This document shows positions 1 to 64,000 of a stretch of 64,000 nt of DNA, piece after piece. Both the position numbers and the translations under genes were made by a program. Each line of letters begins with the position of its first letter. Positions within the stretch are counted from its first letter, which is position 1. Source of the DNA: Zoogloea sp. (GTDB lineage Bacteria; Pseudomonadota; Gammaproteobacteria; Burkholderiales; Rhodocyclaceae). The stretch is from assembly GCA_023150095.1 (NCBI GenBank), contig JAKLLO010000002.1:21699-85698 (forward strand), written 5' to 3'. The notes beneath the pieces are model-generated. The model did no database searches and was not told the DNA's origin. It was given only the letters and a program-made list of their open reading frames with translations.

Positions 1-517
1 TGGCGGCACGGAACTCGGCGAGGGTCTGATGCAGGGTGAGGCTGTCGGGCGTGGTGTTGACGCTGGCCTTCAGGGCACCGGGGAAGCCGATGCCGAGGGT
101 GCCGATCACGCCGCACTTGCGGCCCAGCGCGCCAAAGGCGCGGGACAGCCACTGGGTGACGGACGTCTTGCCGTTGGTGCCGGTGACGCCGACCAGCCAC
201 AGGGCCTCGGACGGACGACCGCAGACTTCGTTGGCCAGATGCCCGGCCAGCGAGGCGAGGCCATCGACGGCGATATTGGGCACCTGCAGGGTATCGTCCC
301 ACACGTGGCCGTCGCGCTCCCACAGCACGGCGGCGGCACCGGCGTGGACGGCATCAACGACGAACTGACGACCATCGACCCGATGGCCCGGACAGGCCAG
401 GAAGACATCGCCGGCGCAGACCTTGCGGGAATCGAGGCACAACTGGGTGACTTCCACACCGGCCGCGGCCAGTTGGGCGAGCAGGTGCTGAGCCTGCTCT
501 CGGGCGCTGACGCTCAC
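1..517 (-). CDS. murE: UDP-N-acetylmuramoyl-L-alanyl-D-glutamate--2,6-diaminopimelate ligase (partial, N-terminal part)
   Basis: Reverse-complement reading from GTG at 517 gives VSVSAREQAQHLLAQLAAAGVEVTQLCLDSRKVCAGDVFLACPGHRVDGRQF, MurE-like; overlaps the ftsI stop; dcw order. Confidence 0.88.
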   Translation of the reverse strand, partial: MSVSAREQAQHLLAQLAAAGVEVTQLCLDSRKVCAGDVFLACPGHRVDGRQFVVDAVHAGAAAVLWERDGHVWDDTLQVPNIAVDGLASLAGHLANEVCGRPSEALWLVGVTGTNGKTSVTQWLSRAFGALGRKCGVIGTLGIGFPGALKASVNTTPDSLTLHQTLAEFRAA

Positions 518-2265
518 ATGGCCTCCCGGACGGTGGTCAGCCCCTGACGGGCAACCTGCAGCGGCTTGAGCGGCGCGTCGGGCGCGACGCCGAGGGTACG
601 CAGCGCTCCGCCGGTCACCTGGGCGAACACCGGCGCGGCCACGTCGCCGCCGTAGTGCTTGCCGTTGGTGGGCTCGTCGATCATCACGGCGACGATCAGG
701 CGCGGGTCGGAGATCGGGGCGATGCCCACGAAGGAGGCCACATAGCGGTTGGCGTAGCGGCCGCCGACCAGCTTCATCGCGGTGCCGGTCTTGCCGCCGA
801 CCCGGTAACCGGGCACGTTGGCCTGCTGCGCGGTACCGCCCGGCTGGACGACCATCTCGAGCATCTGGCGCACCTCGCGGGCAGTTTGCGGCGCGAACAC
901 GCGGGAGCCATGCACCGGCGGCGTATCCACGCGGGACAGGGACAGCGGCACGATGTCGCCGTCGCGCGCAAACACCTGGTAGGCGTTGGCGATCTGCATC
1001 AGGCTGACCGACATGCCGTGGCCGTAGGACATGGTGGCCTGTTCGATCGGGCGCCAGCTCTTGGCCGGACGCAGACGGCCGCCGACTTCACCGGGGAAGC
1101 CCAGCTTGAGCGGCGAACCGAAGCCCAGATCGTCGAACATCTTCCACATGGTTTCGGGCGGGAAGCTCAGGGCCATCTTGGCCGCGCCGATGTTGGACGA
1201 CTTCTGGATCACCTGGGCGACGGTGAGGGCGCCATGCGGGTGCGCATCGGAGATCGTCGCGGAGCCGATGGTCATCCGGCCCGGCGCGCAGTTGATGATG
1301 GTGTTGGCGGTGACCTTGCCCTTTTCCAGCGCCAGCGCGGCAGTGAAGGGCTTCATCGTCGAGCCCGGCTCGTAGGTGTCGGTGAGCGCGCGATTGCGCA
1401 GCTGGTCGCCGGTGAGCTTGACGCGGTTGTTCGGGTTGTAGGTGGGTGCGTTGGCCAGGGCGAGGATCTCGCCCGTCTTGGCGTCGATCACCACCACGCC
1501 ACCGGCCTTGGCCTTGTGGTCGGTCATCGCCTGCTTGAGGGCGGCGTGGGCGAGGTACTGGATCTTGTTGTCGATCGACAGCGCGACTTCCCTGCCATCC
1601 TGGGGCATGCGGATCGACTGGACGTCCTCGACCACGTTGCCGCGGCGGTCCTTGACCACCCGGCGGGAACCCGGTTTGCCGGCCAGCGCCGGCTCGAAGG
1701 CGAGCTCGATGCCCTCCTGACCCTTGTCGTCCACGCCGGTGAAGCCCAGCACGTGGGCCATCACCTCGCCACCCGGGTAGAAGCGGCGGTATTCGCGCTG
1801 GTCGTGGATGCCCGGCAGCTTGAGCGCCGCGATGCGATCAGCCAGCTCCGGCGACACCTGACGCTTGAGATAGACGAAATCCTTCTCGACACCGAGCTTC
1901 TGGTTGAGATCCTGCACCGGCATCTCGAGCAGACCGGCCAGCTGGCGGGTCTGGGACGGATTCAGGCGAGCGTCTTCGGGGATCGCCCAGATCGACTTGA
2001 CCGGCGACGACACGGCGAGCACGTCGCCCTGGCGGTCAGTGATCTTGCCGCGGGTGGCGGGCACCTCGAGCACGCGGGCGTAGCGGGACTCACCCTTGGC
2101 CTGCAGGAACTGGTCGTTCACGCCCTGAAGGTAGGCCGCACGGCCTACCAGCGCCACCGAGCCGCCCAGCAGGCAGAGCAGGACGAAACGCGGCCGCCAC
2201 GCCGGAAGCTCCGAGCGCAGCAGCGGATTGTGATTGAAGGTGACGCCCTTCTTGGCCTTTTTCAT
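514..2265 (-). CDS. ftsI: Peptidoglycan D,D-transpeptidase FtsI (PBP3)
   Basis: ORF with EPGSTMKPF, SSNIG and KTGTA penicillin-binding motifs; start set at MKKAKKGVTF. Confidence 0.95.
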   Translation of the reverse strand: MKKAKKGVTFNHNPLLRSELPAWRPRFVLLCLLGGSVALVGRAAYLQGVNDQFLQAKGESRYARVLEVPATRGKITDRQGDVLAVSSPVKSIWAIPEDARLNPSQTRQLAGLLEMPVQDLNQKLGVEKDFVYLKRQVSPELADRIAALKLPGIHDQREYRRFYPGGEVMAHVLGFTGVDDKGQEGIELAFEPALAGKPGSRRVVKDRRGNVVEDVQSIRMPQDGREVALSIDNKIQYLAHAALKQAMTDHKAKAGGVVVIDAKTGEILALANAPTYNPNNRVKLTGDQLRNRALTDTYEPGSTMKPFTAALALEKGKVTANTIINCAPGRMTIGSATISDAHPHGALTVAQVIQKSSNIGAAKMALSFPPETMWKMFDDLGFGSPLKLGFPGEVGGRLRPAKSWRPIEQATMSYGHGMSVSLMQIANAYQVFARDGDIVPLSLSRVDTPPVHGSRVFAPQTAREVRQMLEMVVQPGGTAQQANVPGYRVGGKTGTAMKLVGGRYANRYVASFVGIAPISDPRLIVAVMIDEPTNGKHYGGDVAAPVFAQVTGGALRTLGVAPDAPLKPLQVARQGLTTVREAM

Positions 2266-2528
2266 GGCCGCTCCTCGATGGCGATGATCTGCCCGGGCAG
2301 AGGCGGGCGCATCGCGAGTTTCTCGCGAGCGAGTTTTTCGATACGGGCGTGAGCCGCCCAGGTGCTTTGTTCCAGCTGCAGCTGGCCCCATTCGACCTCA
2401 AGCTGCTGGGAGCGCTGCTGCTCACGCTCGACGGCGGCGTAGAGCTTGCGGGCCTGGTGCTGGGACGCCACCACGCCGAGGCTGCTCGCCACCACCAGCA
2501 TCACGAGGAATCCGGTCAGACGCGCCAT
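2262..2528 (-). CDS. ftsL: Cell division protein FtsL
   Basis: 88 aa, one N-terminal TM segment plus coiled coil, between rsmH and ftsI. Confidence 0.9.
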   Translation of the reverse strand: MARLTGFLVMLVVASSLGVVASQHQARKLYAAVEREQQRSQQLEVEWGQLQLEQSTWAAHARIEKLAREKLAMRPPLPGQIIAIEERP

Positions 2529-2529
2529 G

Positions 2530-3459
2530 TCAGTCGGCCTGCCTTTCGGCGATGCGCATCACGGCGCTGCGGGAGCGCGGGTTGGCGGCGATCTCTTCGT
2601 CGGACGGACGCACCTGCTTGCCGACCAGCCCGAGCTTCGGCCTGGGCAGGTCAGCCGCGCGCACCGGCAGCCGCGCGGGAAGCTGCGGCGGCCGCGACTC
2701 GTCGCGCATGAAGCGCTTGACGATGCGGTCTTCGAGGGAGTGAAAGCTGATCACCACCAGACGGCCTCCGGCCGCCAGTGCTGCCACAACCTGCGGCAGG
2801 ACTAGCGACAGCTCCTCAAGCTCTTGATTGACGAAAATCCGAAGAGCCTGGAAGGTGCGCGTCGCAGGGTGCTGGCCCGGCTCGCGCTTCCAGACCGTCT
2901 CTTCCACGATCGCGGCAAGCTGTCCAGTGGTTGCGACATGCCCCCCTGCCCGAGCAGCAACAATCGCCTTTGCAATCTCATAAGCAAACCGTTCTTCACC
3001 GTATTCCCTCAGTACCCGGGTTATGTCGGCGACCGGCGCTTCTGCCAGCCACTCCGCCGCGGTCATCCCGCGGGTCGTATCCATTCGCATGTCGAGCGGC
3101 GCATCGAAGCGAAAACTCATGCCCCGCCCGGCTTCATCCAGCTGCGGGGACGACACCCCCAGATCCAGCAGGACGCCGTCCACCTTCTCCACACCCCGCT
3201 CGGCCAGCGCCTCGGCAAAATCCGAGAACGGCGCATGGACGAGCTCGAAACGCCCGTCACCGATCGCCTCACCGGCGGCAATCGCCTGCGGATCGCGATC
3301 AAAAGCGATGAGCCGGCCCTTCGGCCCCAGCTGGGCCAGGATCGCCCGGCTATGCCCACCGCGACCAAAAGTGCCGTCCACGTAAACGCCGTCCGGCTTG
3401 ATCGCCAGCGCATCCACCGCTTCTTTCAGCAGCACCGTGATGTGCGGAGCGGTACTCAC
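2530..3459 (-). CDS. rsmH: 16S rRNA (cytosine(1402)-N(4))-methyltransferase RsmH
   Basis: [39 protein letters not shown] motifs; GTG start. Confidence 0.95.
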
Positions 3460-3902
3460 AGCGGCAGGTTTTCCCAACCTGCGGGCATGAGATCCGTGCC
3501 CAGGGCAAAGATCGCCTCCTGCTGCTTCTGCCAGCCCGCATCGGACCACAGCTCGAAGTGATCGCCCTGCCCCACCAGATGCACCTGTTTTTCCAGTTGC
3601 GCAAAGCCGCGCAGCTCGGGCGCGATCAGCACGCGGCCGGCCGAATCCATCTGTTCATCGCGGGCAAAACCCACGAGCAGACGCTTGAGCAGGGCGGAAC
3701 GCTGATCGAGGCTCGAGCCGGCAAGCACCTTGTCGCGGATCGGCCCCCAGGCGGGAGCGGGATAGATCAGGAGGCAGCGGTGGGGATGCGCGGTGAGGAT
3801 CAGCTCGTTTCCGGCCAGCTCGGCGAGCGCGTCCCGATGCCGCGCCGGAATCGCCAGGCGACCCTTCGCATCGAGACTGAGCGCCGCTGCGCCTTGAAAC
3901 AT
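3456..3902 (-). CDS. mraZ: Transcriptional regulator MraZ
   Basis: [26 protein letters not shown]...; first gene of dcw cluster. Confidence 0.95.
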
Positions 3903-3940
3903 TGATGACCCCACTTTCCAACCCCGACGAACCGGAAAAA

Positions 3941-3975
3941 CTCACTTTTTCCCACTTTCGTCCACTTCGTCCCAC
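3941..3975 (-). promoter_or_regulatory. MraZ box array upstream of mraZ
   Basis: Minus strand GTGGG-acgaa-GTGGA-cgaaa-GTGGG-aaaaa-GTGAG: four 5-mers at exact 10-bp spacing. Confidence 0.85.
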
Positions 3976-4269
3976 TTTAGAGCAAAAAAAATACCCGGTC
4001 AAGTTGGGTCCAGAGCAAATCTCTTTTCGCCACAAGCACTTAGGAATCGGAGGGGGTCTTGTAAGAAATCCGCTTACAAATCAACGTCAGTAGCGTGGAT
4101 TGCAAAAGTTGAGGATGAATTCACAACTCCTGCGCCCGCCCGAAAGGCAGCCGAGATGCTTTCAGGCACGAAAGCGCAAAAGAATGTTTCGCACCAAGGC
4201 CTGGCGCGAAATAAGTCGCGAATGTGGAGACAAGTGGGAGAGAAACGAAAAAACGAGGGGCGAAGTGGG

Positions 4270-4661
4270 GAAGTCCGCCGATAAGCCGGGTTCTGTCGAG
4301 CGGGCCGGTCCGAAAACCTGCCCGCCGGGCAATCATTCCTCTGGTCGACGCGTTACCGCGCCGCTCTAGCAGCCTACCCGGGGACTCAGCGAGCAGCCTC
4401 AACGTCCCCCTATTTGGCCTTGCCCCGGATGGGGTTTACCGTGCCGTCCGTGTCACCACGTCCGCGGTGGGCTCTTACCCCACCGTTTCACCCTTACCTG
4501 ATCCGCCCGGAGGCGGCCATCGGCGGTCTGCTCTCTGTTGCACTTTCCGTCGCTTTGGCCCGAAGGCGTATGGCGCCCGGCCGTTAGCCGGCATCCTGCT
4601 CTGCGGGGCCCGGACTTTCCTCGATGCGCGAACGCACCGCGATTGCCTGGCGAACTTCCCG
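4270..4661 (-). ncRNA. rnpB: RNase P RNA, bacterial class A
   Basis: Minus strand contains GAGGAAAGTCCGGGC...GCAGGATGCCGGCTAACGGCCGGGC and 3' AGAACCCGGCTTATCGGC; TATACT -10-like box just upstream. Confidence 0.95.
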
Positions 4662-4702
4662 GCGCGGAGTATAGCCGCTTCAGCCGGCAAAAGCCCGCCG
4701 CG

Positions 4703-5128
4703 TCACTCCGGGTCGCGCAGCTCGGCGGCGCGGGAGACCACCTCGTCGATCACGCAGTCGAGGCGCGAATAGAACGACGGGCTGCTGGAATCCCCCCAGG
4801 CGGTGAGGGTATCACCCACCGAGATGCCGACCTCGAGCTCGCCGCAGCCCTCCGCGCTGGCAAGCCCGGGCAGGCGGCCCGCGACCCGCCGGCCAAGACG
4901 CCCCCCCCCTTTGAAGACCACCACCACGTCGCTGGTCTTGGGATCGACGCCCAGGCTGCGGACGCCCATTGCACGGAGCGCAGGGCCGTGCTGGACCTCG
5001 ACCTTCGCGGCCATGACGGGGTCACTGCGACGCCGATCAACCGGCTGATCCACCTGCATATAGAGCACAATGCCCACAGCAAGAAGGATTAGCAGCCCGA
5101 GGGCGATGACAAGTTTACGAACGTCCAT
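4703..5128 (-). CDS. Hypothetical single-pass membrane protein
   Basis: 141 aa ORF with N-terminal TM (MDVRKLVIALGLLILLAVGIVLYM). Confidence 0.7.
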   Translation of the reverse strand: MDVRKLVIALGLLILLAVGIVLYMQVDQPVDRRRSDPVMAAKVEVQHGPALRAMGVRSLGVDPKTSDVVVVFKGGGRLGRRVAGRLPGLASAEGCGELEVGISVGDTLTAWGDSSSPSFYSRLDCVIDEVVSRAAELRDPE

Positions 5129-5341
5129 AAAACGCCAAAATCAGCAAAAACGATATTATTGCGCACTTCGCATCTCAATTCATCCGGTCGGCGAAGGGCT
5201 GCGTGAAAAAAATGGACCTGTAAGCGATTCTTGCCGCAGCCGGCTTCAGTCGCATCCGGTTACGAGTTGCGCAAGCCGACACTTACGCTACAACGAAGGT
5301 GGTGCTGCAATGATGCATGTAAACGACTGGAGTTCCGTGCG

Positions 5342-5923
5342 ATGAAAAGTCCGTTTTGCCGATCGACGCCGCTCGCCCGACGGGCACTGCTCGCGGCGCT
5401 CCTCACGGCGGGTACGGCCGTCGCCATTCCGGCCCACGCCGACCGCGGCGGGCGCTTCCGTGGCGGCCCCGGCTGGGGTCCCGCGCCAAGGGTCTGGGTC
5501 AGCCCGCACTACCACGGTGGCTTCAACAGCTGGTGGATCGTCGGCGCCCCGTGGGTGTTCTATCCCCCCTATTACAGCCCGCCGCCCGTCGTTGTCCAGC
5601 AGGAAGCGCCGATCGTGCTGCCCGACATGCCGCCGGCACCGCAGAGTTGGTATTTCTGCGACAGCGCCCGCGCCTACTACCCCTACACCCAGACCTGCCC
5701 GGAGGGCTGGCGAAGCGTCCCGGCCATGCCGGTGGGTGAAAGCCAGGCATCTCCGGCCGAGGGCCGGAACTGGTACTACTGCGAGAGCGCCAAGGGCTAT
5801 TACCCCTACGTCCAGCGCTGCCCTGAGAAGTGGCGCCCGGTTGCCGCCCAACCCCAGACACCGTCCCAGGGCGCGACGCCGGTGCCCCCGGCAACCGGCC
5901 CGGAAGGAGCCTCCAAACCATGA
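5342..5923 (+). CDS. Exported protein with two WYYC-type tandem motifs
   Basis: Signal peptide; two copies of W-Y-[FY]-C-[DE]-S-A-[RK]-x-Y-Y-P-Y-x-Q-x-C-P-E-x-W-R. Confidence 0.8.
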   Translation: MKSPFCRSTPLARRALLAALLTAGTAVAIPAHADRGGRFRGGPGWGPAPRVWVSPHYHGGFNSWWIVGAPWVFYPPYYSPPPVVVQQEAPIVLPDMPPAPQSWYFCDSARAYYPYTQTCPEGWRSVPAMPVGESQASPAEGRNWYYCESAKGYYPYVQRCPEKWRPVAAQPQTPSQGATPVPPATGPEGASKP

Positions 5924-6450
5924 ACACGCCCGACCGCCCGTCCCGTCTCTCCCGCCGCACCCGGCTGCTGATGATTCCCCTGGCCCTGCTCGCCGGCTGC
6001 GCCAGCCTGCCCAGCGGCCCGCGGGTGGCGGTGATGCCGGCCCCCGGCAAGCCCCTCGACCTGTTCACGATGGAAGACCGCCAGTGCCGCAACTACGCCG
6101 ACCAGGCTATCGGCATCGCGCCGCGGGATTCCGCCGCCCAGAACATGGTCGGCAGCGCCATCGTGGGCACCGCCATCGGTGCCGCAGTGGGGGGCCTTGC
6201 CGGCGGCAACCACGGCGCCGCCACCGGAGCGGCGGTCGGCATGGTGGCCGGCTCGGCCAGCGGTACCAGCCAGGCCGCCTATGCCGGCGCCGATGCCCAG
6301 CGTCGCTACGACATCGCCTACCAGCAGTGCATGTACGCCAAGGGCAACCAGTTGCCGGGCTACGGCTATCGCACACCCTTGCCCGCCCCCGGTGGCGCGG
6401 TGCCCCATTACTACCCGCCTCCGCCGCCCCCAGTGCTGCCGCCGCGGTAA
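5920..6450 (+). CDS. Putative lipoprotein with glycine-zipper region
   Basis: LLAGCASLP lipobox; GSAIVGTAIGAAVGGLAGG glycine zipper; ATGA overlap with upstream gene. Confidence 0.82.
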   Translation: MNTPDRPSRLSRRTRLLMIPLALLAGCASLPSGPRVAVMPAPGKPLDLFTMEDRQCRNYADQAIGIAPRDSAAQNMVGSAIVGTAIGAAVGGLAGGNHGAATGAAVGMVAGSASGTSQAAYAGADAQRRYDIAYQQCMYAKGNQLPGYGYRTPLPAPGGAVPHYYPPPPPPVLPPR

Positions 6451-6528
6451 TCCCGCCTCACCCGCACGTCCTTCGCGGGTGACTTCCCCTGCGCCGTCCG
6501 GCACAATCCGGGGCGCAGGAGATCAGCC

Positions 6529-7692
6529 ATGAAATTCGATGTACTCATCGTGGGCGCCGGACTTGCCGGCGCCGCCCTCGCCGCCGCGCTTCGCGGCAGC
6601 AACCTGAAGGTTGGCATCGTCGAAACCCGCCCCCCGGCCCGCCCGGACGGCTGGGACGCGCGCATCTATGCGATCAGCCCGACCAACGTGGATTTCCTCT
6701 CCGAGATCGGCATCTGGCAGCACCTCGACCCGGCCCGCATGGCGCCGGTGTACGACATGGAGATCCACGGCGACGCCGGCGGCCGGCTCGATTTCTCCGC
6801 CTACGACAGCGGCCTGCGCGAGCTCGCCTGGATCCTCGAATCCAGCCTGATGCAGCTCGAGCTGTGGGAAACCGTCAAGCGCCAGCACAACGTCACCCTG
6901 ATCTGCCCGGCCTCGCCGGCGGCGCTCGCCATCGACGACACCGCCGCGCGCCTCACCCTCACCGACGGCCGGCGCGTCGAGGCGAAGCTGGTGGTGGCCG
7001 CCGACGGCCGCGACTCGTGGGTGCGTCAGGCGGCCGGCATCGGCGCCCGCAACACCCCCTACGACGAAAAAGGCGTGGTCGCCAACTTTCGCTGCGAGAA
7101 GCCCCACCGCAACGCCGCCTTCCAGTGGTTCCGCCCGGACGGCGTGCTGGCCTATCTCCCGCTGCCCGACCAGCAGATGTCGATGGTGTGGTCCGCGCCG
7201 GATGCCCTTGCCGACGAGCTCGTCGCCCTGCCCCCCGAAGCCCTGTGCGCGCGGGTGGCCGAAGCCGGCGGCTACCGCCTCGGCAAGCTCGAGCTCATCA
7301 CCCCCGCCGCGGCCTTTCCGCTGCGCCTGATGCGCGTCGAGACTGCGGTGCGCCCACGCCTCGCGCTGATCGGCGACGCCGCCCACGCGATCCATCCGCT
7401 GTCGGGCCACGGCATCAACCTCGGCTACCAGGACGCCCGCGTGCTGGCCGAACAGATCAAGGGCCTGCCCGCCTGGCGCGACCCGGGCGAGTTGCCGGTG
7501 CTGCGCGCCTACGCCCGCGCCCGCGCCGAGGAGACCGCCCTGCTGCAATACACCACCCACGGCCTCAACCGCCTGTTCAAGCCGGCCGACCCGATCCTCT
7601 CGGGCCTGCGCAACATTGGTCTGAACCTCACCAACAGCGTGCCTGTCTTACGTAACGCGCTGGTCCGCTACGCCATTGCCGGCCGCTTCTGA
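6529..7692 (+). CDS. FAD-dependent UbiH/UbiF/VisC-family monooxygenase
   Basis: DVLIVGAGLAGAALAAAL, GDAAHAIHPLSGHGINLGYQDA motifs. Confidence 0.9.
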   Translation: MKFDVLIVGAGLAGAALAAALRGSNLKVGIVETRPPARPDGWDARIYAISPTNVDFLSEIGIWQHLDPARMAPVYDMEIHGDAGGRLDFSAYDSGLRELAWILESSLMQLELWETVKRQHNVTLICPASPAALAIDDTAARLTLTDGRRVEAKLVVAADGRDSWVRQAAGIGARNTPYDEKGVVANFRCEKPHRNAAFQWFRPDGVLAYLPLPDQQMSMVWSAPDALADELVALPPEALCARVAEAGGYRLGKLELITPAAAFPLRLMRVETAVRPRLALIGDAAHAIHPLSGHGINLGYQDARVLAEQIKGLPAWRDPGELPVLRAYARARAEETALLQYTTHGLNRLFKPADPILSGLRNIGLNLTNSVPVLRNALVRYAIAGRF

Positions 7693-7725
7693 ACCCCACT
7701 ACACGCCGCCCCTGGAGACTCCCGG

Positions 7726-8454
7726 ATGAAATTCCCCTTCGTACGCTCGCTGCTCGCCACCCTCTTCCTCGCAGCCGGCGTCGCCCATGCAGCCACCGAC
7801 GAAGCCTCGGTCAAGAAGAACCTCGAAACCTTCGTGGGCGGTCCCGCCGTCGACAGCGTCAAGAAGACCCCTTACGGCGGGCTCTATGAGGTCGTGCTCA
7901 AGTCCGGCGAGCTGATCTACACCGACGCCTCGGTGAGCTTCATCATCGACGGCAGCGTGATCGACGCCAAGACGCGCAAGAACGTCACCCAGGCGCGGAT
8001 GGCCCAGCTGCTCAAGATCGACTTCGCCACCCTGCCCCTCGACCAGGCCATCAAGCAGGTGCGCGGCAACGGCAAGCGCGTGATCGCCAGCTTCGAAGAC
8101 CCGAACTGCGGCTACTGCAAGCGCCTCGCCAAGGACATGCAGGGCCTCAAGGACGCCACCATCTACACCTTCCTGTACCCCATCCTGAGCCCGGATTCCA
8201 CCGACAAGTCGAAGAACATCTGGTGCGCCAAGGATCGCGCTGCCGCCTGGAACGACTGGATGACCGCCGGGAAGGCGCCCGCCGCCGCCGCCGCCGGCTG
8301 CGACACCAGCGTCATCGACAAGAACGTGGCCCTTGGCCAGAAGATGAAGGTCTCGGGCACCCCGACGATCTTCACCGCCGACGGCAACCGCCTGCCCGGC
8401 GCGGTGCCTCTGGCCCAGCTCGATCAGGCCATGAACCAGGCCGCCGGCAAGTAA
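7726..8454 (+). CDS. dsbC: Thiol:disulfide interchange protein, DsbC family
   Basis: Signal peptide; FEDPNCGYCKRL active site; GTPTIFTADGNRLPGA. Confidence 0.9.
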   Translation: MKFPFVRSLLATLFLAAGVAHAATDEASVKKNLETFVGGPAVDSVKKTPYGGLYEVVLKSGELIYTDASVSFIIDGSVIDAKTRKNVTQARMAQLLKIDFATLPLDQAIKQVRGNGKRVIASFEDPNCGYCKRLAKDMQGLKDATIYTFLYPILSPDSTDKSKNIWCAKDRAAAWNDWMTAGKAPAAAAAGCDTSVIDKNVALGQKMKVSGTPTIFTADGNRLPGAVPLAQLDQAMNQAAGK

Positions 8455-8470
8455 GCCGCACGCACCACGC

Positions 8471-8505
8471 AAAAAGGGCTGCCCTCGGGCAGCCCTTTTG
8501 TTTTT
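8471..8505 (+). terminator. Rho-independent terminator after dsbC
   Basis: AAAAAGGGCTGCCCTCGGGCAGCCCTTTTGTTTTT. Confidence 0.9.
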
Positions 8506-8514
8506 CCGGCCGGA

Positions 8515-9375
8515 TCAGGCCGCCGCCTGGGGCCGGCGCGGCTTGGGCAGCGGCAGGCAGTGGGCCGCCGGACGGCCCAGCAGATGGCCCTGCAGCCAGT
8601 CCACGCCGGCCTCCCGGGCCACGTCGCGCTGCAACGGGTTCTCGATGCACTGGCACACCACGCCCATTCCGAGGCGGCGGATCTCGGCGCTGAGTTCGGT
8701 CATCACGCGCTTGGCGAGGCTCAGGTGGCCGGCGTGGCCGATCAGGCTGCGGTCGAGCTTCACCACATCCGGCGCCAGCTGCTCCAGCCTTTCCAGATCC
8801 GAGGTATGCCGCCCGAAGTTGTCGATGGCCACCCGGTAGCCCCGCTCGCGGTATTCGGCGATGGCGACGGCGAGCGGCGCGACAGGCTCGAAGCCGTCGT
8901 CGGTGAGTTCGAGGATCACCCGATCCGGGGTCAGCCCGCAGCGGGCCAGCACCGTCTCGAACACGTGGCCGTGGTGGTCGCGCACCACACGGATCAGCTG
9001 CGGATGGACGTTGAGGGCCAGGAAGCCGCCGTGCTGCTCCCGCTCCAGCAAAAAATTGAGGGCGTGCAGGGTGCGCGCCATGCGATCCAGGTGCACCAGC
9101 TCGTCATCGTCCCGGGCATCCAGGAAGACCGCGTGGGCCGGTGCCGCCTGCGCGCCTGCGCCCACCACGCACAGGTGCGCCTCGTGCCCCGCCGGCTGCT
9201 GGCCGATGCGCTCGACAACCGGCTGAAAGCGCGTCCCGAACACCCGCCCGCCGAAGAACATGCGCACCTGCCCATCGACGAACCGGAAGCCCTCATCCTC
9301 GCCGCCGCGGACGAGCCGGTTGCGCTTGTTGAAGTAATGGACGAGTTCGGTAAGGGGCACGATGGTCTCCGGCAT
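8515..9375 (-). CDS. EAL-domain protein (putative c-di-GMP phosphodiesterase)
   Basis: VILELTDDG, YRVAIDNFGRHTSDLERLEQLAPDVVKLDRSL; diverged EAL signature (ELTDD). Confidence 0.82.
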   Translation of the reverse strand: MPETIVPLTELVHYFNKRNRLVRGGEDEGFRFVDGQVRMFFGGRVFGTRFQPVVERIGQQPAGHEAHLCVVGAGAQAAPAHAVFLDARDDDELVHLDRMARTLHALNFLLEREQHGGFLALNVHPQLIRVVRDHHGHVFETVLARCGLTPDRVILELTDDGFEPVAPLAVAIAEYRERGYRVAIDNFGRHTSDLERLEQLAPDVVKLDRSLIGHAGHLSLAKRVMTELSAEIRRLGMGVVCQCIENPLQRDVAREAGVDWLQGHLLGRPAAHCLPLPKPRRPQAAA

Positions 9376-9556
9376 GCTGATTGGATGGCGTCTGAAGCAG
9401 GGCGCCAGCTTCGCACGGTAGCGCGTTGCTCCGGGCGGGCGAACCATGAATTTAAGAAAAACTTATTACAAATCTACGATCTGCGTGCAGCCCGGCGCAA
9501 ATAAAACGCCCGCGCCGGGTAGCCCGAGGGTAGCGCGGCCAAGGCCCGGGCGTGGC

Positions 9557-9829
9557 GCACGAAAGTCAGACATGCGATCTCGCAAGTTTTACTTGGGACG
9601 TTCCAGCTAATACTTGCGCGCTTCCAGGTTGGATTTGGGAGGTTCCAGCCCGGACTTGGGCCATCCCAAGTCGGACATTCGTTTTTTCAAAGCCAGGCTT
9701 CGGATGGCCCAAGTCTGACTTACGCGCGCCCAGGCAAAACCTGCAAAGCCCCAAGTCCGATTTAGAACCTTTCAAGTATTTGTTGAGCGATTTCAAGTCG
9801 GCGCTTCGCAGGCCAAGCGCCGACATCGA
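9557..9829. repeat. Degenerate 21-bp-period tandem array (about 13 units), near-palindromic units
   Basis: Successive units such as catcccaagtcggacattcgt, atggcccaagtctgacttacg, aagccccaagtccgatttaga; core CAAGTC-N-GACTTG. Confidence 0.85.
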
Positions 9830-9831
9830 CC

Positions 9832-11091
9832 TCAGCGCGGCACCTGATCCCGCGGGTAGAGCACCCACATCTCGCCCTTCTGGCGCATCCGGCCGGCCTG
9901 GGCGCCGGCTTCGGCGCCGAAGCCCCAATAAAAGTCACCGCGCACGCCGCCCTTGATCGCGGTGCCGGTGTCCTGGGCCAACATCAGGCGGCGCAGGGGC
10001 TGGGTGCTGTTGGGCTGGGTGGTGGACAGGAACACCGGCGCCCCCAGCGGAATGCTGCGCGGGTCCACCGCCAGGCTGCGCCCGTCGGTGAGGGGCTGGC
10101 CCAGGGCGCCCACCGGCCCGCCGCCGTGGTTGGCCACCTCGCGGAAGAACACGTAGCTCGGGTTGGCGTTGAGCATCTCCTGCAGGCGGCCGGGGTTGGC
10201 CCGCGCCCAGTTCTTGATGCCGTCCATCGAGGCTTGATCGATGCGCAGCTCGCCCTTGTCGGCCAGCCAGCGGCCGATGGACTGATAGGGATGGCCGTTG
10301 GTGTCGGCGTAGGCGATGCGCACGATGTTGCCATCGGGCAGCTTCACCCGGCCCGAGCCCTGCACCTGCAGGAAGAACAGATCCACCGCGTCGTCGGCAT
10401 ACAGGATGGCCTTGGCGGCGAACTTGTCGGCCATCCGCGCCACCTCGGCGCGGGAGTAATAGGGCACCACCTTCTTGCCCACCAGCCGGCCGCGCAGGCG
10501 CTGGCCCTTGAGGTCGGGCAACACCTCGCCCAGATCGATGGACAGCAGGTCGTCCGGCACGCCCAGCACCGGCCAGTTGTAGGCCCCGCCCTTGTGGCGG
10601 CTGCCGTTGATGAGGGGCTCGTAGTAGCCGGTGATGAGGCCTTCCTTGGTGCCGTCCGGGTTGCTCACCCGCCACGGCGTGAAGCGCGACTCGAAGAAGC
10701 TGCGCACCGCCGAGGCACCCGGCCGCTCGCCCATCCCGCGGGCCGCCTCGCACACCGACGCCCACACCGCCTGCCGGCCAACGGCCCGGCACGAGGCCAG
10801 GAAGGCCGGCCAGGCCTCGTCGATGGCATCGCCACTCCAGCCCGGCAGATCGGCCCACCCGGCCGGCTGCAGCGGGCGCGCCAGGGGCTGGGGCGCCGGC
10901 GCGCCGCCGGTGGCCGCCGGTGGCGTGACGGCAGGGGGCGGGGTGGGATGCGCGGGCTGGACCACCGGCGCAGACGGCCCGCTCACCGGACGCGGCGCGC
11001 CGGCACACGCCGCCAGCAGCAGCGCGGCGCAGGTGGCAGAAAGACGGGACAAGGCAGGAGAAGCGGGAATGGAGCGGAAGGGGTGGAACAT
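9832..11091 (-). CDS. mltA: Membrane-bound lytic murein transglycosylase A
   Basis: Lipobox LLLAACAG; YYEPLINGSRHKGGAYNWPV, VQGSGRVKLPDG, VFFRE, AQDTGTAIKG, DFYWGFG motifs. Confidence 0.93.
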   Translation of the reverse strand: MFHPFRSIPASPALSRLSATCAALLLAACAGAPRPVSGPSAPVVQPAHPTPPPAVTPPAATGGAPAPQPLARPLQPAGWADLPGWSGDAIDEAWPAFLASCRAVGRQAVWASVCEAARGMGERPGASAVRSFFESRFTPWRVSNPDGTKEGLITGYYEPLINGSRHKGGAYNWPVLGVPDDLLSIDLGEVLPDLKGQRLRGRLVGKKVVPYYSRAEVARMADKFAAKAILYADDAVDLFFLQVQGSGRVKLPDGNIVRIAYADTNGHPYQSIGRWLADKGELRIDQASMDGIKNWARANPGRLQEMLNANPSYVFFREVANHGGGPVGALGQPLTDGRSLAVDPRSIPLGAPVFLSTTQPNSTQPLRRLMLAQDTGTAIKGGVRGDFYWGFGAEAGAQAGRMRQKGEMWVLYPRDQVPR

Positions 11092-11176
11092 GGATGGGGT
11101 ACACTCGCGGCTGGCAATCTTTACCCGCCCGAGTATAACCACCGGCCCGCCTCGCCGGGCCCGCAAAGGACGCGCC

Positions 11177-11287
11177 ATGTGGCTGATTGGCCTCGAACTC
11201 GGCCTTGCCGCCGTGCTGCTCGCCATCGTTGCCCTGGCCCTGCGCAGCCCGCACAAGAACGACACGGATGACACCCCCGATGACTGA
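11177..11287 (+). CDS. Putative 36-aa single-TM small protein
   Basis: MWLIGLELGLAAVLLAIVALALRSPHKNDTDDTPDD; overlaps the start of the downstream ATPase gene. Confidence 0.5.
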   Translation: MWLIGLELGLAAVLLAIVALALRSPHKNDTDDTPDD

Positions 11288-12143
11288 CCTCAACCAGTTC
11301 CTCTCCCGCGCCGAGCGCCTGCTCGAACGCCTCGAACGCTTCCTCCCCGCCGACGCCGCGCCGCCCGACTGGAGCGCCTCCACCGCCTTCCGCTGGCGTA
11401 ACCGCAACAACGCCAAGGCCCTGGTGCCGGTGCCGCGCCCCCACCAGATCCGTCTCGACGACCTGCAGGACATCGAGGAGAAGAAGGCGCGCATCGTCGC
11501 CAACACCCGCCAGTTCCTGGCCGGCAAGCGCGCCAACAACGTGCTGCTCACGGGCGCCCGGGGCACCGGCAAGTCGTCGCTGGTGAAGGCCCTGCTCAAC
11601 GAATTCGCCGGCGCCGGGCTGCGCCTCATCGAGGTGGACAAGGACGACCTGATCGACCTGCCCGACATCGTCGAGCTGGTGCAGGACCGCCCGGAGCGCT
11701 TCATCCTGTTCACCGACGACCTCTCCTTCGAGGACGGCGAGCCGGCCTACAAGGCCCTCAAGAGCGTCCTCGACGGCTCGCTGGCCGCGGTGCCCGACAA
11801 CGTGCTGATCTACGCCACCTCCAACCGTCGCCACCTGATGCCCGAGTACTTCTCGGAGAACGCCGCCACCAAGCACGTGGACGGCGAAGTGCATCCGGCC
11901 GAAGCGGTCGAGGAGAAGATCTCCCTCTCGGAGCGCTTCGGGCTGTGGATCTCCTTCTACCCCTTCAGCCAGGACGAGTACCTCGCGGTGGTCAATCACT
12001 GGCTGGGCGAGTTCGGCGTGCCGGCGGATGCCATCCCCACCGCCCGCGGCGACGCACTGCAATGGGCGCTGCTGCGCGGCTCCCGCAGCGGCCGCGTGGC
12101 CTGGCAGTTCGCCCGCGACTACGCCGGGCACTTTGAATCATGA
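11280..12143 (+). CDS. AAA-type ATPase, DUF815 family
   Basis: LLTGARGTGKSSLVKALL Walker A; FILFTDDLSFE; IYATSNRRHLMPEY. Confidence 0.88.
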   Translation: MTDLNQFLSRAERLLERLERFLPADAAPPDWSASTAFRWRNRNNAKALVPVPRPHQIRLDDLQDIEEKKARIVANTRQFLAGKRANNVLLTGARGTGKSSLVKALLNEFAGAGLRLIEVDKDDLIDLPDIVELVQDRPERFILFTDDLSFEDGEPAYKALKSVLDGSLAAVPDNVLIYATSNRRHLMPEYFSENAATKHVDGEVHPAEAVEEKISLSERFGLWISFYPFSQDEYLAVVNHWLGEFGVPADAIPTARGDALQWALLRGSRSGRVAWQFARDYAGHFES

Positions 12144-13087
12144 GCAAGCCCCAACGCAAGATCGTCCACGTGGCGGCGGCCGTCATCACCCGCCCGGACG
12201 GCAGCTTTCTCCTCGGCCAGCGCGCGCCGGACACCTTCTACCCCGGCTACTGGGAGTTTCCCGGCGGCAAGGTCGAGCCCGGCGAAACGCCCCGCGACGC
12301 GCTCGTCCGCGAGCTGGACGAAGAGCTGGGCATGAAGGTGGACGTGGCCTGGCCGTGGATCGTCCGCGAGCACGAGTACGAGCACGCCCACGTGAGCCTG
12401 CACTTCTTCGAAGTGCCCGCCTGGCACGGCGAGATCGACGACAAGGTGCACTCGGCACTGGCCTGGCAGCGTGCCGACGCGATGGACGTCGGCCCGATGC
12501 TCCCCGCCAACGGCCCGATCCTGAAGGCCCTGCGCCTGCCCCGCACGATGGGCATCACCCACGCCGCGGAGATCGGCATCGACGCCCAGCTGGCGCAGCT
12601 CGACGCGGCGCTGGCCGGCGGCCTGAAGCTGGTGCAGATCCGCGAGTTGGCGCTGCCGGATTCGGAAAGGGAAACCTTCGCCCCCGCGGTGGTGGAGCGC
12701 TGCCACGCCGCCGGCGCGCTGGCCGTCGTCAATGAAGATGCAGCGCTGGCCCGGGCCATCGGCGCCGACGGCGTGCATCTGCCCTCCCGCCGGCTCGCCG
12801 AGATCGACACCCGGCCGGATTTCGAATGGGTCGGCGCGTCCTGCCACGATCGTTCGGAACTCGAAAAAGCCGCCGCGCTGGGCCTCGACTACGCGCTCCT
12901 CGGCGCAGTCAAGCCGACCCACAGCCATCCCGGACAGGCCGGCCTCGGCTGGGAAGCGTTCGGCAAATTCGTGGAACGGCTGCCGCTCCCGGTGTTCGCC
13001 CTGGGCGGGCTGGCCGCCGGCGATCTGACCGAAGCCAAGGCCGCCGGCGCCCACGGCATCGCGGGCATCCGGGCGATCTGGGGGTAA
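12140..13087 (+). CDS. Nudix hydrolase (MutT)/thiamine-phosphate-synthase-like fusion protein
   Basis: N-terminal Nudix box GGKVEPGETPRDALVRELDEELGM; C-terminal ThiE-like region (LKLVQIRE, GADGVHLPSRR, FALGGL). Confidence 0.9.
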   Translation: MSKPQRKIVHVAAAVITRPDGSFLLGQRAPDTFYPGYWEFPGGKVEPGETPRDALVRELDEELGMKVDVAWPWIVREHEYEHAHVSLHFFEVPAWHGEIDDKVHSALAWQRADAMDVGPMLPANGPILKALRLPRTMGITHAAEIGIDAQLAQLDAALAGGLKLVQIRELALPDSERETFAPAVVERCHAAGALAVVNEDAALARAIGADGVHLPSRRLAEIDTRPDFEWVGASCHDRSELEKAAALGLDYALLGAVKPTHSHPGQAGLGWEAFGKFVERLPLPVFALGGLAAGDLTEAKAAGAHGIAGIRAIWG

Positions 13088-13093
13088 ACGAAA

Positions 13094-13118
13094 AACCGGC
13101 CGCTCAGTGCGGCCGGTT
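13094..13118 (-). terminator. Terminator-like hairpin overlapping the yacG stop
   Basis: AACCGGCCGCtcagtGCGGCCGGTT with T-run on minus strand. Confidence 0.6.
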
Positions 13119-13307
13119 GAGGGGATCGGCGTCGTTGTCGAGGGGCGTCTCGCCCGCCACCCGATACTGATCGGTCGCCCACGCGCCCAGGTCGATCAGG
13201 CGGCAACGATCCGAGCAGAACGGCCGCCACTTGTTCTCCGGCACCCACTCGACGTCGGTGCGGCAGGTCGGGCACTTGACCACGCGGGGTTTGCTGGGCG
13301 AGGTCAT
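13104..13307 (-). CDS. yacG: DNA gyrase inhibitor YacG
   Basis: [10 protein letters not shown]...[17 protein letters not shown] zinc motif. Confidence 0.92.
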
Positions 13308-14062
13308 CAGAGATTGCAGAAAGTCAGCTCGAAGGGCACGTCGATATCCACCTGACCGGGGCGGGTCACGGTTTCGGCGTGCATCAGGCGGATGTTGAGG
13401 GCGTACTTGTTGGCGCTGGTTTCGGGCACGCACATGGCGCTGCCGTGCAGGCGGATGCGGATCATCTGCACCGTGCGCCCGCCCATGGTCTGCTGGAAGG
13501 CGCCGCGGTGGGCCACCTGGGATTCGGGCCGGCCACTGGCGCGCAGCAGGCGCAGCACGATGGCGAGGCCGTCACGGATCGGCAGCAGGGGCTGGACCCA
13601 CGACATCAGATCACGCCGACGCAGTTCGACTTCGCGGTTGAGCCAGTGGTGGTAGGACGGCAGATCGAACTCGCAGGCGCCGCCGGGAATCGCCGCGCGG
13701 CTGCGGATGTTCATCAGCCATTCGTTCTCGCGCAGATACTGGCCGGTCTTGCCGGCCATGGCGAGGAGCGAGGCGGAGGCCTGCTCGATCTCGTAGAGGG
13801 CGCCGGAGAGGGCTTCCTCGGAAATCTGGGGATTGTTGCGGAAGGACAGGAGGATCTGGCGCTGCCGTTCGAGCTCCTGCACCAGATCGACCTTGAGATC
13901 GGCGCGGCAGGCGACTTCGAGGATCTCGAACAGGGTGACGAGGGCCACATGGTGTTCGAGCGAGCCTTCGGCACGCACGAAATGCATGACCTTCTCGAAA
14001 AGGTCTTCCAGCCTCAACAGCGTGCGGATCCTCTCGTTGAGCGGATATTCGTAAGTAATCAC
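13307..14062 (-). CDS. zapD: Cell division protein ZapD
   Basis: [19 protein letters not shown] start; ZapD family; between yacG and coaE. Confidence 0.92.
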
Positions 14063-14116
14063 GCGCGCGCCTGGATAAGGTATGGAAAATTGACGGTCAG
14101 ACCGGCGCGAATCATA

Positions 14117-14749
14117 TCACAGGCACTTCACCCGCGCCGCGCGGGCCAGGTAGTCCTCGTGCAGGCGTGCAACCTGGGCACGCAGGGCGTCCAGGCCGCC
14201 GGCGTTATCGACCACATCGTCGGCAGCGGCCAGGCGGGCTGCGCGGGTGGCCTGGGCAGCCATGATCGCCCGCACCTGATGGGCGTCGAGCCCGCTGCGG
14301 CTCATCACCCGCGCCACCTGGACGTCCTCGGGGCAATCGACGACACACAGGCGCGCCACACGCTCGCGGTAAGTGCCGGATTCGATCAGCAGCGGCACCG
14401 CCAGGATCACGTAGGGGGCGGTGGCGGCCAGGCACTGCCGCTCGCTCTCGTCGCGGATCATCGGGTGCAGGATGGCCTCGAGGCGCTTGCGGGCGGCCGG
14501 GTCTTCAAAGGCCAGCGCGCGCATCGCCGGGCGATTTAGGGCGCCGTTGTCGGCCACCACCCCGGCGCCGAAGGCGGCCTCGATGGCCGGCATCGCAGCA
14601 CCGTGGGGCGCAGTGAGCTGGTGGGCGATGAGATCGGTATCGACAATGGCCGCGCCGAAATCACGGAAAAGATCGGCCGCGGCGCTCTTGCCGCTTCCGA
14701 TGCCACCGGTCAGGCCCACCACAAAAGGCCGCAAGGTCATGGAGCACAT
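14117..14749 (-). CDS. coaE: Dephospho-CoA kinase
   Basis: [19 protein letters not shown]-loop; [10 protein letters not shown]. Confidence 0.93.
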
Positions 14750-15471
14750 TCGAGACGATTGGCGCCCTGGAGCCGCTCGGAAAGATCGCTCGCCAGGGTG
14801 GCGAGGCTGTCGGACGGGCCACGCACCTCGACCCGCAGCACGCTGGCGCCGCGGCTGGCGATCTGGGCGCTGCGCACGCCCTTTTCACGCAGCAGGTTAA
14901 GATGACGGCCGGCGGCCTGCTCGTTCTTGAAGAGGCCGAGGGAGATCGCGAACTGGTTGGGGCCGGCGTCCTGGACGATGAAGAGATCTTCGATGCCCAG
15001 CCGGCGGAGCTCGGCCGCCTTGCGGTCGGCGCCCTCCTTGTTGCCCTGGCTGGGGATATGCACCCACCAGGAACTGGCGCCGACGCCGCGGCTCTCGGAC
15101 AGTTTGAAGCCCGCGCCGGTCTTGGCGACCCGCGCCGACAGCTCGGCCGCCTGATCGGCGCTGAGCCCGCTGAACGCCACACAGGCCGGCGGTGCAGTGT
15201 CGGCGGCCCGGGCAGGCTTCGCCGGGACGGGTTCAGGGGCGGGTGCCGATTCGGCCGGGGCAGGAACGGCTTCCGGCACAGCGGCGGCAACCGGCGCGGA
15301 CACCGCCGGCGGCAACTCCGCCACAAGCCGCAGCCGCTCGGGGTTGAGCTGGTTGCTCAGACGCTCCGGCTCGCCGCCGGACGCACCCGAGCCGAGCCCG
15401 CCTTTCCAGACGGCCAGCGCCAGCAGGTTGGCGACGAGGAGGATAAGGACAGCTACACGTAAAGTACCCAT
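14737..15471 (-). CDS. SPOR-domain membrane protein
   Basis: N-terminal [55 protein letters not shown]. Confidence 0.8.
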
Positions 15472-15544
15472 GGCCGCAAGACTAACCCATCACAGTCAAC
15501 GGGAAAAGGCACCGAATGCCCTGCAGGCGCGGAGACGCGCGTCG

Positions 15545-16267
15545 TTACAATTCTTGACGCATATGCGCCAGGCCTTCAAGGACAAGGTTCTCGACGAGAC
15601 GCAGCGGGCATTCGAGATGCGGCGCCAGGTTGCCCGCGGCCCCACCATTGAGCAGGCACAGCGCGCCCTCCTCCGCCGCCGCCAGCCGGAACATCCGCTC
15701 GATGGCGCCCACCTGGGCATGCAGACAGCCGGTGACGATGGCGTCCGCGGTGCGCCGCGGCGTGGTCTCGAAGCGCCCGTCGGCAAAAGGCAGCTGGGCG
15801 GTATCGCGGGCGAGGGACATGCGCATCAGGTCGAGCCCCGGCAGGATCACTCCGCCCTGGAAAACCCCGGCGCCGTCGAGCAGGTCGGCCGTGGTGGCGG
15901 TGCCGGAGGTGACCACCAGCGCCGCCTTGCCGTGGAGCGCCCGGGCACCGACGAGGGCCGCCCAGCGGTCCGCGCCCAGCCTGGCGGGGTCGAGATAGGC
16001 GTTGCGCACGCCAAAGCCTTCGGCCTGCGGCCTGATCCATTCGGGCTCCAGCCCGCGCTCGGCCAGCATCGCGCCAAGCCGGCCACCGACGGTGGCGCCG
16101 GCCACGTTGGCGCCGAGCATCCGCCGCACCGGCCCCAACCCCGTCAGCACATCAGCAAAGCCATCCAGCGCCGACAACAGCACCGCGCCCTGACCGAGCC
16201 AGCGATCACCGTCGCGCAGCCCCCATTTGAGGCGGGTGTTGCCCACATCGAGAAGCAGATCCATCAC
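15545..16267 (-). CDS. coaX: Type III pantothenate kinase
   Basis: LLLDVGNTRLKWG; GADRWAALVGAR; VTSGTATTADLLD. Confidence 0.92.
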   Translation of the reverse strand: MMDLLLDVGNTRLKWGLRDGDRWLGQGAVLLSALDGFADVLTGLGPVRRMLGANVAGATVGGRLGAMLAERGLEPEWIRPQAEGFGVRNAYLDPARLGADRWAALVGARALHGKAALVVTSGTATTADLLDGAGVFQGGVILPGLDLMRMSLARDTAQLPFADGRFETTPRRTADAIVTGCLHAQVGAIERMFRLAAAEEGALCLLNGGAAGNLAPHLECPLRLVENLVLEGLAHMRQEL

Positions 16268-17067
16268 GCCAGCCTCAGGGAGACTTCACCGGACAGCACC
16301 CGACGGCGGCCCTCCGACGTATCGAGGAGCAGCGCGCCGTCGTCATCGACCCCGGCGCAGGTGCCGGCGAGTTCCTGCGCCTCGCCGAGGATGCGCACCG
16401 GCAGGTCGGCGAAGGCGTTGCGCTGCTGCCACGCGGCGCGCAGGGCCGGAAAGCCGGCGGCGGCGTAGAGATCGAGGAAATGATGGAGCTGCGCCAGCAG
16501 CAACCCGAGCAACCGGTTGGGTCCCGGCGGCGACGCCAGACAGGCGGCCAGATCGGTGACGCCGGTGGCGGATTCCACCTGAGCGTCGGCAGGCAAGCGC
16601 AGGTTGAGGCCGATGCCGATCACCGCCGCCGGCGGCCGGCCGCGGGACGAGGACAGCTCGACCAGGATGCCAGCGAGCTTCCTGCCGTGGATGAGGACGT
16701 CGTTGGGCCACTTGAGCTGCACGCCCTCGACGCCGAGCACTTCCAGCGTGCGCGCCACCGCGAGGCCGACCACTAGCGACAGCCCGGCCGGCATGTGGGG
16801 CGCCGGCGTGAACTGCCAGCGCAGCGAGAAGGTCAGCCCGGCACCCGGCCACGACAGCCAGCTGCGGCCACGCCGCCCGCGCCCCGCGATCTGCCGATCC
16901 GCCGCCAGCACCGCGATCCGCCCGTCGTCGTCGGCCGGCGTTTCCATCAGCCGGCTGTTGGTGGAATCGCACTCCGGCACCACCACCAGCGAAAACTGCC
17001 CGGCAAGCTCGCCCAGCACGGCCGCCACCGCCCCTGCGTCGAGGGCCTCGAAATCGGAATGGCTCAA
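16264..17067 (-). CDS. birA: Biotin--[acetyl-CoA-carboxylase] ligase
   Basis: ECDSTNSRLME; GRGRRGRSWLS; KWPNDVLIHGRKLAGILVE. Confidence 0.92.
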   Translation of the reverse strand: MSHSDFEALDAGAVAAVLGELAGQFSLVVVPECDSTNSRLMETPADDDGRIAVLAADRQIAGRGRRGRSWLSWPGAGLTFSLRWQFTPAPHMPAGLSLVVGLAVARTLEVLGVEGVQLKWPNDVLIHGRKLAGILVELSSSRGRPPAAVIGIGLNLRLPADAQVESATGVTDLAACLASPPGPNRLLGLLLAQLHHFLDLYAAAGFPALRAAWQQRNAFADLPVRILGEAQELAGTCAGVDDDGALLLDTSEGRRRVLSGEVSLRLA

Positions 17068-17168
17068 GAAGGATTACCTGATCGTTGAAACGAGTCGGTA
17101 ATTATGGCGGACAGGGGCGGGAATTGGGGAGCCTGAGGCTTTCAAACCGCCCCAGAGAACCTCCGGAC

Positions 17169-17294
17169 CGAAAGGGGTGGAGAAACCGTAGCGAGCGGCC
17201 CGAGGTCGCGACGAGGAGCGGAAACGTACAGGCGTACGTTGAGCACCGGAATCGCGAGATCGGGCCGCGCAGTAGGTTTATCCGCCCCTTTCAG
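17169..17294. repeat. Large imperfect palindrome at the ntrC 3' end
   Basis: GAAAGGGGTGGAGAAACC...AACGTA-caggcg-TACGTT...GGTTTATCCGCCCCTTTC, symmetric about 17231.5. Confidence 0.8.
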
Positions 17295-18709
17295 GCGTGG
17301 TCGGGCTCTTCTAGTCCAAGCTCCTGGATCTTGCGGGTGATGGTGTTGCGCCCGATGCCCAGGAGCTGCGCGGCCTCGATCCGGCGCCCGCCGGTGGCCG
17401 ACAGGGCGCGGCGGATGAGGATGCGCTCGAAGTCGCGGGAGAGCATGTCGAACACCTCGCCCGGATGTTGGGCGATGGCCCGGTCGGCCTCGGCCATCAG
17501 GGCGTCGCCCCAGTTGGCGGGCTGTTCGCGGGTGGGCTGATCCTTGAGTTCGGGCGGCAGGTCGGCCACCTCGACGGTCTGACCCGGGGCCATCACGGTG
17601 AGCCAGTGGCAGAGGTTTTCGAGCTGGCGCACGTTGCCAGGGAAATCCAGGCTCTGCAGGTATTTGAGGGTCGCGTCGGAGAGGCGCTTGGCCTCGACGC
17701 CGAGCTCCTGGGCCGACAGGGAGATGAAGTGCTTGGCCAGCGACGGGATGTCCTCACGGCGCTCGCGCAGCGGCGGCAGGCGCAGGCGGATCACGTTGAG
17801 GCGGTGGAACAGATCCTCGCGGAACAGGCCCTGGCGCACCCGGTCTTCCATGTTCTGGTGGGTGGCGGCGATGACGCGCACGTTGGCCTTGATCGGCTGG
17901 TGGCCGCCGACGCGGTAGAAGTTGCCGTCGGAGAGCACGCGCAGCAGACGGGTCTGCAGCTCGGCGGGCATGTCGCCGATTTCGTCGAGGAACAGCGTGC
18001 CGCCCTCGGCCTGCTCGAAGCGGCCGCGGCGCATGGTCTGGGCGCCGGTGAAGGCGCCGCGTTCGTGGCCGAAGAGCTCGGATTCGAGCAGGTCGCGGGG
18101 GATCGCGGCGGTGTTGATGGCGATGAAGGGCGCGTCCTTGCGCGGGCTGTGGCGGTGCAGCGCACGGGCCACGAGCTCCTTGCCGGTGCCCGATTCGCCG
18201 TTGATCAGCACCGTGGCGTGGGACTGGGCAAGCCGGCCGATGGCGCGGAAGACCTCCTGCATCGCCGGCGCCTGGCCGAGGATCTCGGGCACGGACGACA
18301 GCTCCTCGACCGCGCCGGCCTGGTGGGCGCTCTCGTCGATGGCGCGGCGCACCAGCTCGACCGCCTGATCCACGTCGAAGGGCTTGGGCAGGTATTCGAA
18401 CGCGCCGCCCTGAAAGGCCGCGACGGCACTTTCGAGATCCGAGTAGGCGGTCATGATGATGACCGGCATCTGAGGGAAGCGCGCCTTGACCTTGGACAGC
18501 AGCGCCAGCCCAGATTCGCCGGGCATGCGGATGTCCGACACCAGCACCTGGGGCGGCTGGGTGGCGCTGTCCAGCGCGGCCAGCACTTCGGCCGCCGTCC
18601 CGAAACTCTTGTACGGAATCTCCTCCCGGGCCAGGGCTTTTTCGAGCACCCAGCGGATCGAGCGGTCGTCATCAACAATCCAGACTGAATTCATGTCACT
18701 CACACGCAC
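17291..18709 (-). CDS. ntrC: Nitrogen regulation response regulator NtrC (sigma-54 activator)
   Basis: REC domain; GESGTGKELVARALH; GAFTGA; Fis-type HTH C-terminus. Confidence 0.95.
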   Translation of the reverse strand: MRVSDMNSVWIVDDDRSIRWVLEKALAREEIPYKSFGTAAEVLAALDSATQPPQVLVSDIRMPGESGLALLSKVKARFPQMPVIIMTAYSDLESAVAAFQGGAFEYLPKPFDVDQAVELVRRAIDESAHQAGAVEELSSVPEILGQAPAMQEVFRAIGRLAQSHATVLINGESGTGKELVARALHRHSPRKDAPFIAINTAAIPRDLLESELFGHERGAFTGAQTMRRGRFEQAEGGTLFLDEIGDMPAELQTRLLRVLSDGNFYRVGGHQPIKANVRVIAATHQNMEDRVRQGLFREDLFHRLNVIRLRLPPLRERREDIPSLAKHFISLSAQELGVEAKRLSDATLKYLQSLDFPGNVRQLENLCHWLTVMAPGQTVEVADLPPELKDQPTREQPANWGDALMAEADRAIAQHPGEVFDMLSRDFERILIRRALSATGGRRIEAAQLLGIGRNTITRKIQELGLEEPDHA

Positions 18710-18799
18710 AAAAGTGAAACGGGCAAAAGGTTCGATCGCGGGCAGGGGCGGGACGGATCGGGCTCAATGCACCATGCTGGTGCGCCATGCAAGCCGCCA

Positions 18800-19873
18800 T
18801 CAGCCCTCCCCATCCCGGACGATCGGCAGGTAAACCGTGAAGCAGGTGCGGCCCGGACGCGAATCCACGTCGATGGCGCCCTGGTGCTGCTCGATGAAGC
18901 TCTGGGCGAGCGACAGGCCGAGGCCGCTGCCATTCTCACGACCGGATACGAGCGGATAGAAGATCTTGTCGCGGATCTTGTCGGGGATGCCCGGGCCGTT
19001 GTCGATGACCTGCAGCTGCAGCGCCAGCTTGAAGCGGCGCTTGGCCATCGTGACCTGGCGGGCAGCCCGGGTGCGCAGCACGATCTCGCCGACGCCGTGG
19101 AGCGCCTGGGCGGCGTTGCGCACGATGTTGAGGATCGCCTGGATGAGCTGCTCGCGGTCGCCGGTGATGTAGGGCAGGCTGGTGTCGTAGTCGCGACGCA
19201 CCTCGACCGACGGGAACTCGGCCAGCGTGAGCCGGCGCACCCGCTCCAGCACGTCGTGCAGGTTGAGCTGGGTGGGCTGCATCATCCGGTGAGACGTGAG
19301 CAGGCGGTTCATCAGCTCCTGCAGGCGGTCGGCCTCGGCGATGATGACCTGGGTGTATTCGCGCAGCTGCGGGTCGTCGAGCTCGCGCTCCAGCAGCTGG
19401 GCCGAGCCGCGGATGCCACCCAGCGGGTTCTTGATCTCGTGGGCGAGGTTGCGGATCAGCTCGCGGTTGGCCTGCTGCTGGTGGGCGAGCTGCTCTTCCC
19501 GCGCCACCTTGAGGTGCGCGTCCATCGGGCGGAACTCAAGCAGCAGACGAGCCTCGGCACACTCGACGGGCGTGACGGTGCAGTCGAGGTGCAACGGCTC
19601 GAGCCCTGGCCGGGCGACCGTGAGGTTGTGGCCGGTATAGCTCCAGTTGTCCCGGAGCACGTTGTTGAGCGCGCTGCCAAGGCCGGCAGGTTCGCCGAGC
19701 AGGCGGTGCAGGGCGTAACCGATGATCTTGCGGCTACTCACCGCAAAGAGGTTTTCTGCGCCGGGATTGAGATACCGGACGACCAACTGGTCATCCACCA
19801 GCACGACTGCGGATGAGAGCAGTTCGAGGCCGGCGAAGGCGGAAGGTGAGGAATCGGGCTGGTCGTTTTGCAT
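18800..19873 (-). CDS. ntrB: Nitrogen regulation sensor kinase NtrB
   Basis: PAS domain, LAHEIKNPLGGIRGSAQLLERE, GGlGLsLAQ-type N/G boxes; upstream of ntrC. Confidence 0.95.
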   Translation of the reverse strand: MQNDQPDSSPSAFAGLELLSSAVVLVDDQLVVRYLNPGAENLFAVSSRKIIGYALHRLLGEPAGLGSALNNVLRDNWSYTGHNLTVARPGLEPLHLDCTVTPVECAEARLLLEFRPMDAHLKVAREEQLAHQQQANRELIRNLAHEIKNPLGGIRGSAQLLERELDDPQLREYTQVIIAEADRLQELMNRLLTSHRMMQPTQLNLHDVLERVRRLTLAEFPSVEVRRDYDTSLPYITGDREQLIQAILNIVRNAAQALHGVGEIVLRTRAARQVTMAKRRFKLALQLQVIDNGPGIPDKIRDKIFYPLVSGRENGSGLGLSLAQSFIEQHQGAIDVDSRPGRTCFTVYLPIVRDGEG

Positions 19874-19939
19874 AAGCTTACCTATGCAAGAAGCAGACCA
19901 CATCGAAGGCACCCGCCCGAAGTGCCTCCGACAAGCGCG

Positions 19940-20437
19940 TCAGCGCAGGTTGCTGATCTCGCGCCGGAGGGCCTCGATGTTGCGCTCGTGAAGCTGCACC
20001 TTGTCCTTGTAGGGCTGCACGCGGTCGAGCACTTTCTGATAGTTGCGCTCGTTGCCATAGCGGACAGATTCCTGCTCCTCGAGTTCCTTGCGGGCCGCCT
20101 CGAGGCTCTTCTGCTCGGTGGCGAGCTCCTCTTCGAGGATGCGCCGGCGGTCGGTATCGCGCGCTTTCTGGGTGCCCGAATCGACCCGGGGAAAACCGGC
20201 ACTTCCCGATGACGCACCATTTTGGGGCGCAGGCACCGCAGCGGGGCGCGACGCCGGTGCGCCGCCAGGAACCGACGACACGGCCTGATCCCGCGCAAGG
20301 GTGTTGCACCCTTTTCCGGACGGCTTGTTGTTGGTGTAGGTGACGTGACCGGCCTCGTCGACGCACTTGTAGATGTCCGCCACGGCCAGCGGCGAACACA
20401 GCAGGGAAACCAGCAACAGCGGAATTCGTGGGTTCAT
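19940..20437 (-). CDS. DUF4124-domain exported protein
   Basis: Signal peptide then DIYKCVDEAGHVTYTNNKP; C-terminal coiled coil. Confidence 0.85.
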   Translation of the reverse strand: MNPRIPLLLVSLLCSPLAVADIYKCVDEAGHVTYTNNKPSGKGCNTLARDQAVSSVPGGAPASRPAAVPAPQNGASSGSAGFPRVDSGTQKARDTDRRRILEEELATEQKSLEAARKELEEQESVRYGNERNYQKVLDRVQPYKDKVQLHERNIEALRREISNLR

Positions 20438-20514
20438 GATCGGCATGCCTGGACGCGGGTCACGACAAGTGTAGTGGCGGAGCATGATGAACTCAAAGGG
20501 CGTCCTCCACAAAT

Positions 20515-20541
20515 ACAAAGGGACGGGCCAAAGCCCGTCCC
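20515..20541 (-). terminator. Terminator hairpin downstream of glnA
   Basis: GGGACGGGCcaaaGCCCGTCCC followed by TTTGT on minus strand. Confidence 0.7.
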
Positions 20542-20593
20542 CAGGTAACGCATCAGCCGGCCAGCACGCTGACCGACTGCAGATCCGGAAGGA

Positions 20594-22012
20594 TCAGATG
20601 GCGTAGTACATCTCGAACTCGACCGGGTGCACTTCGACGCGCAGACGGTTCACTTCTTCCTGCTTCAGAGCGATGAAGGAATCGATGAAGTCGTTGCTGA
20701 AGACACCGCCGCGGGTCAGGAACTCGCGGTCCTTGTCCAGGGCTTCCAGAGCCTGTTCGAGGCTGGAGCAGACGGTCGGGATGAGCGCGTCTTCTTCCGG
20801 CGGCAGGTCGTACAGGTTCTTGTCGGCGGGGTCGCCCGGGTGGATCTTGTTCTGGATGCCGTCGAGGCCGGCCATCATCAGCGCGGCGAAGCACAGGTAG
20901 GGGTTCGCGCCCGGATCCGGGAAACGGGTCTCGATGCGGCGGGCCTTCTCGCTGTTCACGAACGGGATCCGGATGGAAGCGGAACGGTTCTTGGCGGAGT
21001 AGGCCAGCTTGACCGGAGCTTCGTAGTGCGGAACCAGACGCTTGTAGGAGTTGGTCAGCGGGTTGGTGATGGCGTTCAGCGCGCGGGCGTGCTTGATGAT
21101 GCCGCCGATGTAGTACAGGGCGGTCTCGGACAGGCCGGCGTAGCCGTTGCCAGCGAACAGGTTCTTGCCGTCCTTCCAGATGGACTGGTGAACGTGCATG
21201 CCGGAACCGTTGTCGCCAACGATGGGCTTCGGCATGAAGGTCGCAGTCTTGCCGTACTGGTGAGCGACGTTCTGGACGATGTACTTGGTGATCTGGGTCT
21301 GGTCGGCACGACGCACCAGGGTGTCGAACTTGGTGCCGATTTCGTTCTGACCGGCAGTCGCCACTTCGTGGTGATGCACTTCAACCGGCACGCCGCAGGC
21401 TTCGAGCGCCAGACACATGGCGGCACGCATGTCGTTGAAGGAGTCGACCGGCGGGACGGGGAAGTAACCACCCTTCACGGCGGGACGGTAGCCGGTGTTG
21501 CCACCTTCGAACTTCTGGTCGGACGACCAGGCGGCTTCTTCGGAGAAGATCTTGTGGTAGGCGCCGGACATGCCGACCTTCCACTCGACGGAGTCGAAGA
21601 TGAAGAATTCGGGTTCCGGGCCGAAGTAGGCGGTGTCGCCGATGCCGGAGGACTTCAGGTAGGCCTCGGCGCGGTTGGCGATGGAGCGCGGATCGCGGTC
21701 GTAACCCTTGCCGTCGGCGGGGTCGATCACGTCACAGCTCAGGACCAGGGTGGTTTCGTCGAAGAACGGGTCGATGTAGGCGGTCTTGGGATCCGGCATC
21801 AGCAGCATGTCGGAGGCCTGGATACCCTTCCAGCCGGCAATCGAGGAACCGTCGAAGGCGTGGCCGCTTTCGAACTTGTCTTCGTCGAAGGCGCTGACCG
21901 GGACGCCAACGTGCTGTTCCTTACCCTTGGTGTCGGTAAAACGGAAGTCGACAAACTTGACTTCGTTTTCCTGGACGATCTTCATGACGTCTTGCGGGGT
22001 CATATAACTCAC
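20594..22012 (-). CDS. glnA: Glutamine synthetase type I
   Basis: [36 protein letters not shown]; start may be the internal Met at 22003. Confidence 0.97.
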
Positions 22013-22087
22013 TCCTAACGGGTTGAAGCTGCTTCGCAGTGGAAAAAGGTTTTCAGTGAAACGACAATTCAGTCAGCGAACCCAGCA

Positions 22088-22104
22088 AGCAGAAAACATG
22101 CCAG
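22088..22104 (-). promoter_or_regulatory. Putative sigma-54 promoter of glnA
   Basis: Minus strand CTGGCATGTTTTCTGCT versus TGGCACG-N4-TTGCW. Confidence 0.7.
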
Positions 22105-22167
22105 CACGCAAACAAAAACAGTTCATTGTGCCACAAGGTTCTACGGCGGCGGCTCGCAAAATGCATT

Positions 22168-22182
22168 GCACCAAAGCAGTGC
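22168..22182 (-). promoter_or_regulatory. NtrC binding site (proximal)
   Basis: GCACC-AAAGC-AGTGC, fits GCACY-N5-RGTGC. Confidence 0.8.
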
Positions 22183-22197
22183 CATGCACCAGTGAAC

Positions 22198-22212
22198 GCA
22201 CCGCTATGGTGC
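22198..22212 (-). promoter_or_regulatory. NtrC binding site (distal)
   Basis: GCACC-GCTAT-GGTGC, perfect dyad 30 bp from the first site. Confidence 0.82.
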
Positions 22213-23385
22213 AAACCGCCCCAGCAGTTCGATGCGCCGCCAGTGGGGCGACGTAGCCACCCGCTGGGCGACATGCCGGCGCAGGGCATCGAGCCGCGTC
22301 CGGTCGGCACACCAGTCGAAGGGCAGGAACACCTCGGCCTCGACCCGGTTACCCAGGTAGTGCAGCACGGCGGGCGCCGCCTGGGGCACCTCGGCGCCGA
22401 GAATCTCGGTCAGTTCGGCCACTAGCGCGGCCCGCCCGGGCAGGCCGCGCCCACCGGTGTCGGCCAGGTCTTTCTCGCTATCCACGTGCACCAGCACGTC
22501 GAGCACATCCGGAAATCCCGAACGCACCCGGGCGCGGGCCAGTTCGGCGATCCGGTGACCTTCCGAGACGCTGATCCGCGGATCGACCCGCACGTGGGCA
22601 TCGACCAGCACCCGGTGAGCCATGCGACGGGTGCGCAGCTCGTGCACGTCCAGCACCCCCGCGGTGGCGCTGAGGGTGTCGTGAATCTTCGCCACGTCGG
22701 CGGGGTCGACGCCGGTGTCGATGAGTTCGCGCAGCGCCTCGTAGGCCAGCAGTGCGCCCATGCGAAGGATCATGAAGCCGACCAGCGCCGCCGCCAGGGG
22801 TTCGAGGAAGCGATAGCCGGCCAGACTGCCGCCGATGCCCACCGCCACCACCAGCGACGAGGCGGCATCGGCCCGGGCGTGCCAGGCGTTGGCCACCAGC
22901 ATTGGCGAGCGCAGGCGCTGGGCCACCGCCAGCATGTAGCGGAACAGGCCCTCCTTGCCGGCGAGGGTGATCAGCGCCATCCACAGGGCGGCCGGATGGA
23001 GTTCCGGCAACGCATCGAGGCTCTGCAGGCGGACCGCGGCGGTCAGCAGGAAGCCCGCACCGACGCCCGCCAGCACCAGCCCGAGCACCATCGACGCGGC
23101 GGTCTCGTAGCGGCCATGGCCGTAGGGGTGACGCTCGTCGGCGGGATTGGCGCCATGCCGGCTGGCGTACATCACCATGAAATCGCCGAGCAGGTCAGAC
23201 AAGGTGTGCATGCCGTCAGCGACGAGACTCTGGGCATGGGAGAACAGGCCGACGCCAATCTGGCAGACGGTGAGCACGACGTTGATCGCCACGCTCACCC
23301 AGGTGGCACGCTGTGCCTCGCGGGAACGACTGGCGTCGTCGCGGGGCGCACCGGCGACGCCGGCGGAAAGGGGTTCGTGAGACAT
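22204..23385 (-). CDS. Cation diffusion facilitator family transporter
   Basis: Multi-TM, VADGMHTLSDLLGDFMV, ANAWHARADAASSLVV. Confidence 0.9.
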   Translation of the reverse strand: MSHEPLSAGVAGAPRDDASRSREAQRATWVSVAINVVLTVCQIGVGLFSHAQSLVADGMHTLSDLLGDFMVMYASRHGANPADERHPYGHGRYETAASMVLGLVLAGVGAGFLLTAAVRLQSLDALPELHPAALWMALITLAGKEGLFRYMLAVAQRLRSPMLVANAWHARADAASSLVVAVGIGGSLAGYRFLEPLAAALVGFMILRMGALLAYEALRELIDTGVDPADVAKIHDTLSATAGVLDVHELRTRRMAHRVLVDAHVRVDPRISVSEGHRIAELARARVRSGFPDVLDVLVHVDSEKDLADTGGRGLPGRAALVAELTEILGAEVPQAAPAVLHYLGNRVEAEVFLPFDWCADRTRLDALRRHVAQRVATSPHWRRIELLGRFAP

Positions 23386-23447
23386 GACTTGCAGGCCGGG
23401 GGGCCGGCGGTATACTCGCAGTCCGCCATTCTAGCCGGACAGCCGCC

Positions 23448-23900
23448 ATGGGAAAATTAAGCGAAACCCTCTCCCTCGCCCAGGAACGCGCGCGGAGCAT
23501 GAATCTCGCGTACGCCGGCGCCCTCACTCCCCAGGAAGCCTGGGACGTGCTGCAGCTGGCTCCCGGCGCCAAGCTGGTGGATGTGCGCACCCGTGCCGAA
23601 TGGGACTGGGTCGGCCGCGTGCCGGGCTCGGTCGAGATCGAATGGATGCTCTACCCGGGCAATGAACCGAATCCCCACTTCCTGGCCCAGCTCCAGCGCC
23701 AGGTCGATCGCGAGGCGCTGGTGATGTTCCTGTGCCGCAGTGGCGCCCGCTCCAACGCGGCGGCCAACCTGGCGGTCACGTCGGGCTTCACCAATGCCTA
23801 CAACATCCTCGAAGGCTTCGAGGGCGACAAGGATGCCAGCGGACACCGCAACAAGGTCGGTGGCTGGCGCCATGCCAACCTGCCCTGGACCCAGGGCTGA
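23448..23900 (+). CDS. Rhodanese-like domain protein
   Basis: LVDVRTRAEWDWVGRVPGSVEIEW; FLCRSGARSNAAA. Confidence 0.92.
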   Translation: MGKLSETLSLAQERARSMNLAYAGALTPQEAWDVLQLAPGAKLVDVRTRAEWDWVGRVPGSVEIEWMLYPGNEPNPHFLAQLQRQVDREALVMFLCRSGARSNAAANLAVTSGFTNAYNILEGFEGDKDASGHRNKVGGWRHANLPWTQG

Positions 23901-23916
23901 TTCACAGGACACTCCG

Positions 23917-25017
23917 ATGCAAGCCGTCCCCATCAGTTTCGACCGCTTCAACAGCCTCGCCGACGCCGACGCCCACGAACGCATCCGCGCCGCCCGCACC
24001 CGCCTCGGCGACAAGGCCGTGCTGCTGTGCCACCACTACCAGCGCGCCGATGTGTACCAGTACGCCGACCTCACCGGTGATTCGCTGAAGCTGTCGCGCC
24101 TCGCCGCCGAGACCGACGCCGAGTTCATCGTGTTCTGCGGCGTGCATTTCATGGCCGAGGTGGCGGACATCATGTCCAAGCCCCACCAGCAGGCCATCCT
24201 GCCCGACCTCGCCGCCGGCTGTTCGATGGCCGACATGGCCAACCTCGCCAAGGTCGAGCGCTGCTGGCGCGAGTTGACCGAAGTGCTCGAAACGCCCGAC
24301 GCGCTGATTACCCCGGTCACCTACATCAACTCCGCGGCCGATCTCAAAGCCTTCTGCGGCGAGCACGGCGGCATCGTGTGCACCTCCACCAACGCCCCGG
24401 TGATCCTCGACTGGGCCTTCAAGCAGCGCGAGAAGGTGCTGTTCTTCCCCGATCAGCACCTGGGCCGCTGGACCGGCTTCAACAAGGGCATTCCCCTCGA
24501 CGAGATGGTGGTGTGGGATCCGGACCAGGAATACGGCGGCCTCACCGTTGATCAGATCAAGAAGGCCAGGATCCTGCTGTGGAAGGGCCACTGCTCGGTG
24601 CACCAGATGTTCCAGCCGGCGCACATCATCAAGTTCCGCAACCAGTACCCGGACGGCAAGGTCATCTCCCACCCGGAGAGCGCGCTGGAAGTGTGCCGGC
24701 AGTCGGATTTCGTCGGCTCCACCGAGTACATCATCAAGGTCGTCAAGGAATCCGCCCCCGGCACCCGCTGGCTGGTGGGCACCGAGCTCAACCTCGTCAA
24801 TCGCCTCGCCGAAGAGGTGAAGCACGAGGGCAAGATCGTCCAGTTCATGGCGCCCACGGTGTGCATGTGCTCGACCATGCAGCGCATCGATCCGCAGCAC
24901 CTGGCCTGGACCCTCGAGAACCTCGCCGACGGCAACGTGGTCAACCGGATCACCGTGCCCGAACACGAAGCCGCGCTGGCCAAGGTTGCCCTGGAGCGGA
25001 TGCTCGCCGTCTCCTGA
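23917..25017 (+). CDS. nadA: Quinolinate synthase A
   Basis: LLCHHYQRADVYQYADLTGDSL; HPE motif; MCSTMQRIDPQHLAWTLENL. Confidence 0.95.
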   Translation: MQAVPISFDRFNSLADADAHERIRAARTRLGDKAVLLCHHYQRADVYQYADLTGDSLKLSRLAAETDAEFIVFCGVHFMAEVADIMSKPHQQAILPDLAAGCSMADMANLAKVERCWRELTEVLETPDALITPVTYINSAADLKAFCGEHGGIVCTSTNAPVILDWAFKQREKVLFFPDQHLGRWTGFNKGIPLDEMVVWDPDQEYGGLTVDQIKKARILLWKGHCSVHQMFQPAHIIKFRNQYPDGKVISHPESALEVCRQSDFVGSTEYIIKVVKESAPGTRWLVGTELNLVNRLAEEVKHEGKIVQFMAPTVCMCSTMQRIDPQHLAWTLENLADGNVVNRITVPEHEAALAKVALERMLAVS

Positions 25018-25042
25018 CGCCTGCCCTGCTCCAGCCCTCAAG

Positions 25043-25066
25043 ACGGCGCCTGCGGGCGCCGTTTTC
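25043..25066 (+). terminator. Terminator after nadA
   Basis: ACGGCGCCtgcGGGCGCCGTTTTC. Confidence 0.7.
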
Positions 25067-25130
25067 ACGGGTGCACCGGGCGTGCCAAAGCGGCCCGTAA
25101 CGCGCAGAATGACAAGAAAAGGGAGATTCG

Positions 25131-25880
25131 ATGAGCACCCTGCGCATCTGCACCTACAACATCCACAAGGGCTTTTCCCAGTTCAACCGGCGCCTCGCGA
25201 TCCACGACCTGCGTGACCGCCTGCGCCTGCTCGGTGCCGACGTGGTCTTCCTGCAGGAAGTGCAGGGCATGCACCTGCGCCACGCCCAGCAGCATGCCAA
25301 CTGGCCCGGTCAGCCCCAGCACGAATTCCTCGCCCGCGACATGTGGCAGCAGACGGCCTACGGCGGCAACGCGATCTACGACCACGGCCACCACGGCAAC
25401 GCCATCCTGAGCCGCCACCCGATCCTCTCCCAGGCCAACCAGGATGTCTCCGACCACCGCTTCGAGAGCCGCGGCCTGCTCCACTGCGAGATCCAGGTGG
25501 CCGGCGTGGCGAGCCCGGTGCATTGCGTGTGCGTGCATCTGGGCCTCACCGCCGGCAGCCGGCGGCGCCAGATGGCGGCGCTGGTCAAGCGCCTCGACGC
25601 CCTCGCCCCGAACGGCGCGCCGGTCATCATCGCCGGCGATTTCAACGACTGGCGCAACCACGCCGACGACTGCCTCACCGACCAGCTGGGCGTCACCGAA
25701 GCCTTCGCGTCGATCCGCGGCCGGCCGGCCCGCAGTTTTCCGAGCACCCTGCCGGTGCTGCGTCTCGACCGCATCTACGTGCGCGGCTTTGCGGTGGACA
25801 AGGTTGAAGTGCATTACGGCCAGCCCTGGAGCCGCATCTCCGACCACGCGGCGCTGACCGCCCAGCTGCGGCCGCAATGA
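25131..25880 (+). CDS. Endonuclease/exonuclease/phosphatase family protein
   Basis: LRICTYNIHKGFS; FLQEVQ; IIAGDFNDWR; SDHAAL. Confidence 0.9.
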   Translation: MSTLRICTYNIHKGFSQFNRRLAIHDLRDRLRLLGADVVFLQEVQGMHLRHAQQHANWPGQPQHEFLARDMWQQTAYGGNAIYDHGHHGNAILSRHPILSQANQDVSDHRFESRGLLHCEIQVAGVASPVHCVCVHLGLTAGSRRRQMAALVKRLDALAPNGAPVIIAGDFNDWRNHADDCLTDQLGVTEAFASIRGRPARSFPSTLPVLRLDRIYVRGFAVDKVEVHYGQPWSRISDHAALTAQLRPQ

Positions 25881-27043
25881 ACGTCGACTGGCTGCCCGGC
25901 AACGCCCTCACGTTGCTGGAAAACGGTGCCGAGTTCTTCCCTGCCCTCGAAGCCGCCATCGACGGCGCCGGGCACGAGATCTTCCTCGAGACCTACATCT
26001 TCGCCGACGACGAGACCGGCCACCGGGTCGCCGCAGCCCTGCGCCGGGCCGCCGGCCGCGGTGTGGCGGTGCGCCTGCTGGTGGATGGCTTCGGCGGGCG
26101 CGAGTTCGTCGCCGCGCTGATGGAGGGGCTCGTGGCGGCCGGGGTGAATGTGCTGATCTACCGCCGCGAGATGGCCGCCCTGTCGCTCCAGCGCCATCGC
26201 CTGCGCCGGCTGCACCGCAAGCTGGCGGTCATCGACGGGCGGATCGCCTTCGTGGGCGGCATCAACATCATCAGCGACTACAACCACGACGACCCGAGCC
26301 TCATCACCCCGCGCCAGGATTTCTCGGTACGCATCGAGGGGCCGCTCCTCGGGCCCATCCACCGCACCGTCGCCCACGTCTGGGAGCTCGTCGCGTGGGC
26401 CTCGTTCCGCCGCCGCGCACGCCTCACCGGCACCCCGCCGGCCTGCCCGCTGCCCTGCGGCACGGTCGAAGCCGGCTTCCTCATCCGCGACAACATCCGC
26501 CACCGTCACGACATCGAGGACGCTTATCTGCTGGCCATCGCCGCCGCCCGCCGCGAGATCGTCCTCGCCAACGCCTACTTCCTGCCTGGCCGGCGCTTTC
26601 GCCAGGCGCTGCTCGCCGCCGCCCGGCGCGGCGTCAACGTCACCCTCGTCACCCAGGGCTGGACGGACCACCCGCTCCAGCAGCGGGCCACCCGCGCGCT
26701 GTACGGGCAGTTTCTGGCCGGCGGCGTGCGCATTTTCGAATACCACCTGAGCCACCTCCACGCCAAGGTGGCGGTGGTGGACGAGCGCTGGGCCACCGTC
26801 GGCTCCTCCAACATCGACCCCTTCAGCCTGCTGCTGGCACGGGAAGCCAACGTGGCGGTGCGCGACGCCGCCTTCGCGGAGGATCTCCACCGCCGGCTGC
26901 AGCGGGTGATGAAGGACGGCAGCCGCGAGATCTCCGCCGCCGACTGGCAGCGCGGCCCGCGCCTGCAGCGCCTCATCAACTGGCTGTCCTACGGCCTGGT
27001 GCGACTGATGATCGGCCTCGCCGGCTACGGCGGACGGCACTGA
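25877..27043 (+). CDS. Phospholipase D-type cardiolipin synthase (ClsB-like)
   Basis: Two HKD motifs (LHRKLAVIDGRIAFVGG; HAKVAVVDERWATVGSSN). Confidence 0.9.
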   Translation: MNVDWLPGNALTLLENGAEFFPALEAAIDGAGHEIFLETYIFADDETGHRVAAALRRAAGRGVAVRLLVDGFGGREFVAALMEGLVAAGVNVLIYRREMAALSLQRHRLRRLHRKLAVIDGRIAFVGGINIISDYNHDDPSLITPRQDFSVRIEGPLLGPIHRTVAHVWELVAWASFRRRARLTGTPPACPLPCGTVEAGFLIRDNIRHRHDIEDAYLLAIAAARREIVLANAYFLPGRRFRQALLAAARRGVNVTLVTQGWTDHPLQQRATRALYGQFLAGGVRIFEYHLSHLHAKVAVVDERWATVGSSNIDPFSLLLAREANVAVRDAAFAEDLHRRLQRVMKDGSREISAADWQRGPRLQRLINWLSYGLVRLMIGLAGYGGRH

Positions 27044-27115
27044 CGCTTTGGGAATAGGAAATGGGGAGTGGGAAGTGGGAGAATCCTGCCCATTCCCCAT
27101 CAACCCTTTCCCGTC

Positions 27116-27601
27116 ATGTATCCCGCTCCCGCCTTCGAATCCAAGATTTGCCCGCCCGACCAGCTCGCCGCCCGCGTGGCCAGCCTGCCGCGTCCGCTGG
27201 TGTTCACCAACGGCTGCTTCGACATCCTCCACCGTGGCCACGTCACCTACCTGGGCCAGGCCCGGGCGCTGGGCGCGGCGATGGTGGTCGCCCTCAACAG
27301 CGACGCCTCGGTGCGCCGCCAGGGCAAAGGCGATGACCGCCCGATCAACACCCTCGAAGACCGCCTGGCGGTGATGGCGTCCCTGGGCTGCGTCGATCTG
27401 GTCACGTGGTTCGACGAGGACACCCCCATCGCCCGCATCCTCGAATGCCAGCCCGACGTGCTGGTCAAGGGCGGCGACTGGCCGGTCGATCGCATCGTCG
27501 GCGCCCCCGAAACCCTGGCCCGGGGCGGCAGCGTGCATTCCATCCCCTTCGAGCATCAGCGCTCCACCACCTCGCTGCTCGAAAAGATCCGCCGACTTTG
27601 A
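27116..27601 (+). CDS. rfaE2: D-glycero-beta-D-manno-heptose 1-phosphate adenylyltransferase
   Basis: VFTNGCFDILHRGHVTYL; LVKGGDW; STTSLLEKI. Confidence 0.93.
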   Translation: MYPAPAFESKICPPDQLAARVASLPRPLVFTNGCFDILHRGHVTYLGQARALGAAMVVALNSDASVRRQGKGDDRPINTLEDRLAVMASLGCVDLVTWFDEDTPIARILECQPDVLVKGGDWPVDRIVGAPETLARGGSVHSIPFEHQRSTTSLLEKIRRL

Positions 27602-27626
27602 TCTGGCGGGTCACGGAGTCACGCAC

Positions 27627-29120
27627 ATGACGATCCAGTCAAACCGCCCCCGCACCAACGCCGCATCGGCGCGGCAGATGAATTCCCGTACTGCCCCGGC
27701 CATTGGCGCGATTCTCTGGACGCTGAGCTGGGCGCCCTCAAGCGCCTGGGCCGCCCACGCAGACTTCACCGGGCTCGGCTACTCCATGCTGGGTGGCGCC
27801 GCCGGCTTCGTTGGCGGCGTGGCGCTATCGCTCTACCTGCTGCCCAAACGGAAGCCCGGTTTTGCCCGCGGCCTGCTTGCCTTCGCACAGGCCATCGTCG
27901 GCACCCTCGGGATGGCCTTCGCAGGGGCCAACATCGGCGCCCTCGTCTATGGCGTCGTAAAGCGCACCGACCAGAACCGCCAGGTTGCCGAAGCGGCCCA
28001 GTATCAGAACAGCCCCCTGAAACTCGCCGCCTGCTCGGCCGCCGACGCCAGTTCGACCGCCGGGGCGAGGCCGCGCCCCCAGGAAGCCCCGGCGCCGTGG
28101 CTCCCAGGCTCGGCGGCCACGACGACGTGGCTCACCCAGGCGACGCCTGCGCCGTCGCTGTCCAGCTCGGCTTCCGAGGTGAGGCGGCTCATCCAGGAGG
28201 CGCCGACGCCGTGGCTGACACGCCTGGCCCTGGATTGCGGACTGCACGGCCCCGCACGAGCGGATGTCTATTTCGCCGCGATGGAGAGGCTCAAGGTTGA
28301 GTCGCCCTCGAAGGATGTCCGCAGCGAGTACTGCGTGGTGCTGCGCGCATCTCACCACGCACGCGCCATCCCCCAGCTTCAGACCCTGATCGACGCAAAA
28401 CTGCCCTGGGATTGCCCGGGCCACGACGGCACGCCGGGCTGGTGGGACGCCCTCAATGACTCAGCGGATCACGAGCGGGATCTGCAGTGGCTCGGAATGC
28501 TGCGCAAAGCCGGTGCAGATTTTCGTCTTTACACCCCGATCGGCGGGCAGATACTGCATCGCATTACCCAATGCGGCGCGCCGGCCATGATTCTCATGGC
28601 GCTCGAAGCCGGCGCTGACCCAAGCCGGGCCAACCCGAACGGTATCGGCTCACCGCGCGTCCAGTGGGCGCTGCGCCGACACGCGCCCGCATCCGAATCC
28701 TGCGCCGTGGACCGACTAGAGCACCCGCTGGATCGCGCGGCCATCTCCCGGATCGATGCCCTGATCGGCGCCCTCTCGGCACAGGACGCCAACCAGCAGG
28801 CATCCGGCGGCGAGACGCCACTGTTCTCGATTTATGGCCACACCAGGCAAATGACCGTCCTCCTGCGTGCCGGCGCCCGCATCGACATCCGCAGCAACAA
28901 CGGGCGCACATTTCTCCATAATGCGCAAAAGCTGGATCCGGAGGCCATTGCTCTACTGGCAGCGCAACCTGCCGAGCAGCTGCGTTCGCTGGGCAGGCGG
29001 CAACCGGCCACAGGCCCGGACGGACGGCAGCCGGTGGAGTCGCTGCTGGATATCGCACGCAAGCGCGGAGATAAGGCACTGGAAAACTTGCTGTGCGCCA
29101 ACGGCGCCGACGGCTGCTGA
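27627..29120 (+). CDS. Putative membrane protein with 19-aa tandem repeats and ankyrin-like C-terminus
   Basis: Two TM segments, QEAPAPWL-type repeats, GGETPLFSIYGHTRQMTVLLRAGARIDIRSNNGRTFLHNA. Confidence 0.75.
   Translation: MTIQSNRPRTNAASARQMNSRTAPAIGAILWTLSWAPSSAWAAHADFTGLGYSMLGGAAGFVGGVALSLYLLPKRKPGFARGLLAFAQAIVGTLGMAFAGANIGALVYGVVKRTDQNRQVAEAAQYQNSPLKLAACSAADASSTAGARPRPQEAPAPWLPGSAATTTWLTQATPAPSLSSSASEVRRLIQEAPTPWLTRLALDCGLHGPARADVYFAAMERLKVESPSKDVRSEYCVVLRASHHARAIPQLQTLIDAKLPWDCPGHDGTPGWWDALNDSADHERDLQWLGMLRKAGADFRLYTPIGGQILHRITQCGAPAMILMALEAGADPSRANPNGIGSPRVQWALRRHAPASESCAVDRLEHPLDRAAISRIDALIGALSAQDANQQASGGETPLFSIYGHTRQMTVLLRAGARIDIRSNNGRTFLHNAQKLDPEAIALLAAQPAEQLRSLGRRQPATGPDGRQPVESLLDIARKRGDKALENLLCANGADGC
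28076..28218 (+). repeat. 57-bp imperfect tandem repeat, about 2.5 copies
   Basis: QEAPAPWLPGSAATTTWLT / QATPAPSLSSSASEVRRLI / QEAPTPWLT. Confidence 0.7.
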
Positions 29121-29194
29121 TCCGCGCACTCGTCCCCGCCCAGCCGCAGCACCTGAAACGGCCAAGCGTGCTTTGTTTATTCCAATTTGAGCTA

Positions 29195-29208
29195 TTGATG
29201 TAGATCAA
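29195..29208. promoter_or_regulatory. FNR/ANR-type box upstream of cysM
   Basis: TTGAT-GTAG-ATCAA, perfect 14-bp dyad. Confidence 0.7.
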
Positions 29209-29260
29209 GTAACACTAAAATTAATTAGTGACTGAACGCATCCCGGGAAGGAGAACTGCA

Positions 29261-30193
29261 ATGCGCATCGCCAACAACGTCGCCGAACTGGTCGGCAACA
29301 CCCCGCTGGTCAAGCTCAACCGCCTGGCCCCTGCCAGCGGCGCCACTGTCGCCCTCAAGCTGGAGTTCTTCAACCCGGCCCACAGTGTGAAGGACCGCAT
29401 CGCCGTGGCGATGCTCGACGCCGCCGAAGCCGCCGGCAAGATCGGCCCGGACACCATCGTCCTCGAGCCCACCTCCGGCAACACCGGCATCGGCCTGGCG
29501 ATGGTCTGTGCCGCCCGCGGCTACAAGTGCGCCTTCGTGATGCCCGAAACCATGAGCCGCGAACGCAAGCTGCTGCTCAAGGCCTACGGCGCCGAGCTGA
29601 TCCTCACCCCCGGCCCCGAAGGCATGCCCGGCGCGATCAAGAAGGCCGAGGAACTCGCCGCCGCCGACTCCCGCTACTTCATCCCGCAGCAGTTCGACAA
29701 CCCGGCCAACCCGGCCATCCACCGCGCCACCACCGCCGAAGAGATCTGGGCCGACACCGACGGCCAGGTGGACATCTTCGTCTCGGGCGTGGGCACCGGC
29801 GGCACCGTCACCGGCGTCGGCGAGGCCCTCAAAGCCAAGAAGCCCGGCGTGAAGGTCGTGGCCGTCGAGCCCGCCGCCAGCCCGGTGCTGTCGGGCGGCG
29901 CCCGCGGCCCGCACCCGATCCAGGGCATCGGCGCCGGCTTCGTGCCGGGCATCCTCAACACCACCATTTACGATGAAGTGGTGCAGGTGCCCAACGACGC
30001 CGCCCTCGACACCGCCCGCCGCCTGGCGAAGGAAGAAGGCCTGCTGGTCGGCATCTCCTCCGGCGCCGCCGTGTGGGCCGCCCTGCAGGTGGCCGAACGC
30101 CCCGAGAACGCCGGCAAGCTGATCGTCGTCATCATCCCGTCCTTCGGCGAGCGCTACCTCTCGACCGTGCTGTTCCAGCATCTGGAAGTCTGA
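29261..30193 (+). CDS. cysM: Cysteine synthase family protein
   Basis: [41 protein letters not shown]; could be cysK rather than cysM. Confidence 0.9.
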
Positions 30194-30287
30194 GCGCATC
30201 CCGCACCCAGCCGCGGGGGCCGACGTTCGCGTCCGCCCCCGCGGGCCGTTTACACTGGCTCCCTTTCATCCTCCGGCAGAACCTCGC

Positions 30288-31439
30288 GTGAGCCCCTTCG
30301 ACTTCTCCACCGGCCCCGACCGCGCCGGCTCCGACAGCATCAAATGGCGCCGCTACGCCGGCCGCGACGTGATCCCCATGTGGGTCGCCGACATGGATTT
30401 CGCCGCTCCGCCGCCGGTGCTGGACGCCCTGCGCGCCCGCCTCGACCACGGCGTGTTCGGCTACGCCGACCCGTGGCCGTCGGTGGCGGACGCCGTGATC
30501 GAAGGCATCGCCCGCGACCACGGCTGGCGCATCGAGCCCGACTGGCTGGTGTGGCTGCCGGGCGTCGTCACCGGCTTCAACATCGCCGCCCGGGCCGTGG
30601 GCCAGACCGGCGACGGCATCTTCACCGCCACGCCGGTGTATCCGCCCTTCCTTCACGCCCCGGCCCATTCGGATCGTCGCCTCGTCACCACCCCGCTGGT
30701 ACCGAACGGCGCCCGCTGGGAATGGGACTGGCCAGCCACCGAGGCCGCCATGGCCGACGGCGTACGCCTCTTCATGCTGTGCAACCCCCACAACCCGGTC
30801 GGCCGCGTGTTCGACCGGGACGAGCTCGGCCGCATCGCCCAGCTTGCCGAACGCCACGACCTCGTCATCTGTTCCGACGAGATCCACTGCGGCCTGGTGC
30901 TCGATCCGGCCACGCCGCACATCCCCATCGCCGCGCTGGACGAAGCCGTCGCCCGCCGCACCATCACCCTGATGGCGCCCTCCAAAACCTGGAACATCCC
31001 GGCCCTGTACTGCGCCTTCGCGATCATCCCCGACGCGGGCCTGCGCGCCCGCTACAAGCGCGCGATGGCCGGCATCGTGCCCCACGTGAATGTGCTGGGC
31101 CTCACCGCCACCGAGGCCGCCTACCGGGATTGCGGCCCCTGGCGCGAGGCCCTCATCGACACCCTGCGGGCCAACGCCGCGCGGGTGGTCGAGGTGATCG
31201 ACGCCCTCCCCGGCGTCGCCACCACGCCCGTCGAGGCCACCTACCTGGCGTGGATCGACTGCCGGGATTTCCTCCAGACGCGCGGCATCGCCAACGCCGC
31301 AGCGCACTTCGAAGCCCACGGCGTCGGCCTCTCGGACGGCAAGGACTTCGGCCTGCCCGGTTTCGTGCGCCTCAACTTCGGCTGCCCGCCCAGCCGCCTC
31401 GAAGAAGGCCTCGCCCGCATCGCCCGCGCGGTGGCCTGA
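30288..31439 (+). CDS. PatB/MalY-type aminotransferase (cystathionine beta-lyase-like)
   Basis: IPMWVADMDFAAPPPVLDAL; CNPHNPVGRVF; SDEIHCGLV; PSKTWNIPAL. Confidence 0.92.
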   Translation: MSPFDFSTGPDRAGSDSIKWRRYAGRDVIPMWVADMDFAAPPPVLDALRARLDHGVFGYADPWPSVADAVIEGIARDHGWRIEPDWLVWLPGVVTGFNIAARAVGQTGDGIFTATPVYPPFLHAPAHSDRRLVTTPLVPNGARWEWDWPATEAAMADGVRLFMLCNPHNPVGRVFDRDELGRIAQLAERHDLVICSDEIHCGLVLDPATPHIPIAALDEAVARRTITLMAPSKTWNIPALYCAFAIIPDAGLRARYKRAMAGIVPHVNVLGLTATEAAYRDCGPWREALIDTLRANAARVVEVIDALPGVATTPVEATYLAWIDCRDFLQTRGIANAAAHFEAHGVGLSDGKDFGLPGFVRLNFGCPPSRLEEGLARIARAVA

Positions 31440-31445
31440 CGCCCC

Positions 31446-32666
31446 GTGAGCGCTCATCCACGCCCGGGCCTGCCCCGGGATTTCAAGCTCTATCTGCTGA
31501 TCAGCGTCATCGGCGCCATCGTCCACTTCGGGCAGGGCGTGGCGGTGGGCTGGTCGGTGTATGAGCAGACCGGCTCGCCGATGGCCCTCGGCCTCGTCGG
31601 GGTCGCCCAGTTCCTGCCGATCCTGATCCTCTTCCTGCCCGCCGGTCATGTGGCCGACCGCTTCGAGCGGCGCAGGGTGATCGTCGCCAGCCTCGTCCTC
31701 ACTGCCAGTGCCACCCTGCTGCTGGCGCTGGCCGCGGGGCTGCACCTGAGTGTCGGCTGGACCTACGCCGCGCTGGTCGTCTCCGGCTGCGCCCAGATCC
31801 TCAACCGGCCGGCGCGCGACGCGCTGATGCCCGCGCTGGTCCCGCCGGGGCAGCTTGCGCCCGGCATCGCGATCGCGTCGTCGCTGCATCAGGTGGCGTC
31901 GATGGCCGCCCCGGCGGTGGCCGGCATGGTGCTCGCGGCCTTCCATTCGGCCCTGCCGATCCACGCCGCCAACTGCGCGCTCACCCTCGTCGCCCTTGGC
32001 GCCACGCTCGCCATCCGCCAGCGCTCCCGCGGCCAGCCCGCCACCGGTGGCGCCGGCCGGCTGGCCGAGGTGCTGGCCGGCTTCACCCACGTGTGGCGCA
32101 CCCGCCTGCTGCTGGCGGTGATGAGCGTCGACCTGGTGGCCGTGCTGTTCGGCGGCGCGGTGGCGCTGCTGCCGATCTACGCCAAGGACATCCTGCAGGT
32201 GGGCCCGGCCGGGCTGGGCATCCTCAGCACCGCGCCCGCCGTGGGCGCCGCCACCGCCGGGCTGCTGATCGCCCGCTTCGGCGTGGCGCTGGACGCCCGG
32301 CTGTTCCTCGGCGCGGTGGGTGGCTTCGGGCTGATGACTGTCGTCTTCGGGCTGTCCACGTCCTTCCCCCTGTCGCTGGTCGCGCTGGCGCTCCTGGGCG
32401 GGCTCGACAGCATCAGCGTGGTGATCCGCCAGACGGTGATCCAGCAGGCCACGCCCGACGCCCTGCGCGGCCGGGTGGGCGCGGTGAATCGCGTGTTCAT
32501 CAGCTCGTCCAACGAACTGGGCGCGCTGGAATCCGGCCTCCTCGCGGCGCTGGCCGGGCCGGTGGCGGCGGTGGTCGGCGGCGGGCTCGTCACGGTGCTG
32601 GTGGCGGTCGCCAGCCCTCGCGTCTTCCCCCAGCTCCGATTGCTGCGGCGCAGCGCAAACGACTGA
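31446..32666 (+). CDS. MFS transporter
   Basis: About 12 TM segments; GHVADRFERRRVI. Confidence 0.88.
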   Translation: MSAHPRPGLPRDFKLYLLISVIGAIVHFGQGVAVGWSVYEQTGSPMALGLVGVAQFLPILILFLPAGHVADRFERRRVIVASLVLTASATLLLALAAGLHLSVGWTYAALVVSGCAQILNRPARDALMPALVPPGQLAPGIAIASSLHQVASMAAPAVAGMVLAAFHSALPIHAANCALTLVALGATLAIRQRSRGQPATGGAGRLAEVLAGFTHVWRTRLLLAVMSVDLVAVLFGGAVALLPIYAKDILQVGPAGLGILSTAPAVGAATAGLLIARFGVALDARLFLGAVGGFGLMTVVFGLSTSFPLSLVALALLGGLDSISVVIRQTVIQQATPDALRGRVGAVNRVFISSSNELGALESGLLAALAGPVAAVVGGGLVTVLVAVASPRVFPQLRLLRRSAND

Positions 32667-32749
32667 TCCCACAGCATTTTCTGATCTAACTCAAACCCGC
32701 CAGACTTTCCCGGCGCATACTCGTGACGTGACTCCCACAGGAGACGTCC

Positions 32750-34561
32750 GTGGCCACACCTCCCCTCCCCGCGCCGGCCGACCTTGACGGCGTGCTGCTG
32801 CGACACCAGCACAACCCGACCCGCCTGCTGCAGATCCTCATCGACGCCCAGGATCTGACCGGCTGGCTGCCGGCCCCGACCCTCACCCACATCGCCGCGG
32901 CCCTCGGCATCCCCCGCGCCCGGGTCGAAGGCGTGGCCGGTTTCTACAGCTTCCTGTACATCCGGCCCGTCGGGCGCTACCGGGTGCTGTTCTCCGACAA
33001 CATCACCGACCGCATGCTCGGCAACGACGGGCTGATGGACGCCCTGTGCCGCAAGCTGTGGGTCGAGCCCGGCAAGCTGTCGGAAGACGGCCTGGTGAGC
33101 GTGGCCACCACCTCCTGCACCGGCCTGTGCGACCAGGGGCCGGCGATCCTCGTCAATGGCCTCGCCATCGGGCAGCTCAATCACCGGCGCATCAACGAGA
33201 TCGCCGAACTGATCCGCCAGCAGCGCCCGCTCGATCTGTGGCCGGAGGAGTACTTCCGGGTGGACGACAACATCCGCCGCAAGGACGCCCTGCTCGAACT
33301 CCAGATGCCGCCGGGCGACGCGCTCCGCGCCGCCATCGCCCGTGGCCGCGACGGCTGGCTCGACGAGGTGCGCGCCTCGCGCCTGCGCGGCCGGGGTGGC
33401 GCAGGCTTCGCCACCGCGGTGAAGTGGGAAAGCGCCCGCAACGCGCCGGGCGCCGACAAGGTCATCGTCTGCAACGCCGACGAAGGCGAGCCCGGCACCT
33501 TCAAGGACCGCGTGCTCCTCAACAGCTACGCCGATCTGGTTTTCGAGGGCATGAGCCTCGCTGCCTGGGCCATCGGTGCCCAGACCGGCTTCCTCTACCT
33601 GCGCGGCGAGTACCGCTACCTGCGCCCGCAGCTCGAAGCCGTGCTGGCCCGCCGACGCGAGGCCGGGCTGCTGGGCGCCGCCATCCTCGGCACGCCGGGC
33701 TTCGACTTCGACATCCAGATCCACCTGGGCGCCGGCGCCTACGTGTGCGGCGAGGAATCCGCGCTCATCGAATCCCTCGAGGGCAAGCGTGGCACCCCGC
33801 GCATCCGCCCGCCCTTCCCGGTGATCAAGGGCTACCTCGGCCGCCCGACGGCGGTGAACAACGTCGAGACACACGCCAAGACCTGCCTCATCGCGCTCTC
33901 GGGCGGCGCGGCCTTCGCCGACACCGGCACCGCCCAATCCACCGGCACCAAGCTGCTGTCCATCTCCGGCGACTGCGCAGCGCCCGGCATCTACGAATAC
34001 CCCTTCGGCGTGCCCATCACCCGCATCCTCGAAGACTGCGGCGCCAGCGACACCCAGGCCGTGCAGGTGGGCGGCGCGGCGGGCATGTGCCTCGCCAGCT
34101 ACGAGTTCCACCGCCACATCGCCTATGAAGACGTGCCAACCGCCGGCGCCTTCATGATTTTCGACGGCACCCGCGATCTGTTCGACGTGGCCCGCGCCTT
34201 CGTGCATTTCTTCGCCCACGAGAGCTGCGGCTTCTGCACCCCGTGCCGCGTCGGCACCTCGCTGCTCAAGGGCTTCATGGACAAGCTGGCCGACGGCCAC
34301 GGCGCCCGGGCGGATCTCAACGACATCGAATGGCTCGACCGCCTGCTCAAGAACGCCAGCCACTGTGGCCTCGGCAGCGCGGCGCCGAACCCGGTGATCG
34401 ACACCCTGCAGAAGTTCCGCCCGGCCTACGAGCGGCGGCTGGTGTCGCTCGATTTCGAGCCGGCCTTCGATCTGGATGCCGCCCTCGCCGAAGCCCGCCA
34501 GATCACCGCCCGCGACGACCCCGGCGCCCACCTGAAGACCCATGAGGAGGATGCGCAATGA
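32750..34561 (+). CDS. hoxF: NAD-linked [NiFe] hydrogenase, HoxF diaphorase subunit (NuoE-like plus NuoF-like)
   Basis: N-terminal NuoE-like Cys region (SCTGLCDQGP); RGRGGAGFATAVKWE; CNADEGEPGTFKDR; ESCGFCTPCRVGT; GTG start. Confidence 0.95.
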   Translation: MATPPLPAPADLDGVLLRHQHNPTRLLQILIDAQDLTGWLPAPTLTHIAAALGIPRARVEGVAGFYSFLYIRPVGRYRVLFSDNITDRMLGNDGLMDALCRKLWVEPGKLSEDGLVSVATTSCTGLCDQGPAILVNGLAIGQLNHRRINEIAELIRQQRPLDLWPEEYFRVDDNIRRKDALLELQMPPGDALRAAIARGRDGWLDEVRASRLRGRGGAGFATAVKWESARNAPGADKVIVCNADEGEPGTFKDRVLLNSYADLVFEGMSLAAWAIGAQTGFLYLRGEYRYLRPQLEAVLARRREAGLLGAAILGTPGFDFDIQIHLGAGAYVCGEESALIESLEGKRGTPRIRPPFPVIKGYLGRPTAVNNVETHAKTCLIALSGGAAFADTGTAQSTGTKLLSISGDCAAPGIYEYPFGVPITRILEDCGASDTQAVQVGGAAGMCLASYEFHRHIAYEDVPTAGAFMIFDGTRDLFDVARAFVHFFAHESCGFCTPCRVGTSLLKGFMDKLADGHGARADLNDIEWLDRLLKNASHCGLGSAAPNPVIDTLQKFRPAYERRLVSLDFEPAFDLDAALAEARQITARDDPGAHLKTHEEDAQ

Positions 34562-35259
34562 AACAGTTTCTCCTCGACGGCCAGCCCGTGCCGTTTGACG
34601 ACGGCCAGACCATCCTCGAAGCCGCCCGCGCCGCCGGCCACTACATCCCCAGCCTGTGCTGGCACAAGGATTTTCCGCCCCACGGCAGCTGCAAGCTGTG
34701 CGTCGTGAAGAGCGCCGGCCGGCATGTCTCGGCCTGCGCCACCCCGGCCAAGGACGGCGCTGAGGTGGAGAGCAACACCCCCGAGATGAACGGCGAGCGC
34801 CGCGGCATCCTGCAGATGCTGTTCGTCGAGGGCAACCACTTCTGCCCGTCCTGCGAGAAGAGCGGCAACTGCGAGCTGCAGGCGCTGGGCTACGAGTACG
34901 AGATGCTCACCCCGCGCTTCCGGCACTTCTTCCCGGACCGCCCGGTAGATGCCTCGCACCCGGACGTACTGCTGGACTTCAACCGCTGCATCTTCTGCGA
35001 ACTGTGCGTGCGCGCCAGCCGCGACATCGATGGCAAGTCGGTGTTCGCCCTCACTGGCCGCGGCATCGACAAGCACCTGGTCGTCAATGCCGAATCCGGC
35101 CGCCTCGCCGACACCGATTTCACCAAGGACGACCGCGCCGCGAACATCTGCCCGGTGGGCGTGATCCTGCCCAAACGCACGGGCTTCGCGGTGCCCATCG
35201 GCGAACGCAGCTTCGACACCAGCACGATCAGCGCCAGGACGCTGAAGGAGGAGTCATGA
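34558..35259 (+). CDS. hoxU: [NiFe] hydrogenase diaphorase small subunit HoxU
   Basis: 2Fe-2S plus NuoG-like cluster motifs; ATGA overlap with hoxF. Confidence 0.95.
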   Translation: MKQFLLDGQPVPFDDGQTILEAARAAGHYIPSLCWHKDFPPHGSCKLCVVKSAGRHVSACATPAKDGAEVESNTPEMNGERRGILQMLFVEGNHFCPSCEKSGNCELQALGYEYEMLTPRFRHFFPDRPVDASHPDVLLDFNRCIFCELCVRASRDIDGKSVFALTGRGIDKHLVVNAESGRLADTDFTKDDRAANICPVGVILPKRTGFAVPIGERSFDTSTISARTLKEES

Positions 35260-35417
35260 ACATGAGCGTCCACGCCCGGCCGCCCGAAGTGGGCGCGAAC
35301 CCTCCCTCGGGGAGGGTGGAGCAGGGGTTTCGCGGTGCACCGCACCTCACCTGCGGAACGGTTTGGCTGTGCAAAGCCAAGCCTCCGTCACGCAGTGACC
35401 GGAGGGTCGTTCCATGA
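35256..35417 (+). other. 53-codon bridging ORF carrying hairpin-rich insert
   Basis: MNMSVHARPPEVGANPPSGRVEQGFRG...RRVVP; overlaps hoxU stop and hoxY start by ATGA. Confidence 0.5.
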
Positions 35418-35959
35418 ACGCTCCCCGCAAGCTGCGCGTCGCCACCACGTCGCTGGCTGGCTGCTTCGGCTGCCACATGTCCTTCCTCGACATCGACGAG
35501 CACCTGTTCGAGCTGGTGGATTTGATCGAATTCGACCGCTCGCCCCTCACCGACATCAAGGACGTGGGCCCCTGTGACATCGGCCTGATCGAAGGCGGCG
35601 TGTGCAACTCCGAGAACGTGCACGTGCTGCGCGAGTTTCGCCGCAACTGCAAGACGCTGATCGCGCTCGGCGCCTGCGCTGTCACCGGCGGCCTGCCGGC
35701 CCAGCGCAACCACCTGTCGCTGTCCGAATGCCTGCGCGAGGTCTATCAGTTCCGCCCCGGCGTCGAGAACGGCCAGATCCCCAACGACCCGGAGCTGCCG
35801 CTGCCGCTCAACAAGGTGCGGCCGATCCACGAGGTGGTGCGCGTCGATTACTTCATCCCCGGCTGCCCGCCCTCGGGCCCGGCGATCTGGAAATTCCTCA
35901 CCGACCTGATCGCCGGCCGCACCCCGCGGCTGACCGGCGGGTTGCTGCATTACGACTGA
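35414..35959 (+). CDS. hoxY: [NiFe] hydrogenase small subunit HoxY
   Basis: TTSLAGCFGCHMSFLDIDE; GACAVTGGLPA; PGCPPSGPAIW. Confidence 0.95.
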   Translation: MNAPRKLRVATTSLAGCFGCHMSFLDIDEHLFELVDLIEFDRSPLTDIKDVGPCDIGLIEGGVCNSENVHVLREFRRNCKTLIALGACAVTGGLPAQRNHLSLSECLREVYQFRPGVENGQIPNDPELPLPLNKVRPIHEVVRVDYFIPGCPPSGPAIWKFLTDLIAGRTPRLTGGLLHYD

Positions 35960-35963
35960 GGGG

Positions 35964-36086
35964 CGGTGAGGAGACAGGAGCAAGGAGTGAGGAGGCCGCG
36001 CCCGAACGCTTTGCGCTGACGATCGCCAGCGCACAAGGCTGAAAGAAGGCCTCCTCACTCCTCACGCCGTACTCCTCACTGCGCCA
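35964..36086. repeat. Nested palindrome between hoxY and hoxH
   Basis: GGAGTGAGGAGGCC ... GGCCTCCTCACTCC with outer GGCGGTGAGGAG/CTCCTCACTGCGCC arms. Confidence 0.8.
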
Positions 36087-36097
36087 AAGGAGCCCCC

Positions 36098-37564
36098 ATG
36101 AGCTTCGAACTGGAAACCGCCGCCAACCGCGAAAACCTGCGCCGGGTCGCCATCGATCCCGTTTCGCGGGTCGAAGGCCACGGCAAGGTCACCCTGCTGC
36201 TGGACGACGCCGGCCACGTGAAGGAAGCGCGGCTGCACATCGTCGAGTTTCGCGGCTTCGAGAAATTCATCCAGGGCCGGCCGTACTGGGAGGTGCCGGT
36301 GATGGTGCAGCGCCTGTGCGGCATCTGCCCGGTGAGCCACCACCTGGCCGCCGCCAAGGCGCTCGACCCGGTGGTGGGCGCAGTGCCGATCACCGCCAGC
36401 GCCGACAAGATCCGCCGCCTGATGCACTACGGCCAGATCCTGCAATCCCACGCGCTGCACTTCTTCCACCTGTCGTCGCCGGACCTGCTGTTCGGGTTTG
36501 AATCGCCGGTGCAGCAGCGCAACATCGTCGGCGTGGCGGCCGCCTATCCCGAGGTGGCACGCCAGGGCGTGCTGCTGCGCAAGTTCGGCCAGGAGGTGAT
36601 CCGCGTCACCGCCGGCAAACGGGTGCACGGCACCGGCGCGATCCCCGGCGGGGTGAACAAGCTGGTGAGCCGCGAAGAGCGCGACCTGCTGCGCATGGAT
36701 GCCGACCAGATGATCGCCTGGAGCCGCGACGCGGTGCACCTCGCCCGCAAGCTCCACGAGACCAACGGCGCGCTGTACGACGAGTTCGGGCTGTTCCGCA
36801 GCCACCTGCTGAGCCTCGTGCGGGCCGATGGCGCGCTCGATCTTTACGACGGCGTGCTGCGCCTGCGCGACGCCCGCGGCCTCATCGTGAAGGACGGCGT
36901 GCCCTGCGCCGACTACGACGTGCATCTGCGCGAAGAGGTGAAGAGCTGGAGCTACATGAAGTTCCCGTACGTCGAAGCCCTCGGCCCCGCCAAGGGCTGG
37001 TACAAGGTCGGCCCGCTGGCCCGGGTGCAGAACTGCGACTTCATCCCCAGCCCGCTGGCCGAGGCCGAGCGCCTCGCCTTCATCGACCACGGCGAGGGCG
37101 AGCCTATCCACGCCCCGCTGGCCTACCACTGGGCGCGCATGATCGAGATGCTCCACGCCGCCGAAGTCATCCGCGATCTGCTCGACGACCCGGACATCCT
37201 CGCCGGCGAGCGCATGGCCGAAGGCCCCCGCGGCCGCGAAGGCGTCGGCATCATCGAGGCGCCCCGCGGCACGCTGATCCATCACTACCGGGTGGGCGAC
37301 GACGATCTGGTGAGCTACTGCAACCTCATCGTCTCCACCACCCACAACAACCAGGCGATGAACGAGGCGGTGCGCCAGGTGGCCCGCCGCTACCTCGACG
37401 GCCGCCAGCTCACCGAAGGGCTGCTGAACCACATCGAAGTCGCCATCCGCGCCTTCGACCCGTGCCTCTCCTGCGCCACCCATGCGCTGGGCAAGATGCC
37501 CCTGGCAGTCGAACTGGTGGATGCGGGCGGACGCCTGGTGGATCGCGCCACCAGCGGCGCCTGA
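36098..37564 (+). CDS. hoxH: [NiFe] hydrogenase large subunit HoxH
   Basis: N-terminal RLCGICPVSHH and C-terminal DPCLSCATHALG Ni-ligand motifs. Confidence 0.97.
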   Translation: MSFELETAANRENLRRVAIDPVSRVEGHGKVTLLLDDAGHVKEARLHIVEFRGFEKFIQGRPYWEVPVMVQRLCGICPVSHHLAAAKALDPVVGAVPITASADKIRRLMHYGQILQSHALHFFHLSSPDLLFGFESPVQQRNIVGVAAAYPEVARQGVLLRKFGQEVIRVTAGKRVHGTGAIPGGVNKLVSREERDLLRMDADQMIAWSRDAVHLARKLHETNGALYDEFGLFRSHLLSLVRADGALDLYDGVLRLRDARGLIVKDGVPCADYDVHLREEVKSWSYMKFPYVEALGPAKGWYKVGPLARVQNCDFIPSPLAEAERLAFIDHGEGEPIHAPLAYHWARMIEMLHAAEVIRDLLDDPDILAGERMAEGPRGREGVGIIEAPRGTLIHHYRVGDDDLVSYCNLIVSTTHNNQAMNEAVRQVARRYLDGRQLTEGLLNHIEVAIRAFDPCLSCATHALGKMPLAVELVDAGGRLVDRATSGA

Positions 37565-37572
37565 GGCACGGC

Positions 37573-38058
37573 ATGGACGTGGTGGTGTTTGCGGTGGGCA
37601 ACCCCTCGCGGGGTGACGACGCCATCGGCCCGCGGCTGATGGCGGAACTCGAAGCCGCAGCCCGGCCCGGCATACGGCTGGTGGATGATTTTCAGCTGCA
37701 GGTCGAGCACGCCCTCGATCTGGACGGCGCAGCCCTGGCCCTCTTCATCGACGCCGGCACCGGCACGCCGGCGCCCTTCACGTTTGCCGAAATCGAGCCC
37801 CGCGCCAGCCGCGCGGTGAGCAGCCACGCCCTCGATCCCGAGGCTGTCCTGCAGGTGTTCCGGGATGTGCGGCAGACGGCCCCACCGCCGGCCTTCGTGC
37901 TGTGCGTGAGGGGAGAATCGTTTGAACTCGGCGCGCCCCTCAGCGAGGCCGCCGAAAGGCATCTGGCTGCCGCCATGCAACGGCTCGCCGACTGTCTTGG
38001 CCAGCCGGAAGCAGCGCGCTGGCGTCAGCTGGCCGGCAAACCGACGCTCACGCCCTGA
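37573..38058 (+). CDS. hoxW: Hydrogenase maturation protease
   Basis: VVFAVGNPSRGDDAIGPRLM; immediately downstream of hoxH. Confidence 0.9.
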   Translation: MDVVVFAVGNPSRGDDAIGPRLMAELEAAARPGIRLVDDFQLQVEHALDLDGAALALFIDAGTGTPAPFTFAEIEPRASRAVSSHALDPEAVLQVFRDVRQTAPPPAFVLCVRGESFELGAPLSEAAERHLAAAMQRLADCLGQPEAARWRQLAGKPTLTP

Positions 38059-38590
38059 CGGACTGACGACGGCGGTCGTATTCGTCGAGGAAGATCGCCA
38101 TCGCCTGATCCGCACCATCGGCCAGCCGGGCCGGGTTGCGCATCTGCGCCACCAGCACCACCTGATCCAGGCCCCGGGCCGGATTCCGGCCCCGCACCAT
38201 CATCAGTTGATCGCAGGCCAGGTCGTGCCACACCGGCGCCAGCACATCGATGCCCAGCTCCAGCGCGCACGCGCGGCCGCCCAGCCAGGCCCCGACCTCA
38301 TCGACGAAGGCCTCGCACGAGATCACCCGTTCGGATTCGCCGCAGCGTCCAAACCCTCCCGCCCACGCCAGCTCCTCATTGACACGACTGCCGTCAGCCG
38401 CGATCAGCCCGACAGCCACCCGCTCAGCCCCCAGCGCCCGGTGCAGCTGACGCAGTGCCCGCAGAGTGGCGAAGCGGAAGTCCTCCAGATGCCGCACCAG
38501 CGCGGCGCCGGTGATCGCAGCCTCCGTCACGGGATCACTCGCCCCCCACCTTCGTCCGTCGTCCGGAACGGGACACAGGCTTTCTGGCAT
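38048..38590 (-). CDS. Hypothetical protein convergent with hoxW
   Basis: About 180 aa ORF (MPESLCPVPDDGRRW...); no motif I can assign; start uncertain (ORF track starts at 38629). Confidence 0.6.
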   Translation of the reverse strand: MPESLCPVPDDGRRWGASDPVTEAAITGAALVRHLEDFRFATLRALRQLHRALGAERVAVGLIAADGSRVNEELAWAGGFGRCGESERVISCEAFVDEVGAWLGGRACALELGIDVLAPVWHDLACDQLMMVRGRNPARGLDQVVLVAQMRNPARLADGADQAMAIFLDEYDRRRQSVRA

Positions 38591-38689
38591 GGACCAACGG
38601 ATCTGTTCTGTGCGCAACATTTTTATCACCTGCTTCTGGAGGGGCCGAGCGGAGGAAGAACCATCGAGACCCGGGCAGAAACAGCCTGC

Positions 38690-38860
38690 CGCGCATCCGG
38701 CTCACAAAACTTCAATTTCACAAAAACCAATGTCGTTTCTATAAATTCACATCAAATCGTGATATGTCGATGAATTTCACATTGATCACGATATAGACGT
38801 GGAGAACTTATCCACGACAACTAGTGATTTAACGAAATTTTATAAATCAGACGAATATTT
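38690..38860. promoter_or_regulatory. AT-rich intergenic region with inverted and direct repeats
   Basis: ATCGTGAT...ATCACGAT; TTCACAT repeats; TTATCCAC. Confidence 0.5.
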
Positions 38861-38995
38861 TGGCGTGCGTTATTCCTCACGGGACGCCATCAGATCGGAA
38901 AAATGTCACGGACCATGTCGACAAGTTCCTGCGGACGCAATGCGCCGGGCCGCGCAGCAAGGGAGGAAATGACAAGGGGACCATGACAGGCGCCC

Positions 38996-39027
38996 AAAAG
39001 AAAACGGCCGGCGAAAGCCGGCCGTCT
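38996..39027 (-). terminator. Terminator downstream of HTH-REC gene
   Basis: ACGGCCGGCgaaaGCCGGCCGT followed by TTTTCTTTT on minus strand. Confidence 0.85.
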
Positions 39028-39042
39028 TGCAGGACAGGTGGA

Positions 39043-39666
39043 TCAGGCCGCTCGGCCGCGGCGCTGCATCGCCATGATCTTGGCCTGGACATAGCCCTTC
39101 AACTCGCGGAAAGGCACCGGCTTGCTGTAGAAGATGACATCCGGCGGCAGGCCACCGTTCTCGAGGATCTCGTCTTCGGTGAGGCCACTGACCACCACGA
39201 TGTCGAGTTCCTGGAGCTGGGGGTCGGCACGCAGACGGCGGATCATCTCGAAACCGTCGATGCCGGGCATGCGCAAGTCGGTGATGAGCAGATCGGGCGG
39301 CACGCGGCCGATCTCCAGCAGACCGTCGATACCACTGGAAACCAGGCGGATCTGCAGCGGCAGGCCCCATGACGAAAGGGTGTGCTCGTAGAGTTTCTGC
39401 AGGATGCGGTCATCTTCGGCGACCAGCACCTGGAGGCTGTTGGCGGCCGGACGCGACTGGCTCTGGGTGTTGCCGGCCATCGACCGGGCACGGAACTCCT
39501 CGATCGAGCTGACACGGATGCGCCGATGCCCGCCAGCGGTCTTCCAGCCCTCCAGCTGGCCGTTTTCGACCATCTGCTGGACGGTACCCAAAGACAATCC
39601 AAGACGCTGGGCGGCTTCGGAAGTACTGCAATATTCCTTTTCAGGCGTTTCGGGCGTGACGGCCAT
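39043..39666 (-). CDS. Excisionase-type HTH / response-regulator receiver fusion protein
   Basis: CSTSEAAQRLGLSLGTVQQMVENGQLEGWKTAGGHRRI then VLVAEDD...LLITDLRMPGIDGFEMI...YSKP. Confidence 0.88.
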   Translation of the reverse strand: MAVTPETPEKEYCSTSEAAQRLGLSLGTVQQMVENGQLEGWKTAGGHRRIRVSSIEEFRARSMAGNTQSQSRPAANSLQVLVAEDDRILQKLYEHTLSSWGLPLQIRLVSSGIDGLLEIGRVPPDLLITDLRMPGIDGFEMIRRLRADPQLQELDIVVVSGLTEDEILENGGLPPDVIFYSKPVPFRELKGYVQAKIMAMQRRGRAA

Positions 39667-40044
39667 GAGTCAATCGGGAGAAAAGAACAAACGATTCAAG
39701 GGATGGTAACGGTTCTGTCATTCGGGGCTCGCTACCTGATCCGACCCCAGGGGGAGGATTCTGGCAGACTGCGGACGAGACCCGAAGAGTGTAATCAAAC
39801 ACTCGTCTTTATCAAAATCAGTAATTACACTAAATCGCCACCCCGGATTGAATAACAATAGCAAACAAACTCGCTTTTACAAGCCAGATTGTTTGCCATA
39901 TAAAACAATAAAACCTGACGCCCCCGCTTCCGGCGAAACTGACCAGCGACGGTCAATCTATAACTAAAGTGTAGCAGCTTGGCCCGGCGCGACGGCAAGA
40001 ACCGCATGATCGCTAGGCGTCGGCGGGGCCTCGCGGCAGACCTC

Positions 40045-40080
40045 CAAAACAAAACAGCGTGGCAGAGACTGCCACGCTGT
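40045..40080 (-). terminator. Terminator downstream of ssb
   Basis: ACAGCGTGGCAGagaCTGCCACGCTGT followed by TTTGTTTTGG on minus strand. Confidence 0.85.
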
Positions 40081-40108
40081 CAGGGAAACCCGCCCGGCAG
40101 GCGCCGGA

Positions 40109-40645
40109 TCAGAACGGGATGTCGTCGTCGAAATCGCCGAATCCACCACCGCCAGCCGGCTTCTTCGGGGCCGGCGGCGCACTCGGCGCGGGCGCCCCGC
40201 CGCCGTAACCCCCACCGCTGCCGCCGCCGCCATAAGCACCGGCATCACGGCTGCCACCGCCGCCGTAGCTGCCTTCGTTGCGGGCCGGCGCATCGCTACC
40301 GCCCATGCCCTGACGGCTGCCGAGCATCTTCATCTCGTCAGCGCGGATTTCGGTGGTGTAACGATCCTGGCCGTCCTTGTCCTGCCACTTGCGGGTGCGC
40401 AGGGAGCCTTCCACGTACACCTGGCTGCCCTTGCGCAGGTACTGGCCGGCGATCTCGGCGAGCTTGCCGAAGAACACCACGCGGTGCCACTCGGTAGCCT
40501 CGCGCTTCTCGCCGGTGGCCTTGTCGCGCCAGTTGTCGGTGGTGGCCAGCGTGATGTTGCAGATCGCGTCGCCGCTCGGGGCGTAGCGAGTTTCGGGATC
40601 CTTGCCCAGGTTGCCGATAAGAATCACCTTGTTGACCGAAGCCAT
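40109..40645 (-). CDS. ssb: Single-stranded DNA-binding protein
   Basis: [21 protein letters not shown]; Gly-rich linker; C-terminal FDDDIPF. Confidence 0.97.
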
Positions 40646-40676
40646 ATGTCTCTCCTGAAAAATTCGGTTGGGGCGG

Positions 40677-41876
40677 TCAGGCCGCGGCGGCCACGCGACG
40701 GGCCGGGGGCGGCGCCATGCCGCTGGCGAGGATCAGCCACGCCACGGCGAGCCCGCAGCCCAGCAGCGACACCGCGCCGGGGCCCACATGCTGGGCCAGC
40801 CAGCCGCCCAGGGCGCCGCCGAGGAACAGGCCGACGGACTGCAGCGTGTTGTACACCCCCAGCGCCGTGCCCTTTGCGTGGGCCGGGGCGATCTTGGAAA
40901 TCCACGACGGCTGGGTGGCCTCCAGCACGTTGAAGGCCACGAAGAACAGCGTCAGCAGGATCGCCAGCGGCCACAGCCCGGCGCTGCCTTCCACGTAAAG
41001 CCCGATCTGGACCACCAGCAGCAGGCCGATCGCGGCGTTGAAAACCTGTTTCATCTTGCCACGCTTCTCGGCCACGATGATCGCCGGCACCATCACCACG
41101 AAGGACAGCAGCACGGCCGGCAGATAGACCTTCCAGTGCTCGGCGATGGGCAGCCCGGCGGCCACCAGCCCGGCCGGCACCAGCACCCACATGGCGGTCT
41201 GCATCAGGTGCAGCGCGAAAACGCCGAAGTTGAGGCGCATCAGCTGGCCGTTGCCGAGCACTTCGCTGAAGCGCCCCACGGCCCGCGGCACCGGCGGCGC
41301 GGCGGGCACGACGAAGACGATGGTGAAGATGGCCCCCACCGCCAGCGCGGCGGTGAGCCAGAACAGCCCGCTCATGCCGATCACGGCGTACAGCAGCGGC
41401 GCGGCCACCATCGACACCGCAAACACCAGCCCGATCGACGAGCCGATCATCGCCATCACCTTGGTGCGGTGCTGGTCGCGGGTGAGATCCGCCGCCAGCG
41501 CGGTGACGGCCGCCGAGATGGCGCCGGCGCCCTGGAGCACGCGGCCGATGACGACCGTCTGCACGTCCTGCGCCATCGCGGCCACGACGCTGCCGATCAC
41601 GAACAGCAGCAGGCCGACGACAATCACCGGCTTGCGGCCGAAGCGGTCGGACGCCGCGCCGAAGGGAATCTGCAGGAAGGCCTGGGTGAGGCCATAGGCG
41701 CCGATGGCCATGCCGACCATCGCGGTGTTGTCGCCGCCGGGCATGCCGTGGGCGTGGACCGCGAACACCGGCAGGATCAGGAACAGGCCGAGCATGCGCA
41801 GCGCGAAGATCGCGGCCAGCGAAAGGCCGGCGCGGCGTTCGGCCGGGCTCATCTTGTCGTTGTCAGAGGAAGCCAT
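40677..41876 (-). CDS. MFS transporter
   Basis: 12-[21 protein letters not shown]. Confidence 0.9.
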
Positions 41877-41942
41877 GAAACGTGCTGCGTGGGGAGGGGC
41901 AAGAGGCGTATATTAACAGGTTGCCCAAACCCCGAACGCCCC

Positions 41943-44768
<2,826 letters not shown>

Positions 44769-44777
44769 AAGTCCGTC

Positions 44778-45686
<909 letters not shown>

Positions 45687-45767
45687 TTCCCACCCCGGGC
45701 TGCTGTCATCGGGCCGACCACACCGGTCGGCTATGATTGCGCCCTCGTCCGCCCCCGGAAGCTCGCC

Positions 45768-46442
45768 ATGACCGACACTGCCCCCTCCGACACCCCCGCC
45801 GGCTTCGACCTCGACGACTTTGAAGTCCGCGTCCTCGCCGTGCTCATCGAAAAGGCCTTCGTCACCCCCGACACCTACCCGCTGTCGGTCAATGCGCTGG
45901 TCACCGGGTGCAACCAGCTCACCGGCCGCGAACCGGTGATGAGCCTCTCCGAGTCCGCCGTGCTCGCCGCCCTCGACCGCCTCACCGAGCGCGGCCTCGT
46001 CAGCCAGCGCCACCAGGCCGGCGCCCGCGTTCCCAAGTGGGAACACCAGATCCGCCTGCGCCACTCCCTCACCCCGCCGATGCAGGCCGTGCTCGCCATC
46101 CTGATGCTGCGCGGCCCCCAGACCGTCGGCGAGATCCGTGCCCGCTGCGAGCGCATGCACGCCTTTGGCAGCCCCGCCGAGGTCGAGGAGATCCTCGAAC
46201 GCCTCGACGACAAGCAGCTCGCCATGCAGCTGCCCAAGGCCCCGGGCACGAAGGAAGCCCGCTACGCCCACCTGCTGTCGGGCGAGGCGGCGATCCCCCA
46301 GCACGCCTTCGACGCCGACACCGGCGGCGCGGCGCCCCGGAGCGGCCGGCTAGGCGAACTCGAAGAGGAAGTCCGCCGCCTGCGCCAGCAGCTCGAATGG
46401 CTCACCAACGAGTTCGAAGCCTTCCGCAAGCAGTTCCAGTGA
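45768..46442 (+). CDS. DUF480/YceH family protein
   Basis: VRVLAVLIEKAFVTPDTYPLSVNALVTGCNQLTGREPVM. Confidence 0.92.
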   Translation: MTDTAPSDTPAGFDLDDFEVRVLAVLIEKAFVTPDTYPLSVNALVTGCNQLTGREPVMSLSESAVLAALDRLTERGLVSQRHQAGARVPKWEHQIRLRHSLTPPMQAVLAILMLRGPQTVGEIRARCERMHAFGSPAEVEEILERLDDKQLAMQLPKAPGTKEARYAHLLSGEAAIPQHAFDADTGGAAPRSGRLGELEEEVRRLRQQLEWLTNEFEAFRKQFQ

Positions 46443-46519
46443 TTGCCGGCCCGGTGGCGGGAACCCCGCCGCCGCCGCGCGCTCTCACCGCCTGATCCAA
46501 CCCGCAGCCAGTCCAGCCC

Positions 46520-47305
46520 ATGTTCGTCCATCCCCAGTTCGATCCCATCGCCATCGCCATCGGCCCCCTCGCGGTCCGCTGGTACGGCCTGATGTACCTG
46601 CTCGCCTTCATCCTCTTCGTGGTCCTCGGGCGCATCCACGCCCAGCGCCGGCCCGAACTGGGCTGGACGCCCCAGCAGATCGACGACCTGCTGTTCTACG
46701 GCGTGCTGGGGGTGATCCTCGGCGGGCGGCTGGGCTACGTGCTGTTCTACAAGCCGGGCTACTACCTGGCCAACCCGGCCGAGATCATCGCCGTGTGGCA
46801 GGGCGGCATGGCCTTCCACGGGGGCTTCCTGGGCGTGCTGGTGGCCATGTGGCTGTTCGGCCGGCGCACCGGGCGCTCGTGGCTGGCCGTCACCGACTTC
46901 ATCGCCCCGCTGGTACCCCTGGGCCTGGCCGCCGGGCGGATGGGCAACTTCATCAACGGCGAGCTCGTCGGCCGCGTCACCGACGTGCCGTGGGCGATGA
47001 TCTTCCCGCAGGTGGACGGCCTGCCGCGCCACCCATCCCAGCTCTACCAGTTCGCCCTCGAAGGGCTCACGCTGTTCCTGCTGCTGTGGTGGTTCTCGGC
47101 CAAACCGCGCCCCCGCGGGCTGGTGTCGGCGGCCTTCCTGATCGGCTACGGCGCCTTCCGCTTCATCGCCGAATTCGGCCGCGAGCCGGACGACTTCCTC
47201 GGCCTGCTCACCTTCGGCATGTCCATGGGCCAGTGGCTGTCGCTGCCGATGATCCTCGCCGGCATCGGCATGGCGGTGTGGGCCAGCCGGCGCAAGGCCG
47301 ATTGA
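46520..47305 (+). CDS. lgt: Prolipoprotein diacylglyceryl transferase
   Basis: [34 protein letters not shown]. Confidence 0.96.
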
Positions 47306-47312
47306 CGCCCGT

Positions 47313-47636
47313 TCAGCCCGCCACCCAGCGCAGCCCCCACAGCACCGCCATTCCCGCCACGAAAGGCAGCCACGGGTTGCGCGAGGTGCGCGCCGCCAGC
47401 ACCGCGGCAATCGCCGCGCCCAGCTTGGGGTTGAACACTTCCACGGCGCCGGACACCAGCACCACGTCGGGCACCACGATGGCCGCCAGCGCCGCCGCCG
47501 GCGCGTAGCGCAGGGCCCGCTGCACCACATCGGGCAGGCTGGCCCGCTCGCCCAGCACGATGAAGCTGGCCCGGGGCAAGGTGGTCGCCAGCCCGATCAG
47601 CACGAAGATCAGCCACAGGCCCGCGTCGTCGCTCAT
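47313..47636 (-). CDS. azlD: AzlD family branched-chain amino acid transport protein
   Basis: MSDDAGLWLIFVLIGLATTLPRASFIVLGER; overlaps azlC. Confidence 0.85.
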   Translation of the reverse strand: MSDDAGLWLIFVLIGLATTLPRASFIVLGERASLPDVVQRALRYAPAAALAAIVVPDVVLVSGAVEVFNPKLGAAIAAVLAARTSRNPWLPFVAGMAVLWGLRWVAG

Positions 47637-48340
47637 CGCCGCGCCTCCCGGCCCTGCCAGTGCTCGGCCGCAAAACCCGCCGCGATGCCGCCGACGATCG
47701 CCACCATCACCCCCAGCTTCAGGGGCATGCCCCGCAGCACCACCGCCAGCACGCCGCCGGTAGCGGCCGAAACCAGCATCGGGCGCACCCGCGCCATCGG
47801 CACCATCAGGACCAGCAGGGCGATGCTGGCCATGAACTCCAGCGACCAGTTGCGCGGGATCGACCCCGCCGCCAGCACGCCCACCAGGGTGGACGTCTGC
47901 CACACCAGCGCGCACCACAGGGACGGCGCCAGATAGGCCCCCAGCCTCCACGCCGGATCGGGCTCCGTCCGCAGGCGCTCGAGCATGGTCGCGAACACCC
48001 CGTCGGTGAGCAGATAGCCGCACAGCCAGCGCAGGCCCGGGCGACCGCCCGCCAGCGGCCTGGCCATCGCCGCGCTGAAGATCAGGAAGCGCAGATTCAC
48101 CACCAGCGCGGTGGCCACGATCAGCCACAGGGGCGCCCCCGCCACGATCAACGGCAAGGTGCCCAGCTGCGCGGTGGCGCCAAAGACGATCAGGCTCATG
48201 CCCATCGCCTGCACGGTGGAAAACCCCGCGCCGACCATCGCCAGCCCGGTGACCAGCGCCCACGGCACCAGCCCCACCGACACCGGCAGACAGGCCCGAA
48301 AACCCGCCCGGGCGCCGGCTTTGAAACTCGGAGACATGCC
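47633..48340 (-). CDS. azlC: AzlC family ABC permease-like protein
   Basis: FRACLPVSVGLVPWALVTGLAMVGAGFS; adjacent azlD. Confidence 0.88.
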   Translation of the reverse strand, partial: GMSPSFKAGARAGFRACLPVSVGLVPWALVTGLAMVGAGFSTVQAMGMSLIVFGATAQLGTLPLIVAGAPLWLIVATALVVNLRFLIFSAAMARPLAGGRPGLRWLCGYLLTDGVFATMLERLRTEPDPAWRLGAYLAPSLWCALVWQTSTLVGVLAAGSIPRNWSLEFMASIALLVLMVPMARVRPMLVSAATGGVLAVVLRGMPLKLGVMVAIVGGIAAGFAAEHWQGREARR

Positions 48341-48488
48341 CTCTCCTGGTGCATGGAAAGCCCCGAACTTAACACGCCGGTAGTCCCGGCGGCCGGCGTG
48401 CGACAAAGGAGGGACGCGCGGGCCAATCACGCCTAGAATTCGGAAAAAGCGTCACGAATAAGAAGAACTCACCCCCGGAGAGCGATCC

Positions 48489-49310
48489 GTGAGAATCGAG
48501 AGCCTGCTGCGCCCTGTCGCCCCGCTGGCCCGTCTGGCCCTGCTCGCCCTGGCGGCGGCAACGGCCCAGAGCGCCTTGGCCGGCGAGCCCCCCAGCCCAG
48601 GCTGTTCCCGCACCTACACGCTTGCCCTGCACGAGCACGGCCTGCTGTATTCGCGCCAGACCGGCAAGGGCATCGACAAGGACATGGCGGACGAGCTCAT
48701 CCGCCGCAGCGGCTGCCGGATCAACGTCGTGGTGATGCCCCGCGCCCGCATCTGGCAACTCATTGAATCAGGCGGGCTGGATTTCAGCCTGTCCGGCATC
48801 AGCAACCCGCAACGTGACGGCTTCGCTGCCTTTGCCTGGTATTTCTCCAACAAGTACTACCTGCTGGTGCGCCGCGATTCCGGCATCCAGCGCGTCACCG
48901 ACTTCCCCCGCAACCCGATGCTGCGCCTCGGGGCAATCCGCGGCTTCCGCTACAACCCCGGCGGCAACCGGCTGGTCGATGAGCTCGATGCCAGCCTGCG
49001 GGTGAGCTACGCCACCGGGCTCGCACCACTCTACGAGATCCTGCTGGCCGATCAGATCCAGGGCATGATCATCGAGCCCTTCGACTATCCAGCAGCAGAG
49101 AGCGGCACCCTGCGGGAGCAGACCAGCATCCTCGAATTCGACGATCCGCCGGTGCCCCACGGCCTGATCATCTCGCGCCTCGCCGTCCCTCCCGCCGAAC
49201 AGGCCCGCTGGCGCGCCCTGATCGACCAGATGCGCGACGACGGTACCGTCGAGCGGATCTTCGGGAAGTACTTCAAGCCCGAGCTTGCCCGGGAGATGAC
49301 GCGATTTTGA
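48489..49310 (+). CDS. Periplasmic solute-binding (SBP family 3-like) protein
   Basis: Signal peptide; KGIDKDMADELIRRSGCRINVVVMPRARIWQLIESGGLDFSLSGISN. Confidence 0.85.
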   Translation: MRIESLLRPVAPLARLALLALAAATAQSALAGEPPSPGCSRTYTLALHEHGLLYSRQTGKGIDKDMADELIRRSGCRINVVVMPRARIWQLIESGGLDFSLSGISNPQRDGFAAFAWYFSNKYYLLVRRDSGIQRVTDFPRNPMLRLGAIRGFRYNPGGNRLVDELDASLRVSYATGLAPLYEILLADQIQGMIIEPFDYPAAESGTLREQTSILEFDDPPVPHGLIISRLAVPPAEQARWRALIDQMRDDGTVERIFGKYFKPELAREMTRF

Positions 49311-50794
49311 AGACCCTCGGCCAACTCCGCGATCTGCTGCTGCCCATCGCCGTCGGGCTGTTCACCCTGACGGTGGTCGGCTGGCTGTGGTGGCACGAAC
49401 GGCAGAGCCTGGACACCAACCTGCGCGCCGACTTCGACTTCAGCGTGCGCCTCGCCAGCACACGCATCGAACAGCGCGTCGCCAGCTACGAGCAGATGCT
49501 GCGCGCCGCGCGCGGGCTGTTCGACGCCTCCGACGACGTGGATCGGGAAGGCTTTAGCGCCTTTGTCGATGCCCTCACCCAGGGCGCCGAGTTCTCGGGC
49601 CTGCAGGCCTTCATGTTCACCCGCTGGCAGGGTGAGGGCAAAGCCGCGCCGGTGCTCTACGTGGCCCCGGACAGCCCCGACAACCGTCCGATAATCGGCT
49701 ACCACCTTCTCGAGAACCCGCCCCGCCGCACCGCCATGCTCCAGGCCCGGGATTCCGGCGAGATCGCCATCACGCCCCGGGTCAATCTGCTCACCGACCA
49801 GCCCGACGGCCCGCCCGCGGTGGTCATCTACCTGGCGGTGTACAACCGCCACCAGCCCGTGGACGACCCCGCCGCCCGCCAGGCTGCCCTGCGCGGCTGG
49901 GTGCACACCGCCTTCCGCGTCCGCGATCTGATGGCCAGCCTGTACGGCGAAGGCATTCCCGGCGTGGCGATCCGCATCCACGACGGCGCTGTCGCCACCG
50001 CCGACAACCTCCTCTTCGAATCCCATCCGGATGCCGGGAGCCTGCCGCCCCCGCGCTTCAGCGCCACCGAGTACATCAGCTTTCCCCAGCACAGCTGGAC
50101 GCTGCAGATCCGCACCACGCCGGCCTTCGAGGAACGCCACAGCCGCCGCGCCGAGCACATCATCGCCATCGCCGGGGTGTGCGGGAGCGTGCTGCTCGCG
50201 CTGTTCACCCGGCTGCTCGTCACCGGCCGCGCCCGGGCCCATGCCCGGGCCCAGGCCATGACCCGCGAGCTGCGCGAGAGCGAGGAGCGGATGCGCCACA
50301 TGGCCCAGCACGACCCGCTCACCCAGCTGCCCAACCGCGCCCTGTTCTCCGACCGCCTGCGCGCCGCGCTGGCCCGCGCCCGCCACGACGGCGGCAAGGC
50401 CGGGCTGATGTTCGTCGACCTCGACCACTTCAAGGGCGTCAATGACGCCTACGGCCACGCCGTGGGCGACCAGCTGCTGGTGGCCGCCTCGGCCCGGATG
50501 CGCGACTGCCTGCGCGAATCCGACACCCTGGCGCGCATCGGCGGCGACGAGTTCGTGGTGCTGCTGCCCCGCATCGACGACCGCAGCGACGCCGAACTGG
50601 TGGCCGGCCGCATCCGGGCCACCCTCGCCCAGCCCTTCGCCATCGACGGCAACGAGCTGTCCATCTCCGCCTCCATCGGCATCGGCATCTTCCCCGAGCA
50701 CGGCTGCGACGACGTGAGCCTCATGAAGAGCGCCGACGACGCCATGTACCGCGCCAAGGACATCGGCCGCGACCAGCTCGTCTTTGCCAGTTGA
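49307..50794 (+). CDS. CHASE-domain diguanylate cyclase (GGDEF)
   Basis: CHASE-like [46 protein letters not shown]; overlaps upstream sensor gene. Confidence 0.9.
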
Positions 50795-51450
50795 ACCCCA
50801 TCGCCTCCATGTCCGCCAGCGCCTTCCAGCTCCCGGTTTACTTCGACTACCTCGCCACCTTCGCGTGGGCCCTGTCCGGGGCCGTCGTCGCGCTGCGCAA
50901 GCGCTTCGACATCGTCGGCGTGTTCGTGCTGGCGCTCCTCACCAGCATGGGCGGCAGCATCCTGCGCGACGGTCTGTTCCTGCAGCGCACCCCGCCGGTG
51001 CTCGCCGACACCGCCTACCTGCCGCTGATCGTCGTCGCCACCACGCTGGTGGCGCTGCTGCGCCGGCGCATCGCCCACCTGCCGGTGGTGAGCCGCCTGG
51101 TGGACACCATCGACGCCTTCGGCACGCCGGCCTTCGCGGTGGTCGGCATGCAGCTCGCCCTCGCCGCCGCCATCCCGCTGCCCGGCGTCGTGCTGGTGGG
51201 CGCGGTGAGCGGTGTGGGCGGCGGCGTGCTGCGCGACGTGATCGTGCGCGAGGTGCCCTTCATCCTGCAGCCGGGCCAGTTCTCGGCGCTGATCGTGCTG
51301 CTCGCCTGCGCCGTCTTCCTGGGGCTCACCCTCGCCAGCGGGCTGGCCGCCGAGGTCGCCGCCTGGACGACCATCGGCGTCGCCTTCATCGCCCGCATGC
51401 TCACCATCCGCTTCGACTGGCGCACCCGCCCGCTGATGGACGCCGACTGA
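50791..51450 (+). CDS. UPF0126/TRIC-family membrane protein
   Basis: [45 protein letters not shown]; start codon uncertain. Confidence 0.9.
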
Positions 51451-51521
51451 ACCCCAGCCGGGCGCGGCCGGTCGGAGTGGACACGGCCCGCGTCCGGCGG
51501 GCTGCCAAACAGGGAGCCATC

Positions 51522-51929
51522 ATGTCCGGAACCGCCGCCGTCACCGCCATCCTCCACGACACGCCCTACCTCGTCAGCTTCACCGACGACCTCGGCCACA
51601 CCTGGCAGGCCGACGAACCGCCGGAGGTGGGCGGAGGCAACGCCGCCCCGCCCCCCGACCGGCTGATCCTGGCCGGGCTGGGCGCATGCACCGCCATCAC
51701 CGTGCGCATGGTGGCCGCCCGCAAGCAGATGCCCCTCACCGGCGTACGCGTCGAGCTGGCCCTCAACCCCGACGGCAAGCCCGAAGCCGGCAACGACATC
51801 ACCCGGCAGATATTCCTCGAAGGCGAGCTCACCGACGAGCACCGCGCCCAGCTGCTGAAGATCGCCAACGCCTGCCCGATGCACAAGCTGCTCACCGGCG
51901 AAGTGCGCGTCCACACAACCCTCGCCTGA
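51522..51929 (+). CDS. OsmC family protein
   Basis: [35 protein letters not shown]. Confidence 0.9.
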
Positions 51930-51944
51930 CCCCGGAGCGCCCCC

Positions 51945-52835
51945 ATGAACCCCATTGAACGCATCCTCCCCCGCGCCGCCGACCTGGGCGAAGGCATGAT
52001 CGTCCGCCGCGCCCTGCCCACCCGCCAGCGTCGCATGGTGGGTGCCTGGTGTTTTCTCGACCACGTCGGGCCGGTGGATTTCGCCCCCGGCGGCGGCATG
52101 CACGTGGGCGCCCATCCCCACACCTGCCTGCAGACCTTCACCTGGCTGATCGACGGCGAGGTGCTGCACCGGGACAGCCTGGGCCACGAACAATGGATCC
52201 GCCCCGGCCAGGTCAACCTGATGACCGCCGGCCACGGCATCGTCCACACCGAAGACAGCGCCCCCGACGCCCGTCGGCTCCACGCCGCCCAGCTGTGGAT
52301 CGCCCTGCCGCCCGAGCTGGCCGACTGCCCGCCGGCCTTCGAGCATTACCCGGACCTGCCCCGCTGGAACGACGCCGGCTGCACCCTCACCCTGCTGGCC
52401 GGGCGCTTCGGCGGCCGCGAATCCCCCGCGCGCATCCACACCCCGCTGGTGGGCATGGATCTCCTCGCCAGCCAGGATGCGCAGCTCGCCCTGCCCCTCG
52501 ACCCCACCTTCGAATACGGCCTGCTGCCGCTGGAAGGTGGCATGGACATCGGCGGCCAGCACTTCGCCACCGACGAATTCGCCTACCTGCCGCCGGGCCG
52601 CGAGCGGATCACCCTCGACCTCACCGCCGGCAGCCGCATCCTGCTGGTGGGCGGCGAGCCCTTCGGCGAACCGGTGACCATGTGGTGGAATTTCGTCGGC
52701 CACGACAAGGCCGCCATTGCCCAGGCCCAGCGGGATTGGGAAGGCGGTGGCGAGGTGGGCAGCGCCCGCTTCGGGCCGGTGAAAGGAGGCGAGGGCCGGC
52801 GCCTCGTCGCGCCGCCCCTGCCCTGGTCGGTCTAG
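51945..52835 (+). CDS. Pirin family protein
   Basis: FLDHVGPVDFAPGGGMHVGAHPHTCLQTFTWLIDGEVLHRDSLGHEQWIRPGQVNLMTAGHGIVHTE. Confidence 0.93.
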   Translation: MNPIERILPRAADLGEGMIVRRALPTRQRRMVGAWCFLDHVGPVDFAPGGGMHVGAHPHTCLQTFTWLIDGEVLHRDSLGHEQWIRPGQVNLMTAGHGIVHTEDSAPDARRLHAAQLWIALPPELADCPPAFEHYPDLPRWNDAGCTLTLLAGRFGGRESPARIHTPLVGMDLLASQDAQLALPLDPTFEYGLLPLEGGMDIGGQHFATDEFAYLPPGRERITLDLTAGSRILLVGGEPFGEPVTMWWNFVGHDKAAIAQAQRDWEGGGEVGSARFGPVKGGEGRRLVAPPLPWSV

Positions 52836-53865
52836 CGTTCGGGCTGGTCCAGCCCGCCGGCGGCCTGCCAGGCCTCGTAGCCCCCGGCCAGCGCCCGCAC
52901 CGACAGATAGCCATCACCCAGCAGGCGCCGCGCCGCCTGGATCGCCCCGGCGTCCTCGGGGCAGGCGCACAGGGTGACGATGGGCGCGTCCTTCGCCGCA
53001 CCGACAGATAGCCATCACCCAGCAGGCGCCGCGCCGCCTGGATCGCCCCGGCGTCCTCGGGGCAGGCGCACAGGGTGACGATGGGCGCGTCCTTCGGCCA
53101 GTCGCCTACAGCATCCGCCAGCCGGTCGTGCTCGGCCGGCCGCGCGCCGGGGATCGGCCCCAGCTCGGCCACCATCGAGGCACCGCGCAGATCGAGGATC
53201 AACGGGCTCACCCCGGCGTCGATCTGCGCCAGCAGATCAGCCGGCGTCACCATCGGCACCTGCAGGCGGCGGAAACGGTATTTCTGCCACAGCTTCCAGC
53301 CCAGCCACACCGCCGCCAGCCCCAGCGCCACGCCCACCGCGCGGCCCGCGTTGGCCTCCAGCCCGTCGATCACCGCCTGCACCGTGTCCTTCATCAGCCA
53401 GCCGGCCCCCAGGGCCAGCCCGGCCCACAGGCCCGCACCCACCGCCGCCGCCAGCAGGAAGCCCGTGCGCGCCATGCGCAGCGCCTCGGCAATCGGCGGC
53501 GCAACGGTCGAAAAGCCCGGCACGAACTTCGCCACCACCAGCGACGACAGCCCCCAGCGCACAAAGCGCGCCTCCGTCTGGCTCACGCAGGAGGCCGGGT
53601 TGATCGACAACCGGCACAGCCCGGCCAGCACCCGGTAGCCAAAGCGCCGCCCCGCGGCATACCAGATCGCATCCGCAATCACCGAGGCGAGGATCGCTGC
53701 CGCCAGCACCCTGCCCAGCGCCCACGGGCTGGCCGCCAGGCTGCCGGCCACCAGCAGCGTCGGCACCGCCGGCACCGGCAGGCCGATCTGCTGGAGCAGC
53801 ACGTTCATGAAGACGAGGGCGACCGCATCGTGTTCGAGGGTCTGGCGGAGCTGGGCGATGTCCAT
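52832..53865 (-). pseudogene. DedA-family membrane protein with C-terminal rhodanese domain, frameshifted by a 101-bp duplication
   Basis: MDIAQLRQTLEHDAVALVFMNVLLQQIGLPVPAVPTLL...; rhodanese domain breaks at the duplication; deleting one copy restores YLSVRALAGGYEAWQAAGGLDQPER*. If the read is genuine the ORF continues to 52621. Confidence 0.85.
52895..53096. repeat. Perfect 101-bp tandem duplication (52895-52995 and 52996-53096)
   Basis: ccgcaccgacagatagccatcaccc...gggcgcgtccttcg occurs twice with no mismatch. Confidence 0.97.
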
Positions 53866-53927
53866 GGCCCAAGCATCGCACGTAGGGGCAGGCTGCCGCA
53901 GCTACGGAAAACCCGCGCCCCGAAGCT

Positions 53928-54305
53928 GGCTCGGGTGAAGGCGGAACCCGCTCACGGGCGGGCGGAAGCAGTTCGCCGCCGGGCGGAGCAGGTTCAAGTC
54001 AGACATGAACCTGCGGAACGTAAACCTGAACACGTTCAACCCGCACTTGAACCCGTTCAAGTCGAAGATGAAGCAGTTCAACCCGAGGCAGAACGCGTCT
54101 CGCCCGGACTTGAACGGGTTCAACTTTTAGCGGAACCGGTTCAGGTAAAAGATGAAGAACTTCAACGCCGACTTGAACCGGATCAACCCGAAGATGAACA
54201 AGTTCATCTCGAACCTGAACCGGTTTCCCTCCGACCTGAACATGTTCATCTCCGGGCCGAGCGCACTCCCCTTGAAGGGAGCCCGGTTCAACCCTGAGAT
54301 GCTCG
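53928..54305. repeat. Degenerate 21-bp tandem array, about 18 units, near-palindromic
   Basis: Units include ggttcaagtcagacatgaacc, cgttcaacccgcacttgaacc, acttcaacgccgacttgaacc; strict 21-bp phase. Confidence 0.93.
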
Positions 54306-55205
54306 CGGCCCCTTGCGACCCACCAGCACCACGCCCGACACCACCAGCGCCCCGCCCAGAATCTGGAACAGCCCGATGGGTTCGGCGAGGATCAGCCAGC
54401 CCAGGAAGAGCGTCACCACCGGGCCGAGGGTGCCGATCAGCGACACCGGCCCGGCCCCCAGGCGACGGATCGCCTCCGACACCATCCACACCGGCAGCAC
54501 CGTGGAGAACAGCGCCATCGCCACCGCCAGCCCCATCACCGGCGCCGGCTGCACCACCAGCAGGCCCAGGGGCCGGGTGGCGGCAAAGTGGCCAAGGCAC
54601 AGCACACAGGCGATGGCGCTGGCCCAGGCCGTCACCCGCGCCGCCCCCAGGCGCACCACCGCCTGGCCGTTGCCCATCAGGTAGAGCGCATACGACACCG
54701 CGCTGCCGAACACCAGCGCGCCGCCGATCCACACATCCCTGGCGCTGCCGGCGATGTGGAGATCATGGGCCACCGCCAGCGCGATGCCCGCGTAGCACAG
54801 CCCGATGCAGGCCAGCGCCCGGCGGGTGATCGGCTTGCCCAGGAACAACGCCGAGAACACCACCACCAGGGTGGGGTAAGCAAACAGGATCAGCCGCTCC
54901 AGCGCCGCCGAGATGTACTGCAGCCCGAGGAAATCCAGATAGCTGGCCATGTAGTAGCCGGTAAAGCCCAGCCCGGCCATCAAGGCCAGATCGCGCCCCG
55001 ACAGCTTCGCATGCTGGCGCCGGCGGCCATCGGCAAAACCCAGCGCCAGAAAGAAGGGCAGCGACAAGCCCATGCGCAGGGCGAGCAGGGTCACGGCGTC
55101 GACGCCGTAGGGATAGGCCAGCTTGATGAGGATGGCCTTGAACGAGAAGCCCACCGCGCCAAGCACGGCGAACAGGAGCCCGAGACGATCGCCGGGGTGA
55201 TTCAT
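54288..55205 (-). CDS. EamA/DMT family transporter
   Basis: 10-TM; two EamA-like repeats (FKAILIKLAYPYGVDAVTLLALRM). Confidence 0.9.
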   Translation of the reverse strand: MNHPGDRLGLLFAVLGAVGFSFKAILIKLAYPYGVDAVTLLALRMGLSLPFFLALGFADGRRRQHAKLSGRDLALMAGLGFTGYYMASYLDFLGLQYISAALERLILFAYPTLVVVFSALFLGKPITRRALACIGLCYAGIALAVAHDLHIAGSARDVWIGGALVFGSAVSYALYLMGNGQAVVRLGAARVTAWASAIACVLCLGHFAATRPLGLLVVQPAPVMGLAVAMALFSTVLPVWMVSEAIRRLGAGPVSLIGTLGPVVTLFLGWLILAEPIGLFQILGGALVVSGVVLVGRKGPRASQG

Positions 55206-55289
55206 GGGGGCGGCGGCAGGAAGGATGCGGCCGCAGAGTGTAGCGCGCCGCCCGCCCGGCAGGCGATCAGGGCCCGGCGGCGGGGGATG

Positions 55290-55535
55290 TCAGCCCTGGG
55301 CCTCACGCAGCCATTCGAGCACGCTGCCCGGCGCCGGAATGCGCCCGGACGACACCAGCTTGCCATTGACCACCAGCCCCGGCGTCTTCAGCACGTCCCA
55401 GGCGAGGATCGCGTCCATGTCGGTGACCTTCTCGATCTGCGCCTCGACGCCCAGCTCGGCCGCCGCCGCCCGGGTGATCTCTTCCAGCTTGCGGCAGTTG
55501 GCACAGCCCGGCCCCAGCACCTTGATATCCAGCAC
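55290..55535 (-). CDS. Small thioredoxin-like redox protein (CxxC)
   Basis: VLDIKVLGPGCANCRKLEEITRAAAAELG...KTPGLVVNGKLVSSGRIP; GTG start. Confidence 0.9.
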   Translation of the reverse strand: MLDIKVLGPGCANCRKLEEITRAAAAELGVEAQIEKVTDMDAILAWDVLKTPGLVVNGKLVSSGRIPAPGSVLEWLREAQG

Positions 55536-55537
55536 GA

Positions 55538-56998
55538 TCAGGCTCCTTTCAGTTGGTTGCGGCGGCTCGCCGCCATCAGCAGCATGGCCAGCGCGCCGAT
55601 GAAAGATGCCAGCCCCAGCACGATCAGGCCCAGCGGCAGGCCATCCACCCACGCCCCGTAGGTGAAGCCGGCCACCGCGCTGAACAGCGCCACCAGCCCC
55701 ACGTAGGCGGCAGTCTTGGTCCGGCCGATGATCGCCGAGATGATGAGGATGCTCTGCAGCGACAGCTCCGGGTCGGACATCAGGTAGGCCAGCAGCGGGC
55801 CGCGGTGCATCCCCAGGTCGAGGAACATCCGGGCGATGGGCACCTCGACCAGCGTCGGGAAATACATGAACACCCCGAAAGCCACCCCGGCCAGGTTGCC
55901 GAGCACCGAATTGCTGCCCGCCACAGCCTCGATCCACTCCGGCCGCACCACCACCCGCACCATCCCGACGATGAACACGCCCACCACCAGCAGCGGGAAG
56001 ATCTGCTTCACGAAACGCCAGGATTCCCACAGCCAGTCCTGCATGGCCTGCCGCTCGAGCCGGCGCCAGGCCAGCACGTGGATCGCCACGAGGCACGCCG
56101 CCACGCCGAAGAACTTGCCGGTAAAGCCGATCTGCAGCACGCCCTCGGCCGGGCGGATCGCCAGCGCGGCCAGCAGCAGCGTCGCCCACACCAGCCCGAG
56201 GCTGGCCCGGGTCCAGCCGGTCACGCCGTCCTGGATGTTCTCCAACCCGTGCCAGGCAGTAAAGCCGATGGCCCCGAGCAGGACGATCAGCATCACGCCC
56301 TGCACCGACACGCCCTCCTCGCCCCGGCTCGCGTCGAACGGCACCAGCTGGTCGAGCCAGCTCTGCCAGCCGGATGCCGCCGGCAAGGGCAGATCCAGAT
56401 GGAACCAGGTGCCGGTGAGAAAGCCCAGTTTGAGGGTGCCCGCCAGCAGCAGCGCCACCCACAGCCCGAGAAACCACCCCGCCACGGGCCCGACGCCCTC
56501 GCTCCCGGCAGCGAACATCGCGCTGCCGGCCTGCTCGTGGGCCGCGTCGTCGGCCCGGAACAGCAAGGCCATGATGAGCCCGATGCCGATCCCGAAGACC
56601 AGCGACAGCACGAAGCGCGCGCCGGCCAGATCGACGCCGATCACCCCGCCGGTGTACACCAGTGCGAGGATGTTGGCCGCCGGCGCGAAGAACAGAAAGG
56701 TGATCGCCGGCCCCAGCCCGGCACCCTTCTTGTAGATGCCGGCAAACAGCGGAACGATTGTGCACGAGCACACCGCCAGCAGCGAGCCAGCGGCCGCCGC
56801 AGCGGGATAGGAGATGTGACGGGGAGAATTGCGCCCGAGAAAACGGGTGACGGTCTGCTGGGGGATCAGCGCCGACATGGCGCCGGCGATGAAGAAAGCC
56901 GGCAACAGGCACAAGAGCACGTGGGCGGCGAGATAGGCCGCAAGGTTGCCGGCACCACCCCGCAGCACCGGCAGCAGCCATTCGGAGAGCACATCCAT
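55538..56998 (-). CDS. Permease, DUF318/ArsP-like family
   Basis: Multi-TM; CSCTIVPLFAGIYKKGAGLGPAITFLFFAPAANILAL. Confidence 0.9.
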   Translation of the reverse strand: MDVLSEWLLPVLRGGAGNLAAYLAAHVLLCLLPAFFIAGAMSALIPQQTVTRFLGRNSPRHISYPAAAAAGSLLAVCSCTIVPLFAGIYKKGAGLGPAITFLFFAPAANILALVYTGGVIGVDLAGARFVLSLVFGIGIGLIMALLFRADDAAHEQAGSAMFAAGSEGVGPVAGWFLGLWVALLLAGTLKLGFLTGTWFHLDLPLPAASGWQSWLDQLVPFDASRGEEGVSVQGVMLIVLLGAIGFTAWHGLENIQDGVTGWTRASLGLVWATLLLAALAIRPAEGVLQIGFTGKFFGVAACLVAIHVLAWRRLERQAMQDWLWESWRFVKQIFPLLVVGVFIVGMVRVVVRPEWIEAVAGSNSVLGNLAGVAFGVFMYFPTLVEVPIARMFLDLGMHRGPLLAYLMSDPELSLQSILIISAIIGRTKTAAYVGLVALFSAVAGFTYGAWVDGLPLGLIVLGLASFIGALAMLLMAASRRNQLKGA

Positions 56999-57086
56999 AC
57001 GGCCTCCGGCCCTATCGGGGCGGAACGTGATGGAAAGAGTCTAGACCCGAGCCGCCGCCAGCGCTTTGATGCGCCGCAAGCGGCGC

Positions 57087-57572
57087 TCAGTGGTTGTGCT
57101 TGTGATCCATCGGCATCGGCGCGGCGGCGGTGAGGTCGCGCACCTCGGCCTTCACTTCGACGTTCTCGACCTTCTTGTCCTTGCCTTCAACCTTGAGGGT
57201 GATGGGCACCACGTCGCCCTTGGTGAGGGGCTTCTTCAGGTCGATCAGCATCACGTGGTAGCTGCCGGGCTTGAGCTCCAGCGGCTGGCCGGGCTTCACG
57301 TCGAGACGCGGCAGGGCGCGCATCTTCATCACGTTGTCGGCCATCACCATCTCGTGCAGTTCGACGATGTTGGCGGCCGGGCTTTCGACGCCCACCAGGC
57401 TCACGCCCCCCTTGCTGGAGAGCTGCATGAAGGCGCCGGTGGCCTTCTGGGCCGCGACGGTGCCGCGCACCCACGGGTTGGCCACTTCGATATCCGCGGC
57501 AAAGGCAGCGGTGGCACACAGGCCGGCCAGGGCGACAGCGACGGAACGGGCGATCAGGGCGGAAAGCTTCAC
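57087..57572 (-). CDS. PCu(A)C-type periplasmic copper chaperone
   Basis: Signal peptide; ANPWVRGTVAAQKATGAFMQL; ELHEMVMADNVMKMR; LKPGSYHVMLIDLKKPL. Confidence 0.92.
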   Translation of the reverse strand: MKLSALIARSVAVALAGLCATAAFAADIEVANPWVRGTVAAQKATGAFMQLSSKGGVSLVGVESPAANIVELHEMVMADNVMKMRALPRLDVKPGQPLELKPGSYHVMLIDLKKPLTKGDVVPITLKVEGKDKKVENVEVKAEVRDLTAAAPMPMDHKHNH

Positions 57573-57792
57573 GGGAGACTCCTTGAAATGAACGCCACGA
57601 GCTTAACGCGGGCGGGCCCGGCGCGGCAGCCGGCATGCCCGTCGTGCGACCTTTTGCCGCACGATTTTTTCCGGATATTTTCGGGATGTATCCGTCCGGG
57701 GCCGAAATCACATCCGCTTACAACACCGCCGGCACCCCGGCGGCAGACCAACGATCATAGAAAGCGCCATCCACCACAAAGGAAACCCCGCC

Positions 57793-58092
57793 ATGTTCAA
57801 GAAGCTCACCGCCCTGTATGCCCTCATCCGCAAGGACGCGCGCATCCTGTGGTACGCCCTGCGCCACCCGGCCCGGCCGGCCTGGCTGGTGCCGTCGGTG
57901 GCGCTGATCGGGCTGTACCTGCTGTCGCCGATCGACCTGATCCCCGACGTGCTGCCGGTGATCGGGCTGGTGGATGATTTCGTGCTGATCCCGCTGGTGA
58001 TCGCCTGGCTGGTGAGCCGCCTGCCGGCCGAGCTGAAGCGCGGCTTCGCCGACGACAACCGCACCATCGACGTGGTGCCCCAGCGGCGCTGA
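57793..58092 (+). CDS. YkvA/DUF1232 family protein
   Basis: VALIGLYLLSPIDLIPDVLPVIGLVDDFVLIPLVI. Confidence 0.93.
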   Translation: MFKKLTALYALIRKDARILWYALRHPARPAWLVPSVALIGLYLLSPIDLIPDVLPVIGLVDDFVLIPLVIAWLVSRLPAELKRGFADDNRTIDVVPQRR

Positions 58093-58110
58093 ACGCTGGC
58101 CGCGCGTATC

Positions 58111-58145
58111 AGGCCGGATCTGCCCCAAGGCGATCCGGCCTTTTT
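58111..58145 (+). terminator. Rho-independent terminator
   Basis: AGGCCGGATctgccccaaggcgATCCGGCCTTTTT. Confidence 0.9.
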
Positions 58146-58149
58146 GCGC

Positions 58150-58869
58150 CTAAGTCCAGGTGACGGTGGCCGCCAGCAGGTAGCCGGCGCCGTACACCGT
58201 CTTGATGAGCTTGGCGTGCTGGGGGTTTTCCTCGAAGCGTCGGCGCAGGCGCGAGATGCGCAGGTCGATGCTGCGATCCAGCGCCGACACGTCGCGCCCT
58301 TCGAGCAGCTGCTCGCGGGTGAGGATGTGGTTGGGATGGGCCAGCAGCACGCCGAGCAGCTGGGCTTCGGCGGTGCTGAGGGTTTCCTGCTGGCCACCGG
58401 GGCTGACCAGCGTGTTGCTGCCTGGCTCGAAGCGCCAGCCGGCAAACTCGGCCACCCGCTGGGCCGGATCGGCCGGCAGGGTGACCTGCCCCGGATAGCG
58501 GCGCAGGATCGAACGCACCCGGGCGATCAGCTCGCGGGGCTCGAAGGGCTTGACTACGTAGTCGTCGGCGCCGAGCTCCAGCCCCATCACCCGGTCGTGG
58601 GTGTCGGCCCGGCCGGTGACCACCAGCAGGCCGCAGGTGTGCTTGCGGCGCAGCTGCTGGAGCACCGCCATGCCGTCCATGTCGGGCAGGCCCAGATCGA
58701 GCACCACCAGATCCGGCACCTGATGGCGCAGCCCGTGGAAGAAGGCCTCCGCGGTGCGGAACAGCTCGGTGCGATAGCTGAACTTCTCGAGGGTGTCGGC
58801 GATCAGGCGCGCGATGGCCGCTTCGTCCTCGACGACGTAGATCAGCTCGGGTTTGCGGGTCTGGGCCAT
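58150..58869 (-). CDS. OmpR-family response regulator
   Basis: REC (LVVLDLGLPDMDGMAVL) plus winged helix C-terminus. Confidence 0.92.
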   Translation of the reverse strand: MAQTRKPELIYVVEDEAAIARLIADTLEKFSYRTELFRTAEAFFHGLRHQVPDLVVLDLGLPDMDGMAVLQQLRRKHTCGLLVVTGRADTHDRVMGLELGADDYVVKPFEPRELIARVRSILRRYPGQVTLPADPAQRVAEFAGWRFEPGSNTLVSPGGQQETLSTAEAQLLGVLLAHPNHILTREQLLEGRDVSALDRSIDLRISRLRRRFEENPQHAKLIKTVYGAGYLLAATVTWT

Positions 58870-58888
58870 GGCAGGTGGAGAGCTTGGC

Positions 58889-60949
58889 TCAAGCCGCGAG
58901 CGGACGCAAGGCGGCCAGCAGCTTGTCCCGCGAGAAAGGCTTGGCGAGGAGCGGCAGATCGCCGTCCATGCCCAGCTCGTGCTGGGATTCGGCAAAGCCG
59001 CTCATCAGCACCACCGGCAGATCGGGCCGGAAGCGCCGCACGAAACGCGCCAGCGCCCGGCCGTCCATCGCCCCGGGCATCACCACGTCGGAGATCACCA
59101 GCGCGATGGCCGGGATGTTCTCGACCATGTCGGCAGCCTCGGCACCGTTCTCGGCCTCGACCACCGCGCAGCCCAGCTCCGAGAGCTGCATCCGCACCAC
59201 GGTGCGCACGTCCACGTCGTCCTCGGCCAGCAGCACCAGCTTGCCGGCCAGATCCGTCTCGGCCACCTCGTGCCCCACCGGCAGGGCTTCGGGCTGCTCG
59301 GCCTCGGCCAGCCGCGGCAGCAGCAGCGCCACCGTGGTGCCCCGCGCCTGTCGGCTGCGGATGCGCACGCCGCCGCCCGACTGCTTGACGAAGCCATACA
59401 CCATCGACATCCCCAGCCCGCTGCCCATGCCGAACTGCTTGGTGGTGAAGAAGGGCTCGAAGACCCGCGCCAGCGTGCTGCCGTCCATGCCCATGCCGTT
59501 GTCGGTGACGGCGATCTGCACGTAGTCGCCGGGCGGCACTTCCAGATCGGCCGCGGCGTGCACGTTGAGGTGCTCCAGCGACGACTCGATGCGCAGCTCG
59601 CCACCGTTGGGCATCGCGTCGCGGGCGTTGAGGGCGAGATTGAGGAGTGCGTTTTCAAGCTGGTGGGCATCCACCATCGCCACCAGACAGGGCTCGCGGC
59701 TGGCGGTGCTCACCGCGATGGTGCCGGGCAGCGAGCGGCGGATCAGCTTGGACATGCCCAGGATCAGCTCGTTTACCTCCACCGGACGCGGCTCCAGCGG
59801 CTGGCGGCGGGCAAAGCCCAGCAGCCGGCGGATCAGCTCGGCGCCCCGGTTGGCGGCCTGCATGGCGGGCTCGACGAAGTTCTCGGTGAGCGGGTCGTTG
59901 GGGTGGTTTTCCTTCAGCGCCACCAGGTTGCCGATCACCACCGTCAGCATGTTGTTGAAGTCGTGGGCGAGGCCGCCGGTGAGCTGACCGATGGCTTCCA
60001 TCTTCTGGGCCTGGGCCAGCGCGGCCTGGGTGCGCCGGCTCTCGGTGACGTCCACCGAATGCACGTAGCAGCCGATCACCTCGCCGTCGGCGATGTCGGG
60101 CACCAGGGTGCTGCGGGCCTGGGCCGGCGTGCCGTCGCGGCCGGTGAGGGTGTATTCGTACGACACCCGCTCGCCCGCCAGCGCCCGCGACACAAACGGC
60201 GACACGATGGAAAAGACCTCCTGCCCCACCACGTCGCGGATCTGCCGGCCCTCGACCTCGCTGGCCGACCAGCCGAACCATTCGGCGTAGCCCTTGTTGG
60301 CGTAGCGGTAGGTCCAGTCGTGGTCGAAATACGCCACCGCCGCCGGGATCGCGTCGGTGATCTCCCGCAGGCGCTGCTCGCTGCGGCGCAGCGCGCCGGT
60401 GATGGCCTTGTTGGATTCGATGGCCGCGGTGAGCTCGGCGTTGGCGCGGGTCAGCGCGTCGGTGCGCAGGCGGATGTGCTCTTCGAGTTCGGCCTGATGG
60501 CGGGCAATCTGCTCCTGGCTGTGGCGCTGGCCGGTGATGTCGGTATAGACGGTGATGAAGCCCTGGTGCGGCAGCGGAAAGCCGCGGATCGACAGGATCT
60601 GCCCGTTGGGCCGCACCCGTTCGGTGACGTGGGGCTGGAAGCTCCGCGCACGGGCCACCCGCTCGGCCACCTGAGCGGCCGGATCGCCCGGGCCATAGTC
60701 GCCCCGCTCGGCGTTGTAGCGGATGAAATCCTCGAAATTGACGCCGGGCTTCGCCAGCGACTCGGGAAAGTCGAGCAGGCGCAGGAAGGTCGTGTTCCAG
60801 GCGACCATCCGCAAGTCTTCGTCGAACACCGTGACGCCCTGGTCGAGGAGATCCAGCCCCGCGCCCAGCATCTCCCGGTAACGCCGGTCGAAGGACGGCG
60901 GCGTGTCGGCGCCCCGATCGTTTCCCCCATCCATCTGCTGCCCGCTCAT
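58889..60949 (-). CDS. PAS hybrid sensor histidine kinase with C-terminal receiver
   Basis: PAS repeats; GGLAHDFNNMLTVVIGNL; VLLAEDD...ALVISDVVMPG. Confidence 0.92.
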   Translation of the reverse strand: MSGQQMDGGNDRGADTPPSFDRRYREMLGAGLDLLDQGVTVFDEDLRMVAWNTTFLRLLDFPESLAKPGVNFEDFIRYNAERGDYGPGDPAAQVAERVARARSFQPHVTERVRPNGQILSIRGFPLPHQGFITVYTDITGQRHSQEQIARHQAELEEHIRLRTDALTRANAELTAAIESNKAITGALRRSEQRLREITDAIPAAVAYFDHDWTYRYANKGYAEWFGWSASEVEGRQIRDVVGQEVFSIVSPFVSRALAGERVSYEYTLTGRDGTPAQARSTLVPDIADGEVIGCYVHSVDVTESRRTQAALAQAQKMEAIGQLTGGLAHDFNNMLTVVIGNLVALKENHPNDPLTENFVEPAMQAANRGAELIRRLLGFARRQPLEPRPVEVNELILGMSKLIRRSLPGTIAVSTASREPCLVAMVDAHQLENALLNLALNARDAMPNGGELRIESSLEHLNVHAAADLEVPPGDYVQIAVTDNGMGMDGSTLARVFEPFFTTKQFGMGSGLGMSMVYGFVKQSGGGVRIRSRQARGTTVALLLPRLAEAEQPEALPVGHEVAETDLAGKLVLLAEDDVDVRTVVRMQLSELGCAVVEAENGAEAADMVENIPAIALVISDVVMPGAMDGRALARFVRRFRPDLPVVLMSGFAESQHELGMDGDLPLLAKPFSRDKLLAALRPLAA

Positions 60950-61138
60950 CGCTGCTCCACTTCAATCACTTTCACTGATTCTAGCCAGCGTCCGGCCGCC
61001 CCGAGGCACCGGACATGATTGAGTACATTTTCACGAAACTTCCGACAAGTTTGTTTGCGAACCTTCCGTCCGATCCTCGGCAGTCCGGCCAGGAGATTCA
61101 GCGCGAGCGCGCGAGCACAAGAACGGAGACAGGTTCCC

Positions 61139-61888
61139 ATGAAGATTCTCGTACCCATCAAGCGGGTCGTCGATTACAACGTCAAGATCCGCGTCAAGGC
61201 CGACCAGAGCGGCGTCGAGCTGGCCAACGTCAAGATGGCCATGAACCCCTTCGACGAGATCGCCGTTGAAGAAGCCGTGCGCCTGAAGGAAGCCGGCACC
61301 GCCACCGAAGTGGTGGCCGTCTCCGCCGGCGTCGCCCAGTGCCAGGAAACCCTGCGCACCGCCATGGCCATCGGCGCCGACCGCGGCATCCTCGTCGAAT
61401 CCGACGCCGACCTGCAGCCCCTCGCCGTGGCCAAGCTCCTCAAGGCCCTCGTGGACAAGGAACAGCCCAAGCTGGTGATTCTCGGCAAGCAGGCCATCGA
61501 CGACGACTCCAACCAGACCGGCCAGATGCTCGCCGCGCTCCTCGGCTGGCCCCAGGCCACCTTCGCCTCCAAGGTTGAAGTGGCCGGCGACGGCGTGCGC
61601 GTGACCCGCGAAATCGACGGCGGCCTCGAAACCCTGGCCCTGCCGCTGCCGGCGGTCGTCACCACCGACCTGCGCCTCAACGAGCCGCGCTACGCCACGC
61701 TGCCCAACATCATGAAGGCCAAGAAGAAGCCGCTCGACACCGTCAAGCCGGCCGACCTGGGCGTCGATGTCGCCCCGCGCCTCACCACCCTCAAGGTCGT
61801 CGAGCCCGCCGCCCGCAGCGCCGGCATCAAGGTGGCCGACGTGGCCCAGCTGATCGACAAGCTCAAGAACGAAGCCAAGGTGCTGTGA
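61139..61888 (+). CDS. etfB: Electron transfer flavoprotein beta subunit
   Basis: [48 protein letters not shown]. Confidence 0.96.
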
Positions 61889-61908
61889 AGGCCCTGTAAG
61901 GACAAGCC

Positions 61909-61994
61909 GTAGGGGCGACTTCAGTCGCCCACGGACGCGAACTCGGGGCTAGACCCCGGTTCGGCCCGCTGAGGGCGACTGAAGTCGCCCCTAC
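61909..61994. repeat. REP/BIME-like palindromic element between etfB and etfA
   Basis: GTAGGGGCGACTTCAGTCGCCC ... GGGCGACTGAAGTCGCCCCTAC, perfect 22-bp inverted repeat with inner CGGGGctagaCCCCGG hairpin. Confidence 0.9.
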
Positions 61995-62050
61995 ATGAAT
62001 CCCTGCACCGCCCCAAGCCGCGCCCCCAGGAAATACAGGAGACAAAGAAC

Positions 62051-62986
62051 ATGCCCATCCTCGTCATCGCCGAACACGACAACGTCGGCCTGAAGGCCGC
62101 CACCCTCAACACCGTTGCCGCTGCCGCCAAGCTCGGCGCCGACATCGAAGTGCTGGTCGCCGGCAGCAGCTGCGGCGCCGCCGCCGAAGCCGCCGCCAAG
62201 CTGGCCGGTGTCGCCAAGGTCAAGGTGGCCGATGCCGCCGTTTATGCCGAACAGGGCGCCGAGAACCTCGCCGCGCTGCTGGTCGATGTGGTCAAGGCCG
62301 GTGGCTACAGCCACGTGCTGGCCCCCGCCACCACCTTCGGCAAGAACGTCCTGCCGCGCGTTGCCGCGCTGCTGGATGTCGCCCAGATTTCCGACATCAC
62401 CGCTGTCGAATCCGCCGACACCTTTGTCCGTCCGATCTACGCCGGTAACGCGCTGGCCACCGTCAAGTCGGCCGACCCGGTGAAGGTCATCACCGTGCGC
62501 ACCACCGCCTTCGACCCGGTTGCCCAAGGTGGCAGCGCCGCGGTCGAAGCCATCGCCGCCGGCCCGGATCTGGCCCAGAGCAAGCTCGTCGGCCGTGAGC
62601 TCACCAAGTCGGCCCGCCCCGAGCTGGGCGCCGCCAAGATCATCGTCTCGGGTGGCCGGGGCCTCGGCAGCGGCGACAACTACCGTGCCGTGCTGGAGCC
62701 GCTGGCCGACAAGCTCGGCGCCGCCATGGGCGCCTCCCGCGCCGCGGTGGATGCGGGCTTCGTGCCCAACGACTACCAGGTCGGCCAGACCGGCAAGATC
62801 GTCGCCCCGCAGCTGTACGTGGCGGTCGGCATCTCCGGCGCCATCCAGCATCTGGCGGGCATGAAGGATTCCAAGGTGATCGTGGCGATCAACAAGGACC
62901 CGGAAGCCCCGATCTTCCAGGTGGCCGACTACGGCCTCGTGGCCGATCTGTTCGAGACCGTGCCGCAGCTGGTCTCGGCCCTCTGA
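62051..62986 (+). CDS. etfA: Electron transfer flavoprotein alpha subunit
   Basis: [54 protein letters not shown]. Confidence 0.96.
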
Positions 62987-63101
62987 TCCTGCGCCGGGCA
63001 TGAGCCCGGCATCCGAAGTCTGATCGAAGCACCGGCGTCGGGCGAAAGCCTGCACCAAGGCCAGCCGCCGCCGCATTCAACCGAATTCGCAAGGAACAAC
63101 C

Positions 63102-64000
<899 letters not shown>

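Follow-up and report, generated by a model that had tools for sequence, protein, structure and literature searches.

In the window, the whole 64-kb stretch of Zoogloea DNA that was analysed, array B is located between an EamA-family transporter gene and a DedA-rhodanese gene, as placed by an earlier sequence-only reading. Both genes are on the minus strand, with the 3' end of the EamA gene and the 5' end of the DedA gene facing the array. The window also contains array A, of the same family, between an MltA and an EAL-domain gene. The features are:

53928..54305, no strand assigned: array B, 18 in-phase 21-bp units with a consensus of about gGTTCAaSTCnGASnTGAACc
54288..55205, minus strand: EamA-family transporter gene (Pfam EamA, 4.7e-32, and ortholog alignment), with its TGA stop inside the EamA-proximal (first) unit
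53906..53937, minus strand: terminator-like hairpin followed by a T run, ACCCGAGCCAGCTTCGGGGCGCGGGTTTTCC, just past array B in the reading direction of the EamA gene (own scan)
52621..53865, minus strand: DedA (VTT)-rhodanese gene (Pfam VTT), 5' end towards array B
9558..9831, no strand assigned: array A, 13 units with one 22-bp step and the core CAAGTC-N-GACTTG, as in array B
9832..11274, minus strand: MltA murein transglycosylase gene, array A beginning at its stop codon
8515..9447, minus strand: EAL-domain gene, lying downstream of array A; its annotated start may be too long

The hairpin at 53906..53937 was listed by our own terminator scan and missed by a simpler one; a similar terminator-like hairpin is present beyond the EamA array of the sister species. 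The 3' part of the DedA-rhodanese gene contains an exact tandem duplication of 101 bp (100% identity, window positions 52895-53096). Because 101 is not a multiple of three, the open reading frame is shifted and ends in unrelated sequence; in the sister species it is 310 amino acids long. A recent mutation or an assembly artefact may account for the duplication.

Array B can be read from 53928 to 54305 as 18 consecutive 21-mers with zero indels, as had been claimed. Its lag-21 identity is 0.532, against 0.257 ± 0.024 (maximum 0.336) in 2000 dinucleotide-preserving shuffles (z 11.6), and a scan of the 64 kb in 210-bp windows, covering every lag from 10 to 69, gives its highest scores at array B, for lags 21, 42 and 63. 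The units are near-palindromic: in the frame first proposed the dyad score is 0.528, while shuffled sequences, taking the best of 21 frames, have a mean of 0.316 and a maximum of 0.376. Neither phase nor dyad symmetry is thus matched by shuffling. The four units quoted in the sequence-only reading are not neighbours, however, and those in between (for example at 54012 and 54096) are poorer; the first three units (53928-53990) are weak. At the other end, the array reaches 18 bp into the EamA open reading frame, the TGA stop (54288) being the TGA of a TTGAAC half-site. The units abut, with no unique spacers between repeats, confirming that this is not a CRISPR array. TRF recovers just two short pieces of array B.

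The length of the unit (21 = 3 × 7), a G or C every third base (third-position pattern 0.78 versus 0.40), a W/S signal with a power of 19.5 at 3 bp and the presence of arrays that are open over their whole length would all suit a heptad repeat (FxSxLNx) coding for protein, intact or decayed, similar to the palindromic PARCEL coding elements. Many arrays, however, contain stops in both candidate frames, and dN/dS is between 0.62 and 0.93 across all six frames, with none standing out. From the stops and the flat dN/dS we take the arrays to be non-coding and reject a coding heptad repeat; a decayed repeat of a known protein family, which the sequence-only reading had named as a way of being wrong, is likewise not what is found, and we consider any coding origin scarcely credible. 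PARCELs are also palindromic tandem repeats spread among genomes, but they are 75-nt coding repeats, encoding 25-residue amphipathic repeats in real open reading frames (PMC2996958), while the Zoogloea arrays have no open, constrained frame. The 3-bp G/C rhythm spans the arrays although they do not code, and at columns 8 and 14 of the unit, over all arrays, C and G together make up 92% of the bases, in roughly even shares.

The family was delimited with two models: R1, a three-unit covariance model using sequence alone, and R2, which is broader. In the genome that the window comes from, R1 gives 43 matches, nearly all within six arrays, so that array B is far from being the only locus found. 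Arrays are present in 15 of 24 Zoogloea genomes with R1 and in the same 15 with R2, the other nine having no detectable arrays. Nothing convincing was found outside Zoogloea in 200 genomes of the family and 399 of the order: one match (L069) is a coding coiled coil, another (L066) is a patch of about three units and the remainder are single chance palindromes. A search with a perfect palindrome returned 18 records, 10 of them from Zoogloea, with no array in any of the others. Viral contigs contained one isolated palindrome and no array, the plasmid search gave no match and no array matched Rfam above the gathering score. Unit reading was performed on 47 arrays from 14 genomes. More than half of these (27) have 11 to 13 units, the commonest length being 252 bp, and the steps between units are 21 bp, rarely 22, although small departures may be under-reported because the chaining favours 21-bp steps. 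The Zoogloea arrays are a genus-specific, dispersed, non-coding satellite family.

Orthologous loci reveal how the arrays arrived. In the sister species, Zoogloea sp. 1C4, arrays are present at the EamA, MltA and other loci; the EamA and MltA arrays are absent from all other examined species with enough downstream sequence. About 20 other Zoogloea MltA orthologs have no array, and the gap between MltA and the conserved sequence upstream of EAL is about 50 bp in about 20 species, while in the two sisters it contains an insert of about 300 bp with array A. A NUDIX gene is followed by an array in five species, beginning exactly at the stop codon, and for no fewer than three of these a strong terminator-like hairpin comes after the array. 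The site is empty in two further species, where the next features directly after the gene are its own terminator and a convergent sugar-phosphate mutase gene. The clean empty sites at MltA-EAL and NUDIX mean that whole arrays are lineage-specific insertions rather than ancient relics. Array B, previously taken for an old, conserved array, is a young insertion, which among the species examined is present in one sister species only.

Inserts provide the stop codon of the EamA gene and of a NUDIX gene. With gene calls from our own simple codon model, and counting ortholog sets that are not independent, 28 arrays lie between tandem genes, 9 between convergent and 4 between divergent ones, in agreement with the expectation that they recur near gene 3' ends. 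The neighbouring genes have no function in common. A somewhat unlikely reading of the precise placement is that of a mobile element, in which pre-formed arrays of about 12 units would be copied exactly to gene ends, with their own stop replacing that of the gene; they would be kept since a multi-hairpin 3' UTR is useful, and the half-sites on both strands would be homogenised by copying.

Within the arrays, turnover is by whole units. Apart from a handful of cases, the indels between orthologous arrays are 21, 42, 63, 105 or 168 bp long. When array B is compared between the sister species, the EamA-proximal half is well conserved and the distal half has been replaced in phase. Higher-order repeats of 105 bp (five units) and 126 bp (six units) occur in two lineages; those at L027 730-1250, L141 4005-4466 and L147 4148-4567 represent recent block duplication. 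The mean substitution rate of the arrays is near that of four-fold sites in the neighbouring genes; the unit columns differ about five-fold, with a minimum of 0.04 in the TTCAA core and a maximum of 0.25 at the unit edges. In spite of this spread, the selection on spacing that had been suggested is inseparable from a process in which the repeats themselves cause whole units to be gained and lost.

A somewhat less likely alternative to the reading favoured below is a selfish or neutral minisatellite with no function for the host. Its arrays would be copied wherever intergenic space permits and would change in length through slippage and unequal exchange, and the palindrome would only reflect the copying process, template switching or hairpin-primed synthesis being examples. 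A low copy number, a patchy distribution, lineage-specific insertion, the higher-order repeats, fast turnover between the sisters and neighbour genes with no functional theme are all as expected from such an element, as is the finding, described below, that pairing is not maintained at the level of the unit. Harder to reconcile with it are the five-fold differences between unit columns, the phase kept in nearly all 47 arrays, the co-variation of the arms and the better folding of the native unit order than of permuted orders.

The sequence-only reading had proposed that each unit forms its own small hairpin or binds a dimer. The arms within a unit are no more complementary to each other than to those of other units (-0.17 ± 0.055 pairs), and the qualities of the two half-sites of a unit are slightly anti-correlated (-0.10, p 0.02), as are those of half-site pairs across unit boundaries. 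Both unit-level models, the hairpin and the dimer site, are rejected by these tests. The supposed signature of sites on one helical face is at most weak, the W/S power being 3.1 at 10.5 bp versus 19.5 at 3 bp. The same results bear on a DNA platform, in which a dimeric or polymerising DNA-binding protein would cover the array with its units on one face of the helix, for instance in nucleoid organisation, as Subirana and Messeguer propose for constant 20-21-nt repeats. A unit of two helical turns, the dyad consensus, the strict phase and a half-site, RASNTGAAS, that is conserved in both orientations would fit such a protein; the anti-correlated half-sites, the lack of a 10.5-bp composition signal, the drift of the motif between species and the nine array-free genomes do not, and we judge the platform unlikely.

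At the level of the whole array, symmetry and folding are pronounced. As RNA, the arrays fold into far more stable structures than their dinucleotide shuffles, with a mean z of -7.5 for 45 arrays; array B (315 nt) reaches -156 kcal/mol and a z of -9.5. Compared with arm-swapped versions, native arrays have a small but significant advantage in folding (z -0.8, p 0.002), and the same holds against permuted ones (z -1.2, p 3e-7). The arms of the dyad co-vary between arrays, with a value of 0.185, whereas slid controls stay at or below 0.11; the permutation p of 0.0015 is uncorrected for relatedness. On 24 distinct loci the value is 0.195. In the NUDIX arrays of five species, 94% of the cells are paired and 9 of 88 pairs have changed on both sides, in a fold derived from the same five sequences; between 1 and 15 of 500 shuffles are as good (1 of 500 for pairing), slid controls are far lower, and unit exchange can imitate compensatory change here. 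In 23 of 34 arrays it is the sense strand that folds better, but shuffle correction lowers this to 18 of 34 (p 0.23); the asymmetry is explained by composition and is discarded as proof of RNA function. A terminator-like site follows the array in 14 of 34 cases, versus 22% of random windows, and precedes it in few. A likeness to the tRNA T-arm (GTTCAAGTC) was dismissed, as a tRNA-invariant base varies in the arrays.

We tentatively favour the reading that array B is a copy of the Zoogloea satellite in a gene tail, with a structured RNA tail on upstream mRNAs as its most likely role. Whole arrays of roughly 12 units enter the space between genes as insertions specific to a lineage, in many cases right at a stop codon and before the terminator of the gene. 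Afterwards 21-bp units are gained, lost and exchanged as wholes, and the two consensus half-sites change in step. The array would be transcribed as 3' UTR, and multi-unit hairpins would be the selected feature, presumably acting on mRNA 3' ends in a REP/BIME-like manner, by shielding them from 3' exonucleases or by insulation from the next gene. Counting against this 3' UTR model are within-unit pairing that is no better than between-unit pairing, the strand asymmetry lost on shuffle correction, the figures for terminator-like sites given above, including the few that precede an array, and the four arrays between divergent genes.

The arrays share several features with the REP/BIME elements themselves (GTAG and CGTC families; PMC3733652, PMC2817692): both are palindromic and extragenic with potential RNA hairpins, and both occur chiefly beside gene 3' ends and less often between divergent genes. 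The Zoogloea arrays are also clustered, as are the REPs of Thauera (PMC3733652). They differ in having no spacers, a fixed 21-bp period and a handful of loci instead of hundreds. The consensus columns do not end in GTAG or CGTC, the units carry no GTAG tag, and a pattern search of the window found no GTAG before GGTTCAAGT. A RAYT is not consistently present either: Y1_Tnp (PF01797) has matches in 8 of the 15 genomes with arrays and in 2 of the 9 without, and the seven array-bearing genomes in which it was not found include several that are near complete. The missing tag and spacers, the few loci and the patchy Y1 transposases exclude membership of REP/BIME, and movement of the arrays by a RAYT transposase is accordingly very improbable.

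Dispersed non-coding satellite families have been described in Leptospira interrogans and Methanocella conradii and are said to be rare in prokaryotes (PMC6749651). They too consist of related non-coding arrays at several genomic sites, but with repeats longer than 30 nt, whereas the Zoogloea unit is 21 bp, palindromic and strongly diverged. The class that fits, described by Subirana and Messeguer 2021 (PMC8161180, which analyses Bacillus and cites J Bacteriol 2020), is that of constant-length, species-specific, non-coding bacterial tandem repeats of 20-21 nt and unknown function, for which these authors propose a nucleoid protein polymer or small RNAs. As in those repeats, the Zoogloea unit is constant at 21 nt across loci (47 arrays, with chaining that favours 21), is not protein-coding by stops and dN/dS, occurs at several loci per genome and has a genus-specific sequence with a short conserved motif. 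Unlike them, the Zoogloea family has a whole-unit dyad and strongly diverged units; its arrays contain about 12 units, and both empty sites and orthologous arrays are documented for it. Zoogloea is unmentioned in the accessible parts of the repeat papers searched for the name; the family is new in the sources searched, though it may be listed in the 2020 catalogue behind PMC8161180.

The constant 20-21-nt repeats, the role of which is unknown, have so far been without a tractable case. Zoogloea offers dozens of arrays, some of them in cultured relatives (Zoogloea ramigera and Zoogloea sp. 1C4), and with orthologous copies and empty sites available, insertion, turnover and the effect on the upstream mRNA become directly measurable.

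Several Zoogloea arrays adjoin transposase genes (L129 4843-5256, L164 2980-4176, L138 2764-3888 and L133 4450-4620) of the IS256/Mutator, IS110, DDE_Tnp_1 and probably IS4 families, as if the arrays or their sites attract insertions. Related arrays (L026 and L125; L131, L138, L149 and L153) often keep the gene on one side and not on the other, so they may mark recombination breakpoints, general synteny being uncontrolled in this comparison. Elsewhere in the window, a bacterial RNase P class A RNA gene (Rfam RF00010) is located at positions 4266-4658.
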